A stretch of 64,000 bases of DNA from Rodentibacter trehalosifermentans (GTDB lineage Bacteria > Pseudomonadota > Gammaproteobacteria > Enterobacterales > Pasteurellaceae): positions 62,001-126,000 of the forward strand of contig NZ_MLHL01000006.1 of NCBI RefSeq assembly GCF_002000545.1. Direction: 5' to 3'. This document shows, piece after piece, positions 1-64,000 of this stretch. How positions within the stretch are numbered: position 1 is the stretch's first letter; the number at the start of each line of letters is the position of its first letter. Both the position numbers and the translations under genes were made by a program. The notes beneath the pieces are model-generated. The model did no database searches, was not told where the DNA came from, and was given only the letters and a program-made list of their open reading frames with translations.

Positions 1-309
1 GATATTGATACTCTATATGTTCGTTTAAAACGAGAATTTAATTTTCCAACGAAAGATGAATATTTAGGGCGAGCATATGGTGATGTGCGTAAATGGAAAA
101 CACATCAAATGGAACAAGATGGCATTATTCATGAAACCAATCCGGGTGTTTATTATCGTATGGCTAGGGCACTTGGTGAGAAGAATCAATATTACCTTGA
201 TATTAGCCTTGAAAAAGATGGGAGAAATAGTAAAGTATACTGGAAAGTCCGTGGTACGCCTGAATTGGCCACAGAAATTAAACAAGATATTTTAAAAACT
301 ATAAAATAA
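1..309 (+). CDS. C-terminal part of an unidentified ICE protein
   Basis: The frame is open from the first base and ends at a TAA at 307-309, so only the last 102 codons are present. The protein is rich in charged and aromatic residues (LKREFNFPTKDEYLGRA, YRMARALGEKNQYYLDI) with no motif I can name and no membrane segment. It lies upstream of topB and is followed by a strong intrinsic terminator, so it closes an operon that starts left of the window. In related ICEs this area carries replication and partition genes, but nothing in the visible part proves such a role. Confidence 0.7.
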   Translation, partial: DIDTLYVRLKREFNFPTKDEYLGRAYGDVRKWKTHQMEQDGIIHETNPGVYYRMARALGEKNQYYLDISLEKDGRNSKVYWKVRGTPELATEIKQDILKTIK

Positions 310-332
310 TAAATGGTGAATTCTCCTTATTT

Positions 333-360
333 GCTCCAACATCTGTTGGAGCTTTTTTTT
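333..360 (+). terminator. Intrinsic terminator
   Basis: GCTCCAAC (333-340) and GTTGGAGC (345-352) form a perfect 8-bp stem with a 4-base loop, followed by eight T residues. It ends the operon containing the partial gene at the left edge. Confidence 0.93.
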
Positions 361-480
361 GAAAAATTCTTTTTATCTTTTTTCTCTTTTTGTTCAATTG
401 ACAAATTTTTATAATATTTTTGTATCTTATAACAATAACTTTCCTTGAGATCCTACCGGTCAATCCTTTGACCATTCATC

Positions 481-1215
481 TCATCTAAACTCTCGCCCCA
501 TGATGAAAAGGGGCTTTTTTTGCCCAAAAGAATTTGTTTTTAGTGTGATTTTCATTCCTTTTACTTCAGTAAAACATTCATTTAGTTTTTCCATTTGAGG
601 TTTGCTTAAGCTTAAGTTCTGATGAAGTTGTTCAAGTAAACTTTTAATGAATTTATGTTCTGGTTTCTTTTCTAGGAAGACCCTTAACCAGAAATCAGTG
701 GCATAGAGTGATTGTAATGATTTATAGGTAAACTCTGGATATTTCTTACCATGCATGACCATACTAAGGTATTTTTCATCATCCAGTGATATTTTGTTCT
801 CAATTACATATTTTTGATAAATACTGTTTAACTTTTTTGACTTAAAATCTGAAATTTTTTGAATGTGAGCAAGTTTTTCAAATCTTAACAACAAGTAAGC
901 CTTAGCAGCATTTTCGTCAAAGTAGTTATCAAAATCTAATGATGTAGGCAAGTTTTCATCTTGCTCTGTATTGATTGCTATTTTTACCTCCTTTTTAGTG
1001 GAGATATGTTCTTCTACACACCCTTTTGTTACATCTATAATTTTTTCTTTAGGGTTATCCACTTTATTTGGATCTTTCGCACAGCTTGGCCCAGCATAAC
1101 TTAGCATCCCATTATCGTGTTGGACAATCACGGCCTTACCCGATGTAATATGTCGAGGACAAAATTGACATTTTACTGTTGTAGCAAAATCAATTCTAAT
1201 TTTCTTCCATCCCAT
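481..1215 (-). CDS. Hypothetical protein with N-terminal zinc-ribbon-like cysteines
   Basis: A 244-residue soluble protein. Near the N-terminus are CQFC and H (VKCQFCPRH) and a further C in GPSCAKD about 30 residues on, suggesting a small zinc-binding fold; the rest is helical and lysine-rich (residues about 95-215). The start is supported by an AAGGAG Shine-Dalgarno sequence 7-8 bases upstream on the minus strand. It is divergent from the gene at 1309 across about 90 bases, so both promoters lie there. I do not recognise the family. A nucleic-acid-binding accessory ICE protein is possible but unproven. Confidence 0.75.
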   Translation of the reverse strand: MGWKKIRIDFATTVKCQFCPRHITSGKAVIVQHDNGMLSYAGPSCAKDPNKVDNPKEKIIDVTKGCVEEHISTKKEVKIAINTEQDENLPTSLDFDNYFDENAAKAYLLLRFEKLAHIQKISDFKSKKLNSIYQKYVIENKISLDDEKYLSMVMHGKKYPEFTYKSLQSLYATDFWLRVFLEKKPEHKFIKSLLEQLHQNLSLSKPQMEKLNECFTEVKGMKITLKTNSFGQKKPLFIMGREFR

Positions 1216-1308
1216 AAATACTCTCCTTTATTTACAATTGAATTATTGATTGTTTAGGTTTCATTGATTCGATTTAATTGTAGGAAATATAATTAAAAAG
1301 GATTTCTC

Positions 1309-1629
1309 ATGTCATCATCGATCTTTCCTCGAACGATTGAACAAGTTATGTCAGATTATCAAGAAGAATTAGAGAACTGGGTTATGTCTGCGCCAATAGA
1401 AGATATTCGGGATTTTTTTATCACCATTCATGGTGGCGTATATCCTGATGATTGGGAAGACTTTGTCAGTCGCCATCAAAGTAATTCTAGCTTAGAACTA
1501 GAGACTATTTCTTCTTGTAAAGCATGTCGACCGCTACTTCTTGCTATTCAAACAACAGATCTTTATCGAAAAGAATTAAAATCGTTCTTCATAAAGAATG
1601 GCAGTAAAAAATTCTCTAAACATTCATAA
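1309..1629 (+). CDS. Hypothetical acidic protein
   Basis: A 106-residue protein with an AAAGGA ribosome binding site shortly before the ATG. The sequence is acidic in the first two thirds (EELENWVMSAPIEDIRDFF, VYPDDWEDF) with a C-x2-C-like pair (SCKACRP) near residue 70 and a basic tail. No family is recognised. It lies about 75 bases before topB and may be transcribed with it; no terminator is visible between them. Confidence 0.7.
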   Translation: MSSSIFPRTIEQVMSDYQEELENWVMSAPIEDIRDFFITIHGGVYPDDWEDFVSRHQSNSSLELETISSCKACRPLLLAIQTTDLYRKELKSFFIKNGSKKFSKHS

Positions 1630-1704
1630 CAATTAATCGTTACTTTTACCTTAAAACCGATTTAACTTCAATATAATTAATTAACATGAGTCAATTTGGT
1701 AACG

Positions 1705-3714
1705 ATGAAACTATTTCTTTGTGAAAAACCTTCTCAAGGTAATGATATTGCCAAAGTATTAGGGGCAACAAAACGTGGTGAGGGTTGTTTATCAACACCG
1801 GATGGTCAATTGGTTGTGACCTGGGGAATTGGGCATTTGGTTGAGCAGTTTAATCCGGAACAATACGATCCCGCTTTTAAAAAATGGGCATTTGAAACCT
1901 TACCCATTATTCCGTCACAGTGGGGGCTTTCACCTAAAAAAGAAACGAAGAAACAGTACAATGTTGTGATAAAACTCATTAAGCAAGCACAATTGGTTGT
2001 GATTGCCACCGATATTGACCGAGAAGGGGAAACGATAGCCCGGGAGCTGCTTGATTTAGCGAAGTTTCGAGGTCAAATAAAACGCCTTTGGTTGTCTGCA
2101 TTAGATGATGCCAGTATTCGTAAAGCATTAGGGGCATTAAAGAATAACGAAGACACTTTACCACTTTACTATGCGGGACTTGCCCGTAGCCGAGCTGATT
2201 GGCTTATCGGGATGAATTTCTCCCGCCTTTTTACGCTGCTTGCCCAACAAAAAGGTTATCAAGGTAAACCATTAAGTGTGGGGCGTGTACAAAGTCCTAC
2301 GTTAAGTCTTGTCGTTAATCGTGACCGCGAAATTAAAAATTTCATTCCAAAGCAGCACTTTACATTACAGGTTATGCTTTCTGAGGGAACGCAACCTTTT
2401 GCTACACAATATGTTATCCCTGAACAATATTGTGATACAGATGGGCTTTGTTTATCCGCTCAAGTGATACAGGCTGCTAATCAGCAAATTCGTCAAATCG
2501 GTCAAGCGAAAGTTGAATCGGTTGAGACAAAACGGGAAAAACAAAGTGCGCCGCTTTTATTTGCCTTGAGCGATTTACAATCTGAAGCAAACCGCCTCTA
2601 TGGACTTGGGGCACAACAAGTGCTTGATATTGCTCAATCACTTTATGAAACCCACAAAGCTACGACCTATCCACGTACTGATTGCGGTTACTTGCCTGAA
2701 TCCCAGTTAGTGGAAGCACCGAGGGTAATTCAGTGTCTCATTCAATCTGACAGCAGATTACAACCTATTGCCTCAAAGTTAAATCTAAGTCAAAAATCCC
2801 GAGCATGGAACGACAAAAAAATTACCGCTCACCATGGCATTATTCCGACTATGGTAAAAGCGGACATCAGTAAAATGTCGGAAGATGAGTTTAGGATCTA
2901 CGATTTGATTCGCCGTCGTTATTTAGCTCAGTTCCTACCGGTGAGTGAAACCGATAAAACCCAAATTGTGTTGAAGTGCGGCCAACATGTGTTGGCTGCA
3001 CGGGGGAATGTGTTGATTGCTCCCGGCTGGAAAATCTTATTTGGCAAAACGCTTGATGAAGAAGATGAATCTAAACAAGCGCTCCCGACCTTAACGCAAG
3101 GACAAACTTGCCGGGTCATCGATACGGAAATGAAAACCCAACAAACCACACCGCCAAACCATTTCACTGAAGGGACGCTACTCAGTGCAATGAAAAATGC
3201 GGCTAGATTTGTTACGGATGAGAGATTAAAACAACGGTTACGTGAAACGGAAGGGCTTGGCACGGAGGCAACGCGGGCCGGAACAATTCAGGGGTTGATT
3301 GATAAAGGTTTCTTAGCCAAAAAAGGGAAATCATTGATTGCGACAAATGAAGCCGTTTCTTTGATTGATAACTTGCCGGTATTACTCAAAGATCCGGGTT
3401 TAACCGCGCTTTGGGAGCAAGCCCTGAATCAGATTGCAGAAAAAACGCTTTCACTTGATGTTTTTATGCAGAGACAAGAGCAGTTTATTCGGCAATTGAT
3501 GAAAGAGTGTCTTGCAAAAGGGATCTCTTTAGGAAGTATTGAAATTAAAAAGTGTTCTAAATGTGGTTCCCCGATGAGCAAGCGGAAGGGAAAAAACGGT
3601 TTATTTTGGGGATGCAGCCAATACCCTAAATGTGATGGATTAGAAAGTATTGGCGGAAAACGAACAAGAAAGAAAAAAGTTGTGAGAGAAAGGGGAAATC
3701 AGATCCTCGTTTGA
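1705..3714 (+). CDS. topB: DNA topoisomerase III (type IA), ICE-encoded
   Basis: A 669-residue type IA topoisomerase that relaxes and decatenates DNA through a single-strand break. The N-terminal Toprim domain begins LFLCEKPSQ and contains DIDREGE (about 103-109), the metal-binding motif. The active-site tyrosine lies in TYPRTDCGYL (Tyr about 322). SVGRVQSPTL and EGLGTEATRAGTI are conserved family blocks. A C-terminal C4 zinc finger (about 616-645, CSKCGSPM ... GCSQYPKC) follows. Length is close to chromosomal TopB of E. coli (653). An in-frame TTG at 1696 lies upstream, but the ATG at 1705 gives the usual N-terminus; the ribosome binding site is weak. Topoisomerase III genes are a standard part of this ICE family and probably act on the transferred or replicating DNA. 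Confidence 0.97.
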   Translation: MKLFLCEKPSQGNDIAKVLGATKRGEGCLSTPDGQLVVTWGIGHLVEQFNPEQYDPAFKKWAFETLPIIPSQWGLSPKKETKKQYNVVIKLIKQAQLVVIATDIDREGETIARELLDLAKFRGQIKRLWLSALDDASIRKALGALKNNEDTLPLYYAGLARSRADWLIGMNFSRLFTLLAQQKGYQGKPLSVGRVQSPTLSLVVNRDREIKNFIPKQHFTLQVMLSEGTQPFATQYVIPEQYCDTDGLCLSAQVIQAANQQIRQIGQAKVESVETKREKQSAPLLFALSDLQSEANRLYGLGAQQVLDIAQSLYETHKATTYPRTDCGYLPESQLVEAPRVIQCLIQSDSRLQPIASKLNLSQKSRAWNDKKITAHHGIIPTMVKADISKMSEDEFRIYDLIRRRYLAQFLPVSETDKTQIVLKCGQHVLAARGNVLIAPGWKILFGKTLDEEDESKQALPTLTQGQTCRVIDTEMKTQQTTPPNHFTEGTLLSAMKNAARFVTDERLKQRLRETEGLGTEATRAGTIQGLIDKGFLAKKGKSLIATNEAVSLIDNLPVLLKDPGLTALWEQALNQIAEKTLSLDVFMQRQEQFIRQLMKECLAKGISLGSIEIKKCSKCGSPMSKRKGKNGLFWGCSQYPKCDGLESIGGKRTRKKKVVRERGNQILV

Positions 3715-3721
3715 TGTTGTT

Positions 3722-3738
3722 TTGTAGATTTGCTACAA
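3722..3738 (+). other. Hairpin just after topB
   Basis: TTGTAG (3722-3727) pairs with CTACAA (3733-3738) around a 5-base loop. Only a short mixed T/A tract follows, so it is at best a weak terminator. It may belong to the structured region that follows. Confidence 0.4.
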
Positions 3739-3763
3739 TTTGATTTGCAAAACCGCTTTGTAT

Positions 3764-3831
3764 TGTCGGTCATCAATACAGAAAAATGTTCCTCAGCATT
3801 CTGAAAAGGACTCTGCTGTTGGCAGGAATGC
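3764..3831 (+). other. Structured motif, copy 1 of 3
   Basis: TGTATTG / CAATACA form an upstream hairpin. Downstream, GCATTC (3796-3801) pairs with GAATGC (3826-3831), enclosing the unpaired word TGAAAAGGACT and a stacked hairpin CTGCT (3813-3817) / GGCAG (3821-3825) with loop GTT. The word CTCAGC[A/G]TTCTGAAAAG is shared with the copies at 4240-4360 and 36389-36513. It lies downstream of topB and upstream of the leader cassettes. Confidence 0.65.
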
Positions 3832-3840
3832 AAACTAAAC

Positions 3841-4160
3841 CATGCGATACGATTTTTTGTCGCTACCTTACAAATTGATTTACTGTAAGGACAAAAGAGT
3901 ATTGAGGTATTTTTTTGTCCTTGCAGTAATGCTTATTTATCCAAACCGGAGCTCACCGGTGAAACATTGAGTGCCCTTTGCATTGTAATAATGCGCGTTG
4001 TATCGGTAAGAGGCTGCTTTGTTACCGAATAATAGAAGAATGTCGTTGTATTATGTTTTGACGAGGATGATACAGCACCACTTGTATTATATAGCCTGAC
4101 TTATCAAATTTGTTCTTATCTGTGTAGCCCCTGGTGTGTTTGCCTAGGGGCTATTTTATT
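3841..4160 (+). ncRNA. Putative structured RNA or single-strand DNA region ending in a terminator
   Basis: This stretch has no convincing reading frame but is dense in hairpins: CCTTACA/TGTAAGG (about 3866-3890), AGGACAAAA/TTTTTTGTCCT (about 3888-3922), ACCGG/CCGGT (about 3945-3961), GCATT/AATGC, CGGTAA/TTACCG (about 4003-4026), and finally the terminator at 4125-4160. This suits a non-coding transcript of up to about 320 bases. Because it sits next to topB and an SSB-like replication gene in a conjugative element, an origin-like single-strand structure (oriT or second-strand initiation) is an alternative. No promoter is obvious. Confidence 0.4.
4125..4160 (+). terminator. Intrinsic terminator
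   Basis: TAGCCCCT (4125-4132) pairs perfectly with AGGGGCTA (4146-4153), followed by a T-rich tail. It closes the structured region after topB. Confidence 0.85.
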
Positions 4161-4239
4161 GTCTAAACAGAATATTCAATTAAATGTATTTATTTTATAC
4201 AAAAAATTTTACATTAAGCCCATCTTTAAATATTAAGCA

Positions 4240-4360
4240 GCTATCGTTGATAGCACTTAAACATTGCCATCCCTTGAAAGAGCAATGCCTCGTCGTTGAT
4301 GAGTGGGGAGTTCAATGTCTCTCAGCGTTCTGAAAAGAGCTCCAATGATATTGGGAACGC
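4240..4360 (+). other. Structured motif, copy 2 of 3
   Basis: Ordered helices: GCTATC/GATAGC (4240-4254, loop GTT), CATTGC/GCAATG (4262-4287), CTCGTC/GATGAG (4289-4303, loop GTT), a weaker GGGAG/CTCTC helix, and the terminal element GCGTTC (4325-4330) / GAACGC (4355-4360) enclosing CCAAT/ATTGG (loop GAT). Compared with copies 1 and 3 the outer pair A-T has become G-C and the inner stem differs on both strands, which keeps the pairing. It lies just upstream of the leader of the gene at 4457. Confidence 0.65.
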
Positions 4361-4379
4361 TTATTTTACTTATCAATTT

Positions 4380-4456
4380 AACCCTTGGCGGGAAACATTT
4401 TTCCCGTGCATTGGGTAAGGATGTTTCTCCGCTTTTTTACAATTAGGAGAAACATT
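4380..4456 (+). promoter_or_regulatory. Leader L1: hairpin / anti-Shine-Dalgarno switch
   Basis: A hairpin with outer pair ACCC/GGGT carries GGAAACAT (4391-4398) in its stem and loop. The arm ATGTTTCTCC (4421-4430) is complementary to that word apart from one extra base, and perfectly complementary over 10 bases to GGAGAAACAT (4446-4455), the Shine-Dalgarno region of the next gene. The two pairings exclude each other. Confidence 0.7.
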
Positions 4457-4900
4457 ATGTCTACTCAAACTAACGCTAAAACTTATTTTAACTTACACAC
4501 CACAGGCATCGGCTATTTAAGCGATATTCGCACGGTAACGCCTAAAAAAGGTTCACCTTTCTTAGCTTGCCGTATTGCCGCTTTAGTCGGTGATAACAAT
4601 GATGTGGAGTATCGTTATTTCGATACCAACGTTGTTGGTAAAGAAGCCGAGAGTTTAATTAAACGTTGTGAACAAGCCGTGGATGAAAAGAGAAAAGTGC
4701 TCATTTCATTTAATATCTCTGATATATGGACTGATACCTTTACTTATACAAAGGATACTCAGTACCATAAAAAAGGAGATGTTGGCGTGTCCTTAAAAGG
4801 GCGTTTAATTCGCATCGATATGATTAAAGTTGATGGTGACGTTAAATATCAGCGAGAACAAAAATCTCAAAAATCGGCTGAACAAGGTGAAAACCAATAG
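4457..4900 (+). CDS. ICE replication / SSB-like protein, DUF3577 (STY4534) family
   Basis: A 147-residue protein beginning MSTQTNAKTYFNLHTTGIGY, with the family features of a conserved N-terminal block (LSDIRTVTPKKGSPFLACRIAAL) and an OB-fold-like middle. The family is known from SPI-7-type ICEs and is annotated as an ICE replication protein that resembles single-strand binding proteins. The ATG at 4457 is chosen because GGAGAAAC lies directly before it; an upstream in-frame start at 4385 would place the leader hairpin inside the gene. The C-terminus is charged and probably disordered. It is the first of the cassettes with a hairpin leader. Confidence 0.88.
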   Translation: MSTQTNAKTYFNLHTTGIGYLSDIRTVTPKKGSPFLACRIAALVGDNNDVEYRYFDTNVVGKEAESLIKRCEQAVDEKRKVLISFNISDIWTDTFTYTKDTQYHKKGDVGVSLKGRLIRIDMIKVDGDVKYQREQKSQKSAEQGENQ

Positions 4901-4920
4901 TCAGCATGATCTTAAACAAT

Positions 4921-4951
4921 AAAGACCAGCAATGTTGTTGGTCTTTGTTTT
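4921..4951 (+). terminator. Intrinsic terminator
   Basis: AAAGACCA (4921-4928) pairs with TGGTCTTT (4939-4946), followed by GTTTT. It ends the DUF3577 gene, which makes the next gene depend on its own promoter or on read-through. Confidence 0.85.
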
Positions 4952-4977
4952 ACCGAAATAATGGTGATTTTTTCCAT

Positions 4978-5053
4978 TACCCACAAAGGGAAGTTTTCCC
5001 TTCGTGGTGAATTTCTCTTTGTGTTATGATTAATCAATCTTAGGAGAAATTGT
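4978..5053 (+). promoter_or_regulatory. Leader L2: hairpin / anti-Shine-Dalgarno switch
   Basis: A hairpin of ACCCAC and AAGGGAA paired with TTCCCTT and GTGGT is followed by AATTTCTC (5010-5017), perfectly complementary over 8 bases to GAGAAATT (5044-5051) in the ribosome binding site of the gene at 5054. Confidence 0.6.
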
Positions 5054-5359
5054 ATGGGGAATGCTATGGCAACCATTCGCTTTGATAAACTACGTTTTGT
5101 TAAAAAACTGACAGAAGGTGGGCAATCGCAAGAACAGGCGGAGATATTAGCCGAAGCTCTTGATGGGGCTTTGGAACAAAGTCAAGCTACTCTTGTAACG
5201 AAACAGGACATTTTAATTCTTGAACAAAAACTTCAGCGTGAAATATTAACAATGAAGCAAGAATTAACGGCAGAATTTAATACCTCTATTTATAAAATGG
5301 CAGGATTGATTATTGCCGGTGTTGGTCTGCTTATGACATTAGTGAAATTTTTCAATTAA
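5054..5359 (+). CDS. DUF1640-like coiled-coil protein with C-terminal membrane anchor
   Basis: A 101-residue protein. The N-terminus (MATIRFDKLRFVKKLTEGG...QAEILAEAL) and the following coiled coil (about residues 55-80, heptads of L, I and K/E) match the DUF1640 / CCDC90-like layout, and a single transmembrane helix (about 82-97, MAGLIIAGVGLLMTL) ends the protein. The start at 5054 has GGAG seven bases upstream; a second Met at 5066 gives the family-typical start MATIRFD. It lies in its own leader cassette and ends in an uptake-signal terminator. Function in the ICE is unknown. Confidence 0.8.
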   Translation: MGNAMATIRFDKLRFVKKLTEGGQSQEQAEILAEALDGALEQSQATLVTKQDILILEQKLQREILTMKQELTAEFNTSIYKMAGLIIAGVGLLMTLVKFFN

Positions 5360-5382
5360 TTTCATCTTTTCTTTATCTATTT

Positions 5383-5412
5383 AAAAGTGCGTTCAAATTT
5401 GACCGCACTTTT
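5383..5412 (+). terminator. Inverted uptake-signal pair acting as terminator
   Basis: AAAAGTGCG and its downstream complement CGCACTTTT are separated by TTCAAATTTGACC, forming a stem with a T-rich end. The core matches the Haemophilus-type uptake signal. Similar pairs follow several genes here. Confidence 0.75.
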
Positions 5413-5422
5413 ATCTTTCATT

Positions 5423-5483
5423 TACCCGTTGGGGAAACCTCCCCACGGACGTTTCCCCTTATTTTTCTATGAGGAGAAACAAA
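5423..5483 (+). promoter_or_regulatory. Leader L3: hairpin / anti-Shine-Dalgarno switch
   Basis: A CCG..GGGG / CCCC..CGG hairpin displays AAAC; GGGGAAAC (5431-5438) is perfectly complementary to GTTTCCCC (5451-5458), which also matches GGAGAAAC (5473-5480) in the ribosome binding site at 7 of 8 positions. Confidence 0.7.
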
Positions 5484-5747
5484 ATGGAAATTAAACTCAA
5501 CAAGAAAATGTGGGGTGCTTGGCTTGAAACATCAGGCAATCAAGCACGATTAGCCTTAGATTTAATCACCGGCTTTTGTCCCGCAGTCTTTTCACTAAAA
5601 AAAGAAACCCGCTCCGATTTTGTGCTAACCAACTGCTCAACCGCAGATGCAGAATTGATTGCGGGCATCTCACCAAATGGACTTCAAATTAAAAGCCGAC
5701 ATAGTAAAAAATTTGTCGACTTTGATGATCCCATCTGGCGGGGCTAG
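5484..5747 (+). CDS. Small hypothetical ICE protein
   Basis: An 87-residue protein (MEIKLNKKMWGAWLETSG...). The ATG at 5484 follows GGAGAAAC; the upstream ATG at 5469 would overlap the ribosome binding site and is rejected. The sequence is soluble, with a cysteine in GFCPAVF and one in TNCSTAD. No family is recognised. It sits in a leader cassette between two inverted uptake-signal terminators. Confidence 0.75.
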   Translation: MEIKLNKKMWGAWLETSGNQARLALDLITGFCPAVFSLKKETRSDFVLTNCSTADAELIAGISPNGLQIKSRHSKKFVDFDDPIWRG

Positions 5748-5774
5748 TCTTTTTTATTCTTTGACGTTAAACAG

Positions 5775-5804
5775 AAAAGTGCACTCAAATTTGAGCGCAC
5801 TTTT
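5775..5804 (+). terminator. Inverted uptake-signal-like pair acting as terminator
   Basis: AAAAGTGC ... GCGCACTTTT form a stem around CTCAAATTTGA with a T run at the end. The uptake core is slightly degenerate (GTGCACT / GAGCGCAC), so the pairing is kept better than the uptake word. Confidence 0.7.
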
Positions 5805-5814
5805 ACCTCTCATT

Positions 5815-5875
5815 TACCCGTTGGGGAAATCTCCCCGCGGATGTTTCCCCTTTGTTTTCTATGAGGAGAAACAAA
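5815..5875 (+). promoter_or_regulatory. Leader L4: hairpin / anti-Shine-Dalgarno switch
   Basis: Same plan as L3: CCG..GGGG / CCCC..CGG hairpin, GGGGAAA (5823-5829) complementary to TTTCCCC (5844-5850), and GTTTCCCC (5843-5850) nearly complementary to GGAGAAAC (5865-5872) just before the ATG. Confidence 0.7.
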
Positions 5876-6313
5876 ATGATGACAACGCATTTACCTTTAC
5901 CAACTTTATCCCGTAAAACGACTTATGAAGACGTGATGGAGAGCGTTTATCTCCTGAGAATCTATCACTATGATTTGCTAGATCTAAGGGACTATCTTCA
6001 TCAACGGATTCAGTCTTCACCGGGATGGAAGGATATTTTACATCGGTTAAATACCGAGATTGCCGTGGCATCAGAGAAAGCCGATCAAGATGCGGCTTAC
6101 TTAGATACCGTTGATGCGTTTAATATGGCAGAAAAATACGATGCGGGTTACTGTGCCATACCTTGGTACTTTTTTAGAGCCCCTTCTCTTTGCCGTCGCG
6201 TATTAAATCGGACACATCCTTTGGTTAAACTTTACGACAAATATGAATATTTATTTGTCGATATTGAAAAAGCCGAAGGCTATATCAGCTATTCACCTAG
6301 AAAGCTGTTTTAG
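5876..6313 (+). CDS. Hypothetical ICE protein
   Basis: A 145-residue soluble protein starting MMTTHLPLPTLSRKTTYEDV. The ATG at 5876 follows GGAGAAAC; the in-frame ATG at 5852 lies inside the leader. The sequence is helical with several tyrosines (LLRIYHYDLLDLRDYLHQRI). No family is recognised. Its neighbours and leader place it with the accessory maintenance genes of the ICE. Confidence 0.78.
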   Translation: MMTTHLPLPTLSRKTTYEDVMESVYLLRIYHYDLLDLRDYLHQRIQSSPGWKDILHRLNTEIAVASEKADQDAAYLDTVDAFNMAEKYDAGYCAIPWYFFRAPSLCRRVLNRTHPLVKLYDKYEYLFVDIEKAEGYISYSPRKLF

Positions 6314-6335
6314 ATTAATTTTCTTTTACATTTTA

Positions 6336-6406
6336 CACCCCTAAAGGGAAATAGGTTTCCCTTTGGGTGACGTATTTCCCTTACTTTTACATCGAGGAGA
6401 AATACG
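6336..6406 (+). promoter_or_regulatory. Leader L5: hairpin / anti-Shine-Dalgarno switch
   Basis: A long hairpin (ACCC..AAAGGGAAA / TTTCCCTTT GGGT) contains GGGAAATA (6346-6353), perfectly complementary to TATTTCCC (6373-6380). That arm is also near-complementary to the ribosome binding site GGAGAAATA (6396-6404). The A-T rich ends (ATA) differ from L3/L4 in all three positions together. Confidence 0.7.
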
Positions 6407-7054
6407 ATGATAACTAATACTTATGCTAAGTTTGCCCCAAACGTCTTTGTTGCAAAATGCCAGGAACCCCATAAAAAGGGCGATATTATCGTTCTTACCA
6501 GCAGACATGGTAAAGAAGTTGAAGTAGAAATTCACAATTTGGTTAAACAAAGTGCGGATCACTACTTTTATTCTTTTACCCGCTGTGATGGGATGGATTG
6601 CCAAAAACGTGCTGAGCAAAGAGCGCAACGCTATCAAGATGCGGCGCATAATGCGATGAAACGTAGCCATCAGTATTTTGAGGCAGCCCAGGAAGGACGG
6701 GAATTTTTGAGTATGGGGGAGCCGATTAAAATCGGTCACCACAGCGAAAAGCGTCATCGGGCACTGATTGATCGTAATCATCGACGGATGGAAAAATCCG
6801 TTGAGGAAATGAGAAAAGCAGAAAGTTACGATGACAAAATCGCATATTGGGAAAGTCGAGCAGGAAAAATTGATTTATCTATGCCGGAAAGTCTTGAATT
6901 CTTTCAGTTTGAATTGGCAAAAGCTAAGGAAAAACATCAGAAATTGAAAGATAATCCCGAAAAACGTGCGCATCCTTTTTCGCTCACCTATGCCAAAAAA
7001 GCCGTGAATGAGCTTGAGAAAAAAGTGAAATTAGCGGAAGTACTTTGGGCATAA
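6407..7054 (+). CDS. DUF3560 domain protein
   Basis: A 215-residue protein. The block EPIKIGHHSEKRHRALIDRNHRRMEKSVEEMRKA (about 105-140) is the recognisable core of DUF3560 proteins, found mainly on conjugative plasmids and ICEs. The N-terminal 60 residues form a small beta-rich domain with two cysteines (TRCDGMDC), and the C-terminal third is a charged coiled-coil-like helix ending in LEKKVKLAEVLWA. GGAGAAATA lies directly before the ATG. The biochemical role is unknown. Confidence 0.85.
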   Translation: MITNTYAKFAPNVFVAKCQEPHKKGDIIVLTSRHGKEVEVEIHNLVKQSADHYFYSFTRCDGMDCQKRAEQRAQRYQDAAHNAMKRSHQYFEAAQEGREFLSMGEPIKIGHHSEKRHRALIDRNHRRMEKSVEEMRKAESYDDKIAYWESRAGKIDLSMPESLEFFQFELAKAKEKHQKLKDNPEKRAHPFSLTYAKKAVNELEKKVKLAEVLWA

Positions 7055-7065
7055 TATTGACACTC

Positions 7066-7093
7066 AAGTGCGGTCAATTTTGACTGCACTTTT
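7066..7093 (+). terminator. Inverted uptake-signal pair acting as terminator
   Basis: AAGTGCGGTCA is followed closely by its near complement TGACTGCACTTTT, giving a stem with a T run. One arm is a full uptake signal and the other has a G-to-T-type mismatch. Confidence 0.72.
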
Positions 7094-7158
7094 ACCCATA
7101 GGGGAAAATCGCCTCTATGGAGGGTTTTCCCTTTGATTTATCATTTAGGGAGAACACG
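7094..7158 (+). promoter_or_regulatory. Leader L6: hairpin / anti-Shine-Dalgarno switch
   Basis: CCATAG / CTATGG closes a hairpin containing GGGGAAAATC (7101-7110). The arm GGTTTTCCC (7123-7131) is complementary to GGGAAAA(T)C and partly to the ribosome binding site AGGGAGAAC (7147-7155). Confidence 0.6.
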
Positions 7159-7584
7159 ATGAATACTTTACCTTATAGCCATATGAATAGCACCAAATTT
7201 GGCATGCTTTCACTGAATTTTATTCCGTCGTTTTACATGAACGCAATCAGTCCCGCCTTAACCGGTTGGGAAAATGTGCTTTATCAATACGATTGCTGTG
7301 TGGAAGATGAGGAAATTTGGGCATTAGTACGAGGCAGTGAAGTAATACCGCACTTTGGTAACCTTTATCAAAGTCTCGTTTTAAATCGTTTGGAATCACT
7401 CTTTTTTGAGCTGACCGGGCTAGAAGAAGACGATGTAAACATATTCATTTTTATCAATGGTTTTGACACGCATTTTTGTATTAATGGTATTGCCGTTAAT
7501 GATGAAAGTAGGTTTCAAGACACGGTAAAAATGTTTAAAAAATTACAACGTCATAAACAACGCATGCAGAAAAAAACTACATGA
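7159..7584 (+). CDS. Hypothetical ICE protein
   Basis: A 141-residue acidic protein (MNTLPYSHMNSTKFGMLSLNF...). The ATG at 7159 follows AGGGAGAAC; an upstream in-frame ATG at 7117 lies within the leader. The middle is rich in D and E (CCVEDEEIWALVRG, GLEEDDVNIFIF), the end is basic. No family recognised. An acidic small protein in this setting could be a DNA-mimic type antirestriction factor, but there is no direct evidence for that. Confidence 0.75.
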   Translation: MNTLPYSHMNSTKFGMLSLNFIPSFYMNAISPALTGWENVLYQYDCCVEDEEIWALVRGSEVIPHFGNLYQSLVLNRLESLFFELTGLEEDDVNIFIFINGFDTHFCINGIAVNDESRFQDTVKMFKKLQRHKQRMQKKTT

Positions 7585-7598
7585 GTTGGGTTTACTTT

Positions 7599-7626
7599 AA
7601 CGTGCGCTCAGATTTGACCGCACTTT
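7599..7626 (+). terminator. Inverted uptake-signal-like pair acting as terminator
   Basis: AACGTGCGCTCA and TGACCGCACTTT face each other around GATT-type spacer; the stem is imperfect but of the same design as the other cassette ends. Confidence 0.6.
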
Positions 7627-7686
7627 ACCCCATAAAGGGAATATTTTCCTTATGGGGATATTCCCTCTTTTTAGAAGGAATATCAA
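7627..7686 (+). promoter_or_regulatory. Leader L7: hairpin / anti-Shine-Dalgarno switch
   Basis: CCCCATAA / TTATGGGG closes a hairpin whose loop holds GGGAATAT (7637-7644). GATATTCCC (7657-7665) is complementary to it and, over 8 perfect bases, to GGAATATC (7677-7684), the ribosome binding site. The Shine-Dalgarno word itself differs from GGAGAAA and the arm differs accordingly. Confidence 0.72.
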
Positions 7687-8163
7687 ATGTATAAATTAGA
7701 CGCAAATGAACAAACTATCTTAAATCAGGCGAAAGCAATTTTGACGAAAATAATGGAGAATACTCCAATATATCGTTCTGAAAAACAATTAACTGCACCG
7801 GAAATGATCGCGTTTCACTTCCAAACCCTAATAGGTTATGAAGAAAGAGAAATGTGTGCGGTGTTGTTTTTAGATCGTAGTCATCGTTTGGTTAAAGCTG
7901 AAATATTGTTTCAGGGTGATGTGACCTCTGTATCAATATCACCTCGTGAAATCATTAAGCGGGCATTACAGCTAAACGCGGTTTCAATTGTAATTGGGCA
8001 CAATCATCCATCCGGAGATGTGGTACCCAGTTATCAAGACCAGAAGTTTACAGAGGGAATGATGAGAGCCTGTAGATTAATGGAAGTGAATTTACTTGAT
8101 CACATCATTGTATCCGGTAGTGAATACTACAGTTTTTCAGAAAATAGCTTACTGATAGATTAG
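7687..8163 (+). CDS. RadC-like JAB/MPN domain protein
   Basis: A 158-residue protein with the RadC (DUF2466) JAB metalloprotease-like domain. EMCAVLFLDRSHRLVKAEILFQG leads to the zinc motif GHNHPSGD (about residue 104-111) with a downstream D in LLDHIIVSG, and SFSENSLL near the end is typical of the family. The N-terminal helix-hairpin-helix part of chromosomal RadC is missing, as usual for plasmid and ICE copies, which tend to lie beside antirestriction genes. Their function is unsettled. It has its own leader cassette. Confidence 0.92.
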   Translation: MYKLDANEQTILNQAKAILTKIMENTPIYRSEKQLTAPEMIAFHFQTLIGYEEREMCAVLFLDRSHRLVKAEILFQGDVTSVSISPREIIKRALQLNAVSIVIGHNHPSGDVVPSYQDQKFTEGMMRACRLMEVNLLDHIIVSGSEYYSFSENSLLID

Positions 8164-8169
8164 TTTGTA

Positions 8170-8247
8170 CAGCCCATTGAGGGATAACATCCCCCAATGG
8201 TGATGTTATCCCCTTTACGTTTACATTAAAAAATTGAGGAGAACATC
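8170..8247 (+). promoter_or_regulatory. Leader L8: hairpin / anti-Shine-Dalgarno switch
   Basis: CCATTG / CAATGG closes a hairpin; GGGATAACATC (8181-8191) is perfectly complementary over 11 bases to GATGTTATCCC (8202-8212). GATGTT of that arm also pairs with AACATC of the ribosome binding site GGAGAACATC (8238-8247). Confidence 0.72.
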
Positions 8248-8832
8248 ATGTGTCAAAAAAATTACCATTTAGAACTGGGTAAAACCGTTATTTCCCGTCG
8301 TATTTTAGCGGAATTAACGGTAGAGCAAATTAATCGGTTCATATCGTATCATCAATGTGGTTATGTGATGCTGGGAAGCGGTGAATGGGTTCAAACACCT
8401 TGTGATCCCAATGCACAAGTCATTGTCAGTTTCTACCAAGTAGGCAATGACACGGTCGTTATTGGCACCGATTTAGCATCAAAAAACTATCGGACGGAAG
8501 TTTTCTTCTTTGATGAAAGTGATGACTTGCAAAAGGGTTATTTTGATTGGGCGTTGTATCAGTCAAGAAAGACGCCTTTTACCCTTGGTAGGGTGGTATG
8601 CACCGCTGAAGTCAAGAAATCATTGGGTATGCAACATATCCATAGATTAATTGAAAAGCAACTGAGCTATGACTGGGGTATCATTTACCGAAGTGCTTGG
8701 GCGCACAACGATCAGGCTGTGGAAAACGGCGGACGGGTATTAAGTCACCATTATATTGGTGATGAATACGTTTATGTGCTCACCGAAGCTGACCGAAGTT
8801 CTACAACCATTATGCTCGAATACGAGTATTGA
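8248..8832 (+). CDS. Hypothetical ICE protein
   Basis: A 194-residue soluble protein (MCQKNYHLELGKTVISRRIL...). GGAGAACATC abuts the ATG. Beta-rich stretches (QVIVSFYQVGNDTVVIGTDLASKNYRTEVFFFDES) suggest a compact fold. No family recognised. It is the last of the first leader cluster and ends in a strong terminator. Confidence 0.78.
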   Translation: MCQKNYHLELGKTVISRRILAELTVEQINRFISYHQCGYVMLGSGEWVQTPCDPNAQVIVSFYQVGNDTVVIGTDLASKNYRTEVFFFDESDDLQKGYFDWALYQSRKTPFTLGRVVCTAEVKKSLGMQHIHRLIEKQLSYDWGIIYRSAWAHNDQAVENGGRVLSHHYIGDEYVYVLTEADRSSTTIMLEYEY

Positions 8833-8851
8833 TTTTAATTTATAAACTATT

Positions 8852-8890
8852 AAGCCTATCTACTTTTTGTGGATAGGCTTTACTTTTTTT
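8852..8890 (+). terminator. Intrinsic terminator
   Basis: AAGCCTATC (8852-8860) pairs with GATAGGCTT (8872-8880), followed by TACTTTTTTT. Confidence 0.9.
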
Positions 8891-8917
8891 GCGATACAAT
8901 AGGGAAAGGAAGGATAA

Positions 8918-9721
8918 ATGACCGTGAAAGACATAACGAATACGCAACGAAATTTATTAAAATGGCTCGCACTTTGTACGATGGTTTTTGATCATGTTGG
9001 GGCCATATTTGGCGGATATACCCCCGAACTTATATTATTTCGATTAATTGGTCGATTTTCTTTCCTGACATTTGGTTTTTTAATGGCATTTAATCTGGCA
9101 AGTCGAGAGTTAAACACACGTCGCACACTCAGTTATCTGTTAAAACTGAGTCTATTTGGCATACCGGCTCAATATGCTTACGTTTTTTTTATTCCTGATG
9201 CCGGATTAAATATTTATGGGCAATTTATTGGGTTTATTTTAGTTATTTTTTCTTTTTCCCGCTTAATTCATTTTCAAACTATCCGATCTCAACGAGAGCA
9301 AATCGTTTTTGTCATAAAATATGCGGTACTAGGTGGAGTAGGGGGAATTTTATCTTATTATTCGGACTATCATTTAGGTGGGCTCTCGTATTGTGTGGCG
9401 TGTTATTTTTTTGTTCGTTATCGGCCAATGACAAAAATAAGCCGTCAATTATGGTTTATTGGATTAGTGGGATTTGCATTTTTAGCGAATGAGGAAATGA
9501 TGTCGGCATATTATGACACCACGATTGGCTTTCCAATGATATTGGCTATTGTTATGTCTGTCTATTTTATCCTGTCCCCGCCTCAAGAACGTAACATTCC
9601 TGCTTGGTTTAATATGGGTAGGAGAAAACCCTCAAAATTTCAGATGTACTTTTTCTATGCGTTTTATCCCGCTCATCTTTGGTTATTAGCTGGGATGAAA
9701 ATGTTACTGGATAACCTATAA
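8918..9721 (+). CDS. traX: TraX-family membrane acyltransferase
   Basis: A 267-residue multispanning membrane protein of the TraX family, known from F plasmid for N-terminal acetylation of pilin. The N-terminus RNLLKWLALCTMVFDHVGAIF with its conserved D-H pair is characteristic, and at least seven hydrophobic segments follow. GGAAGGATAA precedes the ATG. It stands alone between the leader cluster and the PcfJ-like gene. Its substrate here is presumably the pilin of this ICE, which is an inference from the family. Confidence 0.88.
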   Translation: MTVKDITNTQRNLLKWLALCTMVFDHVGAIFGGYTPELILFRLIGRFSFLTFGFLMAFNLASRELNTRRTLSYLLKLSLFGIPAQYAYVFFIPDAGLNIYGQFIGFILVIFSFSRLIHFQTIRSQREQIVFVIKYAVLGGVGGILSYYSDYHLGGLSYCVACYFFVRYRPMTKISRQLWFIGLVGFAFLANEEMMSAYYDTTIGFPMILAIVMSVYFILSPPQERNIPAWFNMGRRKPSKFQMYFFYAFYPAHLWLLAGMKMLLDNL

Positions 9722-9839
9722 GGTGATTAAAAAGCATATTTGATTGGAAGATTGAATATGTTTTTTTATTTTAAGTTCAAGTTTATTTCTTTGTTAAAAG
9801 TGCAGGGTAATTAGTAGATGATACGACTATGATATCCTT

Positions 9840-11414
9840 ATGGTTGTACACAAAATGAACAGGCTTTTATTTGGTAGCGAAGAATTAACGCAATATTATA
9901 GAACGATGAGAGAGAAAATTTTTGAATATAAACTCTATCGAGCTTATCAGTTGGAGGAAAATAGTCAGTTTATTTCAATGACTTTTTTTAATTTCTATCG
10001 TTATAAGAGAAATTTAAAGACCGGTAAAATTTCAGCTTATTATTTCAATCTAAAATCAAATAAATGGTATAAGGCAAGACTTAATGAAGCAATTTATCAT
10101 TTTGCCCGGTTTTCATCATTGCCCGATTTAATGCCATTAAAAAATCATAATATGTTGATGGCTATGATTGATATGATGTTGCCTAAACTGCAAAAATTTG
10201 TCGATTATGATAAACGCTATTCTACTTATGATCGCCTGGCTTGGAGAATGAATCGCCTGGGTACATCTACAGTGAATAAGGCTTTGCAACGACTCATATT
10301 AAAGTACGCCCAACTTAACAATCAGTTAGCTGGACATTCAAAGTATATTACTAAATTCATTTGGCGGCATTTTATTGATAAATCGGTGTTTTCCTATTTA
10401 ATAAAAATAAAAGGATTCACCACTTATTTTCATTTTTCAGATTATATTTATATCCACAATCATCTAGAAAAAGTTAAGCGTGTTGAAACGGAATACCCTA
10501 ATCTTCTTCCATTATTAAAATATTTTCCGGCAAAACATTGGGATGACCCCAATTTATTTAGTTTTGATTATTGGACAAATGAATGCGCTATCCGTGAGCT
10601 TAATCGAATTGCGAAAATACATTTACCCGGTATGACCAAAAAGCAATGGCGTTGGTTAAAAAAGCAATCGCCGAAGTTTATCGCGCAATGGTCTGGACAA
10701 GAACTTTCCTGTTTAGTCGAATGTGGTATTCAAGAGAAAATTCCGGTTTGTGTCAAAATTTTCGTCATAAGGTTGAGCGATAGTTTTGATACATTTGGTG
10801 CGCAAAAAATTCGCATTATTCGATTGTTTATTTTGCATATGCTGAATGTTTGGCAAGAACAAGGATTTCGTGCATTGCAACATTGTCTTAAAAACGTAGC
10901 GAACCAAGTCATTGATATGGCTGATTACTGGCGGGCTATTGGATATCGAGGGGGAATACCTCAATCATGGGAAAGGATAGTAGAGCGTAGTAACGCCTGG
11001 CATAGACAATACCTTCTTGAACAACAACAGGCTCAAGATGAAGAACATCAAGCTCAATTGGCCTTGCAATGGGAAAGCCCGATTATGGTTTGGGAAGAGG
11101 CGAATGTTTTAGTCACAGCCTTAAATAATGGAAAAGCCTTATTTGATGAAGGACAAATAATGCGACATTGTATTTTCTCCTATGCACATCGTTGTGCGGA
11201 AGGGAAGTACCTTGCTTTTTCGGTGATAGAACGGGATGAAAATCAAATTGAGATTGCTCGTTCCACCTTGGGGATTTACCGAGATATTCATCATCATACT
11301 TGGGAAATTGAACAACATCGCGGGGTGTGTAATGGTTATATCTCTCAAAAGCTAATGAAAATAGGCAAAAAATTTTGTCAGCAGTTAAATTTGTTATCAA
11401 TATCTAATCATTGA
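9840..11414 (+). CDS. PcfJ-like domain protein
   Basis: A 524-residue protein. The C-terminal region (about 410-510) has the PcfJ signature: a tryptophan/alanine-rich lead-in, ALNNGKALFDEGQIMRHCIFSYAHRC and a following beta-rich part (YLAFSVIER ... STLGIYRDIHHHTWEIEQHRG). PcfJ was named on an enterococcal conjugative plasmid; its role is not established. The N-terminal 400 residues are basic and aromatic without a known domain. No good Shine-Dalgarno sequence precedes 9840; the Met at 9855 (MNRLLFGSEEL) is an equally plausible start. Confidence 0.8.
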   Translation: MVVHKMNRLLFGSEELTQYYRTMREKIFEYKLYRAYQLEENSQFISMTFFNFYRYKRNLKTGKISAYYFNLKSNKWYKARLNEAIYHFARFSSLPDLMPLKNHNMLMAMIDMMLPKLQKFVDYDKRYSTYDRLAWRMNRLGTSTVNKALQRLILKYAQLNNQLAGHSKYITKFIWRHFIDKSVFSYLIKIKGFTTYFHFSDYIYIHNHLEKVKRVETEYPNLLPLLKYFPAKHWDDPNLFSFDYWTNECAIRELNRIAKIHLPGMTKKQWRWLKKQSPKFIAQWSGQELSCLVECGIQEKIPVCVKIFVIRLSDSFDTFGAQKIRIIRLFILHMLNVWQEQGFRALQHCLKNVANQVIDMADYWRAIGYRGGIPQSWERIVERSNAWHRQYLLEQQQAQDEEHQAQLALQWESPIMVWEEANVLVTALNNGKALFDEGQIMRHCIFSYAHRCAEGKYLAFSVIERDENQIEIARSTLGIYRDIHHHTWEIEQHRGVCNGYISQKLMKIGKKFCQQLNLLSISNH

Positions 11415-11465
11415 AAATTGTTTCAATCTTTTTTTTGTTTTTTCCTTAAAAACAACAATCGTTTT

Positions 11466-11496
11466 TTGCATAGTAACAGTATCTTTTTACTATAAA
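11466..11496 (+). promoter_or_regulatory. Candidate promoter of the transfer operon
   Basis: TTGCAT (11466-11471) and TATAAA (11491-11496) are separated by 19 bases and lie 12 bases upstream of the first transfer gene. The spacing is long, so this is only a candidate. Genes from here to 18,514 follow closely on one strand. Confidence 0.3.
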
Positions 11497-11508
11497 CTTG
11501 AGGTGACT

Positions 11509-12180
11509 ATGAAAAAAGCGGTTTTAACCCTAGCCGTTGTAACCACATCTTTGATACTCTCCGGGTGTGCCCAAAATGCCACTTCCGATGAGTCGGCGCT
11601 TTCTCCCGGTATTCCAATGCCGACACAACAACCTATCACCACGACACAATCTACGACAATTCCGAATACGACGATTCGGCTAACAGAACAAACCATAGGG
11701 AGTGTAAAAGAGGTAAATTCCTACCGCAAGGTCAGCGAGGATATTTATATCAATACCACCTATGAAGAATATCCCGAAGTGATTCGTTATGGTCGTTATA
11801 CGCTCGTCACCAGTGCACCAATCGGCGGACAAAAATATCTGTTGGAGCAATTAGTCGATGTCAATGTACCGGTTAAGAAAAAACAATATACGGCGACAGT
11901 ACGTCAAGGGTTGCACACCACTTTAAATAATACCGGTTATAATTTATGTAGTTTGCCGGCTGATGAAGATGTGCGTCAGTTATTTGGACGTCCGTTACCA
12001 AAAGTTCATTATCAATTTGGCTCAATGCGGTTACGGGATGCGTTACAAATGCTTGTTGGTGAGGCATTTGAATTGATTGTCGATGATACACGTCGTCAAG
12101 TCTGTTTTGAAAAACGTGCCTCCATTCCACTATCGCCTCAGCCTAAAGAACGGGTAGATGTGGATATCGGCATGAAGTAA
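11509..12180 (+). CDS. PilL-type ICE lipoprotein (TIGR03748-like)
   Basis: A 223-residue lipoprotein with signal peptide and lipobox LSGC at residues about 18-21. RLTEQTIGSVK...EYPEVIRYGRYTLVTSAP and the later VRQGLHTTLNNTGYNLC match the PilL N-terminal domain typical of PFGI-1/SPI-7 ICEs, which acts in the envelope part of the transfer or type IV pilus-like apparatus. The ATG at 11509 follows GAGGTGACT; a GTG six bases upstream is less likely. It is the first gene of the main transfer cluster. Confidence 0.88.
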   Translation: MKKAVLTLAVVTTSLILSGCAQNATSDESALSPGIPMPTQQPITTTQSTTIPNTTIRLTEQTIGSVKEVNSYRKVSEDIYINTTYEEYPEVIRYGRYTLVTSAPIGGQKYLLEQLVDVNVPVKKKQYTATVRQGLHTTLNNTGYNLCSLPADEDVRQLFGRPLPKVHYQFGSMRLRDALQMLVGEAFELIVDDTRRQVCFEKRASIPLSPQPKERVDVDIGMK

Positions 12181-12269
12181 ATTATTTCCAATCACGATAG
12201 AATTTTTCATTACGATTTTCCGGTCTTTTTGGCATAGTCGCCTCAATGATTTTATTTATTGGAGCGACT

Positions 12270-13025
12270 ATGAAATTTTTTAAGCCCCTCGCGTTATTGA
12301 CTCCACTTGTCTTGAGTTTCCCTACTTTCGCTACTTCCGTTTCTCAAAATGAAAATTTAACTAAGCAGGTGTTTTCTCAATCCAACACCTCTACCCAACA
12401 GCAGAATCATACTCAGACGTTGACTGAAAATAAATGGTCTGAGTGGGGATTGACCGAGCGTGATTGGCAACAATATGAAATGGTGATGAAACACGGTGCA
12501 CGTGGTATTTGGACACCGAATATTGACCCATTGACAGCGTTAGGTGTAGAGGCCACAACAGAGGAAGAACGGCGACGTTATGCGAGATTACTTGCCAAAA
12601 AAGAGTTTGAACGGGCAGAAAAAGAAATCGCCTTTCAAATTGCTTATACGCAAGCATTTAATGAATTGTACCCGAATATCTTGCCATTTAATGTAGGCGA
12701 TAGCCAAATTCAATCCGGCAATATTCGCCGTATTATTTATTTTACCCGTATTAATGACTGTCAAGAATGTGGTCGCGATATGATGAAACTATTGAATTAT
12801 GCCGGAGACACACAAGTTAACATCTATGTTGTCGATAGTCGAAAAGATGATAACAAGATTCGTGATTGGGCATTAGCGAATCATATTAATGTGGAGAAAG
12901 TCAAAAAACGTCAAATTACCTTAAACCACGATCTCAACTTGAGTTGGGCAAAATATGCAAAGGGGAAAATGCCGGCTGCATTTGGCATTGATGGAGAAGG
13001 GCAGTGGATAAATCTCACTTATTAA
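12270..13025 (+). CDS. ICE protein, TIGR03759 family (periplasmic)
   Basis: A 251-residue protein with a signal peptide (MKFFKPLALLTPLVLSFPTFA). The conserved WSEWGLTERDWQQYEMVM and MKHGARGIWTPNIDPLTALGVEA blocks identify the TIGR03759 family, found only in this class of ICE. A C-x2-C pair in NDCQECGRDMM with a thioredoxin-like surrounding (RIIYFTRIN...VNIYVVDSR) hints at a redox or disulfide role in the periplasm. TTGGAG precedes the ATG at 12270. The end overlaps the next gene by 22 bases. Confidence 0.9.
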   Translation: MKFFKPLALLTPLVLSFPTFATSVSQNENLTKQVFSQSNTSTQQQNHTQTLTENKWSEWGLTERDWQQYEMVMKHGARGIWTPNIDPLTALGVEATTEEERRRYARLLAKKEFERAEKEIAFQIAYTQAFNELYPNILPFNVGDSQIQSGNIRRIIYFTRINDCQECGRDMMKLLNYAGDTQVNIYVVDSRKDDNKIRDWALANHINVEKVKKRQITLNHDLNLSWAKYAKGKMPAAFGIDGEGQWINLTY

Positions 13026-13789
13026 TCAAATTGGGTTGTATCTTACTTACCTTACCTTTGGTTACACAAGCTCGGTTTAACGGATTTGGGCGTGAAATTG
13101 ATACGTATATCAAAGAATCGGCAAATCGTTATCAAGTCAGTGAAACAATGTTGCGCGGGTTGGTTAAGATGGAAGATGGTTGGTATGGAAAAATCTCACC
13201 AACAGGCCCTATCGGCGTCGGACAATTTACTATGGGAACCTGGAATTTTTTGGCCAATACGGTTGAAGGATATCGTATAGGAATGCGTCCGGTAACGGCA
13301 AAAAATCGTAATACGCGATTCGATCCCCGTCATAATAAATACATCAACACTTTGGCAACCGCACTTTATGCCCGGTGGCATATAGAGCAATTTGTAGAAA
13401 GAGGAATAAAACCAACCGATGAGAATTTGTATTTAGCTCATAATATTGGTTTAGAGGGATTGCATCGTGCCATTTTAGGGCGTTCAACGGCTGAAGATAT
13501 TCGCAATATGCGTCTAAATGGTATGAAACGGGGAATGTCGGTAAAACAATTTATCGCTTACCAAACAGGGCGATATAACAGCCATAAATCTATAGCAAAT
13601 TTTGTATCGAAGACAGGAAAGCAAACTGAAATCGTGTGGATTAAGCCACAGACTCATAAAAAACGACCTTCAACTACAGAGACAGAATCGTCGTTGTCAA
13701 CAGGTCAAAGTGCGGTAAAAAACGCAATGATTTGGATTGAGCCTAGCGATAATAATGTGCTCTGGATTGATAACACCGTCAAGATGTAG
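13004..13789 (+). CDS. Lytic transglycosylase-like protein (SLT domain)
   Basis: A 261-residue secreted protein starting at a GTG with GGAGAAGG just upstream. After a signal peptide (to about residue 23), the SLT-like domain shows YQVSETMLRGLVKMEDGWYGKISPTGPIGVGQFTMGTWNFL (catalytic Glu in KMEDG, the GVGQF motif) and an NIG (LAHNIGLEGL) block. Such enzymes cut peptidoglycan locally so that the secretion channel can cross the wall. The C-terminal tail is low complexity. Translationally coupled to the gene before it. Confidence 0.88.
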   Translation: MDKSHLLIKLGCILLTLPLVTQARFNGFGREIDTYIKESANRYQVSETMLRGLVKMEDGWYGKISPTGPIGVGQFTMGTWNFLANTVEGYRIGMRPVTAKNRNTRFDPRHNKYINTLATALYARWHIEQFVERGIKPTDENLYLAHNIGLEGLHRAILGRSTAEDIRNMRLNGMKRGMSVKQFIAYQTGRYNSHKSIANFVSKTGKQTEIVWIKPQTHKKRPSTTETESSLSTGQSAVKNAMIWIEPSDNNVLWIDNTVKM

Positions 13790-13797
13790 GAACTAAA

Positions 13798-14802
13798 ATG
13801 TTTGGAATATCATTATCTTCTAACCCCATTCGTACTATTTTTTCGTTTATACGACAACTTATTTTTATGATGGCAAATGCGTTATTTTTGGCATTAGCTA
13901 TCTATGGTATCTTTTGGTTCTATCTACTTTTACCAACCGATTTTGATACAACATTAGCTCAACTTATCGAAATAAAACCTAATACACCGGAGTATCGACG
14001 GTTTTTTAGCGATTTGTATAGTTTCAGTTTATCTTTTGGCGTGTTTTTTGTCCTTGCCGAAAAAGTGGTGCGCTTCGTTTGCGGTATTTTCTCTCCAAAA
14101 AGCAATGAACAAGGTAGGTTACCCAGCGGGGTATCTGTTATCCATAGAAAAATGACACCGCAAGATATTCGATATGTCGGTGCCCATGAGGCCGGTCATC
14201 TTCTTGTTTATGGTGCATTAGGTCAATTGCCCCCTTATATGAAAGTTGAAGTGAAAGAACACACGGATAGTACAACAAGTTTAGGCTATGTTTCCGCTTT
14301 TACTTCTAAACGGGTCACACAAAGTCGGTTATTTATTGAATGGCAAATGCTCGCCTCCCTTGCCGGTCGTGAGGGCGAAAGTATCTTGTTACAGGATAAT
14401 TCGCTGGGCTCTATCTATGATAATCATGAATGGTTTGAGCTTGCCCGCCTTTATTTAAAAAACCATTTTAAGGGTATTTTTTATATTGAGCCGCTCTCTG
14501 AGTTTGAATTTAATGCCAATGAAGCAAAATTAAATGCCTTAAAAGAGAAACAAACGCAGCTATTACAAGCATTTTTTAGCTTAAATTTATCCGTCTATAA
14601 GCAGCTCACTTCCATGCTCATTGAAAAGAAGATTTTGTATGGTCACGAGATTATTCCATTTTTCCAGCAAGCAGACATTACCTTTCCGCAAGGTTTTCCT
14701 TTCCCATTTGGTCGCTTTGAAAAATTTAGTGATGAATGGCATCTCGAGGAGGAATATGGCGGAGTGGGTGATATTGTAGATAAAATTTTGGAGCAAAAAT
14801 AA
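13798..14802 (+). CDS. Membrane-bound M41/FtsH-like metallopeptidase without ATPase
   Basis: A 334-residue protein with two N-terminal membrane segments (about 12-50 and 78-98) and then a peptidase domain with HEAGHLL (zinc motif, about residue 130) and LASLAGREGESILL, both as in the FtsH (M41) peptidase. The AAA module of FtsH is absent. It sits in the transfer operon and overlaps the next start by one base (ATAATG junction). It may process a pilus or channel component; the substrate is unknown. Confidence 0.82.
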   Translation: MFGISLSSNPIRTIFSFIRQLIFMMANALFLALAIYGIFWFYLLLPTDFDTTLAQLIEIKPNTPEYRRFFSDLYSFSLSFGVFFVLAEKVVRFVCGIFSPKSNEQGRLPSGVSVIHRKMTPQDIRYVGAHEAGHLLVYGALGQLPPYMKVEVKEHTDSTTSLGYVSAFTSKRVTQSRLFIEWQMLASLAGREGESILLQDNSLGSIYDNHEWFELARLYLKNHFKGIFYIEPLSEFEFNANEAKLNALKEKQTQLLQAFFSLNLSVYKQLTSMLIEKKILYGHEIIPFFQQADITFPQGFPFPFGRFEKFSDEWHLEEEYGGVGDIVDKILEQK

Positions 14803-15308
14803 TGAAGAAATTAAATCATTTTTTATGGCTTGGATTACTCCTTTCCGCACACTCCTTCGCAGAATTAAAGGTCATTGCAGATTTAGGGGGGGAAAGTGCG
14901 GTACGTTTTTATGAATCTATTCAGCCTGTCCATACAGAAAATGCGCCTCAGCATCCTAATGCCGTACCGGGGGAGATGTCTGAAAATATGTTACTTCCTG
15001 TGGTATCACATAAGTGGACGGTAGGGCAGGTTGAGTCAAAACAGATTAATTTACCCGGCGCAATGCCTATTTTCTTAATTGGTTTTGATGAAACGTCAAA
15101 ACAATGGTTGAAAGCAAATTATCAGGAATTGGTTCAGCAACAAGCAACCGGATTGGTGATTAATGTCAATACGGCGGAAGAACTGGCTGAATTACGCCAT
15201 TTAGCTCCGGAATTATCGTTAATGCCGGTTGCCGCAGATACCTTATCTGATCGTCTCGGTATTTATCATTATCCATTACTGATGACAGATTCGTTGATTA
15301 GTCAGTAA
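14802..15308 (+). CDS. ICE protein, TIGR03765 (PFL_4695) family
   Basis: A 168-residue protein with a signal peptide (FLWLGLLLSAHSFA) followed by the family start LKVIADLGGESAVRFYESIQP. The middle (VSHKWTVGQVESKQINLPGAMPIFLIGFDE) and end (LMPVAADTLSDRLGIYHYPLL) also match. Members occur directly before the coupling-protein gene in ICEs of this class, as here. Biochemical role unknown; location periplasmic. Confidence 0.9.
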   Translation: MKKLNHFLWLGLLLSAHSFAELKVIADLGGESAVRFYESIQPVHTENAPQHPNAVPGEMSENMLLPVVSHKWTVGQVESKQINLPGAMPIFLIGFDETSKQWLKANYQELVQQQATGLVINVNTAEELAELRHLAPELSLMPVAADTLSDRLGIYHYPLLMTDSLISQ

Positions 15309-15322
15309 CACTTAGGTGAACT

Positions 15323-17482
15323 ATGAGTAATAAATATCTTGTTGAAGCATTATTGCGTCCTCCCGTCGAATTTTATACGACGGCGATTTGCACGATGGCC
15401 GCCGGTCTTTGCGCTTATGCACCTTGGGCGGTAGCGTTAAAACCGCATGTAGGGTATGGCATGGCAGTAGGATTTGGTTTAATTGGTGCAAAACGGGCAC
15501 ACGAAGGTTGGCAGATTTTACGTTATCACCGGAATTTAAAACGTTTACCGCACTATGCCTTAACCAGTAAACAAATACCGGTATTAAAACGTGATCTTTT
15601 TTTGGGTAAAGGATTTCGTTGGCAACAAAAACATACACAACGATTACATGATTGCTTTCAGCAATCTGCCGAAAAATACACACTTCCTTCCAAGTCTTTT
15701 ACCTGGGTGCGTGAATTTGAGAAGAAACATAGCGATAGCTTTATTGCTAAGTTGACGTCAAAAGACAGTCCTTTTAATCCTTTTAGACCGTTACCCCCGG
15801 TTGAGGGCATTCCGGCAATTCATGGCATTGAATTAAATGAAGTGAATGTGACGGTTCCCCTAAGCAGCCGTGTGGGTCATACGTTGGTATTGGGGACAAC
15901 CCGTGTTGGAAAAACACGACTTGCTGAGACATTAATTACACAAGATATCAATCGAGGTAGCCGCTTTGAAGAGCGTGAAGTCGTGATATTTATCGATCCT
16001 AAAGGGGATGCCGATATTCTCAAAAGAATGTATGCTGAAGCGAAGAGGGCCGGTCGGGAAAAAGAATTCTATGTTTTTCATTTAGGCTGGCCGGATATTT
16101 CTGCCCGCTATAATGCCGTTGGGCGTTTTAATAAAATCACCGAAGTGGCGTCTCGAATTTCCGGTCAATTAAGCGGTGCGGGGAATTCGGCAGCATTTAA
16201 AGAGTTTGCCTGGCGATTTGTGAATATTATTTCCCGGGCATTAGTTGAACTTGGACGTCGCCCTAATTATGAACAAATTGCACGCTATGTTCGAAGTATA
16301 GAGTCACTTTTCTTGGATTATGCTAGATTCTATTTCGATCGGAAAGATAAAAAAATCTGGTTGACGATTCTGGAAGCAGCAGTCAAAGTCGATCCGAATA
16401 AATCCTCGCTTGCAATGAGAGGGCGTAGTCCGGAGGTCATTGCCGTCGATCAATATATTCGTGATGAACAAATTTTTGATCCCGTATTGGATGGATTATG
16501 TAGTGCGGTACGTTATGACAAAACTTACTTTGATAAGATTGTGGCCTCACTTTTGCCGTTATTGGAAAAATTAACATCGGGTAAAGTCGCTGAATTACTT
16601 TCTCCGGATTATTCCGATATTACAGATACGCGCCCTATTTTTGATTGGGAAGAAGTCATCCGTAAGCGTGGGATTGTTTATATTGGGCTTGATGCACTCT
16701 CTGATTTGACAGTCGCCTCTGCTGTGGGCAATTCCATGTTTGCTGATTTGGTCTCGATGGCTGGGCATATTTATAAATTTGGGGTCAATGAAGGATTACC
16801 TCAGCAAGCCAATACGAAACAAGGTAAGATTGCTATCAATGTACATTGTGACGAATTTAACGAATTAATTGGTGATGAATTTATCCCATTAATCAATAAA
16901 GGCGGTGGGGCAGGTATTCAAGTTACGGCATACACGCAAACCATTTCTGATATTCAAGCAAGGACGCAAGATAGAGCAAAAGCCGGGCAAATCATTGGTA
17001 ACTTTAATACGCTTGTGATGCTTAGGGTTAAAGAACAAGCGACAGCAGAAGTCATGACGAAAAATTTACATGAAGTAAATATATTGGAAGTGATGGCGCT
17101 TTCCGGCACAAGTGATAATACGAACCCTAATTCATATGAGGATTTCGGCTCTAATACGAGCGATAGGGTGACAGTAAAATCAAAACCGATGCTTTCTGCT
17201 GCGGATATTACGAATTTACCCAAGGGACAGGCCTTTGCCCTAATAGAAGGCTCTCAATTGTGGAAGATTAGGATGCCATTACCGGTTGAAGATAAAGACG
17301 ATATGATGCCCTCATCTTTACAGCAACTTGCCGACTATATGCGAAATAACTATCGAACAACAGACTCTTGGTGGGAAGGTGTACACTATTATCACCCCAA
17401 TAAAGAGGCGGTAGAAGCCTTTGAGGCGTTGTCTCAAAAAACATTAAGGGAATCATATGACAATGAAAAAAACAAAGATTGA
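15323..17482 (+). CDS. traD: Type IV coupling protein TraD (SXT/TOL-type)
   Basis: A 719-residue coupling ATPase that links the relaxase-DNA complex to the secretion channel. Two N-terminal hydrophobic segments (about 18-60) are followed by the Walker A sequence LGTTRVGKT (about 190-198), VVIFIDPKGDAD, and a Walker B-like INVHCDEFNEL (about 505-515). A QTISDIQAR-type motif and C-terminal acidic tail are typical. It starts 15 bases after the TIGR03765 gene with AGGTGA before the ATG and overlaps the next gene by 26 bases. Confidence 0.96.
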   Translation: MSNKYLVEALLRPPVEFYTTAICTMAAGLCAYAPWAVALKPHVGYGMAVGFGLIGAKRAHEGWQILRYHRNLKRLPHYALTSKQIPVLKRDLFLGKGFRWQQKHTQRLHDCFQQSAEKYTLPSKSFTWVREFEKKHSDSFIAKLTSKDSPFNPFRPLPPVEGIPAIHGIELNEVNVTVPLSSRVGHTLVLGTTRVGKTRLAETLITQDINRGSRFEEREVVIFIDPKGDADILKRMYAEAKRAGREKEFYVFHLGWPDISARYNAVGRFNKITEVASRISGQLSGAGNSAAFKEFAWRFVNIISRALVELGRRPNYEQIARYVRSIESLFLDYARFYFDRKDKKIWLTILEAAVKVDPNKSSLAMRGRSPEVIAVDQYIRDEQIFDPVLDGLCSAVRYDKTYFDKIVASLLPLLEKLTSGKVAELLSPDYSDITDTRPIFDWEEVIRKRGIVYIGLDALSDLTVASAVGNSMFADLVSMAGHIYKFGVNEGLPQQANTKQGKIAINVHCDEFNELIGDEFIPLINKGGGAGIQVTAYTQTISDIQARTQDRAKAGQIIGNFNTLVMLRVKEQATAEVMTKNLHEVNILEVMALSGTSDNTNPNSYEDFGSNTSDRVTVKSKPMLSAADITNLPKGQAFALIEGSQLWKIRMPLPVEDKDDMMPSSLQQLADYMRNNYRTTDSWWEGVHYYHPNKEAVEAFEALSQKTLRESYDNEKNKD

Positions 17483-17819
17483 GATGCGAATTACCGATAC
17501 ACCGGATTGCTACGTGAACCTAGATATTGATATGGGCGCACCTTTAGGTGCCTCTTCAGCCGGTAAATTCGATAACGAGCGACTTGTCTTTTTTGTCGAA
17601 ACGATTTTTCCGGAGTGGGAAAAACATCAGTGGTCATTACATCAACTGGATAATTATCTTGCTCAATATGGGATTGAAGTATGGAGTCATGATGAGGAAA
17701 TTAAATTCGGTACGGTACTCCCGGAAGGTTATTTTAGTTTTTGGTTGCGTTTTACACAACAATATCCCGGTGACGTGCTTGTGCAGTGTCAGCGTTTATC
17801 ACAACAAAAGGTGAATTAA
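17457..17819 (+). CDS. Conserved small ICE protein after TraD
   Basis: A 120-residue soluble protein (MTMKKTKIEMRITDTPDCYVNLDIDMG...). It overlaps the end of traD by 26 bases and the next start by one base, so translation is coupled. Residues YFSFWLRFTQQYPGDVL near the end are aromatic-rich. No named family; position suggests an accessory of the coupling protein, which is only an inference. Confidence 0.75.
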   Translation: MTMKKTKIEMRITDTPDCYVNLDIDMGAPLGASSAGKFDNERLVFFVETIFPEWEKHQWSLHQLDNYLAQYGIEVWSHDEEIKFGTVLPEGYFSFWLRFTQQYPGDVLVQCQRLSQQKVN

Positions 17820-18514
17820 TGGCAGGAAACGAACAAGATAAAAGCCAACCGGAAAAGAAGAAAAAGGAATTCTTACCTTGCAAAGTGATTGGCACACTCA
17901 TTTTCTCGTTATTACTCAGTATCGTCATTGAATGGGTGGGTATTGCGTTTCAATATTGGGAGCCACCCGGTTATCTACACAGTAAACTGGTGATGAAAAA
18001 TGAGTTCGGTTGGTTTTCCACTGAATTTCAAAAAAGTCTTCTTTATAGTACGCCCGTGGAATTTGTGGAGTGGGCAATTTTACAAACACATCATTGGTTA
18101 TTTGTGCGAACCGGGATTCAGGCTTGGCTTAATGATCCCTCAAGCTCTGAATGGGGGGCATGGATTTATCATTATCTACGCGATTACGTTGAATCTGCAC
18201 TTTATGTCATCATCACGTTCATTATTCGATTAATGATCATTGTGCTGACCAGCCCATTGTTTTTACTTGCGGCTTTAGTGGGTATTGTAGATGGATTGGT
18301 TCAGCGGGATTTACGTCGTTTTGGCGTAGGACGGGAATCCGCATTTAAATACCATCATGCTAAAAGAGCGATTTTTCCGGTCATGCTTGTTGCTTGGATA
18401 TTGTATTTATCTATTCCTTTTTCCATTCACCCTAACTGGATTTTAATCCCCTCTGCCGTTTTCTTTGGACTGACGATTTCTTTTACGCTGTCAAACTTTA
18501 AGAAACATTTGTAA
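17819..18514 (+). CDS. ICE membrane protein, TIGR03747 (PFL_4697) / DUF4400 family
   Basis: A 231-residue inner-membrane protein. After a charged N-terminus it has about four hydrophobic segments (LIFSLLLSIVIEWVGIAFQYW, YVIITFIIRLMIIVLTSPLFLLAALVGIVDGLVQRDLRRFG, and two near the end). GLVQRDLRRFGVGRESAFKYHHAKR is the conserved block of the family. The ATG at 17819 overlaps the previous stop; AAAGGTGAATTA is the ribosome binding site. In related ICEs RAQPRD-family genes follow nearby, but here an ATPase module is interposed. Confidence 0.9.
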   Translation: MAGNEQDKSQPEKKKKEFLPCKVIGTLIFSLLLSIVIEWVGIAFQYWEPPGYLHSKLVMKNEFGWFSTEFQKSLLYSTPVEFVEWAILQTHHWLFVRTGIQAWLNDPSSSEWGAWIYHYLRDYVESALYVIITFIIRLMIIVLTSPLFLLAALVGIVDGLVQRDLRRFGVGRESAFKYHHAKRAIFPVMLVAWILYLSIPFSIHPNWILIPSAVFFGLTISFTLSNFKKHL

Positions 18515-18534
18515 TAGAGTGTGCCGTCTTTACT

Positions 18535-18551
18535 TAAAGACTTTACAAGCA
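18535..18551 (+). repeat. 17-mer related to the integrase-end repeat
   Basis: TAAAGACTTTACAAGCA matches TAAAGGCTTTACAAGCA, found at 54107-54123 and inverted at 45145-45161, at 16 of 17 positions. It overlaps a weak hairpin (GTCTTT/AAAGAC) after the TIGR03747 gene and lies directly at the left border of the ATPase module. Confidence 0.5.
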
Positions 18552-18588
18552 TAGAATAGGGGAGCTAAATTATTTATATTGAGAAAAG

Positions 18589-19971
18589 ATGAAAACTGAT
18601 TTACATATCCAAAATTTTGGCAAGGTGAAATCCGCAGATATTCGCCTTCGCCCTTTTACTGTCATCGTTGGACCTAATTCGAGCGGTAAAAGTTTTATTA
18701 CAAAATCGTTATATAGCATCTTTCATTCGATGAATAAGGATTTGGCTACCGATTTTCTTATTAACAATATTACTGATGCAATAGGTTTGATTTATGAAAT
18801 TCAAGATAAAGTATCTCGAATTTCACAACAAGATATTTCATTTTTTGAAGAACTACATTTCAAATTAACTAACCTAGAATTTTCGATTAGTGAAATTTAT
18901 GAGGAGCTCACTATACTCGATACCCATCGTATCGTAAAAGTAATTAATGAACTTTTTCCCTCAATTGAATCTACTTATTCTCTAATAAGAGAACGCTTAA
19001 ATGCTGGCTTGGGTTCAAAACTTAATGCTGTAGAGAATGAAATGATTCTTTTGGGATTGAAGATTAGAAATATAAAAAAATTTGTTGATGAGGAAAGATA
19101 CATATATGTGTCTCATTTTACAAATGACTTAAGACAAGAATTCTTAAAAAACTTCCAAGTTCAGTCACTTTCATCGTTGTATTCCCAAAGTGAAGACAAT
19201 ATGTTTGATTTTTCTGACTTAGGTCGCATTCAATTAAAAAATCAGACAGTTAGTTTTTCCTTGCATAGAGAGGGTATTGCTAAATTACAACAACTCTACA
19301 ATGTAGTTTATTTAGAGTCGCCTATTTATTTTAAATTAAAAAATGCGCTAAGAAGTGTTCGATTATCAAATGCAACTTTTAGAAGAAAAGGTTTTCTTAA
19401 TCAGGTTCCTAAATATTTTTATGATTTAGATCAATTGCTTGATGCTACAATATCAGGTAGTAATAGTGAACTTTTGCCTATTTTAGAACTTATCGAAAAG
19501 CGTATTAATGGTTCATTAAGTATTAGTAATGGAGATATTATATTTACCGATAACAATCAAAAAGATATAGAGATTCCATTAAATATGGTTTCTTCTGGTA
19601 TTTCTAATTTGGGGTTAATTGCGTTATTGATTAAGCAAAATATCCTTTCCAGAGGAAGTTATTTATTCATTGATGAGCCTGAAGTGAACTTACATACCGA
19701 ATGGCAACATGTCATGCTTGATGTGCTGGTTGAACTTAGTAAACGTGGAGTAATGGTTGTTATCGCAACACATAGTCTTGATATGATATATCGTTTTGAA
19801 AATGTTGTAAGTCAGGAAAAACAACTTGTAGAAAAAGATCACTTTAGCTTAAATCGTTTAACTCAAGAAGGTACATCAATACCTTCAGAAGGATTGATTA
19901 CTGATATCCGTCGAGCGAAAGAAGATTTGGGACGTCCTTATGTTGAATTATTAAAAGCGAGACTTCCTTAA
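18589..19971 (+). CDS. AAA-family ATPase of a candidate defence module
   Basis: A 460-residue ABC/SMC-like ATPase. The N-terminus LHIQNFGKVKSADIRLRPFTVIVGPNSSGKSF holds Walker A (about 24-32, GPNSSGKS); the C-terminal part has the signature-like VSSGISNLGLIALLI, Walker B LFIDEPEVNLH and the switch IATHSLDMI. The middle is helical. This is the layout of OLD/AAA_21-type ATPases common in anti-phage systems. It overlaps the next gene by one base, so the two form a unit. Base composition is AT-richer than the flanking transfer genes, and it splits the transfer cluster, both signs of separate acquisition. Confidence 0.88.
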   Translation: MKTDLHIQNFGKVKSADIRLRPFTVIVGPNSSGKSFITKSLYSIFHSMNKDLATDFLINNITDAIGLIYEIQDKVSRISQQDISFFEELHFKLTNLEFSISEIYEELTILDTHRIVKVINELFPSIESTYSLIRERLNAGLGSKLNAVENEMILLGLKIRNIKKFVDEERYIYVSHFTNDLRQEFLKNFQVQSLSSLYSQSEDNMFDFSDLGRIQLKNQTVSFSLHREGIAKLQQLYNVVYLESPIYFKLKNALRSVRLSNATFRRKGFLNQVPKYFYDLDQLLDATISGSNSELLPILELIEKRINGSLSISNGDIIFTDNNQKDIEIPLNMVSSGISNLGLIALLIKQNILSRGSYLFIDEPEVNLHTEWQHVMLDVLVELSKRGVMVVIATHSLDMIYRFENVVSQEKQLVEKDHFSLNRLTQEGTSIPSEGLITDIRRAKEDLGRPYVELLKARLP

Positions 19972-20762
19972 TGACAGTAAGAGATTGGGATTCTTTTAGA
20001 GAAATATTAGAGCATGAGATCAATTCATGCTCTATTTCTTTAGATGCGCAGGGATATCGAGTTGATGCTAAGAAGGGTAAGCCGGAAGGTATTCGAGATC
20101 ATTGTTGCCCTGAAACGAAAAATAATCCTAGACTAAAAAGTTGTGATTATTTTTATTTACATGAACAAAAATTTTTCTGCATTGAGTTTTCAGATCTACA
20201 CCGTCAATACATTGACCGAGATGTTAAGTTTCAAAAAATAAATAGCTTGGCAAACCGATTGCTTATTGAACAACTGCCTCGTAAAGAGCGGAGAGAGCTT
20301 CTAAAAGAAGTGAAAGGACTAAAAGTTTTTACTCAAGTAAAAAGTGTAATAAAGCAATTACGTAGCGTTCCATTATCAAAGGAAGATGGATATTTGTTTT
20401 TGCAAGGAATTAGAGAAGCGGAACCTTTAGCGATCATTCTAAATGAAATTGTTAAAAAATTTCAGGATACAGATTCACTATTAAAAACGATTTATCATCC
20501 TGAATGTGACAGGATTTGTAATTTACCAGACCGCACTATGTCTCGCTATTTCTTCGTCGTTTGGCATCCTCACAGTCAAACTGAACTTAAGGAACTGTAC
20601 GATAGCGATGTTCTGTCAGAAATTGATATCGGTAGATTATTTGATCCGATTCAGGATAATCTTAGGGAGGCACTTCGTCAAAAATCATTTGAATTATTAA
20701 ATAGTGAGCAGATTTTTTTACTTCCTTTACTTATGTTTAAAACAAGGTATTGTTCTCATTAA
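19971..20762 (+). CDS. Unknown partner protein of the ATPase (possible nuclease-type effector)
   Basis: A 263-residue soluble protein coupled to the ATPase gene by a TAATG overlap. The N-terminal half has several cysteines (HCCPETKNNPRLKSCDYFY) and a D ... E-F-S pattern (KSCDYFYLHEQKFFCIEFSDLH) that could be part of a PD-(D/E)xK-like core, but the match is loose. The C-terminal half is helical. I do not recognise the family. With an AAA ATPase partner in a mobile element, an effector or regulator in anti-phage defence is the most natural guess. Confidence 0.7.
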   Translation: MTVRDWDSFREILEHEINSCSISLDAQGYRVDAKKGKPEGIRDHCCPETKNNPRLKSCDYFYLHEQKFFCIEFSDLHRQYIDRDVKFQKINSLANRLLIEQLPRKERRELLKEVKGLKVFTQVKSVIKQLRSVPLSKEDGYLFLQGIREAEPLAIILNEIVKKFQDTDSLLKTIYHPECDRICNLPDRTMSRYFFVVWHPHSQTELKELYDSDVLSEIDIGRLFDPIQDNLREALRQKSFELLNSEQIFLLPLLMFKTRYCSH

Positions 20763-20771
20763 TCTTATCTT

Positions 20772-20799
20772 AAGGTCGGTATCTCACACTATCGACCTT
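20772..20799 (+). terminator. Candidate terminator after the ATPase module
   Basis: AAGGTCG (20772-20778) pairs with CGACCTT (20793-20799) around a 14-base loop, followed by only a short T run. It would separate the module from the transfer genes downstream. Confidence 0.4.
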
Positions 20800-20903
20800 T
20801 GTCATAAACTCTCCAATTCCTCAATAGGATTTCTCATTACAATCCCTTCCTAAATTTTGCATTATTTCTTTGCAATAAAATTAACCTTTGGAGCAAGAAA
20901 TTC

Positions 20904-21215
20904 ATGCGTAACGCTGCCTTCGTTTTTCTCTTTTCATTCGTGTGCTCAACGGTTGCTTATGCCGATGAAACCAGTGAATTAGAACAAGCCATGAGACAAC
21001 TAGAATCGGCTAAACAAGCCTTGATTCGCGCCCAGAAAAGTGCGAATGCCGGGCTGAAAAGTCGCCTCTATTTTGATTATCAAAAAGCGCATCAAGATAT
21101 TAATACCGTTAAACAAGGGATTAATTTCTACATTAACGGTGATCGCGCCCAACCACGCGACCCTCGCAAACTTAAAAGCCTTTCCGGTTACTACGATAAA
21201 GTCCGGAAAAACTAA
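20904..21215 (+). CDS. RAQPRD-family ICE protein
   Basis: A 103-residue secreted protein with a signal peptide (FVFLFSFVCSTVAYA) and the name-giving motif in YINGDRAQPRDPRKLKSL near residue 84. The family (TIGR01690) is restricted to ICEs and similar elements. Good ribosome binding site (TTGGAGC). It starts the second block of transfer genes after the inserted ATPase pair, so a new promoter is expected in the 140 bases before it. Confidence 0.94.
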   Translation: MRNAAFVFLFSFVCSTVAYADETSELEQAMRQLESAKQALIRAQKSANAGLKSRLYFDYQKAHQDINTVKQGINFYINGDRAQPRDPRKLKSLSGYYDKVRKN

Positions 21216-21217
21216 CT

Positions 21218-21460
21218 ATGTCGGACAAGCCATCTGTAGTACAAAATGCCTTTAAAGCCGGTTCGGGTGCGACGCCTGGCGAACTTCATATCCTCATCAT
21301 AGGCTTGATTTTTGTTAGCGTTTTCCTGGTCTTGGCGTATATCTGGGTAAATGCATTTAAAGATTTGCGGGAAGGTAACATGAAGATGAGTACCTTTGGC
21401 GGATTGATTGTGCGTGGCGTCTTGTTTCTTTGCATTATGGGTTATTTTTTATTGCGTTAG
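21218..21460 (+). CDS. ICE membrane protein, TIGR03758 (PFL_4701) / DUF3262 family
   Basis: An 80-residue protein with two transmembrane helices (about 25-47 and 61-79) and the family words GSGATPGELH and LREGNMKMSTFGG. It starts two bases after the RAQPRD stop. Small size and position suggest a channel or pilus-assembly membrane component. Confidence 0.9.
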   Translation: MSDKPSVVQNAFKAGSGATPGELHILIIGLIFVSVFLVLAYIWVNAFKDLREGNMKMSTFGGLIVRGVLFLCIMGYFLLR

Positions 21461-21488
21461 GTTTATTTTCAATATTAAGGAACATCCA

Positions 21489-21863
21489 ATGAAAACATTC
21501 GTGAAATTGAAACAATACGGTAAACAAGCTGCACTTGCCATTCCATTATTGGCGTTACAGACCGGAAATGCATTAGCTACCGGCGGCGGTAAAGGTATTC
21601 CTAAAATGGAAGCGCCGAGCCGTGGTGAAGGCGGTGGTATTATAGAAACTATAAAAAACTATGGTTTTGATATTGCTACATTAATTGGTTTATTAGTGTG
21701 TTGCTGGGGATTTTTTGTCGTAGCAGGTTCAGCGATTGAAACCTTCAGAGAAGTGCGTGCCGGTAAAAAAACATGGGGCGAATTCGGTATGATTTGTGCT
21801 GTTGGTATAGGACTTCTTGTTATTATCATTTGGTTAATTACCAAAGCGATTGATATGTTATAA
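21489..21863 (+). CDS. ICE membrane protein, TIGR03745 (PFL_4702) family, pilin-like
   Basis: A 124-residue protein with a signal-like N-terminus ending near ALATGG and two further hydrophobic helices (IATLIGLLVCCWGFFVVAGSAI and GMICAVGIGLLVIIIWLITKAI). This VirB2/TraA-like layout suggests the pilin or a pilin-like channel protein. The ATG at 21489 follows AAGGAACATCC; the longer frame from 21408 overlaps the previous gene and is rejected. Confidence 0.9.
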   Translation: MKTFVKLKQYGKQAALAIPLLALQTGNALATGGGKGIPKMEAPSRGEGGGIIETIKNYGFDIATLIGLLVCCWGFFVVAGSAIETFREVRAGKKTWGEFGMICAVGIGLLVIIIWLITKAIDML

Positions 21864-21872
21864 GGATATTCC

Positions 21873-22241
21873 ATGCAAGAGCATTCTCACTCAACTATTA
21901 CCTTTCTTCCTGAACGTATCAATCGCTCACCGACCGTCTTTCGGGGAATGACCATGATGGAACTTTTTGTTGTTGTAGGCATGGGGGCCGTTGTCGGAGC
22001 AGTAATCGGCTTATTGGTGGTGCTCTTATTTGGTCTTGGCTTATACATTATACCTTTGGTTGCTCTCCTTTTAGGTTGGGTGAGCATCCGTTTTGGCGGG
22101 GGATATATCGCCCGCTTAAAACGGGGAAAACCTGATGCGTGGTTTGAGCGATATATCCAGTTTAAACGCTCTCCATCAAAATTCATTACAGAAGAAACCC
22201 ACTGGTCAATTCATCGTTCCCGCAAAAAAGGGCATTTCTAA
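21873..22241 (+). CDS. Conjugative transfer protein, TIGR03750 / DUF3487 family
   Basis: A 122-residue membrane protein resembling VirB3/TraL in size and layout. LPERINRSPTVFRGMTMMELFVVVG opens the family pattern, two adjacent hydrophobic helices follow (about 28-75), and a basic tail (RLKRGKPDAWFERYIQF) is cytoplasmic. The stop overlaps the next ATG by one base. Confidence 0.92.
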   Translation: MQEHSHSTITFLPERINRSPTVFRGMTMMELFVVVGMGAVVGAVIGLLVVLLFGLGLYIIPLVALLLGWVSIRFGGGYIARLKRGKPDAWFERYIQFKRSPSKFITEETHWSIHRSRKKGHF

Positions 22242-22888
22242 TGAGTATATTGAGTCGATTTAAAAACGCGTTAAGTAATGAGCGCGCCCATGTTAATTCC
22301 TTACGTTTGGTGATTGTGGGGCTTTTTATAACCTGTCTAGGATTAGGTTATGGTTGGCATAAATCACCGGATAACTTGACTATCCATGTTCCGCCTGATT
22401 TACGCTCGGGCTCAACAAAAGCTTGGTGGGAAATTCCTCCGGCTTCCGTTTATTCTTTTTCTTTCTACATCTTTCAACAATTAAATCGTTGGCCAACAGA
22501 TGGTCGGGTCGATTACAAAAAAAATATTGAGGTGCTTAGTGCCTATTTCACACCGCAGTGCAAAAACTTTTTATTGGAAGATTATGCTAAGCGGGATGCA
22601 CTGGGCGAACTTCGTGATCGCGTTCGGGGTGTCTATGAGATACCCGGACGAGGATTTTCAGAAAATCGGGTCACCGTTAATAGCGCCGATGACTGGGATG
22701 TCACCCTTGATTTAAGTACCGATGAATACTTTTTAGACAATCCGGTAAAACGCGTTTTAGTTCGTTATCCCTTGCATGTTGTGCGCTATGACGTGAATCC
22801 GGAAGCGAATCCTTGGGGACTTGCCATTGATTGTTACCGTAGCTCTCCAAAACTCATTGAATACCGTGAAAACAAAGAACAACAGTAG
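22241..22888 (+). CDS. ICE protein, TIGR03746 (PFL_4703) / DUF2895 family, VirB8/TraE-like
   Basis: A 215-residue protein with a short cytoplasmic N-terminus, one transmembrane helix (about 22-40, LVIVGLFITCLGLGYGW) and a periplasmic domain containing PPDLRSGSTKAWWEIPPASVYSFSFYIFQQLNRW, the conserved block. The layout matches the VirB8-like scaffold of type IV secretion. Coupled to its neighbours by overlap. Confidence 0.93.
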   Translation: MSILSRFKNALSNERAHVNSLRLVIVGLFITCLGLGYGWHKSPDNLTIHVPPDLRSGSTKAWWEIPPASVYSFSFYIFQQLNRWPTDGRVDYKKNIEVLSAYFTPQCKNFLLEDYAKRDALGELRDRVRGVYEIPGRGFSENRVTVNSADDWDVTLDLSTDEYFLDNPVKRVLVRYPLHVVRYDVNPEANPWGLAIDCYRSSPKLIEYRENKEQQ

Positions 22889-22895
22889 GTTTTGT

Positions 22896-23780
22896 ATGAA
22901 AAAATCAACACGTTTACTTAAAACACTCACCGTTTCGACCGCACTTTTTTCTGCCTTTTCCATTCAGGCTGAGATTTTAATGAAGTGGGATAGAACGCCA
23001 TTGGCGATTGATCTCGCTACAAATAAAGAACGGATTATCTTTGTAGACAAAAATGTGAAAGTCGGCATACCTCAAAATCTACAAGGAAAATTGCGCGTAC
23101 AAAGCGTGGGAGGGGCTGTTTATTTTACTGCACTAGAGCCTTTTGAGTTAAATCGAATTCAATTGCGAGAAATTGGGACGGGACAAAATATCTTGCTTGA
23201 TATGAAAGCAGTACAAAGCCAACGTAAACCTGATCATATTCGATTGGTCTTTGATGAGGATGTGCAATCTAATCAGCCCGGCGTGGAACAAACCCGTGTT
23301 TCTGATTCGGTTGACAATGAAGTCAGTCAAGTGCGTAGCGCTTTACCTGTTCCCGCCGCACTGGTGCGTTATGCCGCACAGTCGCTTTATGCGCCACTAC
23401 GAACGGTTGAGCCACTCCCCGGTGTTCGCCGTGTTGCAATGAAATTACCAAGCTCATTACCGACATTACTTCCGAATTTAAAAGTTCGTGCAACACCGCT
23501 TGAAAGCTGGGGATTAGATGGCATGGTTGTGACAGCGGTCAAAATACAACACTTAGAGCCATTTCGAGTGAATTTGGATCCTCGCTATCTCCAAGGAAAC
23601 TTTTATGCGGCCAGTTTCCAACATGGATGGATCGGGGAATATGGTTCGCTTAACGATACAACAACCGTTTATTTGGTGACGGAGGGCGATGTGAGTAAAG
23701 CCATCATTCCAAGCAACCTCAAAACAAAATCAAGTACGAAAAAACTTGTGAAGAAAACCGTCACGGTGCCCGCGCAATAG
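22896..23780 (+). CDS. ICE protein, TIGR03749 (PFL_4704) / DUF3438 family, TraK/VirB9-like
   Basis: A 294-residue secreted protein. Signal peptide (LTVSTALFSAFSIQA), then ILMKWDRTPLAIDLATNKERIIFVDKNVKVGIP, the conserved family start. It is rich in beta strands as expected for an outer-membrane-core component. The ATG at 22896 is 7 bases after the previous stop and follows a GTAGGT site; the longer frame from 22821 overlaps the previous gene. Confidence 0.92.
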   Translation: MKKSTRLLKTLTVSTALFSAFSIQAEILMKWDRTPLAIDLATNKERIIFVDKNVKVGIPQNLQGKLRVQSVGGAVYFTALEPFELNRIQLREIGTGQNILLDMKAVQSQRKPDHIRLVFDEDVQSNQPGVEQTRVSDSVDNEVSQVRSALPVPAALVRYAAQSLYAPLRTVEPLPGVRRVAMKLPSSLPTLLPNLKVRATPLESWGLDGMVVTAVKIQHLEPFRVNLDPRYLQGNFYAASFQHGWIGEYGSLNDTTTVYLVTEGDVSKAIIPSNLKTKSSTKKLVKKTVTVPAQ

Positions 23781-23790
23781 GAGGTAGAAG

Positions 23791-25242
23791 ATGGCCGAAG
23801 TCAAATCAAATAAATTACTTAAATATGGCGTACCTGTCGCAATATTCTTCTTTATTGCGGTAGCTGTCATTATTACCAAAAAAGCAAAACAAGAAGAAAT
23901 CTCTGCAACACCGGACAATTCAGTGGTTTTTGATTTAACGGATGAAGAACGACGAGATTTAAATCTGAAAGATGGAGATACCCCTCATGACACGCTTAAA
24001 ACGCTCCTGAGTGAAGTGAAAAAAGCAAAATCGGAAATGGAAAAAACACGTCGTGAAAATGCGGCTTTAAAAGGTAATTCCGCCGAGATAAATGCACGAA
24101 TTAATGAAGCCGTGCAAATACGTCAAAATGAGATTGAAGCGTCATTCCAAGCTCAACTTAATAGTATGCAACAGAAACTTGAATCCATGATGTCCGGTTC
24201 AGCGCAAACTACAAACCCGATGAACGCAGGGAATCAAAATAATAGTGACTTACCCATTGGTTTAGGAAGTGAAGGAAAAAATATTGCACCGGTGATGAAC
24301 AATGACGCAGTCGGTGCAGATGGGATGCTCTGGGTCGATCCGGATGATATGCAATATAAAGATCAAAGTGGTAAGACGGTTGATGCGAGTGCAACTGGCG
24401 CAATTCCTTCCTTTCCTAATCTTTTCAAAAAACTTGATGGCTCTCTTGTGGGGAAAGCGGCGGATGATTTAACAGGGAAAAAACGGGTTTATACCAATGA
24501 AGCTAAAGTGACGCCTTATTATACCATTCCGGCTAATGCCACGCTTGTCGATGCGGTGGCAATGACGGCATTGATTGGACGTGTGCCTATTGGTGGTGCG
24601 CTCACGGATCCGTTCCCTTTTAAAGCCATCATTGGACGTGAAAACTTATTAGCAAATGGCATTGAATTGCCAGATGTGCAAGAAGCGGTGGTATCCGGCA
24701 CGGTTTCCGGGGATTGGACACTTTCTTGTGTTCGGGGAAAAGTCACTTCAATGACCTTTATTTTCCAAGATGGACGTATTGTCTCATTGTCTAATTCTCA
24801 ACGTGAAAATGGCACGATAAGAGAAAATTCAGAGGAAGGATTAGGTTGGTTATCCGATCCTCAAGGGGTAACTTGTATTCCCGGAGAACGAAAAACGAAT
24901 GCACCGGAGTATCTCAGTACGCATTTTTTATTATCCGGGGCAAGTGCAGCAGCACAGAGTTTAGCGCAAGGTCAAACAACAACTATCGTTGATGGCGGTT
25001 CTGTTGTCGGTGCAGTGACAGGGCAACAAGGTAAATATATTTTGGGACAAGGGCTTGCAGGCGGATTAAATGAAACGGCAACCTGGGTTAAAGAACGTTT
25101 TGGCCAAATGTTTGATGCGATTTATGTTCCACCGGGTAAAACCGTTGGAATTCATATTACCAAAGAATTAGCGATTGATTACAACGAGGCGGCACGTAAA
25201 GTGAAATATAACGGCTCTTCCACTCGTAAGCATTTAGATTAA
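23791..25242 (+). CDS. ICE protein, TIGR03752 (PFL_4705) family, TraB/VirB10-like
   Basis: A 483-residue protein with one N-terminal transmembrane helix (about 12-30), a coiled coil (about 68-130) and a C-terminal domain with GRVPIGGALTDPFPFKAIIGRENLLANG and a glycine/alanine-rich segment. This layout is that of the VirB10/TraB channel protein spanning both membranes. AGGAGG-type ribosome binding site precedes the ATG. Confidence 0.93.
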   Translation: MAEVKSNKLLKYGVPVAIFFFIAVAVIITKKAKQEEISATPDNSVVFDLTDEERRDLNLKDGDTPHDTLKTLLSEVKKAKSEMEKTRRENAALKGNSAEINARINEAVQIRQNEIEASFQAQLNSMQQKLESMMSGSAQTTNPMNAGNQNNSDLPIGLGSEGKNIAPVMNNDAVGADGMLWVDPDDMQYKDQSGKTVDASATGAIPSFPNLFKKLDGSLVGKAADDLTGKKRVYTNEAKVTPYYTIPANATLVDAVAMTALIGRVPIGGALTDPFPFKAIIGRENLLANGIELPDVQEAVVSGTVSGDWTLSCVRGKVTSMTFIFQDGRIVSLSNSQRENGTIRENSEEGLGWLSDPQGVTCIPGERKTNAPEYLSTHFLLSGASAAAQSLAQGQTTTIVDGGSVVGAVTGQQGKYILGQGLAGGLNETATWVKERFGQMFDAIYVPPGKTVGIHITKELAIDYNEAARKVKYNGSSTRKHLD

Positions 25243-25251
25243 GGAGACAAC

Positions 25252-25662
25252 ATGAAAATGCGTTATTTACTCCCATTTTTGACCGCACTTTTAATGACAG
25301 GATGTTCAACCTCTCAAGAGAAATTATTACCGGCAGGTGATCGCTCGATGGCCGAGATTTGGAAAAATGGCGGAGGTAGTTCGCAAAGTGGCATTAATGA
25401 AGCACGTGATACGCTTGATTCATCACGTTCTTTGGAAGGGCGTGACGTTGTAGGTGATGAGAATATTCGTTATACCCGGATAGCAGAAAATGAGGTCACA
25501 AACCTTTTTCCTCGTCTTCCAAATCCGGATATGACGCTCTATGTGTTTCCTCATTTAACGAATTCAGCCGAGCAATTGCCTGTGCCTGGCTATACGACGG
25601 TATTCCCTTTTTACGGACGTATTCAATACGCACAACCCGGCGAAAGAACGCGTGATTATTAG
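25252..25662 (+). CDS. Conjugative transfer lipoprotein, TIGR03751 family (TraV/VirB7-like role)
   Basis: A 136-residue lipoprotein: signal peptide MKMRYLLPFLTALLMTGCS with lipobox MTGC. The mature part has RSMAEIWKNGG and FPRLPNPDMTLYVFPHL, family features. It sits between the VirB10-like and VirB4-like genes, as usual. The signal-peptide coding region contains an uptake-signal core (GACCGCACTTTT). Confidence 0.92.
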   Translation: MKMRYLLPFLTALLMTGCSTSQEKLLPAGDRSMAEIWKNGGGSSQSGINEARDTLDSSRSLEGRDVVGDENIRYTRIAENEVTNLFPRLPNPDMTLYVFPHLTNSAEQLPVPGYTTVFPFYGRIQYAQPGERTRDY

Positions 25663-25673
25663 GAGGAATTGAG

Positions 25674-28562
25674 ATGCTCAATCTTTTTAAATCATCAAAA
25701 TCCTCCCGACGTCCGGTGAAGCGCCATGTCGTTCAAGGCAATACTGAATTGGTTGAACCGGTAGATGCCATCACGCAAGATCAGGACGAGGTGATAGAAA
25801 GTGTACCGGTCTTTATCAAACGTCAAGGCGACTACACAGTGGCCGAACATTTAAAGCAATATCATCCCATGTCCTCTTTTGTCGATAAGATACCTTATGT
25901 GGAATATTTAGACGATCGAAAAATCCTGTTATTAGAAGATGGTCGTTCTGTGGGGGCAATATTTGAATTAAATGCACTTGGTACGGAAGGGCGTTCTAAA
26001 AGCTATTTAGATGAAGTGCGTACAAAGGTTTGTCATGCGATTCAAGACAGTTTTGACGAACTTGATCATCATCCTTGGGTTGTCCAATTTTATTGCCAAG
26101 ATGATGAAGTCTCGATGGATTATGTTGATATTTTACGTAGTTATATTCGTCCTGATGCGCAAGGTAGTGAGTTTTCAGAGCAATGGCTCAAAATTATGAC
26201 CAAGCATCTTAAAGATGTTTCTAAAGAGGAAGGATTATTTGAAGACAAGGCAGTAACCGGTACGATGTGGCGTGGGAAACAACGTCGCACACGTATGGTT
26301 ATTTATCGCTATGTGGAAAGCAACTATGAGCTGGATATGGCGATTGAGGATTTAGATGCGACTTGTGAAAATGCAACCAACGCATTATTGAGTGCCGGAA
26401 TTACGGCAAAACGCTTAGATGGTCACGCAGTACACCAATGGCTATTACGTTGGTTTAATCCAAAACCGGACTTATTTGATGATAAAGAAGCATTTTATCG
26501 GTCTTGTGGCTATACGCAAAAACAGACTGATGACCCGGGTGATTTGTATTTAGCCAATGACTTTGCGGAAACCTTATTAGTGAAATCTCCCCGTACGGAA
26601 GAACACTACTGGTATTTTGATGATATTCCTCATGAAGTCGTGGTTGTCGATTCATTACGCCGAGCACCGGAGGTTGGGCATTTAACCGGTGAAGTAAAGC
26701 GTGGGGATAACATTAATGCGTTATTTGACTTGTTACCGGAAAATTCGGTGATGGCAATGACCGTTGTTATTTACCCTCAAGATTTACTGGAAAATCATTT
26801 GGTGGCCATCAGTAACAATGCACTTGGTGATAATACCGAATCAAAATATACCAAGTTAGACTGTGAAGAAGTCAAACGTTATATCAAAGATAAACATAAG
26901 CTATATCTTTCCTCTCTCGCGTTTTATTTACGTGCGGATGATAAAACCGAATTAAAACGCCGGAGCCGTAAGTTACGCTCAATTTTACAAAGTACCGGTT
27001 TAGTGCCGATACGTGAAGGCAATGAAATCGCACCATTAAGCACGTATTTACGCTGGCTCCCAATGTGTTTTAATCCGGAAGATGATGCTAAACGTCTTTA
27101 TACGAAATTTAATTTTGTGCAACACCTTGCCAATTTAATGCCGGTATTAGGTCGTTCAATTGGCACGCGTCACCCAGGTATTACCTATTTCAATCGAGGT
27201 GGTGCACCACTGGATTTTGACCCATTAAATAAAGATGACCGAGCTAAGAGTGGCCATTGTTTGATCCTTGGCCCGACGGGGGCGGGGAAGTCGGCTACCT
27301 TGAACGGCAAATTTGCCCAGCTGATGGCCATTTACCGTCCTCGATTATTTATTATCGAAGCCGGTAACTCTTTTGGGCTGATTTGTGAATATTTTCAACG
27401 CTATGGTATCACTGTAAATAAGGTCTCCTTAAAACCCGGTGCAGGGGTTTCTCTCCCATTGTTTGCCGATTGCAATAAATTAGTTGCCGATCCGGAAATC
27501 CAACAAAAACAACGTGAGTTATCTGAACAAGTATTGTCCCCTGAAGGTGACTTGCCGGCATTTAAAGAGAGCGATCTGGAAAACGATGATGAGGCTGAAG
27601 AAGGCGATGCACAACGTGATATTTTGGGCGAAATGGAGATGATTGCGCGCATTATGATTACCGGAGGAAAAGTCAAAGAAGACGAGAATATGACACGTGC
27701 CGATGAAGCAATGATTCGTAAAGCGATTATCTTGGCTGCAGAAACGACCGTCGCAGAAGGAAGAACAACGCTCACGCAAGATATTCGAGATGCCTTTTAT
27801 ACATTAAGTAAAGATGAGAATTTGCCGGAAAGACGGCGTGAACGTGCTTACGATATGGGAGAAGCAATCGGGTTGTTTTGTCAACCGGGGAGTTTTGATG
27901 CTGAATTATTTAATCGAGAAGGGGAGATTTGGCCCGAAGCAGATGTGACCTTGGTCGATTTGGCAACGCTTGCCCGTGAGGGGTATGAAGCACAGTTATC
28001 TATTGCTTATATTTCCTTAATTAACCATATCAATAACCTCGGTGAGAAATATCAATTCTCCGGTCGCCCAATCGTGAATGCAACAGATGAAGCCCATATC
28101 ATCACCGTCAATGCTATGCTTGCCCGTTATAAAGCTAAAGCGGGGAAAATGTGGCGTAAATTAGGGATTTGGCTGTGGCTCGCCACGCAAAATATGAAGG
28201 ACTTTCCAAATGATGCGGCGAAATTACTTTCTATGATTGAATGGTGGGAGCTGCTTTGTTTAGAAAAAGATGAAGTAGAGCAGGTAAGTCGCTTTAAAGA
28301 CCTGACACCGGAACAGCAGTTTTTATTACTTTCAACAAAAAAAGAGAATCGCAAATACACTGAAGGGGTCGTTCTTGCCACAAAAATGGAAGCCCTTTTT
28401 AGGGTTGTACCGCCTAGTTTGTATTTAGCTTTAGCGATGACCGAACCTGAAGAGAAAAAAGAACGTGCCGATATCATGAAAGAATACGGCATTTCAGAAT
28501 TGGATGCTGCTTTAAAAGTCGCCGAAAACATTGATAAAGCAAGAGGTATTTATGCTAGCTAA
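25674..28562 (+). CDS. traC: TraC/VirB4-type conjugative ATPase
   Basis: A 962-residue ATPase that powers assembly of the transfer channel. The N-terminal TraC region (about 50-500) contains VFIKRQGDYTVAEHLKQYHPMSSFVDKIPYVEY; the ATPase core has Walker A LGPTGAGKSATLNG (about 532-545) and Walker B-like IVNATDEAHI (about 800). ATQNMKDFP and the C-terminal QFLLLSTKKENRKYTEGVVL fit the family (TIGR03744). AGGAGGAATTGAG precedes the ATG. The end overlaps the next gene by 11 bases. Confidence 0.96.
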   Translation: MLNLFKSSKSSRRPVKRHVVQGNTELVEPVDAITQDQDEVIESVPVFIKRQGDYTVAEHLKQYHPMSSFVDKIPYVEYLDDRKILLLEDGRSVGAIFELNALGTEGRSKSYLDEVRTKVCHAIQDSFDELDHHPWVVQFYCQDDEVSMDYVDILRSYIRPDAQGSEFSEQWLKIMTKHLKDVSKEEGLFEDKAVTGTMWRGKQRRTRMVIYRYVESNYELDMAIEDLDATCENATNALLSAGITAKRLDGHAVHQWLLRWFNPKPDLFDDKEAFYRSCGYTQKQTDDPGDLYLANDFAETLLVKSPRTEEHYWYFDDIPHEVVVVDSLRRAPEVGHLTGEVKRGDNINALFDLLPENSVMAMTVVIYPQDLLENHLVAISNNALGDNTESKYTKLDCEEVKRYIKDKHKLYLSSLAFYLRADDKTELKRRSRKLRSILQSTGLVPIREGNEIAPLSTYLRWLPMCFNPEDDAKRLYTKFNFVQHLANLMPVLGRSIGTRHPGITYFNRGGAPLDFDPLNKDDRAKSGHCLILGPTGAGKSATLNGKFAQLMAIYRPRLFIIEAGNSFGLICEYFQRYGITVNKVSLKPGAGVSLPLFADCNKLVADPEIQQKQRELSEQVLSPEGDLPAFKESDLENDDEAEEGDAQRDILGEMEMIARIMITGGKVKEDENMTRADEAMIRKAIILAAETTVAEGRTTLTQDIRDAFYTLSKDENLPERRRERAYDMGEAIGLFCQPGSFDAELFNREGEIWPEADVTLVDLATLAREGYEAQLSIAYISLINHINNLGEKYQFSGRPIVNATDEAHIITVNAMLARYKAKAGKMWRKLGIWLWLATQNMKDFPNDAAKLLSMIEWWELLCLEKDEVEQVSRFKDLTPEQQFLLLSTKKENRKYTEGVVLATKMEALFRVVPPSLYLALAMTEPEEKKERADIMKEYGISELDAALKVAENIDKARGIYAS

Positions 28563-28974
28563 ATCTAAAACTATTTTTCAATTATCCGCCTATCAAACGG
28601 ATATTCAGGTATTAAAAGAGACATTAGTTGAGCCTCATTTAAGTCAAATTAATGCCTTATTAGCGCATTGCAGAAAAAAAGTGGGGGGGTTACAAGATCT
28701 TTTCATTCATCCCTATCGAGTCAGTCAGACGAATTACGTTAAAGTCACATTGATTGGTGAACAGGGAAAGTTGACATTTACTTTTGTCATCGCAGGTTAT
28801 ACCGAATATCCGGCTATTGCAGAAAATGCGCTTCGTATTTATCTGTATGTGGTTGATACCGCAGATTGTTATTGGTTTATCGAATTATTGAAATTTGAGC
28901 TATCCACAAAATCTGTGGATAATGCTGTGAAAAATAACCAAGAACCGGGGACTAATAAGGAATACCATGAGTGA
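28552..28974 (+). CDS. Hypothetical protein in the transfer operon
   Basis: A 140-residue protein starting inside the end of traC (MLAKSKTIFQLSAYQTDIQVLKETL...). Soluble, with a compact beta-rich centre (KVTLIGEQGKLTFTFVIAGYTEYPAIAENALRIYLYVVDTADCYWFIELLK). No family is recognised. The ATG at 28552 follows AAGAGGTATTT. Overlaps the next start by 8 bases, so it is part of the operon. Confidence 0.75.
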   Translation: MLAKSKTIFQLSAYQTDIQVLKETLVEPHLSQINALLAHCRKKVGGLQDLFIHPYRVSQTNYVKVTLIGEQGKLTFTFVIAGYTEYPAIAENALRIYLYVVDTADCYWFIELLKFELSTKSVDNAVKNNQEPGTNKEYHE

Positions 28975-29302
28975 TAAAAAAACAATCAAATCCTCCTCTT
29001 GGATAAAAAGTGCGGTGAAATGGCTATTCATTTTATTCGTCACCCTGGCACTTTTTATAGGATTTGCCGCCTTTTCTATGAACCATAGCGAAGGTGTGTT
29101 AGCACTTCTTTCCAATATCCGTAGCCATCGCTTTATATGGTTAGGTATTCGAGGGGTGATTTATGCCGTTTGTGCGTATTATCTCTATCGAATTTATCGC
29201 CTAGCGAAAAATGAAGAGGATAGGATTGCTTATAAGCGTCTTATTCGTGCGATGGTGATTTTATTTGGAACAGTCGAGCTGTTTAATCTATATCGTGGGT
29301 AA
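28967..29302 (+). CDS. Small membrane protein in the transfer operon
   Basis: A 111-residue protein with two or three hydrophobic helices (FILFVTLALFIGFAAF, IWLGIRGVIYAVCAYYLYRIY, AMVILFGTVELFNL) and a charged loop. No named family. It starts inside the previous gene and ends 6 bases before traG. Confidence 0.75.
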   Translation: MSDKKTIKSSSWIKSAVKWLFILFVTLALFIGFAAFSMNHSEGVLALLSNIRSHRFIWLGIRGVIYAVCAYYLYRIYRLAKNEEDRIAYKRLIRAMVILFGTVELFNLYRG

Positions 29303-29308
29303 ATCAAT

Positions 29309-30880
29309 ATGTTCATCAATTTAACGGTCGATAGCTATTATGAATATTTTTTAACATTACTTGGTTGGATTATTAGTAATGGTATTTGGGATTTGATGGT
29401 TGATACCGGTGCATTCGCAATTCCTTTTCTCGCTCACCTCATTCGTTTATTTGCCAAAGCACGTGAACAAGGTGACGATGAAGGAAATAAAGGGAAGTTA
29501 CTTGCCGCTTGGTTGGAAAATGCGGTTTATGGTAGCTTTATCGTTATGGTCTTTACCTGTTTACCCCTTTTTAATGTCTCTTATAACACGCTGCAGTTTG
29601 ATACGGCGAGAATGAAAGAATGCGGTTATACGGTACGTAAGCCAACAGATTTAGGTATGAAAGGACTTTCATCCGAATTAGCCGGGCAAAGTGCCTCTTT
29701 ACCGCTTTGGTGGGCATTTATTTATACTGCGGGGAAAGGTTTTACCCATGGGGCTGTCGCTACTATTCCTTGTAAACCGGATTTACGTCAATTACGTTTT
29801 GATGTTCAGCATACTCGAATTAAAAGCCCGGTGTTGCGTCAGGAAATTCAACAATTTGCTGAAGACTGTTTTTTACCTTCAAGAGCAAAGATTAGACGCC
29901 AAAAAATTGACTTAGATGAGGCGCAATCTCGAGATTTAGATTGGATTGGTTCAAGTCTTTTAGTGAATACTCCCGGTTTTTATGACATATATAGAGCCAA
30001 AACACCTCAACCATTTTGGGCATATGAACTGCCTCGAGATGATGCTTTACCCAATACCGGCAACGGTGGGTATCCGAGCTGCAAAGTTTGGTGGGCCGAT
30101 CCTAATGTCGGATTACGTCAACGAATTATTGATACGGTGGATGATGATATCTTTTTACAACTTAGAAAAGCAATTTCTTCTGAGCTTTACAATAGTGGGG
30201 TAGAAACGATTGTTCGGAGTGTAGTTCGTCCATCAAATCTCTATGTTTCGGGCGGTGAACCTATTTATCAAGGTTATGGCGGAAATATTGTTGGTGCTGG
30301 TGGGGAATATGCGCCGGTGCAATGGGTTAAAAATGCACTTGCCGGCACAATTTCTGCTGCGGGTATTGCGGTAGCTGATGTGGCGGCATTACCCGGGTTT
30401 GATGCAATGCGAGAAGCATTACCTATGGTACAAGGGCTTCTATCTCTCGCAATCATTATTGCTATGCCTATTGTGATGATTATGGGGTTATATAGTGTAA
30501 AAGTGATGATGACATTAACTTTCGTTCAATTTGGTCTCTTCTTTCTATCTTTCTGGTGGGAGCTTGCACGGTGGTTAGATACCTGGCTGATTGATACATT
30601 GTATAACAGCAATACATATTCAAGTTCAGAAACTTGGCGTGAAGCGGCATTGAACTGGAATTTTTCCGGAATACTTAATGAAAAAGACGGTTTGATTGTG
30701 AAATTGGTGATTGCAACAATGTTCTTTATTTTACCCGCACTTTGGTTTGGTATGATGTCTTGGGCGGGATTAAAAGTCGGTGGGGAGTTGGCCGGCGCAA
30801 TATCTAAAAGCGGTAATAGTACTGTAAATCAACAAACTCAGAAGGGAGTTGATAAAGGAATAAACGAAATTAGAAAATAA
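29309..30880 (+). CDS. traG: TraG N-terminal-domain transfer membrane protein
   Basis: A 523-residue membrane protein. Hydrophobic helices near the N-terminus (YFLTLLGWIISNGIWDLMVDTGAFAIPFLAHLIRLF) and a cluster at about 350-490 surround a periplasmic domain with conserved cysteines. This is the TraG N-terminal-like protein of SPI-7-type ICEs, acting in mating-pair formation or stabilisation. It is the last gene of the plus-strand transfer cluster and ends at a bidirectional terminator. Confidence 0.9.
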   Translation: MFINLTVDSYYEYFLTLLGWIISNGIWDLMVDTGAFAIPFLAHLIRLFAKAREQGDDEGNKGKLLAAWLENAVYGSFIVMVFTCLPLFNVSYNTLQFDTARMKECGYTVRKPTDLGMKGLSSELAGQSASLPLWWAFIYTAGKGFTHGAVATIPCKPDLRQLRFDVQHTRIKSPVLRQEIQQFAEDCFLPSRAKIRRQKIDLDEAQSRDLDWIGSSLLVNTPGFYDIYRAKTPQPFWAYELPRDDALPNTGNGGYPSCKVWWADPNVGLRQRIIDTVDDDIFLQLRKAISSELYNSGVETIVRSVVRPSNLYVSGGEPIYQGYGGNIVGAGGEYAPVQWVKNALAGTISAAGIAVADVAALPGFDAMREALPMVQGLLSLAIIIAMPIVMIMGLYSVKVMMTLTFVQFGLFFLSFWWELARWLDTWLIDTLYNSNTYSSSETWREAALNWNFSGILNEKDGLIVKLVIATMFFILPALWFGMMSWAGLKVGGELAGAISKSGNSTVNQQTQKGVDKGINEIRK

Positions 30881-30883
30881 GAA

Positions 30884-30913
30884 AATAAGCCACTTGTTCT
30901 TAAGTGGCTTATT
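30884..30913. terminator. Bidirectional intrinsic terminator
   Basis: AATAAGCCACTT (30884-30895) and AAGTGGCTTATT (30902-30913) form a 12-bp stem with a 6-base loop; T-rich on the plus side and A-rich on the other, so it can serve both traG and the convergent minus-strand gene. Confidence 0.9.
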
Positions 30914-30933
30914 TTCATTTAGTGTTATTTTAG

Positions 30934-31221
30934 CTAATTATTTTTATTATAGTGGTAATACACATTGAAGTAATATGACTCAAAGTTTCTGTAACCTGCG
31001 AATTTGAGTACCAGAAATGCTAATCCTAAAATAAACGCAAATACAGCAATAATAAAAGAAAAATATAAAGCTATAAGAACAATAGAAGCAACTATCACAC
31101 CATAAACAACTTTTAGAGGTTTAGGATGCTGCCATTTTTTAAAACGATAAATCAAGTATTTAATCGTGTAGTATGCAAGAAGATAGTACCGCCAAATTTG
31201 TCTTTTTCGAGGAAATTTCAT
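30934..31221 (-). CDS. Small basic membrane protein
   Basis: A 95-residue protein with a very basic N-terminus (MKFPRKRQIWRYYLLAYYTIKYLIYRFKKW) and two adjacent hydrophobic helices (about 38-75). GGAGG lies just upstream of the ATG. No family recognised with certainty; some ICEs carry a DUF3742 membrane protein at this place, which is a possible relation. Confidence 0.7.
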   Translation of the reverse strand: MKFPRKRQIWRYYLLAYYTIKYLIYRFKKWQHPKPLKVVYGVIVASIVLIALYFSFIIAVFAFILGLAFLVLKFAGYRNFESYYFNVYYHYNKNN

Positions 31222-31240
31222 AGCCCCTCCACATTATCAA

Positions 31241-31564
31241 TTAATAACGTTTTTCTCGCTCTTCTTTGTCAATGAGAAAAATACTTTCTACTGTTTTAAA
31301 GTGAGATTTTTTCCTTCCCGTCAAATAATCACTTTTTCCAAATTTGTATCCTTTAATAACAAATTTACCACTTTCAAATCTTAGGTATGCCAATACTTGC
31401 TGTGGTTTTCGTTTTAAGAATACTTTTACGATAGTTTTATTTTTTCTATAAGTTGAATTTATCGGATCTGAGAGCTGTTCGTCAAGCTTTTGCTTGCTTT
31501 CTATACTTAAAACAGAATGATAAATAAATTTAACCAAATTATTTTGGAAACCAATGTTAATCAT
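31241..31564 (-). CDS. Hypothetical protein, second gene of a two-gene unit with an RHH-like protein
   Basis: A 107-residue basic protein (MINIGFQNNLVKFIYHSVLSIESKQKLDEQL...) with beta-rich KTIVKVFLKRKPQQVLAYLRFESGKFVIKGYKFG. An ATG at 31564 lies inside the end of the upstream gene (8-base overlap); a TTG six bases earlier is also possible. No family recognised. Because the upstream gene resembles an RHH antitoxin or partition protein, a toxin role is conceivable but unsupported by motifs. Confidence 0.68.
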   Translation of the reverse strand: MINIGFQNNLVKFIYHSVLSIESKQKLDEQLSDPINSTYRKNKTIVKVFLKRKPQQVLAYLRFESGKFVIKGYKFGKSDYLTGRKKSHFKTVESIFLIDKEEREKRY

Positions 31565-31937
31565 GTTCAATCATATTTTCCATGTCAAGCAGCTTACTGA
31601 GTTCGCCACCTTTTATGACTTGGTGTGCGACATTTTCTAATTCTGCCATACTCATAGTTTGCTTAGATTGTGGATGATTATCCCAATATTTTTCTTCGTT
31701 ATTAAAGAATTGCTCTTCTTTGGGTGTAAGAGGTTGCATAGCGGTTAAAGTCCCATTGTTTTCTAACGTAGCTTCTTGCTCAACCCCAAATTTACTATTT
31801 AAAAATTCATCAAAAAAATCTTTAATCGAAATACCTTTGAGTGATGTATAGGTTTTTATCTGCTTTTTACGCAATTCAGAGACTTCAAAATTTAGTCTTA
31901 CTTTTTTCTTTGATGATACTGTTGTAATAGCAACCAT
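31557..31937 (-). CDS. Putative ribbon-helix-helix-type DNA-binding protein
   Basis: A 126-residue protein whose N-terminal part, KKKVRLNFEVSELRKKQIKTYTSLKGISIKDFFDEFLNSKF, reads as beta strand then two helices, the ribbon-helix-helix pattern seen in ParG-like and CopG-like proteins. The C-terminal half is acidic and probably disordered (NNEEKYWDNHPQSKQTMSMAELENVAHQVIKGG). It overlaps the downstream gene. A role in partition or as an antitoxin/repressor is plausible. Confidence 0.65.
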   Translation of the reverse strand: MVAITTVSSKKKVRLNFEVSELRKKQIKTYTSLKGISIKDFFDEFLNSKFGVEQEATLENNGTLTAMQPLTPKEEQFFNNEEKYWDNHPQSKQTMSMAELENVAHQVIKGGELSKLLDMENMIEHD

Positions 31938-32031
31938 AATTTATAATACTCCTTAACTTTATGGGGTCATAGTATCATGCTTAAATTTTATTATCAAATT
32001 ATCATTTGATAATTGGTTGTTAGCAAAAAAA

Positions 32032-32298
32032 CTATTCTCTTAGAAGTTCATCACTTAGATGTAAAGCCTCTTTCATCGTTAGATTTAGGTCAGGAGGCTC
32101 TATTAATGAGGTTGCAAACAGCATTTGATCATTGATGGTCAAATGAAGTATATCATTCTGCTCAACCGTCTTTTTCGCGACAGATAATGCAGAATTGATA
32201 ATAAAGTCACTCAGATTACACCCTTCAATAGATGCAGCTTGTTTTAGTCGTGAATGAATCTCTTGGTTAATCTGAATTGTAAATTTTACTATTGTCAT
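32032..32298 (-). CDS. DUF1778 (TacA-like) antitoxin, apparently without its toxin
   Basis: An 88-residue protein. IQINQEIHSRLKQAASIEGCNLSDFIINSALSVAKKTVEQN is the ribbon-helix-helix domain of DUF1778 antitoxins, and the C-terminal MKEALHLSDELL is the toxin-neutralising helix region. The usual GNAT acetyltransferase toxin (TacT-like) is not found next to it: the next gene downstream is the RHH-like protein. Ribosome binding site weak. Confidence 0.78.
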   Translation of the reverse strand: MTIVKFTIQINQEIHSRLKQAASIEGCNLSDFIINSALSVAKKTVEQNDILHLTINDQMLFATSLIEPPDLNLTMKEALHLSDELLRE

Positions 32299-32330
32299 AC
32301 ATTTATTTTATGGAAATAATTTCAACTAAA

Positions 32331-32359
32331 AAAATAAGCGGATAGTTACCGCTTATTTT
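32331..32359 (-). terminator. Intrinsic terminator, usable on both strands
   Basis: AAAATAAGCGG (32331-32341) pairs with CCGCTTATTTT (32349-32359). Read on the minus strand the stem is followed by a T run, so it ends the gene at 32385-32798 and the TraU/TraH-like operon. Confidence 0.85.
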
Positions 32360-32384
32360 ATCAGGGAGCGATTCACTTCGAGAG

Positions 32385-32798
32385 TTAAGGAGAAGTGGTC
32401 ATACTACGTTGTTCAAAGTTATGTACTAAGCCATTTGTTTTACAGGAAACAGTGTCCATTTTATCTCCTTTAAACACATAAAGCGTTGGCTCTTCTACTG
32501 ATTTTGAGCCACGTGGCTGTACAAATTCAACCACATAGCGCATACCATTGTTTTTTAGCTCTAATGAACTTGTGATAAAACTGGAACCGGTGGCAATGTA
32601 AGAATTTTCACTTGATAGCACTTGTTTCGCTGGGTTTTTAAAGGTCGTTTTTCCATAAGTGAATTCGTAATCATTACCGACTTTAATAATTTTCACCGGC
32701 GTACCATTTTGGGTATTGCAAGAGAAAATCGTATTGTCGGCTGCAAAAGCAGGGAGGGTAAATACACTGAGAGCAGTGATAGCTAGTAGTTTTTTCAT
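32385..32798 (-). CDS. Secreted hypothetical protein at the end of the TraU/TraH-like operon
   Basis: A 137-residue protein with a clear signal peptide (MKKLLAITALSVFTLPAFAA). The mature part is about 118 residues, beta-rich, with two cysteines (FSCNTQNG, VSCKTNG) that could form a disulfide. It follows the lysozyme-fusion gene by 11 bases and ends at a strong terminator. Function unknown; a periplasmic accessory of the transfer apparatus or a surface-protection protein would fit. Confidence 0.8.
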   Translation of the reverse strand: MKKLLAITALSVFTLPAFAADNTIFSCNTQNGTPVKIIKVGNDYEFTYGKTTFKNPAKQVLSSENSYIATGSSFITSSLELKNNGMRYVVEFVQPRGSKSVEEPTLYVFKGDKMDTVSCKTNGLVHNFEQRSMTTSP

Positions 32799-32809
32799 AA
32801 TTACTCCTT

Positions 32810-34807
32810 CTATAATCCTAAAATGTAGTCGGCTTCTTGATTACGGCGGCGTGCGTTGACACCATTATTGTTTGTTTGACGATTTCTTACGGCATTGGCT
32901 AAATCATTCATGTTGCCTGATTGTACCGAACGTCTTGCTGCTTCTGCAACATCTTGTGTCACATGACCATAATTATACGCATAAGAAGTCAATGCAGCCT
33001 GTGCATTTGGTGTGAGTTTATTCCAGACATCAGGGGTGACATTGCGTCGTGCTGTATTGGCAAATTCTTGGGTGCGACGGGCTAAATCACGCTCTGCATC
33101 TGCACGATCAATTTTCATGCCTTCCGTCACTCGAACGACAGTACCATCCGCTTTGGTAATAGTATCAGAACCATAGCCGACTCGGTGTGCATTCACATCC
33201 CAGTAGGCGTTATCGCGATACCCTTCAAAATGTTTAAGAAGTCCTGTCGCTTGTTCTAGTGCATTTCCGGTGATGGCCGGAACACGATTATAGCTCCCTG
33301 ATGAGATATTTCCCGTATTGGCTAATGAGCCGGTTCCGTTATAACGGCCGTTAATGTTGCCTAAACCCCCGGAGGTACGGTCAGGTATAGGGAGAACAAT
33401 TTCTTTATCTTTGGCATTGAAATTGCGGCCATTGCGATTATTGATGTTATTTGCGCCGTCTTCTTTAGTCAGATTTCTGAATTTACTATCCGAATCGTCC
33501 GAACTATTACTTTCAACCGCACTTTGTGTGTCATTGATTCGGTTATTTAAGATGGCCATTGCCGTGTTATTAGTAAGAGATTTTTGAATATCCATTTCCA
33601 ATTTGACCTGTTCAATCTCACGATCAAGTGCGGTCAAATTCGCCATTAATTCTTCCTGGGCAAGCGTATTTGCACTCACATTCGGCTCTCGCATACCGGC
33701 AAGAATCATTCGGCGGGCAACAAGTGCTTTTTCAATGGTTCTTGAAATAGCGACTTCTTGAGAGAGTCGGGTTGCAAGTACAACCACATCCGGATCTTCT
33801 CGAAGGGATTCAACCAGGCTACGTGTAATTGGCATCGTTGTTGAACTAATATTAGCTAATTGTGCACCGGTAATATTGTCACTATTTAATACACCTTGGA
33901 AATGAGTCATTACATTGACGGTTTCATCTTCAATTTTAGGGGCTAATCCTGTACCGGCTTTTGTCGAGGTAGGTGGGGTACCGCAGCTTTCACAGGTTGA
34001 GAGCGATTTATCCCCCAATACATCACGCACCCATTCAGCCGCTTGTTCAGGCGAATTCCATTCTGTGCAGAGCATACCATCACATTGTGTTTCCGGTACT
34101 TTGGTTTTATCTAATACGCTCCGACCTTGCATGATATTAAAACCGGCTTTAACTACATCTTTTAGGACTTCAATACGATCTTGACCTTCTCCTCCTTTCT
34201 TTTCTCCGCCAATCCAAGTTTGTCCTTTTTTACCAAGTTCCTGTTCTGATTTTTTCTTCGCTTTTTTGGCATCCGTTTCGGACGACACGATATTTTTGTA
34301 GTTCTCGAGTTTTGCGAACTCCAACCATTTATTATCCATGACATGATCGGCAAGCTTACTCGACATTTCTTCGCAGCTTGTTTTTAATGAATCAAAGTCG
34401 ATTTTTGCTTGATACAACCCATTTGAGAGAATATCGTAAAGTTGAGGGTTAGCCCGCTGGATGATCATTGCCGGAAGGCTTGCAACCGCACCGGTAGCCG
34501 ATTCAATCACGTTGCTATAAAGATCTTTGAAACCTTCTGTAATACCGTTTAATTGGTTTTTTACGGTCGTTTTCATATCAAAATTACCGCACATCAGGTT
34601 TGTTTTCCATCCAAGTCCAACAGAATATTCATGCATTCTTTTTTTAGAAGGGGGCGGCATGATGGCTGATCCTCCGCCAATTTGATAGAACACTTTATCG
34701 GATAATACCGAACCTTGAGCGTAGCCTGTTGCGTATACCACATTTGAGCTTGAGCTGAGTACACCGAGAAATAAACTAAAAGCAATAGGGGTTAATTTCA
34801 TTTTCAT
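32810..34807 (-). CDS. ICE protein TIGR03755 (PFL_4711, TraH-like) with C-terminal GH24 lysozyme-like domain
   Basis: A 665-residue secreted protein. After a signal peptide it has the family start GSVLSDKVFYQIGGGSAIMPPPSKKR and SVGLGWKTNLMCGNFDMKTTVKNQLN. From about residue 520 a second domain appears: LLKHFEGYRDNAYWDVNAHRVGYGSDTITKADG, with the E, D and T/GYG pattern of GH24 (T4-type) lysozymes, then LARRTQEFANTARRNVTPDVWNKLTPNAQAALTSYAYNYG. A linker rich in N, G and S (about 430-515) joins the parts. The lysozyme domain could open peptidoglycan for the channel. Lies in an operon with the TraU- and TraW/TrbC-like genes. Confidence 0.88.
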   Translation of the reverse strand: MKMKLTPIAFSLFLGVLSSSSNVVYATGYAQGSVLSDKVFYQIGGGSAIMPPPSKKRMHEYSVGLGWKTNLMCGNFDMKTTVKNQLNGITEGFKDLYSNVIESATGAVASLPAMIIQRANPQLYDILSNGLYQAKIDFDSLKTSCEEMSSKLADHVMDNKWLEFAKLENYKNIVSSETDAKKAKKKSEQELGKKGQTWIGGEKKGGEGQDRIEVLKDVVKAGFNIMQGRSVLDKTKVPETQCDGMLCTEWNSPEQAAEWVRDVLGDKSLSTCESCGTPPTSTKAGTGLAPKIEDETVNVMTHFQGVLNSDNITGAQLANISSTTMPITRSLVESLREDPDVVVLATRLSQEVAISRTIEKALVARRMILAGMREPNVSANTLAQEELMANLTALDREIEQVKLEMDIQKSLTNNTAMAILNNRINDTQSAVESNSSDDSDSKFRNLTKEDGANNINNRNGRNFNAKDKEIVLPIPDRTSGGLGNINGRYNGTGSLANTGNISSGSYNRVPAITGNALEQATGLLKHFEGYRDNAYWDVNAHRVGYGSDTITKADGTVVRVTEGMKIDRADAERDLARRTQEFANTARRNVTPDVWNKLTPNAQAALTSYAYNYGHVTQDVAEAARRSVQSGNMNDLANAVRNRQTNNNGVNARRRNQEADYILGL

Positions 34808-34825
34808 AGGTTAGTTCCTTAATAA

Positions 34826-35788
34826 TTAATAACTCATCCAATCAACACTACCTAAAAAAGTTTGTCCACGTCGTTTACAGCAAGCATAAGGTCGCCATAA
34901 TGCCCAGCTGTAGCTTTCTTGATTAGATAACTTGTCACCATAAGCATCAGTTGTAAAACCGTCGGGAAATATGGCACAAGTATTTTGTGTTTTAGGGCTT
35001 AACATTTGCCATTTATGTGTCTTTTTATTGCCTTCTTTAACTTCTTTCGGTGGCCAATAACCATCACGTTGTTTTGCTGTTGCCGGGAGATAAACGTGTA
35101 ATTGTCCATCACGGCTTACGATATCTGCGATACGTTGCGCAACAACTGCAGAGGCTTTGTAGTCGTGAACTTGTGAAACATAACCGCCACGTGGGAAGAG
35201 GTTTCCCCACATATCCCCGCTTTTACTCACTTCTCTCATACCGGGCGTAAGTGCTTCCGGATAAAACATTTCCGGCATGTTATAACGCCAAGCAAAGTAA
35301 TCGAGTGCACTTAGAAAGTATGGAACATAAGGTGTTGTTTGGCTTTCGCAGGAATACCCCATAGAGCTAATCATGTTTAAAAATAACCCGCCGGGATGCC
35401 CGATTGCTTCCGCATTTTTAAAAGTAAGCTGAGTATATTTTCCCTGTGTCAGAGATTGATAGCCGCCGCCTTTTGCACCTTGATTCAGCATTTTCATTTC
35501 AGTCCAAGGACTTTGATTATCATGGTTATAGGTTGAAACAACCATTTCAGGGATAAAATGATGTACTTTTGTTGAAGTGCGTACTTTACAGCCGAACTGA
35601 GTACAAAAAAGCCAATAGCACATTCCCACAACCTTATAGTCCGCACAATTTGGCGAAGCGGAGGATGAGGCAATGGTTGCCGTATCAATTGAGCTGCCTT
35701 CTATAGCGTAAGAGATTGGCGGAAGGCTTACACCGGCGATAGTAGAGGCTAATCCATATATAACTAATGATGAATATCGTTTTTTCAT
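34826..35788 (-). CDS. ICE protein TIGR03756 (PFL_4710), TraU-like
   Basis: A 320-residue secreted protein with signal peptide, multiple cysteines (NCADYKVVGMCYWLFCTQFGCKVRTS; YACCKRRGQTFLG) and the conserved HPGGLFLNMISSMGYSCES block. TraU-like proteins are periplasmic, disulfide-rich and needed for DNA transfer. It starts 5 bases after the upstream gene and precedes the TraH-like fusion. Confidence 0.92.
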   Translation of the reverse strand: MKKRYSSLVIYGLASTIAGVSLPPISYAIEGSSIDTATIASSSASPNCADYKVVGMCYWLFCTQFGCKVRTSTKVHHFIPEMVVSTYNHDNQSPWTEMKMLNQGAKGGGYQSLTQGKYTQLTFKNAEAIGHPGGLFLNMISSMGYSCESQTTPYVPYFLSALDYFAWRYNMPEMFYPEALTPGMREVSKSGDMWGNLFPRGGYVSQVHDYKASAVVAQRIADIVSRDGQLHVYLPATAKQRDGYWPPKEVKEGNKKTHKWQMLSPKTQNTCAIFPDGFTTDAYGDKLSNQESYSWALWRPYACCKRRGQTFLGSVDWMSY

Positions 35789-35793
35789 TGCGC

Positions 35794-36225
35794 TTATCTA
35801 TTTTCATGTTGTTGGTAAAATTGAAGTGCTTTGGCGATATCTGTTTCGCCATAAATAACCGCACTTTGTCCGGTCTCAGGATGGGTAAATAAGATGGCTG
35901 GGACTTTAGTGATACCGTTTTTCCAACCCTCTGTCACACCGATATAAGCCTCAGCCAGGGCTTGTTCTGTTTGTTTCCATGCTGAAGATTGCATTTTTTG
36001 CCGAATTTGAGTTTCAGCAATTTGAGGATTTGTACTCAAATGATGACTGAGCTGTTCTTCGAGCAGTTCGACTTGATCGAGATGGTAAACATGTGTGGCT
36101 AATTGACGATTCTTGATTGGGTAATAACTTGTGGTATAAGCATTTACCTCAATATGAGCAGGTAAAGAAGCCGATGTACTCATCGTAAAAGATAAAGTCA
36201 GCAGAAAAAGAATATTTTTTCGCAT
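35794..36225 (-). CDS. ICE protein TIGR03757 (PFL_4709), TraW/TrbC-like
   Basis: A 143-residue secreted protein (signal MRKNILFLLTLSFTMSTSAS). The sequence IEVNAYTTSYYPI opens the mature part and KVPAILFTHPETGQSAVIYGETDIAKALQFY closes it with a thioredoxin-like or TrbC-like strand. First gene of the minus-strand transfer operon; divergent from the leader cassettes at 36.6 kb. Contains an uptake-signal core. Confidence 0.9.
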   Translation of the reverse strand: MRKNILFLLTLSFTMSTSASLPAHIEVNAYTTSYYPIKNRQLATHVYHLDQVELLEEQLSHHLSTNPQIAETQIRQKMQSSAWKQTEQALAEAYIGVTEGWKNGITKVPAILFTHPETGQSAVIYGETDIAKALQFYQQHENR

Positions 36226-36388
36226 AGGATTAAGCGATTGAATGTGGTTTTAGGTAGGGTAAAGTTAAGAATTTTAATCAAAAAAAGAAACGGGAAACTC
36301 TATTCAAAATAAGGAGAATTAAATTCTCCTTGAGAAAAATTTAATTAAAAATTGAAGCAAAAAATAAAATACTGATAATCAGCATTAA

Positions 36389-36513
36389 CTTTCGCTATCG
36401 TTGGTAGCAAAGAAGGCAACCGGAATCTAAAAGGTTGTGTATTCACTGCGGTGAATAGGATTCAAAAATGATCCTCAGCATTCTGAAAAGGACTCTGCCG
36501 TTGGCAGGAATGC
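36389..36513 (+). other. Structured motif, copy 3 of 3
   Basis: Helices in order: CTTT.GCTATC / GGTAGC.AAAG (36389-36412, loop GTT), CAACC/GGTTG (36417-36437), ATTCAC/GTGAAT (36441-36456), AGGAT/ATCCT (36457-36475) and GCATTC (36478-36483) / GAATGC (36508-36513) enclosing CTGCC/GGCAG (loop GTT). Helix order and the unpaired word CTGAAAAGGACT match copies at 3.8 and 4.3 kb. It occupies most of the 377-base divergent gap between the TraW-like gene and the gene at 36603. Confidence 0.7.
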
Positions 36514-36528
36514 ATTTTATACTCATTT

Positions 36529-36602
36529 TAACCGTCCATTAGGGAGCGCGATTCCTAATAGGACGCGTCTTCTCTTTGGACTTCTTTGACCAGGAGTTCA
36601 TT
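36529..36602 (+). promoter_or_regulatory. Leader L9: divergent member of the hairpin leader family
   Basis: ATTAGG / CCTAAT form the hairpin; its loop (GAGCGCGAT) can pair, with one bulge, with ACGCGTC downstream, a pseudoknot like the other leaders. The match to the ribosome binding site AGGAGTTC is poor, unlike in the other copies. Confidence 0.5.
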
Positions 36603-36941
36603 ATGAACAATTCACCATCTATTGAAACCTTTAATCCATTTTCCGAACCAAAACCTAAATCAAATTTTTTAGGGCGGTTACTGGGTAAGGTTGTTGTTTC
36701 TGCACGTCATAAAATTTCAGGCGTATCTCAAAGTATTCATCAAAGTATTGAGGATGATGTTGAAAGACGTCTTCATGAACAAGGTGAACACTTTGAAGCA
36801 ATGTATCATTCACGTGAAATTGAGCATGAGCAGGAATGTTTACGTCTTAAACGGAGCAGAATCAAATTTGCAATCATGATGTTATTGATAGGGGTTGCTA
36901 TCGGTATGTCGATGATGGGATATTGGTTCTTCATTCGTTAA
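36603..36941 (+). CDS. Hypothetical protein with C-terminal membrane anchor
   Basis: A 112-residue protein starting MNNSPSIETFNPFSEPKPKSNF; AGGAG lies upstream of the ATG at 36603. A charged, helical middle (SIHQSIEDDVERRLHEQGEHFEAMYHSREIEHEQECLRLKR) precedes one transmembrane helix (about 92-110). No family recognised. First gene of the second leader cluster. Confidence 0.75.
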   Translation: MNNSPSIETFNPFSEPKPKSNFLGRLLGKVVVSARHKISGVSQSIHQSIEDDVERRLHEQGEHFEAMYHSREIEHEQECLRLKRSRIKFAIMMLLIGVAIGMSMMGYWFFIR

Positions 36942-36954
36942 TTCATTAACCTTT

Positions 36955-37025
36955 CGGTTTTTCCTTAGAGGAAATAGATTTCCTCAAGGAAATGTATTTC
37001 CTCATATCCTTTAGGGGAAATACAA
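36955..37025 (+). promoter_or_regulatory. Leader L10: hairpin / anti-Shine-Dalgarno switch
   Basis: TTCCTT..AGGAAA / TTTCCT..AAGGAA hairpin; GAGGAAATA is complementary to TATTTCCTC, and GTATTTCC (36994-37001) is perfectly complementary over 8 bases to GGAAATAC (37016-37023) directly before the ATG. Confidence 0.7.
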
Positions 37026-37271
37026 ATGAAAATTTCACTCCATCATTCTTGCCTGGATTTGTTTAAAAGTGCAAAGATGCAACCTCATCGTAATTCATCA
37101 TTTATAAATGAATTTTCTGAACAGGCTCGTCTTGCTTGGGAATCAAGAGATGAAGGTAGTGACGTTGCACGTTTTGCTTTCTCGATTCCAAATGAGTATG
37201 GGCAGCAATTTCACTTTTTTACAGTCTCGCTATATCGTCAAGGTAGCAATATTTTAACGGTAAGAGGGTAA
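37026..37271 (+). CDS. Small hypothetical ICE protein
   Basis: An 81-residue protein (MKISLHHSCLDLFKSAKMQPHRNSSF...), GGGGAAATAC before the ATG. Ends with FHFFTVSLYRQGSNILTVRG. No family recognised. Member of the leader-cassette series, followed by a terminator hairpin. Confidence 0.72.
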   Translation: MKISLHHSCLDLFKSAKMQPHRNSSFINEFSEQARLAWESRDEGSDVARFAFSIPNEYGQQFHFFTVSLYRQGSNILTVRG

Positions 37272-37324
37272 AGCTGATAAGTAGGCATTAAATCATACTT
37301 GATTTAATTTTTGTACTTTTTACT

Positions 37325-37366
37325 AAAGCCTTTGATCCCGCTATATGGAGGGATAGAGGCTTTTTT
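37325..37366 (+). terminator. Intrinsic terminator
   Basis: AAAGCCT (37325-37331) and AGGCTTT (37357-37363) close a stem with an inner TCCC/GGGA pair, followed by a T run to 37366. Confidence 0.8.
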
Positions 37367-37389
37367 CATACTAGCAGTAGGAGAATACA

Positions 37390-37563
37390 ATGACGACTCG
37401 AAATGAACAACTCGAAACGTTGCTTAAAGCAAGTATTGAACTCAAATAGGCTTTTTTAAATAAGGTCAATTATGGTGCAAGTTTTTTGGATACGGAGAGT
37501 ATTTCTGTGCTCAATAATTTTTATATAGCATTAAATGACCTTCAAGAAAAAGAATCGGATTAA
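37390..37563 (+). pseudogene. Small gene interrupted by an in-frame amber codon
   Basis: A frame of 57 codons starts at ATG 37390 with GGAGAATAC before it, is interrupted by TAG at 37447-37449 (ASIELK*AFLNKV), and continues without other stops to TAA at 37561-37563 (…SISVLNNFYIALNDLQEKESD). A CAG to TAG transition would explain the stop. Both halves have the same helical, leucine-rich character. Either a recent nonsense mutation, read-through, or two very short peptides. Family unknown. Confidence 0.6.
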
Positions 37564-37615
37564 CCTTTATTCATAACGAATTTTGACCGCACTTTTTAAG
37601 TTCGGGCGAATTTTT

Positions 37616-37672
37616 ACCCTGATGGGAACAGTTCCCATCGGGAGGCTGTTCCCTTTATTTTGGAGAACAGCC
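37616..37672 (+). promoter_or_regulatory. Leader L11: hairpin / anti-Shine-Dalgarno switch
   Basis: CCC.GATGGGAA / TTCCCATC.GGG hairpin with GGGAACAG (37624-37631), complementary to CTGTTCCC (37646-37653). GGCTGTTC of the same arm is perfectly complementary over 8 bases to GAACAGCC (37665-37672) immediately before the ATG. Confidence 0.75.
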
Positions 37673-38611
37673 ATGAAAAAACAAACTCAACCTAAAGATT
37701 TATACCAACAAATCACTGATCAAATTGTGGAAGGCCTAGAACAAGGTACGATGCCTTGGCAGAAACCTTGGGATAGCGGTTGGCCACAAATGGCTATTCC
37801 ATGTAACGGTGAAAGTGGACGTCAATATTCCGGTATTAATGTCTTACTGCTATGGATGAGTGCAATCCGGAAAGGTTTTACCCAACGCAAGTGGGTAACC
37901 TTCCAGGGGGCAAACCATCTAGGTGGGCAAGTCCGAACCGGTGAGAAAAGTACCGTCATCATCTTCTACAAACAAAATCTGTTTGAAGAAAAAGATGATT
38001 CCGGCAATGTTATCTTCGATGAAAACGGTGAACCGAAAATGAAATCTTCAGTGTTCATTCGCGGTCATCATGTGTTCAATATTGAGCAGTGTGATGGGCT
38101 AGAAGAATACTATGAAGATTTTCCGGCACCGGAAACTTCATCAGAGATGAGCCCACGCCCGGATTTAGACGTGTTACCTGCTAAAATGGGGATTCCGCTA
38201 TATAACAAAGCACAAGACAGGGCTTGTTATATGCCAAAACGGGATTGCATTGTGATGCCGGATTTTGAAAAGTTTCACTCTGCCGATGATTACTATGCCA
38301 CATTACTACATGAATGTGGCCACGCAACCGGGCATAAAGACCGGTTGAATCGAGAGGGGATTGTCAATTTTGATAAATTTGGTTCTGAACGTTACGCCTT
38401 TGAAGAATTAATTGCTGAACTGACCAGCGCATTTACTTGTGCGCATATGAATGTTTGCAATAACATTTCGCAAAATGCGGCGTATATCGATCATTGGATT
38501 CAAGCATTGAAATCTGATAAAAAAGCGATTTTTCGTGCCTCATCACAGGCACGGGAAGCAACGCAATATTTGATTGATAAATTCAATCAAGAAACGCGTC
38601 TTGCTGCTTAA
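37673..38611 (+). CDS. ArdC-type antirestriction protein (ssDNA-binding domain plus zincin)
   Basis: A 312-residue protein. The N-terminal domain (DLYQQITDQIVEGLEQGTMPWQKPW ... GRQYSGINVLLLW) is the ArdC N-terminal single-strand DNA-binding fold; the C-terminal part has the zincin motif LLHECGHATGHKDRLNR followed by YAFEELIAELTSAF with the third ligand Glu. ArdC proteins of plasmids protect incoming single-stranded DNA against restriction. The ATG at 37673 is set by GGAGAACAGCC; the longer frame runs through the leader. Ends at an inverted uptake-signal terminator. Confidence 0.94.
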   Translation: MKKQTQPKDLYQQITDQIVEGLEQGTMPWQKPWDSGWPQMAIPCNGESGRQYSGINVLLLWMSAIRKGFTQRKWVTFQGANHLGGQVRTGEKSTVIIFYKQNLFEEKDDSGNVIFDENGEPKMKSSVFIRGHHVFNIEQCDGLEEYYEDFPAPETSSEMSPRPDLDVLPAKMGIPLYNKAQDRACYMPKRDCIVMPDFEKFHSADDYYATLLHECGHATGHKDRLNREGIVNFDKFGSERYAFEELIAELTSAFTCAHMNVCNNISQNAAYIDHWIQALKSDKKAIFRASSQAREATQYLIDKFNQETRLAA

Positions 38612-38627
38612 TCCTTTTTACTTTCTG

Positions 38628-38656
38628 AAAGTGCGGGCAAATTTGACCGCACTTTT
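38628..38656 (+). terminator. Inverted uptake-signal pair acting as terminator
   Basis: AAAGTGCGG and CCGCACTTT face each other around GCAAATTTGA-type spacer, with a T run. Ends the ArdC cassette. Confidence 0.78.
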
Positions 38657-38687
38657 GCATGATCATTAACAATTCTGTAGGGATAAT

Positions 38688-38717
38688 TTGACTTGAATGA
38701 CCGAATATTCATAGAAT
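38688..38717 (+). promoter_or_regulatory. Promoter with tandem palindromic operator-like sites
   Basis: TTGACT (38688-38693), 18-base spacer, TAGAAT (38712-38717). The palindrome GAATATTC occurs twice, at 38703-38710 and 38714-38721, exactly 11 bases apart (about one helical turn), the second covering the -10 box. This looks like a repressor site controlling the DUF29 gene. Confidence 0.65.
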
Positions 38718-38758
38718 ATTCAATGTCGAGTGAATACCGGTATCACAGGAGGTAAACT

Positions 38759-39193
38759 ATGTCGATTGCTTATGCATCAGATTTATATGGTTGGGCAAAT
38801 GAACAGGCTCGCTATTTAAGCCTTGGTGCCTTTGACCAAGTAGATATAAAACATTTAACAGAGGAATTGGAAACGATGGGGAATTCCGAATTGTCTGAGT
38901 TGGAAAGTCGATTAGAATTGCTGATTATGCACCTACTAAAGTGGCAATATCAGCCTAACCGTCAAGGACGTAGCTGGTTACTGACTATCAAGGAGCAACG
39001 AACTCGGATTGAAAGACGTCTGAAACGTTCCCCTTCCCTGAAATCCAAACTCAATGGTGAAGGATTCTTACAGGATATTTGGGAATTAGCCGTTTTGTCA
39101 GCGGCAAGAGAAACCGGGCTTGATGAAAATAACTTTCCTGAAATACCAAGTTGGACATTGGATGATATATTAAATCCTCAATTCCTACCATAA
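38759..39193 (+). CDS. DUF29 family protein
   Basis: A 144-residue protein with the DUF29 pattern: DLYGWANEQARYLSLGAFDQVDIKHLTEELETMGNSELSELESRLELLIMHLLKWQYQP, then RSWLLTIKEQRTRIERRLKRSPSL. Function of the family unknown; frequent in cyanobacteria and mobile elements. AGGAGGT ribosome binding site, 7 bases before ATG. Unlike its neighbours it has no hairpin leader but its own promoter with palindromic sites. Confidence 0.9.
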   Translation: MSIAYASDLYGWANEQARYLSLGAFDQVDIKHLTEELETMGNSELSELESRLELLIMHLLKWQYQPNRQGRSWLLTIKEQRTRIERRLKRSPSLKSKLNGEGFLQDIWELAVLSAARETGLDENNFPEIPSWTLDDILNPQFLP

Positions 39194-39198
39194 CCACT

Positions 39199-39227
39199 AA
39201 AATGCGGTCAAATTTGACCGCACTTTT
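39199..39227 (+). terminator. Inverted uptake-signal pair acting as terminator
   Basis: AAATGCGGTCAAATTTGACCGCACTTTT: two facing uptake-signal cores form a nearly perfect stem followed by T residues. Ends the DUF29 gene. Confidence 0.8.
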
Positions 39228-39230
39228 CAT

Positions 39231-39297
39231 CCCATAGGGACAAGTTCCTTATGGGGGATTTGCTCCCTATTCAATAATTGATAAGGAGCAATCCACG
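39231..39297 (+). promoter_or_regulatory. Leader L12: hairpin / anti-Shine-Dalgarno switch
   Basis: CCCATA..GGA / TCC..TATGGG hairpin; GATTTGCTCCC (39257-39267) faces GGAGCAATC (39285-39293) with a single bulged T. Here the Shine-Dalgarno word is GGAGCAA instead of GGAGAAA and the arm carries the matching change (TTGCTCC). Confidence 0.65.
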
Positions 39298-40056
39298 ATG
39301 GATTTTGAACAAAAATTTACCGCACTTTTTAAATCAATTGCACCTCATTACCGGCGTTCTGAAGTGTTCTATGACTTTATAACGATTTTGGGACTTGAGT
39401 TTTATCTTGTTTTGTATGGTGAGTCAGCGGATGAAACGCTGAAACAGCGTTATCAGACGGCGGTAGGTCACTACACAGATGAGGAAAAGCAAAAGTTAGT
39501 TGAGCTGAGTGTGATTGTTGTAGAAGCCCTTGAAAACAAGACCTATGATTTTTTAGGTTCAGTGTTTATGGGCTTAGAGCTCGGCGATAGATATAAAGCA
39601 CAGCATTTCACCCCCGGTTACGTTGCGCAGGCAATGGCCACAATGACACTATCCAATTGTCATGAGTTAATTCAACGACGTGGATTTATCCGATTGCAAG
39701 AGCCGACCTGTGGCTCCGGTGTGATGATTATTGAAGCATATAATTATTTACGCCAGGAAGCATTTAATCCTCAACAACAGATGTGGGTACAAGCTCGAGA
39801 TTTGGATTTTACCGCTGCGATGATGTGTTATATTCAGATGACTCTTTTACACATACCGGGCGAAGTGATAATTGGGGATACCCTAAAAAATGAGGTTCAT
39901 CATCATTTATACACAACCGCTCATCTATGGGGGAACTGGGACAATAAATTAGCATGCGCAGATTTAGATACTGAACCAGAAATTCAACAAATTGAATCTG
40001 AACCAGTAGAAGAATTACCTGAAATTGATTGGGAAAGTGAACCGATGTTTTATTAA
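39298..40056 (+). CDS. N6-adenine methylase-like protein lacking the NPP(Y/F) motif
   Basis: A 252-residue protein. GDRYKAQHFTPGYVAQAMATMTL and LQEPTCGSGVMIIEAYNYLRQ are the helix and the SAM-binding motif I of HsdM/N6-methylases; ARDLDFTAAMMCYIQMTLLHIPGEVIIGDTL follows as in that family. The catalytic NPPY/NPPF motif expected after GDTL is absent, and the protein ends with an acidic tail (TEPEIQQIESEPVEELPEIDWESEP). So it may bind SAM or DNA without methylating, perhaps to interfere with restriction. Leader cassette; ends at a terminator. Confidence 0.82.
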   Translation: MDFEQKFTALFKSIAPHYRRSEVFYDFITILGLEFYLVLYGESADETLKQRYQTAVGHYTDEEKQKLVELSVIVVEALENKTYDFLGSVFMGLELGDRYKAQHFTPGYVAQAMATMTLSNCHELIQRRGFIRLQEPTCGSGVMIIEAYNYLRQEAFNPQQQMWVQARDLDFTAAMMCYIQMTLLHIPGEVIIGDTLKNEVHHHLYTTAHLWGNWDNKLACADLDTEPEIQQIESEPVEELPEIDWESEPMFY

Positions 40057-40090
40057 TAAAATACGCTTGCCACTAGGTAAGCGTATTTTT
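40057..40090 (+). terminator. Intrinsic terminator
   Basis: ATACGCTT (40061-40068) pairs with AAGCGTAT (40079-40086), preceded by A and followed by T residues. Confidence 0.9.
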
Positions 40091-40172
40091 ATAGGCATCA
40101 GTAATAGATTTAAATTGAAACAAAATGAATCTAAATGTATCATTGGTTGTCGTTTAAAAATTGGAGTCTAAT

Positions 40173-41111
40173 ATGTTTGTAAAATCAATCAATGTAAGAG
40201 GACTAGAGCCGAGTATTATTGAGGAATTTCAGGCCCTTGCTCAAAAAAATGATCGATCTATGGAAGGTGAAGCAAGAGTTGCGATTCGTCATTGGTGCAA
40301 CGAAAACACACCAGAAAGAACGTCGATAAATGAGGAAAATAAGTATGGTATAGCATTGTTGCAACGCCTTAATTCAGCATTAGCTATGGTCAACCGGATT
40401 CCACATCGAGCACTTAGTTATTCCCTCATTGCAGAAAAATTGGGACACTCTACACCTTCACTTGTACAAAAGTGGTTTGATGGCAGGGTTATTCCTACAT
40501 TTGATGAGCTTGCACACCTAGCCTCTTTGTTTGGTTGTAATGTGCGATGGCTTCAACATGGTATTGGTTCGCCTTATTCTGTTCATTTTTACCATATACG
40601 AAGACAATCTCCTCTTTCTTTTGCCAAAGAATTCTTGAATACGACATTGGATGGTAATCCAGTTTTCCGATTACACATAATCCTAAATGAAAGTAGTGGT
40701 TATGTATATATCATCCAAGAATTTGAAAATAGCAATATTTGCTATACCTATTTTTCATCTGATTTTTACCTAAAAGGTGACTATGGCTCAGATGGGTTAA
40801 ATAATACAGCTCGATTTGTTTTAATGCTGCTTGCATTTGATAGACTTGATTCAAAAGTAAATATCAAGGGATACACAATTAAGGATACATTAGCGACTCC
40901 ATTTTTTAGAGATTGTGAAAAACATCCTCTTCTATTTATGCTTGAAGCTAGAGAATCCCCATGGAATGAAGATATTATTGATGTTAATTATCCTATGAGC
41001 TATTGGGAAGGATATAAACCTTTACAACAGAAATTACATAATTGTATCAATAAGGATACCTTACTTTCCAAGTTTAAATCAGAAATAAAATCTCCACTTA
41101 TAGATTGTTAA
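40173..41111 (+). CDS. Regulator: Arc-like RHH domain fused to an HTH domain
   Basis: A 312-residue protein. Residues 1-45 (KSINVRGLEPSIIEEFQALAQKNDRSMEGEARVAI) look like the Arc/FitA ribbon-helix-helix domain; residues about 55-125 contain an XRE-like helix-turn-helix (LSYSLIAEKLGHSTPSLVQKWFDGRVIPTFDELAHLASLFGCNVRWLQHG). The C-terminal 180 residues are of unknown type. TTGGAG lies 7 bases before the ATG at 40173. It stands alone between a terminator and a convergent gene (4-base overlap), fitting a dedicated regulator. Its targets are unknown. Confidence 0.8.
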   Translation: MFVKSINVRGLEPSIIEEFQALAQKNDRSMEGEARVAIRHWCNENTPERTSINEENKYGIALLQRLNSALAMVNRIPHRALSYSLIAEKLGHSTPSLVQKWFDGRVIPTFDELAHLASLFGCNVRWLQHGIGSPYSVHFYHIRRQSPLSFAKEFLNTTLDGNPVFRLHIILNESSGYVYIIQEFENSNICYTYFSSDFYLKGDYGSDGLNNTARFVLMLLAFDRLDSKVNIKGYTIKDTLATPFFRDCEKHPLLFMLEARESPWNEDIIDVNYPMSYWEGYKPLQQKLHNCINKDTLLSKFKSEIKSPLIDC

Positions 41112-41581
41112 AAAATATTCTCAGCAAGAATGTCTTCCCTAGTTAATCTCAAGTGAACCGGGGAGGTTCTCATTTTTGCTCTAATTCTTTGAATCTCCAT
41201 AAATTTTGGCCAAGTTTTATACTGTTCTAGATATCCGAGAGCAATAGTAGTAAAAACAACTTTATTTTGTATCTTCATTAAATCGGATAAAACAGATTCG
41301 AGTTCTTCATCACCAATTGACTCAATGCACAAAATATCATTATTTGATAGATTCTCTAAACATTTTTTAAAGTCTGATATACTCTCAATTATTCTATAAT
41401 TATCACATTGCTTTTTTAGCATTCTAATTAATGTGGATTTCCCAACAGCAATTTCTCCTGAAATAATGATGAGGTTACGATTGGTGAAAATTTCTATTTT
41501 ATTTTTTGTATAGTTTTCAAGTCTTTCATCAAATTTTAATTTTGGGTCAAATCTTTCATTGAATAATGATATATCGAGCAT
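41108..41581 (-). CDS. Small P-loop NTPase
   Basis: A 157-residue protein with Walker A SGEIAVGKSTLIR (about 40-52) and a Walker B-like NDILCIESIGDEE. The surrounding order is that of a small kinase or AAA-like P-loop protein. It converges on the RHH-HTH gene with 4 bases of overlap. No family assigned; could be an accessory defence or regulatory ATPase. Confidence 0.72.
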   Translation of the reverse strand: MLDISLFNERFDPKLKFDERLENYTKNKIEIFTNRNLIIISGEIAVGKSTLIRMLKKQCDNYRIIESISDFKKCLENLSNNDILCIESIGDEELESVLSDLMKIQNKVVFTTIALGYLEQYKTWPKFMEIQRIRAKMRTSPVHLRLTREDILAENIF

Positions 41582-41682
41582 GCTATATCCTTCTTAAATA
41601 TGTTATTTATGGATTAATGAATGTTGAGGTTAGATAAATTAACATTTTTGATGGCGAATTCATTTTTCAGTAGGATAGCCAT

Positions 41683-41904
41683 CTACCTTGGTGAGGTTTT
41701 ATCTATTATCTCTTTTAATTTATTTTCTAATTCTTTTCTCTGGTTATTCTTCTGTAAGGTCATAGTAAAAACAATAATCTGTATTATTAAAGTAGATAAT
41801 GCTATATAGGTATATACATTAATTCCTTCTTTTATGAAGTTTAGTATTAATGCTATAAAAAGCATTGTTATTGTCATTAAAGTAAAAATTGTTGTATTTT
41901 TCAT
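41683..41904 (-). CDS. Small two-helix membrane protein next to rdgC
   Basis: A 73-residue protein: two hydrophobic helices (about 5-23 and 28-50) and a charged helical tail (NNQRKELENKLKEIIDK). Its first base overlaps the end of rdgC by one position, so it is co-transcribed. Function unknown; small size leaves some doubt. Confidence 0.6.
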   Translation of the reverse strand: MKNTTIFTLMTITMLFIALILNFIKEGINVYTYIALSTLIIQIIVFTMTLQKNNQRKELENKLKEIIDKTSPR

Positions 41905-42815
41905 TATTGTTCTCTCTTTTTTTCACCGCCAAATTCATTCAATAAATATTGAGTTAATTTGGCAAGAATTCCTGTCATTAGTACAAAATCTGCATCAAAA
42001 CGTTGAGCAAAATCCTCTTTCAAAATGTCATCATTTTTTTCTAACACAACATCGGCAAATCTTAAGCGTTTAAGCGTGCAATCTTCATGAATGACAAAAT
42101 TCAAGTGGTCTTCCCAATCTAAAGAGAGTTTTGTGACGGTTTTTCCCTTCTGGAAATGAGAGAGCATTTCCTCATTTTCAAGCGGTTGCTTTTTACAACG
42201 AATTACACTGTCTTCTTGACTGCCACGCAATTCTGCTTCATCCAACATAGTCAACCAATCAGGTAAGCTATTTTGTGTAATCCAATTTGTTAAAACAGTG
42301 CTTGGTTCATTAGTAAAAGCAAGCGGCACAACAGGTAGTGAACCTAACGATTTACGCAGCAACGCCAAGGAATCTTCCGCACTTTTATTTGATGTGGCAT
42401 CTACATAAATAAGGTTATTTTCCGTATCAATCCATAATGCAGTATGTTGGTTTCTACTGAATGCACGAGGCAATAAATTCATCACTACATCATCTTTTAA
42501 GGCTTGCTTTTCAGTTTTTTTCAGTTTGCGGTTTTCTTTTTGCTCCAGGCTTTTAATACGTTTCTCCAATTCTTGGTTTACTACATTTGCCGGTAGCATT
42601 TTTTCTTCCTTGTTTGCCGTCAATAAAATCTGCTTTCCTACGGAAAAATACAGTAAATTTGAATCTCGCAACGGTGAAACCCAACCAAATTTACTCATAT
42701 CTAGCGCACCGCAAGGAACATAAGCACAATCGTTCAGTTGATTTTGTAATTGTGTTAAATCCCAATTAAGAGATTTTGTTAAACGATAAATAATTGCATT
42801 TTTAAACCAAAACAT
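41904..42815 (-). CDS. rdgC: Recombination-associated protein RdgC
   Basis: A 303-residue protein with the typical start MFWFKNAIIYRLTKSLNWD, the motif GWVSPL, and VVNQELEKRIKSLEQKENRKLKKTEKQALKD (helical part) and ALWIDTENNLIYVDATSNKSAEDSLALLRKSLGSLPVVPL. RdgC forms DNA-encircling rings and limits RecA-dependent recombination in enterobacteria. Length matches the chromosomal family (about 300). Inside an ICE accessory region it may modulate recombination of the incoming or excised element. The gene could also be a chromosomal copy captured by the element. Confidence 0.95.
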   Translation of the reverse strand: MFWFKNAIIYRLTKSLNWDLTQLQNQLNDCAYVPCGALDMSKFGWVSPLRDSNLLYFSVGKQILLTANKEEKMLPANVVNQELEKRIKSLEQKENRKLKKTEKQALKDDVVMNLLPRAFSRNQHTALWIDTENNLIYVDATSNKSAEDSLALLRKSLGSLPVVPLAFTNEPSTVLTNWITQNSLPDWLTMLDEAELRGSQEDSVIRCKKQPLENEEMLSHFQKGKTVTKLSLDWEDHLNFVIHEDCTLKRLRFADVVLEKNDDILKEDFAQRFDADFVLMTGILAKLTQYLLNEFGGEKKREQ

Positions 42816-42970
42816 AATCAGCTCCCATATTTTGCTATTATCAGAATCATAGCGGTTTGTATAAAAATAGCAGTGATAAATTATCTCGAAGTTGTAGAGA
42901 GTTTTTTATTTAATTGGATGGGTCGATGAGTAACATTGAATTGAAGCAAATTTCTTAAATTGTAGAGATA

Positions 42971-43279
42971 ATGAAGCTGCATATATTCTTTTTAAGCATT
43001 CTATTGATACCGGTTAGTCTCGTTGCAAATATTCGTGATCCGCATGAAGGGGGGATTTGTCACGTTGAGGCAGAATATTTTTACCCTGGTATTTGGGAAA
43101 AATATGGGGAAAATGAACTCATTTGTAACTATTGGCAGTTTCTGAGTGAAATAGATAAAGAAATGCTTGAATCTGAGTTAAATGAGGATACTAATGAAGT
43201 TGGGTATGATGAAACTGAAGTTGATAATAGCGATTATGATTCTGTAGATGAAATGGATGGGAAAGATACGGAAGATTAA
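42971..43279 (+). CDS. Secreted acidic hypothetical protein
   Basis: A 102-residue protein with a signal peptide (MKLHIFFLSILLIPVSLVAN), two cysteines in GGICHVEAEYF and LICNYW, and a strongly acidic C-terminus (ESELNEDTNEVGYDETEVDNSDYDSVDEMDG). No family recognised. Divergent from rdgC; no good ribosome binding site (GTAGAGATA). Ends before a structured non-coding element. Confidence 0.65.
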   Translation: MKLHIFFLSILLIPVSLVANIRDPHEGGICHVEAEYFYPGIWEKYGENELICNYWQFLSEIDKEMLESELNEDTNEVGYDETEVDNSDYDSVDEMDGKDTED

Positions 43280-43359
43280 CTGTTCGATCTTCCAATTCAG
43301 AGTTTTTCAAGACATTTCACAAAACTATTTGCTCAGACTGCCAAATTTAGGTTTGTAAA

Positions 43360-43474
43360 AGGAAAAAGCCAAGGGAGGCCCTATCGGGCCAAGGGGAAAT
43401 TTTCAAGGGTAAATCCGTTTCCAGGGGAAACGGGCTTACCCGAAAAGGCAAAAGGGCTAAAGAGCCTTTTTCCT
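43360..43474 (+). other. Multi-helix structured element with two exclusive 3' pairings
   Basis: Outer stem AGGAAAAAG (43360-43368) with CTTTTTCCT (43466-43474). Inside: GGCCC/GGGCC (43377-43390), and GGGTAA (43407-43412) / TTACCC (43436-43441) enclosing CCGTTTCC/GGAAACGG (43415-43433). AAAAGGC (43443-43449) can instead pair with GCCTTTT (43464-43470) as a terminator. The last two pairings share the same 3' strand, as in attenuators. It lies between a secreted-protein gene and the convergent PIN gene. Confidence 0.55.
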
Positions 43475-43934
43475 ATACCTCACTAGACATCATCTCGTCA
43501 TATAGTGATAAAATGTTAGGTATATCTCCATCATTTGATGATATATCTAACTTAAAACATTTCGCCGTAGCAACATACATGGTATCAAAATTATATTTAT
43601 CTAAACGTTTTTCTGTTCCATCAGATTTTGGTTGATAGCGTTTAGAATGTTTTTCTTTCTCATGTCTAAAAATATTGGTCGCTATATCTGTAATCGCCTT
43701 ATCAATGTTAATAATTTCCAGTCCGGATAAAAATTTTTCTGCTTTCTCATATTCCGCCTTACTTTCTTTGGAATAATCATAAAATCGTAAAACTTCATGT
43801 CGAATTAATGGCGTAGTAAAGAAAATAACATCACCAAATTTATATTGTTGTTTAAACCATTCAATATCGTTAGGATTACCTTTTAGAATATTAATGATTT
43901 TATTGGTATCTAATAAGATTTTCTTCATATCCAT
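43473..43934 (-). CDS. PIN-domain nuclease (effector of an ATPase-PIN pair)
   Basis: A 153-residue protein. ILLDTNKIINILKGN gives the first acidic residue and the PIN start, HEVLRFYDY a Glu, and KYNFDTMYVATAKCF the later Asp of the catalytic set; together these are the VapC-like PIN pattern. It begins 2 bases after the stop of the ATPase gene, so the pair is one operon. PIN proteins cut RNA; joined to an ATPase sensor this suggests an abortive-infection type system. Confidence 0.82.
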   Translation of the reverse strand: MDMKKILLDTNKIINILKGNPNDIEWFKQQYKFGDVIFFTTPLIRHEVLRFYDYSKESKAEYEKAEKFLSGLEIINIDKAITDIATNIFRHEKEKHSKRYQPKSDGTEKRLDKYNFDTMYVATAKCFKLDISSNDGDIPNILSLYDEMMSSEV

Positions 43935-43936
43935 AC

Positions 43937-45066
43937 CTAATTAGTTATTCCTAGAGTATCAAATAAATTATTTTGTTGTTTTTCAGAACGTTCGGATTGA
44001 ATGTTATCTAGTTTAATTTTATTCAAATTGACGTTAAATGCAGTAGAGAGTAAATCAACAAATGCCTCATTACTTGGGTTGGAAATTTCTTTATTTTTAA
44101 CAATGCCATTTTCATTAACTAATTGATATGCTTTACCGTTGTATAACTGAGATAATACTAATGACGAATGCGTAGCAACAATAAAGACGGTATTAGGGAA
44201 GATTTTATTAAGTATAGGCAATATCCTTGTTTGCCAACTAATATGTAAATGACTTTCAATTTCATCAATTAACACAACGCCTATTTCATTTTCAATATCC
44301 GTTGAATTTGTGAAAAATGAATAACCTGATACTATGGATTGTACGATTCTAATTAAGGAGGTAAACCCGGTGCTGAGTTCTTTTAAATTTCTTTTTTGAC
44401 CATCTATCGTAAATTCAACAGAGTTTCCACCCGGTATGGAAAAAGATCTTTTATCGTTACTAATGCGTTCATCAATTTTATTTAAAATATTAAGAACGGA
44501 TAGTAGCTCAATCTCTCTATTATCAATTCCAGTTTGGTATTCATTAGTAGACATGGCTCGTTGAATAAACCATTCTGTAATAGAAGTATTATTAGGATTA
44601 TTCATGTTTTTATATATATTTTCAAAATACTCTCTTTTTCTTTCTTGATATTTTCCCAAGGGTTTTATACTTTCAATGTTTTTATCATTAATATATCCTC
44701 TTTCTTGTGCTGGAATATAGATAATAGGAAAGGATACAATCTTCTTGATTTTGTCAAATTCATTATAGGAATTTTTTTATGAGGCTCATCTTTCCAAAAG
44801 GAAAGATTATCAATTTTTGCTTTTTCAAATACTAGTTTTGGTTTTATTTCATGAAAAAGAACACTATCTTTAAGAAAGTATTGGTCATTTGAAAATAATA
44901 AGGATTGATATAAGCATTCTAATGCTTTTGTTTTACCAACCCCATTATTACCAATAAAAACATTTATTTTACTATTTGGGTCAAGATTAATAGATAATCG
45001 TTCAATTCCTTTTACTCCCCAAAACTCATAGGTTGAAGGAATTTTATTTACTTTTAGGTTGCTCAT
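43937..45066 (-). pseudogene. AAA-family ATPase, frameshifted in a 7-base homopolymer
   Basis: Two frames together encode an OLD/AAA_21-like ATPase of about 376 residues. The first part (45066 to 44665) has Walker A FIGNNGVGKTKALE; the second (to 43937) has FTSLIRIVQSI, Walker B VVLIDEIESHLH and IVATHSSLVLSQL. Between them a run of seven A (plus strand T, 44772-44778) is one base short: adding one A gives the continuous reading KKIVSFPIIYIPAQERGY ... SIKPLGKYQERK, with the YIPAQER block usual in such ATPases. So it is a pseudogene, a phase-variable gene, or an assembly error. Operonic with the PIN gene. Confidence 0.85.
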
Positions 45067-45144
45067 ATTAACCTCTGTCTTTATCTATAAGCTAGATTTT
45101 GGTTTATTAAAGGTAATTTTCCCAATAGGGATACACTATATTAT

Positions 45145-45161
45145 TGCTTGTAAAGCCTTTA
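45145..45161 (-). repeat. Inverted perfect copy of the integrase-end 17-mer
   Basis: Read on the minus strand the sequence is TAAAGGCTTTACAAGCA, identical over 17 bases to 54107-54123 and with one mismatch to 48152-48168. It lies in the promoter region of the relaxase-integrase operon. A binding site for the integrase is a possibility. Confidence 0.6.
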
Positions 45162-45265
45162 GATTAGTATAAAAAAATCAAAATGAAATTGCATTAACTT
45201 TCTGCTTTACCTCATTATTGCGTTCTTGTTGTAATAGGCAAAATATTAACAGGCTATCATCAAAA

Positions 45266-47242
45266 ATGCTCAAAAAGCTCATCACCGCATTGCGTATAAC
45301 GCCCCCTCAAAAAACACAGACTGAGAAAAATACATCTATTTCTAAAGGGTGGAACAAGCCATTATCTGCTTCAGAACTACTTAATACACCTCTAAGAGAA
45401 CGGTATTTAACTGATATTTGGCAGAATGTATCCATGACTCCCAAAATGTTTGATACGCTTTATCGTAAGCCAATAGAGCGGTATGCCGAAATTGTTCAAT
45501 TACTTCCTGCATCAGAAAGTCATCATCATGCCCATAATGGGGGGATGCTTGATCATGGATTGGAAGTATTGTCTATTGCTGCAAAATTAAGACAAAATTA
45601 TGTTCTACCGCCAAACTCTCCTCCCGAAGAACAAGCTAAACAAAGAGATGTATGGACTGCTGTTGTCATTTATGCAGCATTATTACATGACCTAGGGAAA
45701 ACAGCGGTCGATGTCGAAGTTATTTTAGAAGATCAAAGACGTTGGTTTCCTTGGCAAGGGAAAATAGATAGCCCATATCGTTTCCGTTATATTAAATCCC
45801 GAGATTATTCACTTCATCCTGTCATAGGGGGGGTATTTGCACAGCAATTTATTCCTCAAGAAGCATTGGATTGGTTAGCTGAATTTCCGGTAGCTTTTTC
45901 CACATTAATGTACTTTATTAGTGGACATTCAGATAAAGCCGGTGTTTTAGCAGATATTATTCAAAAAGCAGATCAAATTAGCGTGACAATGGCACTTGGT
46001 GGAGATATTCAAAAAATTGGAGAAAAAGCACCGGTTTCTTTTGCGAAACAGTTACATATCGCATTGAAAGAAGTTATCAGCAATATGAAACTTAATGCGC
46101 CTAAAGGTGGCGGGGAAGGATGGCTAACCAATGAAGGGCTATGGGTGTTAAGCAAAAGTACAACGGATAAAGTCAGAGCTTATTTAATGCAACAAGGTAT
46201 CTCTGTTCCGGCTCAAAATAGCCGTGTATTTGATGAATTACAGGCACATAAATTAATTGAAGCAACGCCTGAAAATACAGCGATATGGTATGGAAAAATT
46301 GCCTCTAACAGTGGATGGCAGCCATCTGCTCCATTTACATTACTCAAGATATCTCCCAATGTTATATGGGAAGGCATTGATAGTCGCCCACCTTTATTTG
46401 ATGGACTTGTCACAGTAACGGATAAAGAAGGTAACAATAAAATACAAGATGTTTCATTAGGAATTAATGAGACAACTGAAATATTGAGTAAAAATCATGA
46501 TGAAACCAGTAATGAGTTTTTGTTGAGTGATATTAATATCACACCAGATATTACATTAAATACTGGCACAAATGATAACAATATAAAACCTGAATCAGAA
46601 TCTGATCCATTTGGCTCTTACTTAGACTTATTTCCCACACTGGGTGAAAATAGTTCATCAGTGACGTTATCTTCCCATGAATCCGATAATATAAGTATTG
46701 AAACAGTAGAAGAACAATTATCTGAAACAGAGCAGGGTATAACATTGTTGAAAGAGGAAATAAGTAGCGTAGGGAGTGAGCAAAAGCCAAAAAGTCAAAA
46801 AAGTCCTATTTCAGAAGTAAAAATTAAGAACAAGGTAATAGACAGTGGCGACTTATTAACAACTGAAAAATTTATCAAATGGGTAAAAGAGGGTATTATA
46901 GCTAAGTCCATTCACATTAATAAACCTGATGCAAAATTGCATTTTGTGGAAAACCACTTGTTTATGGTTACACCGGCTATATTTCAGTTATATACACGAG
47001 AGAAGTTGGGGAGTGATAAGCAAGAGGATTGGGAATTCCTACAAAAAGAATTTCAAGATTTAGGTATCCATAAACGCTTCTATGCTGATGGAGACTCTTG
47101 GAACATCTGGTCTTGTGATGTGGTTGGGCAGAAAAAAACATCTTTATTGAGTGGATATCTTATTGAAGATGTAAAACTCTTTGTCGGAAATAAACCGGTA
47201 TTCAATAATCACTGGTTAAAACTAAAAGGAAATATTCAATGA
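45266..47242 (+). CDS. traI: MobH-family relaxase (TraI_2 type)
   Basis: A 658-residue relaxase. The N-terminal HD-hydrolase-like TraI_2 domain carries YAEIVQLLPASESHHHAHNGGMLDHGLEVLSIAAKLR (histidine cluster HHHAH and the GGMLDHGLEV motif) and ALLHDLGKTAVDVEV with the HD pair. A long low-complexity linker (about 400-540) leads to the C-terminal TraI_2_C domain (LTTEKFIKWVKEGIIAKSIHINKPDAKLHFVENHLFMVTPAIFQLY). This relaxase nicks the element at oriT and leads the strand into the coupling protein. The ATG at 45266 starts MLKKLITALRI; ribosome binding site weak. Its stop overlaps the integrase ATG. Confidence 0.95.
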   Translation: MLKKLITALRITPPQKTQTEKNTSISKGWNKPLSASELLNTPLRERYLTDIWQNVSMTPKMFDTLYRKPIERYAEIVQLLPASESHHHAHNGGMLDHGLEVLSIAAKLRQNYVLPPNSPPEEQAKQRDVWTAVVIYAALLHDLGKTAVDVEVILEDQRRWFPWQGKIDSPYRFRYIKSRDYSLHPVIGGVFAQQFIPQEALDWLAEFPVAFSTLMYFISGHSDKAGVLADIIQKADQISVTMALGGDIQKIGEKAPVSFAKQLHIALKEVISNMKLNAPKGGGEGWLTNEGLWVLSKSTTDKVRAYLMQQGISVPAQNSRVFDELQAHKLIEATPENTAIWYGKIASNSGWQPSAPFTLLKISPNVIWEGIDSRPPLFDGLVTVTDKEGNNKIQDVSLGINETTEILSKNHDETSNEFLLSDINITPDITLNTGTNDNNIKPESESDPFGSYLDLFPTLGENSSSVTLSSHESDNISIETVEEQLSETEQGITLLKEEISSVGSEQKPKSQKSPISEVKIKNKVIDSGDLLTTEKFIKWVKEGIIAKSIHINKPDAKLHFVENHLFMVTPAIFQLYTREKLGSDKQEDWEFLQKEFQDLGIHKRFYADGDSWNIWSCDVVGQKKTSLLSGYLIEDVKLFVGNKPVFNNHWLKLKGNIQ

Positions 47243-48149
47243 CAGTTTCAAATTTTGATGAATTATTAACTCAATTTTTTTATTTCGTGAATTAAGGCCC
47301 GATACAGAGAAAGCCTATCAAAAAGTCGTCAATCAGCTATTAAAGTTTTATCCTGATAAATCACCTCAAGCTCTAACAAAAGCTGATATAGTCCATTGGA
47401 GAGCTGAGGTTTTGTTTAGAATTAAGCCGGTTACATGGAATAATTATTGTCGACATTTGAAAAGCCTTTATAACTTTGCAATTGAGCAAAATTTTATAAA
47501 AAATAAGGATAACCCATTTAGAAAAATGATGGTAAGAGAAGGTAATACTTCTCGAAAAGTCTTGGATGAAACTATCTTTAGGAAGATAGATTTACTTTTC
47601 AAAAGTGAAGAAAATCTACCTTCTCGCTTAAGACCTAAGTGGTTTATTCTATGTTTGATTAATGTATTAAAATACACAGGAATTCGACGTGCTCAGCTTG
47701 TAAAGTTGAGAATCAAGGATATCAATTTATCAAGAAAAATGATTTGTATCCCATCACACATAAACAAAAATCACAAATATCACGAAATTCCTATTCCGCA
47801 GATACTTTTTAATGACTTTCAGAAGATTGCTGAGGAGTTAAGAAGAATAGGGGATGATGAAGATGCTCAATTTTTTAATGTAAATCGGTTTTCAACGACC
47901 AATTATCGCCAAGGTGAAATGATGAGTAATCATCAGCTATCTCATATTTTTTATGTATTATCTAAAGAGATTCGTTGTAAAGTATCCCCTCATCGTTTTA
48001 GACATACTTTGGCAACAAAACTGATAAAAAATAAAACGAGTATTTACGATGTAAAACGAATATTAGGGCATTCAGATTTGAAAGTGACGATGAGTTATAT
48101 TGAAGAAGACCCAGAAGATCTTCGTTCTGCATTAGATTCGGTGTATTAG
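47239..48149 (+). pseudogene. int: Tyrosine integrase, frameshifted in a T7 run
   Basis: The ATG at 47239 overlaps the relaxase stop (ATGA). The frame reads MTVSNFDELLTQFFYFVN and stops; one extra T in the run 47275-47281 restores QFFLFRELRPDTEKAYQKVV and a continuous 303-residue XerC/D-like recombinase. Catalytic residues are all present: Arg in YTGIRRAQLVKL, Lys near INKNHKYHEIPIP, HRFRH in SPHRFRHTLATKL, His in LGHSD and Tyr in TMSYIEEDP. This integrase lies next to the tRNA-Leu attachment site and is the natural candidate for integration and excision. The broken frame means inactivation, a slippage switch, or a sequence error. Confidence 0.9.
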
Positions 48150-48228
48150 AATAAAGGCTTTGCAAGCAGTATAAAAAGTGTAGGATTGGATCCGTCAGTA
48201 GTGTTTTTTACTTCTGACGGATCTTCTT
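48132..48228 (+). repeat. Direct repeat flanking the cargo, left copy (end of int plus terminator)
   Basis: From the last five codons of int through its terminator the sequence is repeated at 54087-54185. In the 43 bases after the int stop, 41 match. The two copies bracket the metabolic operon and an additional 0.9 kb. Confidence 0.85.
48189..48228 (+). terminator. Intrinsic terminator of int
   Basis: GATCCGTCAG (48189-48198) pairs perfectly with CTGACGGATC (48214-48223), followed by TTCTTC. In the right repeat copy the same stem is degenerate. Confidence 0.85.
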
Positions 48229-48644
48229 CATTAATTTGTAGTATCAAACTTCCTAAAACTGCTGACATCATCGTTCAAAAACCATTTTGCAGTAGATACT
48301 ATGAAAATCCTATCGACTTTAGTTTCATAATTGCTCGATGCTACTATTGTTATAGCTAGACAATGTTTGGCATATAAAACTATGCGCATGTCAGTATTCA
48401 CATGCCCTTTGAGGGGATGTGAAGTATGAGACATTTCTTATAGGGTAGCCTAAAAATCGCATGTTTCATGTGCGGATTGTTATTTCTGATCGAGGGTGCT
48501 ATTGCTAAACCTTGTGAGAGTTAATTTTAAACTATAAAAAGATTGTATTCTTATACTAGGAAAGAGAGGTTCAAAAGAGGAAACGATGGTTGGATTGGTA
48601 TTTTTATCACTGTAATATTTGATTGAAAATTCATTTTTAAAACA

Positions 48645-48669
48645 ATACCGAGTCATTTCGACTCGGTAT
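48645..48669 (-). terminator. Terminator of the kanosamine-like operon
   Basis: ATACCGAGTC (48645-48654) pairs perfectly with GACTCGGTAT (48660-48669). Read on the minus strand it is followed by TGTTTT. It lies about 140 bases after the monooxygenase gene. Confidence 0.8.
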
Positions 48670-48810
48670 GATATACGGTTATACTTCACTAGCATTTACC
48701 TTTCTATATGGTGAAACTAGGAAGTTATATACAAAAGATCAACAACCTATAATATAAAAACGCTTTATTATGCGTAATAGGCTATATTCGTAACTGGTAA
48801 ATTTTGTTAC

Positions 48811-50349
48811 TTATTCCAAAATATATTTTTGGTCGTAAAGTAATTTGGGATCAATCACATATTCCGTTGTTACGTGTAAAGCTGATTCATATTCTTTTAT
48901 ATTAATATCACCTTTCTTAAGTAAGAAATCTAGGATATCCTTATTAAAACCTCCAAGTATTCTTATTTTTACATGTTCAAAGTTAAAAAAATTATCCATT
49001 ATACCTTTATCAATATTTGTAGGTGGTTGTAATAAATATTCTGGCCGCATGACACTTGTTATGATATTCCAATAGGCTTTAAAATCAGTTTTAGGATCTG
49101 GAATAACGTTTGATTCTAATCCAATCCTGATGGTTTCAAGCCAGCTATCGTAGAAGCGTTTCACATGGAGTGAGGACATATTTTCTTTACACCATTCATT
49201 CATTGTTTCTGATGGCGGTAGTTTTGTTTTTCCAGAAAATACATTAATAATCCACCGACTAATTACATCGAAATATGGGAATGCAGCTCCAAAACCATTT
49301 GTATCAACTGGAGGATTTAGTATCGCTAAAGATGGATCCTTAAACCAGAAAAAATGCTCAAATAGTTCATCTCTATTAAATCCTTCAATAAACGAATAAT
49401 TTGGCATTTCATATCCCATGCAGGATATAATTGTATCATATTTCATATAAGAAAAATCTGAAAATTCTATACTTCCATTTTCTAAAACTTTGTTAATAAC
49501 AGGTTTAATACCTATATTCTTTGATGCTATATGAGGAATGATTTTTTCGTTAACATGTACTGCATTATTATTAGCATTGATAGGAAGTACTCCTGACTGA
49601 CGATATATCTGCATATAATCAGGTAATAATTTATCCAAATAATTAAGAAAATCATTAAATGAGAGGTTATTTAATAAATATCGTCCAAGATAAGAATGCA
49701 TTAAATCATTAGGACCATTAGGATATTCTCTAGGCAAAAATAAACCAAGTTTTTTTATGGATAAAGTTACTGAATTTGCGTAGGGAACTAAATCGGATGC
49801 TATATCTGCCCCACTGACACCACCTCCAATAACTAGAACATTTTGATCTTTGAAATCTATTGGAGATTGATAATCAAGGGAAGTAAGTAAATTACCTGAA
49901 AAATTTTCTATTCCCGGAACTGAAAACTTTCTTGGATTCCAAAGTTCTCCTATTGTTACTATAACTTTATCAAAAATTTCAGTTGTGATATGTGTTCCAC
50001 ATTGAAGTGTTAATAACCAGCCCTCTGGAGTTTTTTTCAAATTATTTATACTTGTGTTTAACCTAATTGCTATGTTTTTATTTTTACCTAAAGGTATATT
50101 TGATAAATAGCTATGAACATCTTTAACACTTAAAAAATTATTTTTACTTTCACTAGGGATCTCAGAAAAGTAAAAAGTATACTTAGAATTTTGCATTTTT
50201 GTGTGATAGTAGGCTCCTCCACTATCAGGATTCCATATCCCTCCTACATTTGCTAGTTTCTCAAATAAAACTACCTCAATATTATTTTGTGCAGCATTAT
50301 AAGCTGAAATTATACCTGCGGGACCCGCACCAATAATAGCCAATTTCAT
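48811..50349 (-). CDS. Flavin-containing monooxygenase (FMO/BVMO-like)
   Basis: A 512-residue flavoprotein. The FAD-binding GAGPAGIISAYNAAQ (about 7-21) is followed by EKLANVGGIWNPDSGG and YYHTKMQNSKYTFYFSEIP, as in FMOs; the NADPH-binding site is VLVIGGGVSGADIASDL. The FMO fingerprint FxGxxxHxxxY is present as FSGNLLTSLDY, with Thr at the usual His. Such enzymes oxygenate N, S or C atoms. Last gene of the operon, overlapping the SemiSWEET gene by 4 bases. Given the upstream genes an amino-sugar is a likely substrate (N-hydroxylation), which is an inference. Strongly AT-rich like the whole operon. Confidence 0.88.
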   Translation of the reverse strand: MKLAIIGAGPAGIISAYNAAQNNIEVVLFEKLANVGGIWNPDSGGAYYHTKMQNSKYTFYFSEIPSESKNNFLSVKDVHSYLSNIPLGKNKNIAIRLNTSINNLKKTPEGWLLTLQCGTHITTEIFDKVIVTIGELWNPRKFSVPGIENFSGNLLTSLDYQSPIDFKDQNVLVIGGGVSGADIASDLVPYANSVTLSIKKLGLFLPREYPNGPNDLMHSYLGRYLLNNLSFNDFLNYLDKLLPDYMQIYRQSGVLPINANNNAVHVNEKIIPHIASKNIGIKPVINKVLENGSIEFSDFSYMKYDTIISCMGYEMPNYSFIEGFNRDELFEHFFWFKDPSLAILNPPVDTNGFGAAFPYFDVISRWIINVFSGKTKLPPSETMNEWCKENMSSLHVKRFYDSWLETIRIGLESNVIPDPKTDFKAYWNIITSVMRPEYLLQPPTNIDKGIMDNFFNFEHVKIRILGGFNKDILDFLLKKGDINIKEYESALHVTTEYVIDPKLLYDQKYILE

Positions 50350-50615
50350 TTTTTACCTCTCTTGTAATTTATCAAAGTAATTAATAACACAGGGGCAGCT
50401 AGAAAGAATGTTATGACATTTGCTATAAGTACTGCAATATCTGACCTTAAAAATCCATAAACAACCCAAGATATAACACCAGTTAAGAACATTATATACA
50501 TAGTTATTGAAATACCCTCGGTATTACGAGTTTTCAAGGTTTTTATACTTTGTGGAGCAAATGCGAATGTTGTAAAAAAAGCAGCAAGTAGCCCAACTAA
50601 TAGTGTCGTATCCAT
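50346..50615 (-). CDS. SemiSWEET-type sugar transporter
   Basis: An 89-residue protein with three transmembrane helices and the PQ-loop FAFAPQSIKTLKTRNTEGISITMYIMFLTGVISWVVYG, the hallmark of SemiSWEET transporters, which work as dimers and carry sugars across the inner membrane in both directions. It overlaps the monooxygenase by 4 bases and lies 6 bases after the dehydrogenase gene. A role in export of the amino-sugar product or uptake of a precursor is inferred from context. Confidence 0.93.
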   Translation of the reverse strand: MDTTLLVGLLAAFFTTFAFAPQSIKTLKTRNTEGISITMYIMFLTGVISWVVYGFLRSDIAVLIANVITFFLAAPVLLITLINYKRGKK

Positions 50616-50621
50616 AGATAA

Positions 50622-51638
50622 TCAAAACTCTTCAATTATTTTTTGTATATATAGCCCTTCCGTAATTTTAGGAACTAGTTTACTACATTCTGAATTCTTT
50701 AATAGTTGACACCAATCACGGTATAGGTATATGAATGAATCGGCCCAAAAAGGTAGTTCTTTTGGAGGATCTGAGATTATTCTTTTTTCACTTAATAAAA
50801 TCTCTACAACTTCTTTCTTATCAAATTTAAATAGATAGATTGTATTTATATTACGAGTAGAATATCTTATCTCGCCTTTTTCAAAAATTAAATTAAGATG
50901 CAGACCTAGAGAGTCTACTGTTTCCGATTTACTTGCATGGAGTCGAAAAAAAGCATTATTAACGGAGGAACCAAATATATATCCATTATCATCTACCTCC
51001 ACATATCCCCCTTCCTTAGTTTTAACCCTGGTTCCTTTGACTACTTTCAACTGATTAATATCAGTTTTGCTTTCACTAAAGATATGAAATAAATCTATGA
51101 GATGACATGAAAGATCTCCTAAAGCCCCACTACTTTTATTTTGTTGCTCCGAATCTCTCCAAGTAAGATAGTTGCGTGTTAAAGCAGAATTTTTATTAAA
51201 ATCAGCAGAAAAAAATACTAATTTACCTAACTTTTTTGAATCTTTTAAGAACAAAATTTTTTTAACAATACGATTATATCTATAATTAAAAGAAACAATA
51301 CTTTTGGGAGGAGAGATCTCTACTAATTTACTGGCTAACTCAAAGTTAGTTGATAAAGGTTTCTCACAAAGTAGTGGAATTCTATTGTAATGTAAAACCT
51401 CCTTTGCAAGAGAAAAATGTAGATTATTGGGAGTGCAAATTACAAAAGCATTACTAGCCTTAGCTAGTTGTTCGATATTTTCACATAATGTAACAGGTAA
51501 AGTCGCTATTTTCTTTAGGTTAAGCATATTATTTCTATTTATATCATAAAAGGCTAGCCCCTTAATTTGTTTTATTTGAGAAATTGCTAATACATGGGCA
51601 TGAGCTATTCCTCCACATCCAATAATACCTATAATCAT
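50622..51638 (-). CDS. ntdC: NtdC-like glucose-6-phosphate 3-dehydrogenase (Gfo/Idh/MocA family)
   Basis: A 338-residue oxidoreductase. The N-terminal Rossmann fold starts IGIIGCGGIAHAHVLAI; LLCEKPLSTNFELA holds the conserved EKP lysine. FNYRY, FNKNSALTRNYLTWRD, SSGALGDLSCHLIDL and DPPKELPFWADSF correspond, as far as I can recall that protein, to B. subtilis NtdC, which oxidises glucose-6-phosphate at C3 with NAD. The start overlaps the phosphatase gene by 4 bases. Third gene of the operon; its product would be the substrate of the NtdA-like aminotransferase. Confidence 0.85.
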   Translation of the reverse strand: MIIGIIGCGGIAHAHVLAISQIKQIKGLAFYDINRNNMLNLKKIATLPVTLCENIEQLAKASNAFVICTPNNLHFSLAKEVLHYNRIPLLCEKPLSTNFELASKLVEISPPKSIVSFNYRYNRIVKKILFLKDSKKLGKLVFFSADFNKNSALTRNYLTWRDSEQQNKSSGALGDLSCHLIDLFHIFSESKTDINQLKVVKGTRVKTKEGGYVEVDDNGYIFGSSVNNAFFRLHASKSETVDSLGLHLNLIFEKGEIRYSTRNINTIYLFKFDKKEVVEILLSEKRIISDPPKELPFWADSFIYLYRDWCQLLKNSECSKLVPKITEGLYIQKIIEEF

Positions 51639-52468
51639 TTGCCAAGCTCCTTAAGAATATCAAGAATACCATAACAATAAGGGCGATTAAGACTGCTGCC
51701 ATAAGTATCAATGGCCACTTTGTCTGCATTAGAAACCAAATAGCCCTTACCTGAATTTGCAAACATAGGGAAATCATTTGCACTATCACCAAATGCTAAT
51801 ATATTCTCCTTAGCTAGACTTAATTCGTCTTTTAAAAACAAAATAGCTTGATCTTTTCCACAACAAGTAGGAATAAATTCAACATCGTAGCAGTCCTCTG
51901 GATCTCCTGCTGCGGGATTGCATTTTGTAAAAACAACTCGAATATGATATTTTTCTGCAAGATCTCTTATCCAATTAAAATCATCTTCCATTCCTTTTTG
52001 AATATAATAATAGAAACTAATTTTGTATGGGCCTTGATAATCATCAGGTTGTTTTTGAAGTAAGACTCCTTTTTTAGAAATTTTTTCTAAAATAATATTA
52101 ACATTTTCGTGAGAAAAACCTGATTTAATAATTCTATCTTTCCAAGACTCTGATGGTATTAATTTCCCATTTTTAATCCAATAAAACTCTGTGCCTAGGC
52201 TACAACATAAAAAGTGTGGGCTATATGAAATATAATTATTTGCTTTTCTTAAAGCTGAGCTGAGATTTGTACCTGTTATCCAGCCAATAAAAATTCCTTT
52301 CTTATGCCCTTTTTCAAGCATAAATTTTTCTAAATCTTTTATACCACCGTTCTTCTTATTTTCTATTGAATATGGAATATATGTTTCATCTAAATCGCAA
52401 CAAACTAACGTATTGATTTTAGTTGGTTGTGGAAACTCTAATGGTAAATTACTTTTGGATAAAGTCAT
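51635..52468 (-). CDS. ntdB: NtdB-like HAD phosphatase (kanosamine-6-phosphate phosphatase)
   Basis: A 277-residue HAD-superfamily phosphatase of the Cof/sucrose-phosphatase type. CCDLDETY (Asp25/Asp27) is motif I, GWITGTNLSSALRKAN motif II, CCGKDQAILFL holds the Lys of motif III and AFGDSANDFPMF motif IV. The ATG at 52468 follows GAGGTG and overlaps the end of the aminotransferase gene by 20 bases. In ntdABC the corresponding enzyme removes the phosphate from kanosamine-6-phosphate. The assignment rests on motifs plus the neighbours. Confidence 0.85.
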   Translation of the reverse strand: MTLSKSNLPLEFPQPTKINTLVCCDLDETYIPYSIENKKNGGIKDLEKFMLEKGHKKGIFIGWITGTNLSSALRKANNYISYSPHFLCCSLGTEFYWIKNGKLIPSESWKDRIIKSGFSHENVNIILEKISKKGVLLQKQPDDYQGPYKISFYYYIQKGMEDDFNWIRDLAEKYHIRVVFTKCNPAAGDPEDCYDVEFIPTCCGKDQAILFLKDELSLAKENILAFGDSANDFPMFANSGKGYLVSNADKVAIDTYGSSLNRPYCYGILDILKELGK

Positions 52469-53678
52469 ATAGCACCTCAATTACAATATTTTGTTCTTCA
52501 ATTGACATATGATTATGGAGAGGGATATGCACTAGTTTTGAATGGATATCCTCAGATAGACTAAACTGTTCCTTATTAAAGTAATTTTCAGAAAACGGAT
52601 GCTTTCCAAGATGGGATAGAACAGGGTAATAAATATCCAATTCTACATTCTTGGATTGAGCAAATTGGATTAACGATTCTCTATTTTGTTCTTTAAGCAA
52701 GATAGGGAAAAGGTGCCAAGTATTGCTTATTAATTCTTTAGGAGGAAGTACTTTATCCTTAAGCTCCTCTAGTAAAAAAATGTATCTAGCTGCGAGTAAA
52801 CAGCGTTTCATTGCATTTTTTTCAAAATGTTTAAATTTACATTGCAGAGTTGCAGCTTGTAAGTTATCCATTCGGCTATTAAATCCCCAATTTTGAGCTT
52901 TAATATTTTTCTTACCTTCAAGAAAACCATGATAGGAATATTGACGTGCTAATTTAGATAACTCAGAATTACGGGTAATAATAGCTCCAGATTTTCCAAA
53001 AGTACCTATATTTTTAAAAGGATTGAAACTAAGAGCTATGAAATCACCGTAATTTATAATGTCTTTTATACCGAAACATTGTGCCGCATCAATAACAATG
53101 GGCAAACTTGATTCTTTAGAAACTTTATATATTTCATGTAAATGGTAGGTTGAACCATATAGGCATACAGGGAGCACAGCTTTAGTTTTACAAGTAACTA
53201 ATCGATTAATTTCATCAGGAATCATATTATAGGAGGAGTCAATATTAGCAAAAACTGGGGTTGCACCTATAGCCATAACCGCATTTTCTGTAGCAGCAAA
53301 AGAATTAAGCGGAAGGATAACCTCATCACCATGGGTTATTCCCAAAGCTTTTAATGCTATCTTAATAGCATCTGTGCCACTGCTTGTAGCGATACAAGAA
53401 TCAGCATAATAAAAATTTCTAAGAAATTTCTCTATTTCATTAATAAATGGTCCACTAGTGAAGTTACCTGTATTAATAACTTGAGAAATAATATCGGAAC
53501 AATCCTTTCTTTCTTGTAAAGAATTTAATCTAGAAAGTGGTAGAAAAGAAACCTTGTCTGAAAAATCGTATTCACTTTCTTTATTTATATTAAATATAAT
53601 ATCTTGATTTTCTTTAATTAATTCTTCTTCTGAAGAAAAAGAGAAAAGAGTTTTATTGATCTCGGATACATCTTTCAT
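52449..53678 (-). CDS. ntdA: NtdA-like PLP aminotransferase (3-oxo-glucose-6-phosphate aminotransferase)
   Basis: A 409-residue sugar aminotransferase of the DegT/DnrJ/EryC1/StrS class. It has the N-terminal extension known from NtdA (about 45 residues before FLPLSRL), then GNFTSGPFINEIEKFL, ATSSGTDAIKIALKALG, LPLNSFAATENAVMA, DAAQCFG, and SFNPFKNIGTFGKSGAI with the PLP lysine (Lys222). These blocks agree closely with NtdA of B. subtilis as I remember it, which converts 3-oxo-glucose-6-phosphate to kanosamine-6-phosphate. The ATG at 53678 follows GAGGGGATAACC. First gene of the operon; the promoter must lie in the AT-rich 400 bases upstream. Confidence 0.88.
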   Translation of the reverse strand: MKDVSEINKTLFSFSSEEELIKENQDIIFNINKESEYDFSDKVSFLPLSRLNSLQERKDCSDIISQVINTGNFTSGPFINEIEKFLRNFYYADSCIATSSGTDAIKIALKALGITHGDEVILPLNSFAATENAVMAIGATPVFANIDSSYNMIPDEINRLVTCKTKAVLPVCLYGSTYHLHEIYKVSKESSLPIVIDAAQCFGIKDIINYGDFIALSFNPFKNIGTFGKSGAIITRNSELSKLARQYSYHGFLEGKKNIKAQNWGFNSRMDNLQAATLQCKFKHFEKNAMKRCLLAARYIFLLEELKDKVLPPKELISNTWHLFPILLKEQNRESLIQFAQSKNVELDIYYPVLSHLGKHPFSENYFNKEQFSLSEDIHSKLVHIPLHNHMSIEEQNIVIEVLYDFIQK

Positions 53679-54086
53679 GGTTATCCCCCTCAAATTAAGT
53701 GGCAAATGGATATTTTTTAAATACCTAGAATAGGGTATCTAAGTTTTCCTAATAGTCAATTTAAATGTTGCAAAAATGTGATTTATTTCACACTTTTTTT
53801 ACAAACGCATTATGAAAATCGATTCTATGTTTAAAAATAGGAAGTTAGTAGTCAAGACAAAACACTAGGTTTGAATAGCGTAATAATGTATTCATATAAA
53901 CGAATAAGATAGAGTTTTATCAGTCGTTCATTTATATCGATTTAAATAAAAAATTATTTGATTATAGGGAATGTTTTATAATTATATGTAGTTTCATTCA
54001 GCTATTAATTTGATGAGAAAATGCCTTATGAATGTCAAAAACTCAAATAAGTTTTGATGATGTTGTAAGTAATGGAGTTATACACA
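53679..54086. other. AT-rich upstream region of the kanosamine-like operon
   Basis: No gene is visible. On the minus strand TTGACT lies near 53,757 with TATTCT about 21 bases further, too far for a standard promoter. AATACC ... GGTAT(C) flank this area as a short inverted repeat that could be an operator. The rest is AT-rich without clear structure. Confidence 0.4.
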
Positions 54087-54185
54087 GTAGATTTGGTATA
54101 CTAGAATAAAGGCTTTACAAGCAGTATAAAAAGTGTAGAATTGGATCTGTTAGTAGTGTTGTTTTACTGCTAATCGATCTTTTTT
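54087..54185 (+). repeat. Direct repeat flanking the cargo, right copy (remnant int end)
   Basis: GTA GAT TTG GTA TAC TAG (54088-54104) resembles the last codons of int (LDSVY stop versus VDLVY stop). The following 43 bases match the left copy at 41 positions, then similarity declines. No further integrase frame precedes it, so only the end of a related integrase gene remains. It lies about 70 bases before the attachment site. Confidence 0.82.
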
Positions 54186-54252
54186 ATTTTCATCGTGCAA
54201 ATTTGATGATGAGTCTGTGCGGTATTTTTTAAGAAAATAGCATAAAGGATTT

Positions 54253-54304
54253 AAAATCCCTCGCCTTTCGAGGCGTGCCAGTTCAAGTCTGGCTTCGGGC
54301 ACCA
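54253..54304 (+). other. Attachment site attR: 3' end of tRNA-Leu(UAA)
   Basis: The 52 bases AAAATCCCTCGCC ... GGGCACCA are the 3' part of a tRNA-Leu with TAA anticodon: end of anticodon arm, variable arm (TCGCCTTTCGAGGCG), T-arm GTTCAAGTC and acceptor strand with CCA. No D-arm or 5' acceptor strand precedes it. A displaced 3' tRNA end is what integration of a tRNA-Leu-specific ICE leaves at its far end. The complete tRNA-Leu should lie at the other end, left of this window. Confidence 0.88.
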
Positions 54305-54353
54305 TTTTATAAAATCTTAATTTTGTAAAAAACTCCTTTAAAATCCTACATTT

Positions 54354-54429
54354 GGGTCGTTAGCTCAGTCGGTAGAGCAGCGGACTTTTAATCCGTTGGT
54401 CGAAGGTTCGAATCCTTCACGACCCACCA
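54354..54429 (+). tRNA. tRNA-Lys (anticodon TTT)
   Basis: A 76-base tRNA with acceptor GGGTCGT / ACGACCC, D-arm GCTCAGTCGGTAGAGC, anticodon loop CTTTTAA (TTT), T-arm GGTTCGAATCC and encoded CCA. It lies 49 bases after the tRNA-Leu fragment, so the two were probably neighbours before the ICE inserted. Confidence 0.98.
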
Positions 54430-54944
54430 TCTAATACAAACTGGCGGTAAAGTGGCGGTTTGTTTTTCATGGTCTAATTTCCTATATTTTGTAAGTGGCG
54501 ATAACCGCCAGTCTAGTTTTTAACTGAAATTAATTTTTCTAAAAATTCTCACGGAAAATAAATAAACTGTTTATAAATCATAGTGTTATTGAAATTTCGT
54601 TTTATTTTACGATCTCTTTTAAGTGTAAAACACTGTAAAAACTTGTAATTCTTACAGTTAAGATCACTATTCTGTCTCTTAGATGATCCCTTTTACTTCA
54701 AAGAGTTAGCACTATTTCAGACCTGAAATTTAACTGAAAAAACGCCAATTTTGAACGTAAATTCAGCGGGGGAGGAAGGGGATTTTTCGCCACTTGGCGT
54801 TAGCCTAAAAATATTCTTCCTTTATGACCCCATATATTTATGGTAAAACTTAAAGGACTAGCCTTGGAATACAGGACACAGTCCTTGAATTAAATTAGTC
54901 TAACTTTTTGGGGACAGAACGATGGATGGATTTTTTATCGGTAT
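54430..54944. other. Gene-free chromosomal stretch
   Basis: I see no gene here. CTGGCGGT (54441-54448) and ACCGCCAG (54504-54511) are a perfect inverted 8-mer around further GGCGGT/GGCGAT words just after tRNA-Lys, possibly a remnant of another integrated element. The rest is AT-rich with no clear motif. Confidence 0.5.
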
Positions 54945-55286
54945 TTAATGAATGTAGGCAACAAGAATTGCCCCAATAAAGCTTGCCAAAGCAAGTAATA
55001 AAAACATTGGATTGGCTTTTGTTACTTTTTTGCTGAAGAATTTTGCTGAAAAAACAACGTATAAAATCAACAGACAAAGTTTCGTGATAAGCCAAGTTTC
55101 TAATTCAAAAGGCAAGAGGAAAAATATCGTTAAACCACTTATTATTAAAAGGGTATCAGTCAAGTGCGGTAAAATTTTTAATAATTTTATGGCTCGCCAA
55201 TCTTTCCCACCTAATTGCATTCCTCCACGAACGATCAAAAGCCCTAAACTTAAAAATGCACAGAACACATGTAAGGAAATTAACAT
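54945..55286 (-). CDS. SirB2-family membrane protein
   Basis: A 113-residue membrane protein with four hydrophobic helices. LHVFCAFLSLGLLIVRGGMQL and LPHLTDTLLIISGLTIFFLLPF with a conserved histidine are the SirB family pattern. Its biochemical role is unclear in general. The ATG at 55286 follows TTGGAG; a GTG two codons upstream is also in frame. Contains an uptake-signal core. Chromosomal gene outside the ICE. Confidence 0.9.
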   Translation of the reverse strand: MLISLHVFCAFLSLGLLIVRGGMQLGGKDWRAIKLLKILPHLTDTLLIISGLTIFFLLPFELETWLITKLCLLILYVVFSAKFFSKKVTKANPMFLLLALASFIGAILVAYIH

Positions 55287-55375
55287 AATCACTCCAATAA
55301 ATAATGAGTAGCGTAATGCTACTTAAGATAAAGCACTATTATATAGAAGTTACTTTCTTTTTAATATTTAAAATT

Positions 55376-56201
55376 TTATTGTGATGATGAAGAAATATGT
55401 TTCAGTGTCGGGTCATCATTGTGAATTGCTAAGATATTAATATCCATAGGAAAAAATTGATAGCCTAAAGGTGAAAGTAGATCAACAATTCCTTGATGTC
55501 CGGATTTTAGGACTTCAACAGATAGTATTGGTAAATGTTGTTTAATGGTTCTTAGCCCTCCGGTTAATGTTTCTAACTCCATTCCTTCGACATCAATTTT
55601 TAGGAAATCTAAGCGTTTAAGCTGGAGAGAATCAACAGAGATAAGAGGGATTTTTTGCGTTTTTTGATAATCGATAGGTTGACCGATAAATTCGTTATTT
55701 GTATTTTGACGTAGCTCTAAGCTACCAAAGGAAGAGGGAGTATTGTAGTCAACAATCGGTATGTCTATCATTGGCTGGCTGGCTGGCTGGCTGGCTGGCA
55801 ACGGGATTGCCGATTGCTGAATAAATTGCTTTGGCATTAAAACAGTTATTCAATGCAATGTTACCTGCAAGCGCATAATAAATACGCTCTTGGGCTTCAA
55901 TAGCGATAACTTCTCCCCATCCGGTCATTTCTATGCTCCAAGGAATGGTATGAGCACCAATATTGGCACCGCAATCCAAAGCCACGACATTATCTCCAAA
56001 ATATTTGCGACGTAAATTCAGTAAGGCTAATACATTTCGAATTTCTTTAGGATCGAAAGACCCGGTAGATAAAAATTGATAACCTACACCATATGTATGC
56101 CCGGCAAGGTTGGTTTGACGATCAAGATGATTAACGATAAGTGTGCCAAAATTAGTTGCACTAAGAACAAAAGGTTGGGGTCTATTAATGTGTTTCATCA
56201 T
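55376..56201 (-). pseudogene. Phase-variable FkbM-family methyltransferase, out of frame here
   Basis: Two frames together encode an FkbM-type SAM methyltransferase: VVALDCGANIGAHTIPWSIEMTGWGEVIAIEAQE in the first half (56201 leftwards) and LDFLKIDVEGMELETLTGGL in the second (to 55376). They are separated by a tetranucleotide tract (AGCC on the coding strand, about 6.75 units at 55773-55799). With the present number of units the first frame stops at ...NDRHTDC; removing one unit or adding two restores ASQPMIDIPIVDYN and one protein of about 273 residues. Such tracts are the standard phase-variation device of Haemophilus. Target is probably a surface glycan or other exposed molecule. Confidence 0.9.
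55773..55799 (+). repeat. Tetranucleotide (GGCT/AGCC) slippage tract
   Basis: 27 bases of GGCT repeated six times plus GGC lie inside the FkbM-type gene. The number of units sets the reading frame. Confidence 0.97.
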
Positions 56202-56224
56202 ATTTTCCTTTTTATGAATGAAAG

Positions 56225-56250
56225 AACTTGGTGGTTTTTTCCACCAAGTT
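56225..56250 (-). terminator. Intrinsic terminator after ettA
   Basis: AACTTGGTGG (56225-56234) and CCACCAAGTT (56241-56250) form a perfect 10-bp stem with a T6 loop; on the minus strand it follows ettA by a few bases and has TTCTTTC after it. Confidence 0.8.
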
Positions 56251-56258
56251 AATAAAGG

Positions 56259-57929
56259 TTACTTCGCAATACGCTTATATTTCATACGATGCGGCTGTAA
56301 GGCTTCAGCACCAAAGGTTTTCTTTTTCCACTCTTCATAGTCGGAGAAGTTACCTTCGTAGAAGGTGACTTTACCTTCATCACCATAGTCTAAAATATGA
56401 GTTGCAATACGGTCTAAGAACCAACGGTCGTGGGAAATCACCATGGCACAGCCCGGGAATTCCAAAATTGCATTTTCTAATGCACGCAAGGTTTCTACAT
56501 CGAGATCATTGGTCGGTTCATCCAGTAAGAGAACATTCCCCCCGGCTTGCAAGAGTTTGGCTAAATGTAAACGCCCACGTTCACCACCGGAAAGTTCGCC
56601 CACCCGTTTTTGTTGATCAACCCCTTTGAAGTTGAAACGTCCCACATAGGCACGGCTTGGAATTTCAAAGTTACCAATGGTAAGAATATCCTGCCCATTT
56701 GACACTTCTTCCCAGACGGTTTTCTTATCATCCATCGCATCACGGAATTGATCCACCGAAGCCAGTACAACGCTTTCCCCCATAGTGATCGAGCCACTGT
56801 CCGGTTTTTCTTGCCCTGAAAGCATACGGAATAGAGTGGATTTACCTGCCCCGTTTGCCCCGATAATCCCCACAATCGCTCCCTTAGGAATAGAGAATGA
56901 AAGGTTATCAATCAAGGTGCGATCACCATAGGATTTCGTGAGGTTTTGCACTTCGATCACTTTATCACCTAAGCGTGGACCTGGTGGAATAAAGAGTTCG
57001 TTGGTTTCATTGCGTTTTTGATATTCGCCGGAATTGAGTTCTTCAAAACGTGCCATACGTGCTTTGCTTTTCGCTTGGCGGCCTTTCGGATTTTGGCGAA
57101 CCCATTCCAACTCTTTCTCAATGGATTTTTGACGGGCAGATTCTGCTGCCTGCTCTTGGGCAAGGCGTTTTTCTTTTTGTTCTAACCAAGAAGAATAGTT
57201 CCCTTCCCAAGGGATACCCTCACCACGGTCAAGCTCTAAAATCCAACCGGCAACGTTATCTAAGAAATAACGGTCATGGGTAATCGCTACCACAGTGCCT
57301 TCGTAATCATGGAGAAAACGCTCTAACCACGCCACGGATTCTGCATCCAAGTGGTTGGTTGGCTCGTCTAACAACAACATATCCGGTTTTTCTAACAAGA
57401 GGCGACAAAGTGCCACACGGCGGCGTTCTCCCCCGGATAAATGCTCAATTTTAGCATCCCAATCAGGCAAGCGTAGCGCATCGGCGGCTCGTTCTAATTG
57501 ATTGTCTAAATTATGTCCGTCTTGCGCCTGAATAATCGCTTCCAATTCCGCTTGCTCTGCCGCAAGTTTATCAAAATCCGCATCAGGATCGGCATAAAGT
57601 GCGTAAACCTCATCAAGACGAGTTAGGGCATTTTTCACTTCAGACACCGCTTCTTCCACCGCTTCACGCACCGTTTGCTGTGGCTCAAGTTTAGGCTCTT
57701 GTGGCAGATAGCCAATTTTAATCCCCGGCTGTGGACGGGCTTCTCCCTCAATCTCTTTATCAATCCCCGCCATAATGCGAAGTAGGGTAGATTTCCCAGC
57801 CCCATTTAAGCCAAGCACCCCGATTTTCGCCCCCGGGAAAAAACTCAAAGAAATATTTTTCAAAATATGCCGTTTCGGAGGCACAACCTTCCCGACACGG
57901 AGCATGGTATAAACAAATTGTGATGACAT
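56259..57929 (-). CDS. ettA: Energy-dependent translational throttle protein EttA (ABC-F)
   Basis: A 556-residue ABC-F protein, the same size as E. coli EttA (555). Two ATPase domains: Walker A GLNGAGKST and IGANGAGKST, signatures LSGGERRRVAL and LSGGERGRLHL, Walker B MLLLDEPTNHLD and VLLLDEPTNDLD. The linker between them (WVRQNPKGRQAKSKARMARFEEL) is the P-site tRNA interaction motif typical of EttA. It gates the first elongation cycle according to ATP level. The ATG at 57929 (MSSQFVYTML) follows AAGAGGCG; the longer frame from 58016 is rejected. An uptake signal lies just upstream. Confidence 0.98.
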   Translation of the reverse strand: MSSQFVYTMLRVGKVVPPKRHILKNISLSFFPGAKIGVLGLNGAGKSTLLRIMAGIDKEIEGEARPQPGIKIGYLPQEPKLEPQQTVREAVEEAVSEVKNALTRLDEVYALYADPDADFDKLAAEQAELEAIIQAQDGHNLDNQLERAADALRLPDWDAKIEHLSGGERRRVALCRLLLEKPDMLLLDEPTNHLDAESVAWLERFLHDYEGTVVAITHDRYFLDNVAGWILELDRGEGIPWEGNYSSWLEQKEKRLAQEQAAESARQKSIEKELEWVRQNPKGRQAKSKARMARFEELNSGEYQKRNETNELFIPPGPRLGDKVIEVQNLTKSYGDRTLIDNLSFSIPKGAIVGIIGANGAGKSTLFRMLSGQEKPDSGSITMGESVVLASVDQFRDAMDDKKTVWEEVSNGQDILTIGNFEIPSRAYVGRFNFKGVDQQKRVGELSGGERGRLHLAKLLQAGGNVLLLDEPTNDLDVETLRALENAILEFPGCAMVISHDRWFLDRIATHILDYGDEGKVTFYEGNFSDYEEWKKKTFGAEALQPHRMKYKRIAK

Positions 57930-58113
57930 AACGCCTCTTGTTTTATAAGTGAAAAGTGCGGTCAATTTTACTTGAATTTGCGGGGGAAATATAGCCTTTG
58001 CCTGCAAGCAGTTCAATCATCAAAATTTTTTCAAAACCTTGTCAAAAAAAGGCTTGACTATCGTTTTTTTTTTTTAGAATACGGAAGATTTTAGGTTTTT
58101 TAGCAGGAGTAAC

Positions 58114-58383
58114 ATGGCGGAAATTAATGCTCTGATTATTCAGTGTATTGAAGAAAATTTTAATAAGGAAAAGGATTGCATTCCTATGGGAGAACCCTAT
58201 TCCGGTGTGGATTTACAATATATTCTTAGTTATTTAGCTCATTATCAAAAATTTCCGGATGAACAAGAACTAAGAGAAAGGCTAAATTTTCTTATTAAGA
58301 ATAATAGAAATAAATATACGTTAATTGACCCAGTTAATAAAATATTTGTTGCTTATACATCAACAAATGCAAATTATCCATAA
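58114..58383 (+). CDS. Hypothetical protein, first of an uncharacterised cassette
   Basis: An 89-residue soluble protein (MAEINALIIQCIEENFNKEKDCIPMGEPYSGVDLQYILSYL...) with GCAGGAG seven bases before the ATG. Helical, without a recognised domain. It starts a group of five plus-strand genes (58.1-60.7 kb) that is AT-richer than ettA and the exporter genes. Confidence 0.72.
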   Translation: MAEINALIIQCIEENFNKEKDCIPMGEPYSGVDLQYILSYLAHYQKFPDEQELRERLNFLIKNNRNKYTLIDPVNKIFVAYTSTNANYP

Positions 58384-58425
58384 GATTTAAACTTACAATT
58401 AATTTAAAATAAAAGGTAAAATTTC

Positions 58426-58947
58426 ATGTCTAATAAAATAGGTAAATATAAAATTCATAGGGGAGTTCTCTTTCCTATATTAAGATATTTTAGGGAGAGA
58501 TATGATTTAAGCTTTAGTTTTTCTGATGAAGAAAATGCTTTTGTATGCGATAAGTATTATAGGTCATATAGTTATGGAGCTTCATTTTGTATTGGCATAA
58601 GTAAACTTGATTGTGTGTTTTTTACTACCCGAGTCTACAGTTCGAATGATTATTTTATTTCAAATATGATAAAGAATGATAATAAATCCCTTTTTGAATT
58701 TGTTAACGGTTGGAATAGCACTAATGGTTTGCTGCTTCCCGTACATCTAGATGAAGATGACTTGGGGTTATATTTGTATCAAGGATTTTTGGTTTCTTTT
58801 GGGGTATCAGAAGATTATTTGAAATATAGTCTTGAGATGTGTTTAGTTCATTCAATAGAATTTTTAGAAGAATATTATCCTAAATGTGAAGAAAAATTTG
58901 TAGAAAAATTACAAGAGTCTGAAAATGAAATTGAATTTACTAAATAA
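58426..58947 (+). CDS. YbjN-like protein
   Basis: A 173-residue protein. Segments such as FEFVNGWNSTNGLLLPVHLDEDDLGLYLYQGFLVSFGVSEDYLKYSLEMCLVHSIEFLEEYY follow the YbjN / type III chaperone-like pattern (N-x-W-N, then alternating strands and a final helix). Role unknown. 42 bases after the previous gene; a weak AAAGG site precedes the start. Confidence 0.65.
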   Translation: MSNKIGKYKIHRGVLFPILRYFRERYDLSFSFSDEENAFVCDKYYRSYSYGASFCIGISKLDCVFFTTRVYSSNDYFISNMIKNDNKSLFEFVNGWNSTNGLLLPVHLDEDDLGLYLYQGFLVSFGVSEDYLKYSLEMCLVHSIEFLEEYYPKCEEKFVEKLQESENEIEFTK

Positions 58948-58983
58948 TTTATGTTGGGGTAAATAAAATGCTGAGAGGTTGTT

Positions 58984-59409
58984 ATGATTAAAGATACTGA
59001 ATTTACCATAAATATTAAAGACATTACCTCTATTTTATCAAAAGTAGAAAAAGAACTTGACGTTAGATTTGAAAAAGATGAAAGTGATTATCTTCTTAAG
59101 ATAAATCAGATAGAAGAAAGTGGGATTTTGGTCTCAATAAATCAAGAAAATACTGCAGTAGTATTTGGTGCAATTATAAAGATACCTGATATTGAATTAG
59201 AGTTAATTAATAATTTTAATGCTAAATCTAAACTTGGTTTTTCTATTTCTTGGCGAGAGGATAAAAAAGCAATGGTGTCTTACTATCCAATTTTCTTAAA
59301 AGGTGTATCAGAATACTATGTATATCAAGAAATGAAAAGATTTATATATGGAATACTTAGCTTTATTTCATACTTAGAGGATAATGGAGTTATTTTAAAT
59401 GAAAAATAA
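58984..59409 (+). CDS. YbjN-like protein, second copy
   Basis: A 141-residue protein with the same overall pattern as its neighbour (LELINNFNAKSKLGFSISWREDKKAMVSYYPIFLKGVSEYYVYQEMKRFIYGILSFISYL). GAGAGGTTGTT precedes the ATG. Overlaps the next gene by 11 bases, so they are translated together. Function unknown. Confidence 0.65.
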   Translation: MIKDTEFTINIKDITSILSKVEKELDVRFEKDESDYLLKINQIEESGILVSINQENTAVVFGAIIKIPDIELELINNFNAKSKLGFSISWREDKKAMVSYYPIFLKGVSEYYVYQEMKRFIYGILSFISYLEDNGVILNEK

Positions 59410-60424
59410 AAACCTTCCCCCATCCCCTAAATTTTCTGCTCTTAAACTTTATCTTAAACCCTATATTCCCAGACAGAAATTACGAGGAGCATTAGAAAGC
59501 TATGTTGCAGATGAGAATGTAGAAGCGGATGATATTTTATTATTAACGGATGATACGGTATTTGGATCTGCAAAACGTGGTTTAGTATTCACAAATAAAC
59601 GTTTCTTTTATTGGGATAATAATGGTTCCGGATATGGTTCAATATCTGACATTAACGCTATTGACGTTGAACCTGGCACACTTTCTCACGATATTTATTT
59701 TAAATATAAAGGAGAAGAAAATGAGTGGTGGCATTTGAACTTTACTCAAGCTAGGGCTAATGACATTAAACTTTTAAAAAAATATTTAACAGAAGTTGTT
59801 GAACAACTCCAAGCTGAAAATATTGAAGAGGACGTTAAGGTAGAGGAAGAAATTGTAGAGCAAACTCAAAAAGAACAAGCACAATTTGATGAAGAACAGC
59901 TACGTTTGGAAATTCGTAAACAATTAATTTTGGAAGAAGAAAAACGTAAATTTGAAGAAGAGCAAAAACAAAAAGCACAGCAACAAGCCTTAATAGAGAT
60001 TGAGCCGAATAATAGCGTCAATACTTTTGTGCAACCGGGGTTAATCTCTCAACAATTGGTGAAATCTCGTTATATTGGTACTCGGATTAATGATGATGGA
60101 TCGCCTGAACCTAGGTATCTTGGTGAGCCGATAGAGGAAGATCAGTTTAATACTGGTGATATTTCTATTAATGCAGGAAATCAAGATACTCAGAGTAGTC
60201 TAATTAGTTTCTTACAAAATAATAGTGATGGCATTATTGCGAAGTTAAAAGATAGTGGATTGTCACTCACAGCTTCGGCATTACAAAATGATGAAAATAT
60301 TATTAGGATAGCGGGTTTTATTTATAATTTTCTTCCTATGCCTGTTCGTTTTTTTGTCAGTGTTAATACCTTAGAACAATTCTTAATGAATAACAGACAA
60401 TGGTTAATTAATAAATTAAATTAA
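59399..60424 (+). CDS. PH-like-domain protein with coiled coil
   Basis: A 341-residue protein. Residues about 40-135 (ADDILLLTDDTVFGSAKRGLVFTNKRFFYWDNNGSGYGSISDINAIDVE) look like a bacterial PH-like domain of the kind that starts with a recognisable F-x-T-x-x-R strand. A glutamate/lysine coiled coil (about 140-200) follows, then a C-terminal region with a hydrophobic part (IAGFIYNFLPMPVRFFVSV). Unknown function; coupled to the YbjN-like gene before it. Confidence 0.7.
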   Translation: MKNKNLPPSPKFSALKLYLKPYIPRQKLRGALESYVADENVEADDILLLTDDTVFGSAKRGLVFTNKRFFYWDNNGSGYGSISDINAIDVEPGTLSHDIYFKYKGEENEWWHLNFTQARANDIKLLKKYLTEVVEQLQAENIEEDVKVEEEIVEQTQKEQAQFDEEQLRLEIRKQLILEEEKRKFEEEQKQKAQQQALIEIEPNNSVNTFVQPGLISQQLVKSRYIGTRINDDGSPEPRYLGEPIEEDQFNTGDISINAGNQDTQSSLISFLQNNSDGIIAKLKDSGLSLTASALQNDENIIRIAGFIYNFLPMPVRFFVSVNTLEQFLMNNRQWLINKLN

Positions 60425-60433
60425 GGAGTTTTT

Positions 60434-60724
60434 ATGTCTAAAGAATATTATTTCAAAATTACTTATAAAAACACTAGAAACAATAATTCGGTGAGTAGTG
60501 AACGTTTGATAGCAAGAAATATGAGTGATGCGAAAAATCAGTTTCGTACAAAAAATTCTCTCAGACCGGAATATAAAATTATTGCTTGTGTTCGGGAGCA
60601 GGAATATGGCTCAAATGCTCGTTCGGATAATCCAACGAGTAACAGTTTGGGCGGGGCATTACTGGGGTTGGCTGCGGTGGCAGGCGTGGCTTTAACCTCT
60701 AAATTTTTTGGAAATAAAAAGTAA
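60434..60724 (+). CDS. Hypothetical protein with C-terminal hydrophobic helix
   Basis: A 96-residue protein: basic beta-rich part (YYFKITYKNTRNNNSVSSERLIARNMSDAKNQFRTK), then a glycine/alanine-rich hydrophobic stretch (about 71-88, LGGALLGLAAVAGVALTSKFF). AAGGAG lies just upstream of the ATG. Last gene of the cassette; followed by a strong terminator. Confidence 0.72.
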   Translation: MSKEYYFKITYKNTRNNNSVSSERLIARNMSDAKNQFRTKNSLRPEYKIIACVREQEYGSNARSDNPTSNSLGGALLGLAAVAGVALTSKFFGNKK

Positions 60725-60772
60725 TCAAGGTTTTTAAAGAAAAAATCAAAGTTATATTTTTTCTTTGTGATA

Positions 60773-60818
60773 GGGTTATTGAATGTTATTTTTTGATATT
60801 CAATAACCCTTTTTTTTC
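60773..60818 (+). terminator. Intrinsic terminator of the cassette
   Basis: GGGTTATTGAAT (60773-60784) pairs with ATTCAATAACCC (60798-60809), followed by eight or more T residues. Confidence 0.93.
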
Positions 60819-60838
60819 CAAAAAATAAATAAAAAAAA

Positions 60839-60855
60839 CCACCCGAAACGGGTGG
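60839..60855 (-). terminator. Minus-strand intrinsic terminator without visible gene
   Basis: CCACCCG / CGGGTGG with a 3-base loop; the T run lies on the minus-strand side (poly-A on the plus strand at 60831-60838). So it would end a minus-strand transcript, but no minus-strand gene lies to its right before 61,098. Confidence 0.7.
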
Positions 60856-60981
60856 TAGGAAAGTAGTTTAGCTATATTTATGATTATTTTATTTAGGAAC
60901 TTTATGAATATCAAGCAATCACTTGACGGAGCGAATGATACAGAAAATTCCTCTTTAAATAAAATCCAATCTTATTATTTA

Positions 60982-60995
60982 TTGATTTATATCAA
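60982..60995. promoter_or_regulatory. Perfect FNR-type site
   Basis: TTGATTTATATCAA matches the FNR consensus TTGAT-N4-ATCAA in every defined position. It lies about 115 bases upstream of the DUF1007 gene, so the exporter pair may respond to oxygen. It could also serve a minus-strand transcript. Confidence 0.7.
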
Positions 60996-61097
60996 TAAAT
61001 TTAGGTGATTTACTCAGGTTTGTTTATAAAATAAGCGTTTTTTTAGAATCTTTTTGTCTATGCTAGAATGCTGAGAATTTTTAATTGGGAGCACAAT

Positions 61098-61718
61098 GTG
61101 AAAAAGCTATTCCTATTTCCTTTATTTTATGCCGGTACGGTATTGGCGCATCCTCATGCTTTTATTGAGATGGAAAGCAAGGTATTGGTTGAACAAAACC
61201 AATTAGTCGGATTTTCGATGAAATGGACGTTGGATGAGCCCAGTTCTTCAGCCGTTTTGTACGATATGAAACTGGCAAGGGAAGAGGCAGAACAGCAAAA
61301 ATTGATTGATGAAGTGATGAATAATGTGGTAAACGAACATTATTTCAGTTATTTTTTTGATAAAAATAATAATAAAATCAAATATAAAAAGCAGGCGAAA
61401 AATTATGGGGTGAAAACGAAAGGTATGCGTGTTCAGTATTATTTCGATTTCTTTCTCTCTCACCCACAGCCGTTGCAAGATAATGAATTGACATTGATGA
61501 CCTATGATCGCACTTATTACGTTTCTATGTATTATCCCGAAGGTCAACGTGCGATGGATTTTTCCGCACTTCCGGCAAATTGTCAGGGAAGCATTGCGGC
61601 GCCGAATGTGGATGAAAAAATACAATCTTACGCCGCCTCTTTAGATAAAACGAAGAAAGACGAAGATGATTCTTTAGGAGTGATGTTTGCTCAAAAAATC
61701 AAAATTCAGTGTGAGTAA
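61098..61718 (+). CDS. DUF1007-family periplasmic protein
   Basis: A 206-residue secreted protein with signal peptide (KKLFLFPLFYAGTVLA) and HPHAFIEM at the start of the mature part, the DUF1007 hallmark. GTG at 61098 preceded by GGGAGC is chosen as start: the nearby ATG (61096) runs directly into TGA. Members are found beside NicO/RcnA-type nickel or cobalt exporters and may bind metal in the periplasm. Ends one base before the exporter start. Confidence 0.87.
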   Translation: MKKLFLFPLFYAGTVLAHPHAFIEMESKVLVEQNQLVGFSMKWTLDEPSSSAVLYDMKLAREEAEQQKLIDEVMNNVVNEHYFSYFFDKNNNKIKYKKQAKNYGVKTKGMRVQYYFDFFLSHPQPLQDNELTLMTYDRTYYVSMYYPEGQRAMDFSALPANCQGSIAAPNVDEKIQSYAASLDKTKKDEDDSLGVMFAQKIKIQCE

Positions 61719-61719
61719 A

Positions 61720-62691
61720 ATGATGAAATCGGTTTTTCCCTTTAAATGGCTTGTCGCCTTCATTTTAGCTTTTGTAGCGATCTTTTGGTTTTTCCCTTGG
61801 CTTTTTGTGAAAGTCGTGATTTGGCAGCAGTTGTTTAATCAATTAATTTCTGACAATCTCCACGAGATTCAGCAAGATTCCGTTTCAGCAGGCATATTAT
61901 TAATCGGTGTGAGTTTTCTTTACGGCGTATTACACGCAGTCGGGCCAGGACATGGAAAATTTATTATTGCAAGTTATTTGTCTACGCACGAAAGTAAATT
62001 GAAACAAAGTGTGAAACTAAGCCTATTATCTTCTTTTATGCAAGGTATCGTGGCAATTACGGCGACCTCTCTTGTTGTGGTGATTCTCAATCTTTCCTCT
62101 CAATATTTCAAATTAAGCCAAGTATGGCTGGAACGCAGCGCATTGATTTTATTGATGGGGTTAGGCGGCTATTGGATTTATCAAGGCATTCGCAAGCCGA
62201 TGGCTTTTCGCATTAAATCCATTAATCCTCGCCCTGTAGCGTTACAAAGTGCGGTCAAAATCAACCGCACTTTTAAAGAGGATTGTGGCTGTGGGCATCA
62301 ACATTTACCGAATGTCCTTCAATTAAAGCAAGCCGATACCTGGAAAAGTCAATTTTTAGTGATAATGAGCATTGGTTTACGCCCTTGTACGGGCGCGATT
62401 TTTGTTCTTTTTTTGGCTTATATGATGGAGCTCTTTTTTTGGGGAATTTTTGCGACCCTTGCGATGTCTTTTGGGACAGGGCTGATGTTAGCTTGCTTTG
62501 CAATGCTTGTGCGTTATGCAAAAAAATCAGCAATTCGGATTGGAAGATGGTATGACGTGAAAGCCTTAAACCGATATAGCGGTCGAGCAGTGAAAATTAT
62601 TGTGGGTGGTATAATGCTGTTTTTTGCGGTTAGTTTGCTTTATGCTACAACCCTTGAAGTGAATGGAGGAGCGGTGTTATTTGGAAAATAA
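61720..62691 (+). CDS. Nickel/cobalt efflux transporter, NicO/RcnA family
   Basis: A 323-residue membrane protein with six to seven helices. HAVGPGHGKFIIASYLST is the first NicO motif and RPCTGAIFVLFLAYMM the second; a histidine/cysteine loop EDCGCGHQHLPN between them may bind metal. The gene also contains a face-to-face uptake-signal pair (about 62246-62275). The ATG at 61720 immediately follows the DUF1007 stop. Exports Ni or Co, by family. Confidence 0.92.
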   Translation: MMKSVFPFKWLVAFILAFVAIFWFFPWLFVKVVIWQQLFNQLISDNLHEIQQDSVSAGILLIGVSFLYGVLHAVGPGHGKFIIASYLSTHESKLKQSVKLSLLSSFMQGIVAITATSLVVVILNLSSQYFKLSQVWLERSALILLMGLGGYWIYQGIRKPMAFRIKSINPRPVALQSAVKINRTFKEDCGCGHQHLPNVLQLKQADTWKSQFLVIMSIGLRPCTGAIFVLFLAYMMELFFWGIFATLAMSFGTGLMLACFAMLVRYAKKSAIRIGRWYDVKALNRYSGRAVKIIVGGIMLFFAVSLLYATTLEVNGGAVLFGK

Positions 62692-62705
62692 CCAGATAAA
62701 AATAA

Positions 62706-62726
62706 AGCCCATCAACACGACGGGCT
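62706..62726 (-). terminator. Terminator of tRNA-Asn
   Basis: AGCCC / GGGCT around an 11-base loop; the T-rich side (TTATTTTTATC) lies on the minus strand, downstream of tRNA-Asn. Confidence 0.7.
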
Positions 62727-62795
62727 CAAAATCTTTTGGTTGCTAATTTAGGATTCGTAAAAGGAGACAAACGAAAACTAAACCAAAAGAGGAAT

Positions 62796-62871
62796 TGGCT
62801 CCTCCTGCTGGACTTGAACCAGCGACATATGGATTAACAGTCCACCGTTCTACCGACTGAACTAAGGAGGA
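62796..62871 (-). tRNA. tRNA-Asn (anticodon GTT)
   Basis: A 76-base tRNA on the minus strand: acceptor TCCTCCT / AGGAGGA, D-arm TAGTTCAGTCGGTAGAAC, anticodon loop CTGTTAA (GTT), T-arm TGGTTCAAGTCC and encoded CCA. Confidence 0.98.
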
Positions 62872-63269
62872 ATAATTCTGTATCACAATGAATCGGCGCG
62901 CATTTTAATGATCCCACTTCCCCTTGTCAACAGGTCAAAATAAAAAAATTTAAAAAAAATTGCGGCATTTTTCTATCCACAAAGGCTGTGGATAACTTTG
63001 TGGATTAAAACAAAATAAGATCTTGAAATACTGATAAATACTGGGGTTATAGCGAATCCGGTAAAAATTGATTGTAAAATAACATTTCTTTATTTATCAA
63101 TTGGTTAGATAAAGTCCAGTAAAAAGTTTAAAAAAAATTTTCGATTTTATAAGGTTTTTCTCTTGACATCGCTAACACTGTGTAAAACTTGCCTTTTTCA
63201 CTCTATATGGCGTAAGAAATATGTTAGAATGCCGCCAATAAAAACGCATTCAATTTTAACCGCACTTTT
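62872..63269. other. Intergenic region between tRNA-Asn and uvrB
   Basis: No gene. It holds the tRNA-Asn promoter, three DnaA-box-like 9-mers (62973-63007) and, near 63,225, TGTTAGAAT (an extended -10 form) about 40 bases before the uvrB ATG, a possible uvrB promoter. I could not identify a clear LexA site. Confidence 0.5.
62973..63007. promoter_or_regulatory. Cluster of DnaA-box-like 9-mers
   Basis: CTATCCACA (62973-62981), TGTGGATAA (62987-62995, perfect consensus on the minus strand) and TGTGGATTA (62999-63007) lie within 35 bases. One is perfect and two have one mismatch to TTATCCACA. Confidence 0.55.
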
Positions 63270-64000
63270 ATGGCAGAAAAAATTAACAGTAAACCTTTTA
63301 TTCTTCATTCCGATTTTAAACCTTCCGGCGATCAGCCCCAAGCGATTGAAAAACTTGCTGAAAATTTAGAAGATGGGCTTGCCCATCAAACCCTACTTGG
63401 AGTGACAGGTTCAGGGAAAACTTTCACCATCGCCAACGTTATTGCAAAATTAAATCGTCCGGCGATGTTGCTTGCCCCCAATAAAACCCTTGCCGCCCAG
63501 CTTTATGCCGAAATGAAGGCCTTTTTTCCGGAAAATGCCGTGGAATATTTCGTTTCTTATTATGATTATTACCAACCCGAAGCCTATGTGCCAAGCAGTG
63601 ATACTTTTATTGAAAAAGATGCCTCCATTAACGATCAAATTGAGCAAATGCGTCTTTCAGCGACCAAATCCTTTTTAGAACGTCGTGATACGATTGTGGT
63701 GGCTTCTGTTTCTGCCATTTACGGTTTGGGTGATCCGGATAGCTATTTAAAAATGATGTTGCATTTGCAACAGGGGGCGATTATTAATCAACGCCAAATT
63801 TTGGCAAAATTGGCAGAATTACAATACACCCGTAATGACCAAGCCTTCCAACGGGGAACATTTCGTGTGCGGGGTGAGATTATTGATATTTTTCCGGCGG
63901 AATCTGATGATATTGCCATTCGTATCGAATTATTTGATGATGAAATTGAACGACTGAGTTTATTTGATCCGCTGACCGGGCATCATTTAGGCACGGTACC
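63270..64000 (+). CDS. uvrB: Excinuclease ABC subunit B, 5' part
   Basis: The frame from ATG 63270 runs open to the end of the window (243 codons). It reads [20 protein letters not shown], then the Walker A block [69 protein letters not shown] with the beta-hairpin region that is typical of UvrB. Nucleotide excision repair damage-verification subunit. The ATG follows an uptake-signal core (CCGCACTTTT) rather than a clear Shine-Dalgarno sequence. Confidence 0.97.

Follow-up and report, generated by a model that had tools for sequence, protein, structure and literature searches.

The 64,000-nt window analysed here (the whole stretch of Rodentibacter trehalosifermentans DNA under study) is contained in an ICE of the ICEHin1056/SPI-7 type. 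The DNA topoisomerase III gene topB ends at 3714, upstream of two copies of a structured motif (A and B), and the first gene after copy B encodes an ICE replication protein of the STY4534 family (Table 1). A third copy (C) lies beyond genes for TIGR03756/TIGR03757 conjugation proteins (34826-36225) and is followed by an ArdC antirestriction gene (ardC; 37583-38611), with genes for a TraI-like helicase and an integrase (45218-48149) in the same element; ssb was not found among the genes tested in the ICE. An 80-nt direct repeat, 89% identical, links the end of the integrase gene (48130-48209) with a site 190 nt before a tRNA gene (54085-54164), and possibly represents the element end or a duplicated attachment region.

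The three copies share a 17-base word (CTCAGCRTTCTGAAAAG) that occurs exactly three times in the window, at 3792, 4321 and 36474, always on the + strand. At up to three mismatches, four matches are found against 0.40 ± 0.64 expected, a number reached in none of 100 shuffles; at up to two mismatches, the three window copies are the only ones in the whole 2.59-Mb genome. The triplication described in the initial annotation is thus real and above chance. A covariance model of the part common to all copies (R1) has matches in 33 of 140 Pasteurellaceae genomes, of which the four weakest depend on a single marginal hit apiece, or on little more, and the fetched loci contain 87 copies. Relatives usually carry three copies per element, all on one strand. 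A and B lie in the interval from topB to the STY4534 gene, separated by ~470-800 bp, and C follows 23-37 kb beyond the pair. A scan of all genomes for the exact pattern returned 69 stretches, with the fold present only in those from Pasteurellaceae; the others lack it and look like chance matches.

Table 1. Positions of motif domains, promoter-like sites, terminators and selected neighbours (window coordinates unless a locus is named).
Feature	Position	Strand	Remarks
ncRNA-A promoter-like site	3711-3739	+	TTGATG-17-TACAAT, TG before -10; consensus match only; -10-like box in 16/20 relatives
ncRNA-A, ~430 nt	3746-4160	+	ends approximate; A6 alignment, 19 elements; 28/50 predicted pairs with compensatory changes
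Copy A hairpin	3752-3779	+	GTATTG-TCGGTCAT-CAATAC; stem-loop proper 3760-3779; CGGT loop complementary to ACCG upstream (3752-3755)
Copy A, PK2	3781-3832	+	S1 3788-3791/3808-3811; S2 3796-3801/3826-3831; hairpin 3813-3825
ncRNA-A long hairpin	3880-3929	+	22 consensus pairs; double changes keep nearly all variable pairs
ncRNA-A core (model R2)	3944-4099	+	loop pseudoknot and three helices; 99.7% of cells paired; 54 double-change cells vs 14.7 ± 2.9
ncRNA-A intrinsic terminator	4124-4162	+	-19.5 kcal/mol and T-run; found by script in 20/22 distinct loci
Copy B, hairpin P1	4233-4260	+	window sequence, relatives
Copy B, PK1	4262-4309	+	S1 4262-4267/4282-4287; S2 4270-4273/4306-4309; hairpin 4289-4303; 0/60 shuffles as high
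Copy B, PK2	4310-4361	+	S1 4319-4322/4336-4339; S2 4325-4330/4355-4360; hairpin 4342-4354
STY4534-family replication protein gene	4457-4900	+	first gene after copy B; 5e-58
Terminator-like hairpin and T-run, cassette gene after B	5431-5466	+	GGGGAAAC...GTTTCCCC TTATTTTT; SD and ATG within 28 nt
Terminator-like hairpin and T-run, next cassette gene	5823-5858	+	
Terminator-like hairpin and T-run, DUF3560 gene	6346-6388	+	
Copy C, promoter-like site	36352-36379	+	TTGAAG-16-GATAAT; -10-like box within ~2 nt of equivalent place in 20/23 copy-C relatives
Copy C, hairpin P1	36389-36412	+	window sequence, relatives
Copy C, PK1	36417-36463	+	S1 36417-36421/36433-36437; S2 36423-36427/36459-36463; hairpin 36440-36457; 0/60 shuffles as high
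Copy C, PK2	36463-36514	+	S1 36472-36475/36489-36492; S2 36478-36483/36508-36513; hairpin 36495-36507
Terminator-like hairpin and T-run, before ardC	37624-37661	+	downstream of C
topB-STAXI noncoding stretch, Enterobacterales ICEs	L217:5850-6140, L214:599-865, L220:5737-6030		

Pseudoknots of the three copies

The 3' end of every copy is formed by an H-type pseudoknot, PK2. The initial annotation had described an outer stem (GCATTC/GAATGC in A and C, GCGTTC/GAACGC in B) and an inner one. Both exist as described there, as S2 and as a hairpin placed ahead of the right-hand S2 strand, but they form only half of a larger structure: a further helix, S1, had been overlooked, and since it flanks the left strand of S2 the helices cross. 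Comparison shows the order of the unit to be 5'-AAATG - S1 - S2 - UGAAA - S1' - hairpin - S2', and the boundaries of the copies are accordingly corrected to ~3752-3832 (A), ~4233-4361 (B) and ~36385-36514 (C). The homologue search, covariance model and covariation test proposed with the initial annotation leave the stems standing. Across 64 distinct copies, 99.0% of the cells of S2 and the PK2 hairpin are standard pairs (82.9% when shuffled, 34-52% when slid), with 113 double-change cells against 27.5 ± 4.7 in shuffles. S1 is not part of the R1 model; it has a native pairing score of 5.94 against 4.32 ± 0.18 with partners permuted among copies (z = 8.8). It reads GTTC/GGAC in A, CTCT/AGAG in B and TCCT/AGGA in C, and takes forms such as GTCATC/GATGAC, ATCGCT/AGCGAT, ACCCTT/GAGGGT, TATCC/GGATA and TCCG/CGGA in relatives. 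Helix covariation in relatives thus strongly supports a conserved fold whose stems are kept by compensatory changes. Since minimum-free-energy folding cannot represent pseudoknots, it yields rival structures for the single copies, with z-scores that are weak (-1.3, -2.7 and -1.4).

Copies B and C begin with a 5' hairpin, P1, followed by two tandem pseudoknots, PK1 and PK2. The upstream hairpins noted initially are present, but in B and C they are part of PK1, which has the same design as PK2. In 33 of 46 distinct copies, no dinucleotide shuffle (n = 60) reaches the native PK1 score. Six copies yield no PK1 in the automatic search; in L155 and L169, one can be seen by eye, with loops beyond the limits of the search. 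Copy B precedes a replication-gene operon and copy C an antirestriction-gene operon.

Promoter-like boxes lie upstream of the copies. In a survey of relatives in which P1 was located by explicit patterns, a -10 hexamer with at least five of six matches is found ~20 nt before P1 in 20 of 23 distinct copy-C relatives, and the -10 box of copy-B relatives is weak. Classical examples of the similarly built motif STAXI have a TTGACA-type promoter ~15 nt before the first hairpin (at least 9 of 12 matches in 8 of 14, against 9% of shuffles). To judge by the sequence, the boxes upstream of the C copies and of classical STAXI put the motif right at the start of its transcripts.

Copy A and a noncoding RNA

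Copy A lacks P1 and PK1; it has one other hairpin instead and heads, as the 5' domain, a predicted noncoding RNA of ~430 nt (ncRNA-A). By eye, the CGGT/ACCG loop pairing of this hairpin changes in step in L154 and L148 and fails in L176. The initial placement of every copy ahead of a leader-cassette cluster therefore holds for B and C, but not for A, which sits in a separate noncoding transcript. The terminator of this transcript is missed by the script in L160 and L179, where a hairpin is visible by eye. When the whole ncRNA was folded with RNAalifold, one strand of PK2 S2 was paired with GRGTGC in the core; this pairing was discarded, since covariation supports S2 and is absent from the alternative pairs.

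ncRNA-A seems to represent a new family of structured noncoding RNAs, and its conserved letters lie mostly outside PK2. The model of its core (R2) has matches in 34 of 140 Pasteurellaceae genomes, and a search of 395 genomes of the order found none in any other family. An Rfam scan gave no match to ncRNA-A, nor did the covariance model of EFASI (RF02957) at E up to 5.

In Enterobacterales ICEs, the interval between topB and STAXI holds a different noncoding stretch that is conserved and ends in a terminator, with the consensus AAGACGCATnCnCTCCGTGAAAASCGCG. Despite its ncRNA-A-equivalent place, the ncRNA-A model does not match it.

Terminator-fronted cassettes and candidate antitermination

The genes downstream of B and C form cassettes, many of which are directly preceded by a terminator-like hairpin and T-run. 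Sense-strand density is 0.81 per kb after B and 1.09 after C, against 0.30 and 0.29 on the antisense strand (2.7-3.8 times higher). A Shine-Dalgarno sequence (SD) and start codon follow within 8-60 nt in 42 of 81 distinct sense terminators after B and 59 of 93 after C (101 of 174 in all), against 0 of 52 antisense terminators. As controls, other Pasteurellaceae loci gave 4 of 26, 45 kb of the E. coli chromosome 2 of 29 and the T4SS genes of the same ICE 0 of 6 (P = 3e-13), though the control sets are small and the elements, being related, do not count as independent observations. In E. coli relatives, 17 of 36 terminators downstream of classical STAXI directly front cassette genes (P = 0.0003). 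In the examples, the start codon follows the terminator by ~20-40 nt, mostly too close for a promoter. Expression of the cassette genes requires passage of polymerase through the fronting hairpins.

Between cassettes there are also terminator-like uptake-signal dyads (AAGTGCGGT/ACCGCACTT; 5372-5412, 5764-5804, 7053-7093, 38616-38656 and 39187-39227). The cassette leaders themselves (5431-5484, 5823-5876, 6346-6407 and 37624-37673) can adopt three mutually exclusive pairings, namely the terminator hairpin GGGGAAAC/GTTTCCCC, an early small hairpin, and GTTTCCCC with the Shine-Dalgarno sequence GGAGAAAC; an equivalent design in other letters is present in L219, an E. coli STAXI element.

The best explanation, to which we would give slightly less than an even chance, is that the motif is a cis-acting 5' RNA domain of three ICE transcripts that lets RNA polymerase read through the cassette terminators. 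On the nascent transcript, PK1 and PK2 of copies B and C would recruit RNA polymerase or alter its state, perhaps with the help of a factor from the ICE or the host, and the polymerase would then pass the intrinsic-terminator hairpins located 20-40 nt before many cassette start codons. The cassettes would remain silent under stray host transcription and be expressed only from their own leader, while the single PK2 of ncRNA-A would be bound by that factor too but cause no antitermination, possibly serving as a decoy. As a counterpoint, ncRNA-A carries PK2 yet ends at its own terminator ~320 nt later, which suggests that one PK2 is insufficient for antitermination. Some cassettes may also have their own promoters, which would count against antitermination (a TACAAT box follows the terminator at 8852-8880), and the association between leaders and terminators could have another cause. 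The weak -10 box of the B copies and the sub-threshold STAXI scores throughout the family weigh against it as well. A literature search on antitermination in ICEs returned nothing relevant. The broader proposal that STAXI-type tandem pseudoknots constitute a new class of processive RNA antiterminators, acting on terminator-fronted cassette arrays and tuned by ncRNA-A with its single copy of the pseudoknot, is a speculative one that we consider somewhat unlikely.

Alternatively, the leader may govern how well the operon mRNAs are translated or how long they persist, serving as a protein site (ICE or host), a metabolite aptamer or a block to 5'-end-dependent decay, with the cassette hairpins serving as translational switches and the T-runs being incidental. 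The 5'-terminal position, the tight structure and the conserved loop letters CAGC and CUGAAA are consistent with such a role, and the cassette leaders can hide the SD (GTTTCYCC with GGAGAAAC), which suggests translational control by the cassette hairpins and counts against antitermination. However, this account leaves unexplained why strong hairpins with T-runs should immediately precede start codons, and do so on no strand but the sense one, and the first gene lies ~100 nt downstream of the leader with hairpins of its own in between; we regard it as unlikely, though a serious competitor. Less probable again is titration, in which ncRNA-A would be the effector and sequester, through the common PK2, the regulator of the leaders in a CsrB-like manner, coordinating the replication and antirestriction operons. 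PK2 is common to A, B and C in nearly all elements, ncRNA-A occurs in about as many genomes, and E. coli ICEs likewise have noncoding RNA near STAXI (EFASI, plus the unrelated-looking topB-STAXI unit), but one PK2 per noncoding RNA would make a poor sponge, and most of the conserved letters of ncRNA-A are not in PK2. Titration by ncRNA-A is compatible with antitermination by the leaders.

Beyond the motif itself, ncRNA-A and the terminator-fronted cassettes are the two findings that a specialist would not have expected. The Pasteurellaceae variant links the motif to operons with terminator-fronted genes, offering a concrete and easily testable mechanism; if antitermination proves true, an RNA-based form of it would govern the replication and antirestriction genes of a major ICE class whose members include antibiotic-resistance carriers.

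The folded strand and kinship with known elements

The initial annotation left open whether the motif is a regulatory RNA or a single-strand DNA signal (second-strand origin, oriT part or single-strand promoter). Across three sets of helices, the sense strand has 114 G-U pairs against five A-C mismatches, indicating that the folded strand carries the sequence of the transcript rather than that of the template. Together with covariation, the promoter-like boxes and the terminator-ended unit, this strongly supports the regulatory-RNA reading. Folding of the sense strand as single-stranded DNA during transfer or replication, as an oriT part, second-strand origin or replication-initiator site, is improbable. 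The motif lies within a module once proposed to hold oriV (PMC2258188), and a single-stranded DNA fold was proposed for STAXI by Weinberg and colleagues (PMC2864571). However, the -10-like box upstream of C relatives stands at a fixed distance, copy A belongs to a terminator-ended unit, the acceptance of G-U as pairs is better suited to RNA, and STAXI itself has been reported in RNA, having been detected by reverse-transcription PCR in E. coli vesicles (PMC12370729). A single-strand promoter of the Frpo type, folded on the template strand, is scarcely credible even though the downstream genes (here ardC) are typical of leading regions, where Frpo drives such genes in F (PMC9849209), since the sense-strand G-U pairs would become A-C mismatches on the template, and the counts above argue strongly against this and largely refute it.

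The motif is best described as a probable diverged STAXI-like 5'-leader RNA, short of proven STAXI membership. STAXI (RF01728; Weinberg et al. 2010) likewise opens with a 5' hairpin, after which pseudoknots are repeated in tandem, their parts arranged as AAUG-S1-S2-UGARA-S1'-hairpin-S2'. It also has a promoter just upstream and several copies per element, and precedes the STY4534 gene and ArdC cassette genes in ICEs of this type. Unit order and 5' hairpin agree in the same register in the cmscan alignment (copy B, L207) and in relatives, and of the typical STAXI neighbours (ssb, topoisomerase, antirestriction and integrase genes), topB, ardC and the integrase gene are present here. Classical STAXI usually has three pseudoknots, against two in B and C and one in A, such that the tandem repetition of the unit (at least twice) is seen in B and C and not in A; UUCG tetraloops, frequent there, are replaced in the inserted hairpins by GTT, GAT, TGCG and others; and one Pasteurellaceae copy is built into a large noncoding RNA. 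The Rfam STAXI model aligns in register with copy B at 12.7 bits and with its relative in L207, the best Pasteurellaceae copy, at 29.9 bits; no Pasteurellaceae copy reaches the gathering score of 40.5 bits, and the name STAXI-like is used because architecture and place agree. A genome-wide STAXI search of the 140 Pasteurellaceae genomes gave no hit over the cut-off, and its weak hits were not at motif copies; Rfam scans of the window assigned no family to the motif, STAXI surfacing only through a relative.

In other ICEs, classical STAXI occupies the corresponding places. It is found at 89.6 bits in the copy-B place of an Enterobacterales ICE (L214), before the STY4534 gene (the copy-B place) in an E. 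coli ICE (L217), and before cassette genes leading to ArdC (the copy-C place) in another (L218). The PK2 and ncRNA-A models find neither E. coli STAXI nor its neighbouring RNA, and kinship therefore rests on architecture, position and the reverse comparison. In L216, from a distant Enterobacterales genome, a TATAAT box is followed by a P1-like hairpin (GCTACTTTTGTAGC) upstream of the STY4534 gene (1190-1380), perhaps a further-diverged leader. STAXI has been an orphan motif since 2010, poised between RNA and single-stranded DNA, and the many diverged Pasteurellaceae copies favour RNA.

Three other systems invite comparison. In E. coli ICEs the noncoding RNA EFASI (RF02957) neighbours STAXI, much as ncRNA-A lies beside copy B; EFASI differs in having no Rfam match to ncRNA-A, another fold and a position before the integrase gene. 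At L218:1825-2556, STAXI and then EFASI stand directly before the integrase gene, so that STAXI and a noncoding RNA travel together. Frpo of plasmid F is likewise a repeated structured noncoding sequence ahead of genes of the leading-region type, but in the present motif it is the sense strand that folds, and the promoter-like boxes lie outside the stems, upstream. Known RNA antiterminators are structured RNAs at the 5' end of the transcript. HK022 put and the Bacillus eps element EAR differ from the present leaders in fold and sequence, and readthrough is here inferred from the arrangement; common to all is a compact structured RNA early in the transcript, before several intrinsic terminators, a layout that for B and C, with intrinsic terminators before the genes, is predicted from the sequence.

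Follow-up and report, generated by a model that had tools for sequence, protein, structure and literature searches.

The window, a stretch of 64,000 nucleotides of Rodentibacter trehalosifermentans DNA, carries a gene whose product appears to be a non-catalytic half-methyltransferase that arose from an HsdM-like adenine methylase by loss of motif IV and all that follows it. The SAM pocket is kept, a gene for ArdC lies nearby, and many relatives end in a peptide that we take to be of the kind that docks on sliding clamps. This last feature, unnoticed in an earlier sequence-only reading of the gene, is the most telling; new here, at the level of the family, are the clamp motif and a fusion to ArdC. 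The gene and its parts are as follows.

39298-40056, forward strand: half-methyltransferase-like protein (“MTL” here), an ORF with an ATG start, 252 amino acids, of the family of PHROG 5696
39298-39537, forward strand: N-terminal helical domain, residues 1-80, from the AlphaFold2 model; aligns with HsdM-type chains from residue 1
39547-39615, forward strand: DFLG block (84-87) to motif X (AQHFTP, residues 101-106), from conservation
39700-39723, forward strand: motif I, EPTCGSGV, residues 135-142, predicted to bind SAM, from conservation and the HsdM profile match
39799-39807, forward strand: motif II acidic residues DLD (168-170), from conservation
39874-39885, forward strand: motif III, GDTL (193-196), from the HsdM profile alignment and conservation
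39913-39924, forward strand: TTAH (206-209), the end of predicted strand 4 and the expected place of NPP(Y/F), from model and alignment
39952-40053, forward strand: acidic tail of lower model confidence (pLDDT block means of 48-74 for residues 221-252), ending ESEPMFY

MTL is present as a single copy in its genome (genome search). As had been read from the letters alone, motif I and the HFTP block are present and NPP(Y/F) is absent: HFTP is residues 103-106 (39604-39615), and a search for the pattern [NDS]PP[YFW] finds no occurrence anywhere in MTL. The same reading called the protein short and its tail acidic, as is indeed the case; the last 34 residues (219-252) include 12 acidic and no basic side chains. 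The Pfam N6_Mtase profile (PF02384) matches at 27.7 bits against a cut-off of 20.4, covering only positions 26-121 of its 311, and PADLOC gives weak type I/II methyltransferase matches over that same middle stretch. NCBIfam has no match for MTL, and a search of PDB sequences returns a single weak one, PacII M (E 0.11).

An AlphaFold2 model, made from an alignment of 63 sequences, has a pLDDT of 92 and a pTM of 0.86, with low confidence at residues 221-252; the helices of its N-terminal domain span residues 3-17, 20-43, 46-56, and 61-80. The solved structures that match it best are HsdM-type and related adenine methylases, where matches within 1 Z are regarded as tied: 8w2p_A (Z 10.8, rmsd 6.3, 223 residues aligned), CamA 7lt5_B (Z 10.6, rmsd 2.6, 117 aligned), PacII M 7vru_B (Z 10.4, rmsd 4.6, 204 aligned), 3lkd_A (Z 9.1, rmsd 4.4, 201 aligned), and M.EcoKI 2ar0_B (Z 7.1, rmsd 2.8, 94 aligned). 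A BsaXI chain is also among them. Because several of these alignments start at residue 1, the modeled N-terminal domain is probably HsdM-like too.

The family to which MTL belongs is large. PHROG 5696 matches residues 3-223 (profile positions 19-240 of 250, E 1.5e-59). By tblastn, relatives, all below 60% identity, are found in 2,050 of 72,556 plasmid records (1,453 predicted conjugative) and in 10 of 50,697 phage records. They occur in 18 of 140 Pasteurellaceae genomes, counting only matches of at least 107 bits, and divergent members are found on haloarchaeal plasmids. These relatives form a discrete family, separate from HsdM and other MTases. With a profile built from 18 members, whole-family members are short ORFs that score above 200 bits across the entire model. 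The ORFs of at least 446 amino acids that score below 105 bits, 28 in number and comprising HsdM and other MTases, reach 43-102 bits and match its middle only; all 28 have NPP(Y/F). Family fragments and three short ORFs left unclassified lie in between.

Counts given below refer to a first sample of 85 non-redundant bacterial or viral members, drawn from 126 complete ORFs, and to a hold-out of 68 non-redundant members, less than 75% identical to the first sample, to which the same patterns were applied. Excluded from the counts were family fragments of 110-157 bits (L007, L117, L151-L153), ORFs open at a contig end (L065 and L105), and, as unclassified, three short ORFs of 45-109 bits that have no NPP(Y/F) (L118, L125, L165). 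A haloarchaeal set holds 11 proteins, including L024 (90 bits), which was counted there and not in the first sample; because it contains close pairs (L166/L173, L169/L175, L167/L174), it amounts to about 7 independent cases.

What is missing from MTL is missing from the family. The profile-profile alignment of MTL with HsdM covers residues 81-200 and ends past motif III; the NPPF of HsdM comes about 12 residues beyond this end. Motif IV at the HsdM spacing is found in 0 of 153 non-redundant bacterial and viral members (85 plus 68). L062, L067, and L069 do have NPPF, 41 residues past motif III and within the tail linker, where it was judged incidental; L069 is the one non-redundant member having it, off the canonical spacing. 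Past residue 200, no MTL sequence can be aligned with motifs V-VIII or with the C-terminal region that contacts HsdS. Most relatives have TP(A/M/V/F)x after predicted strand 4 (T206 in 75 of 85, P207 in 72 of 85), with MTL itself having T-T in the place of T-P, and W-x-x-[RK] is conserved after motif III in most of them.

The SAM pocket, in turn, is near-invariant and under strong purifying selection. D84, G87, F104, and P106 are each found in 85 of 85 members, as are P136 and G139 of motif I, with G141 in 82; D168 of motif II is D in 81 and E in 4. The D of motif III is replaced by N in 60 of 85, which could weaken SAM binding. Against five Pasteurellaceae relatives, dN/dS for residues 81-200 is 0.03-0.06, with dS saturated for L006 and L143, and this is the stretch of lowest dN/dS in nearly all five comparisons; for three more distant relatives it is inestimable or 0.12. 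Thus, the near-invariance of motifs X, I, and II, the low dN/dS, and the absence of motif IV together point to a protein that has retained its SAM pocket and lost its catalytic half. Because the identical motif set, with the identical omission, recurs across the family, and because dN/dS is low, the pattern in MTL is more than chance. The earlier suggestion that MTL does not methylate DNA is supported by the family-wide absence of motif IV and of all later parts.

Two explanations bear directly on these observations. MTL might still be an active methyltransferase in which TP[AMVF]x, closing strand 4, serves as an unusual motif IV, and a partner may complete the enzyme; this would make sense of the T-P and W-x-x-[RK] conserved in most relatives and of the intact pocket. 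It would, however, place a Thr where a catalytic Asn, Asp, or Ser belongs, in a protein with no motifs V-VIII and no target-recognition part, with no candidate second half adjacent, and, in the window copy, with no Pro either; we give it a slim chance. An orphan methylase, active alone, was set aside since motif IV is absent, as was a methylase split over a second ORF, no candidate second half being found next to MTL. Alternatively, the gene might be a decaying fragment of a methylase gene, as its short ORF and partial Pfam match would have it. Against decay stand the identical boundaries in bacteria, phages, and archaea and a whole-gene dN/dS of 0.05-0.14 in the five comparisons that allow an estimate. 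A decaying fragment was set aside on dN/dS, and is hardly credible.

The C-terminal helices of HsdM hold HsdS. MTL shares with HsdM (N6_Mtase, PF02384) the N-terminal helical domain and motifs X, I, II, and III, but has neither motifs IV-VIII nor the C-terminal part that contacts HsdS, and members of its family have about 250 residues, compared to about 500 or more in HsdM. M.EcoGIX and M.BceJIII, as described in PMC7736820, are likewise relatives of methylases encoded in early-transferred plasmid regions and tied to the entry of transferred DNA. They differ in being beta-class enzymes with a catalytic DPPY that methylate single-stranded DNA (PMC7736820); DPPY is absent from MTL. In a search of open-licence papers, no description was found of the MTL family as non-catalytic or clamp-bound. 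Automated annotation mostly calls its members “N-6 DNA methylase.” About two thousand plasmid records carry an MTL relative, mostly under that label, although its product is probably not a methylase; methylome and defence surveys that count these genes as methylases would be misled.

What these proteins might do instead is suggested by where their genes are found. MTL belongs to an integrative conjugative element whose conjugation block is of the TraC/TraD type; by gene content, we take the element to be ICEHin1056-like. The neighbors and landmarks needed here are these.

37583-38611, forward strand: ArdC (ArdcN plus zincin metallopeptidase), the partner gene, from Pfam; likely start near 37673
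38759-39193, forward strand: DUF29 gene, between ArdC and MTL, from Pfam
45218-47242, forward strand: TraI_2 relaxase of the element, from a domain scan
47412-48149, forward strand: tyrosine integrase of the element, from a domain scan

ArdC lies 0.7 kb upstream of MTL. It is beside the family gene in 16 of 18 Pasteurellaceae loci: the window and 15 of the 17 others (L137-L153), where it lies upstream. The exceptions are L150 and L151, of which L151 sits where its contig ends. It is also upstream in L002-L007 (6 of 6), which come partly from the same genomes as L137-L153. Apart from the window, a DUF29 gene intervenes only in L005/L137 and L143; since it is missing in most relatives, it probably stands outside the ArdC-MTL pair. 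Among plasmids, ArdC and the family gene are listed for the same record in 13 cases, which come from gamma- and alphaproteobacteria. In L113 the two are one: a single 672-aa ORF joins the family domain to ArdcN and also gives a weak match to the metallopeptidase. This ORF matches PHROG 23459 over its full length (4.6e-187), and the ArdC and MTL of the window match separate halves of PHROG 23459, which is, judged by these alignments, a fusion of ArdC with the MTL family. PHROG 5696, the MTL family itself, and PHROG 23459 are both listed in the PHROG library as of “unknown function.” No fusion of the L113 type was found among the viral contigs searched.

ArdC of R388 (PMC7213743) corresponds to the partner gene here and to the part fused to the family in PHROG 23459; it differs from MTL in fold. 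It is described as binding ssDNA and as countering HsdRMS in recipients (PMC7213743), and PMC5512222 treats ArdC together with full DarB-type methylase-helicase proteins. The gene had earlier been placed in a leader cassette with ArdC and RadC-like genes. ArdC is indeed close; the only RadC-like gene found lies some 31 kb upstream, at 7687-8163, so the cassette consists of ArdC only, and the argument from RadC is wrong for this locus. The proposed link to antirestriction finds genetic backing in the conserved ArdC neighbor, in the ArdC fusion, and in the psiAB, DUF932, or annotated antirestriction genes that accompany some relatives, and an antirestriction role for MTL is plausible.

More distant relatives keep different company. 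Pfam domains were sought in 103 of 165 nearest-neighbor ORFs, most of those dropped being short. ArdcN was found in 1 of the 103, so that ArdC is not adjacent to most distant relatives; ParB_N was found in 6, PcfK in 5, DnaB_C in 3, DnaA in 2, and phage ssDNA-binding proteins in 2, with no single dominant partner among the 103. A primase-like neighbor is also met, and some members lie in phage replication modules. From 40 plasmids taken at even steps from the tblastn matches, 11 were examined; psiA/psiB lie upstream on the same strand in 3 (L014, L020, L021), and a ParB-family gene is in the fetched stretch in 7, neighbors that are consistent with leading-region genes. Plasmid leading regions are reported to be rich in methyltransferases, with orphan and putative methyltransferase families, 8 and 14 among them, enriched there (PMC11541004); these resemble the MTL family, as far as their description goes, in location and annotation.

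The C-termini carry a second kind of information. Peptides of the type QL[SD]LF are the consensus for binding the beta-clamp, and the PIP box, Qxx[LIMF]xx[FWY], is the consensus for binding PCNA. Many members end in QLTLF, QLSLF, QLALF, QMALF, QLDMF, and similar sequences, which we take to be the beta-clamp consensus. A strict motif, Q[LMI].[LM]F within the last 10 residues, was noticed in the first sample, where it ends 19 of 85 members, compared to 5 of 658 ORFs on the same contigs; in the separate hold-out, the counts are 20 of 68 and 4 of 469. Shuffled tails would give 0.02 and 0.01. As ORF controls include spurious ORFs, the comparison was repeated with greedily called genes, of which 6 of 667 (first sample) and 3 of 409 (hold-out) have the motif. 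A looser motif is found in 30 of 85 members against 7 of 658 ORFs, and in 37 of 68 against 6 of 469. Thus, a clamp-type C-terminal motif is enriched in part of the family and is found in about 1% of other genes; 55 of the 85, including IncF-type plasmid members L014 and L020, do not have even the loose form. Short motifs are, of course, easily over-read.

The exceptions among the controls are themselves of a kind. All 5 motif-bearing ORFs of the first sample are PcfK-like, and each is the next gene downstream from a family member; at 4 of the 5 loci, the family protein has no motif. PcfK may be a clamp-binding partner. The 4 motif-bearing controls of the hold-out also lie downstream, three of them after a gap of 0-18 bp and the fourth after one of about 440 bp. 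The five PcfK-like genes that end in the strict motif (L054:3776-4606, L056:3910-4392, L082:3749-4432, L090:3752-4831, L098:3789-4553) often overlap the upstream family gene.

Haloarchaeal members end in QASLGAF, QVALTEW, QAGFDEF, and the like, presumably PIP boxes. A PIP-like box is found within the last 20 residues of 8 of 11 of them, compared to 2 of 91 ORFs and 0 of 85 bacterial members, and the bacterial type of clamp motif is found in 0 of the 11. A docking peptide that seems suited to the clamp of its host's domain would be hard to explain otherwise. Haloarchaeal L167 (3001-3735) and L174 (3001-3738) are tailless, and two genes away from each is that of a type I restriction R subunit; they possibly put the domain to a different use.

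In Pasteurellaceae, the tails (NEPMFY, TEPVFY, NEVIFY, NELIFY, DEVIFY, KEIIFY) follow the pattern E-[PVIL]-[MVI]-F-Y, conserved at the terminus, with a variable linker. Neither MTL (ESEPMFY) nor its Pasteurellaceae relatives have a clamp motif of the Gln type at the C-terminus. The MTL tail would be a variant without Q, and because the Gln is absent, clamp binding by the window copy is only inferred. A likeness to the C-terminus of SSB, acidic with an aromatic end, was also considered.

The best overall explanation, with about an even chance of being right, is that MTL is a non-catalytic, SAM-binding adaptor that works with ArdC on newly replicated DNA of the element. Its pocket, from sequence and model, would hold SAM. 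Members of the family would be proteins of mobile elements that work during the establishment of incoming DNA, with MTL and ArdC, to judge from neighborhood and fusion, acting jointly. Family-wide, the adaptor would be linked to replication, its C-terminal tail or a PcfK-type neighbor binding the sliding clamp, which would be loaded as the transferred strand turns double-stranded. SAM-loaded MTL on the new duplex may then protect it against type I restriction or against surveillance of another kind. In the window copy, the acidic linker and the aromatic end are retained and the Gln is absent; this copy would bind either the clamp, by way of a weak motif, or some other replication protein. If the link to the clamp is true, it would be a means by which incoming DNA acts, at the fork, on a strand of its own that has just been synthesized. 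A more general hypothesis, tentative and more probably wrong than right, is that a clamp-riding, SAM-sensing, non-catalytic half-methyltransferase is common to bacterial and archaeal mobile elements, with a docking peptide of beta-clamp or PCNA type according to host, and that it hides or marks the freshly copied DNA of the element against restriction while ArdC keeps step on the single strand.

Two other explanations must be weighed against the adaptor. In one, MTL is a mimic of HsdM that inhibits type I restriction as a decoy, joining or blocking host HsdM, HsdS, or HsdR. The modeled HsdM-like fold, N-terminal domain included, speaks for this; ArdC itself acts against HsdRMS (PMC7213743), and the antirestriction genes near some plasmid relatives fit as well. 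But MTL has no counterpart of the region by which HsdM holds HsdS, and acting as a simple subunit decoy is therefore not the obvious mechanism. Further, members of the family occur on plasmids of haloarchaea and within phage replication modules, and a soluble decoy has no need of a clamp motif. We consider the decoy unlikely. In the other, MTL is an accessory to replication or partition, associated with clamp and DNA, that serves strand conversion, copy control, or segregation and has nothing to do with restriction. The clamp and PIP motifs of relatives are as expected from such a role, as are the ParB_N, PcfK, DnaB_C, DnaA, ssDNA-binding, and primase-like neighbors and the ParB genes on plasmids. 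Alone, however, it leaves unexplained both the near-invariant SAM pocket and the tie to ArdC, and we regard it as doubtful.

Several other features were observed in passing. An rdgC gene (41904-42815, reverse strand) lies between MTL and the relaxase, and a relative or piece of rdgC is near the family gene in L003, L142, and L143. At 43937-45066 (reverse strand), two adjacent ORFs, the larger of which was scanned, resemble one split PtuA-like AAA ATPase, and a PIN-domain gene (43473-43934) adjoins them. The element encodes a PcfJ-like protein (PF14284, 9840-11414), and a PcfJ-domain gene is also near the family gene in L018. Runs of PASQPASQ, as in phase-variable genes, are found in overlapping ORFs at 55376-56201 (reverse strand); this repeat also ends an HsdM-like ORF of a relative (L165). 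For Tn7100 of Haemophilus influenzae, a DNA methylase gene of an ICEHin1056-family element is described as cut by an insertion, with its last six bases replaced (PMC9355037).
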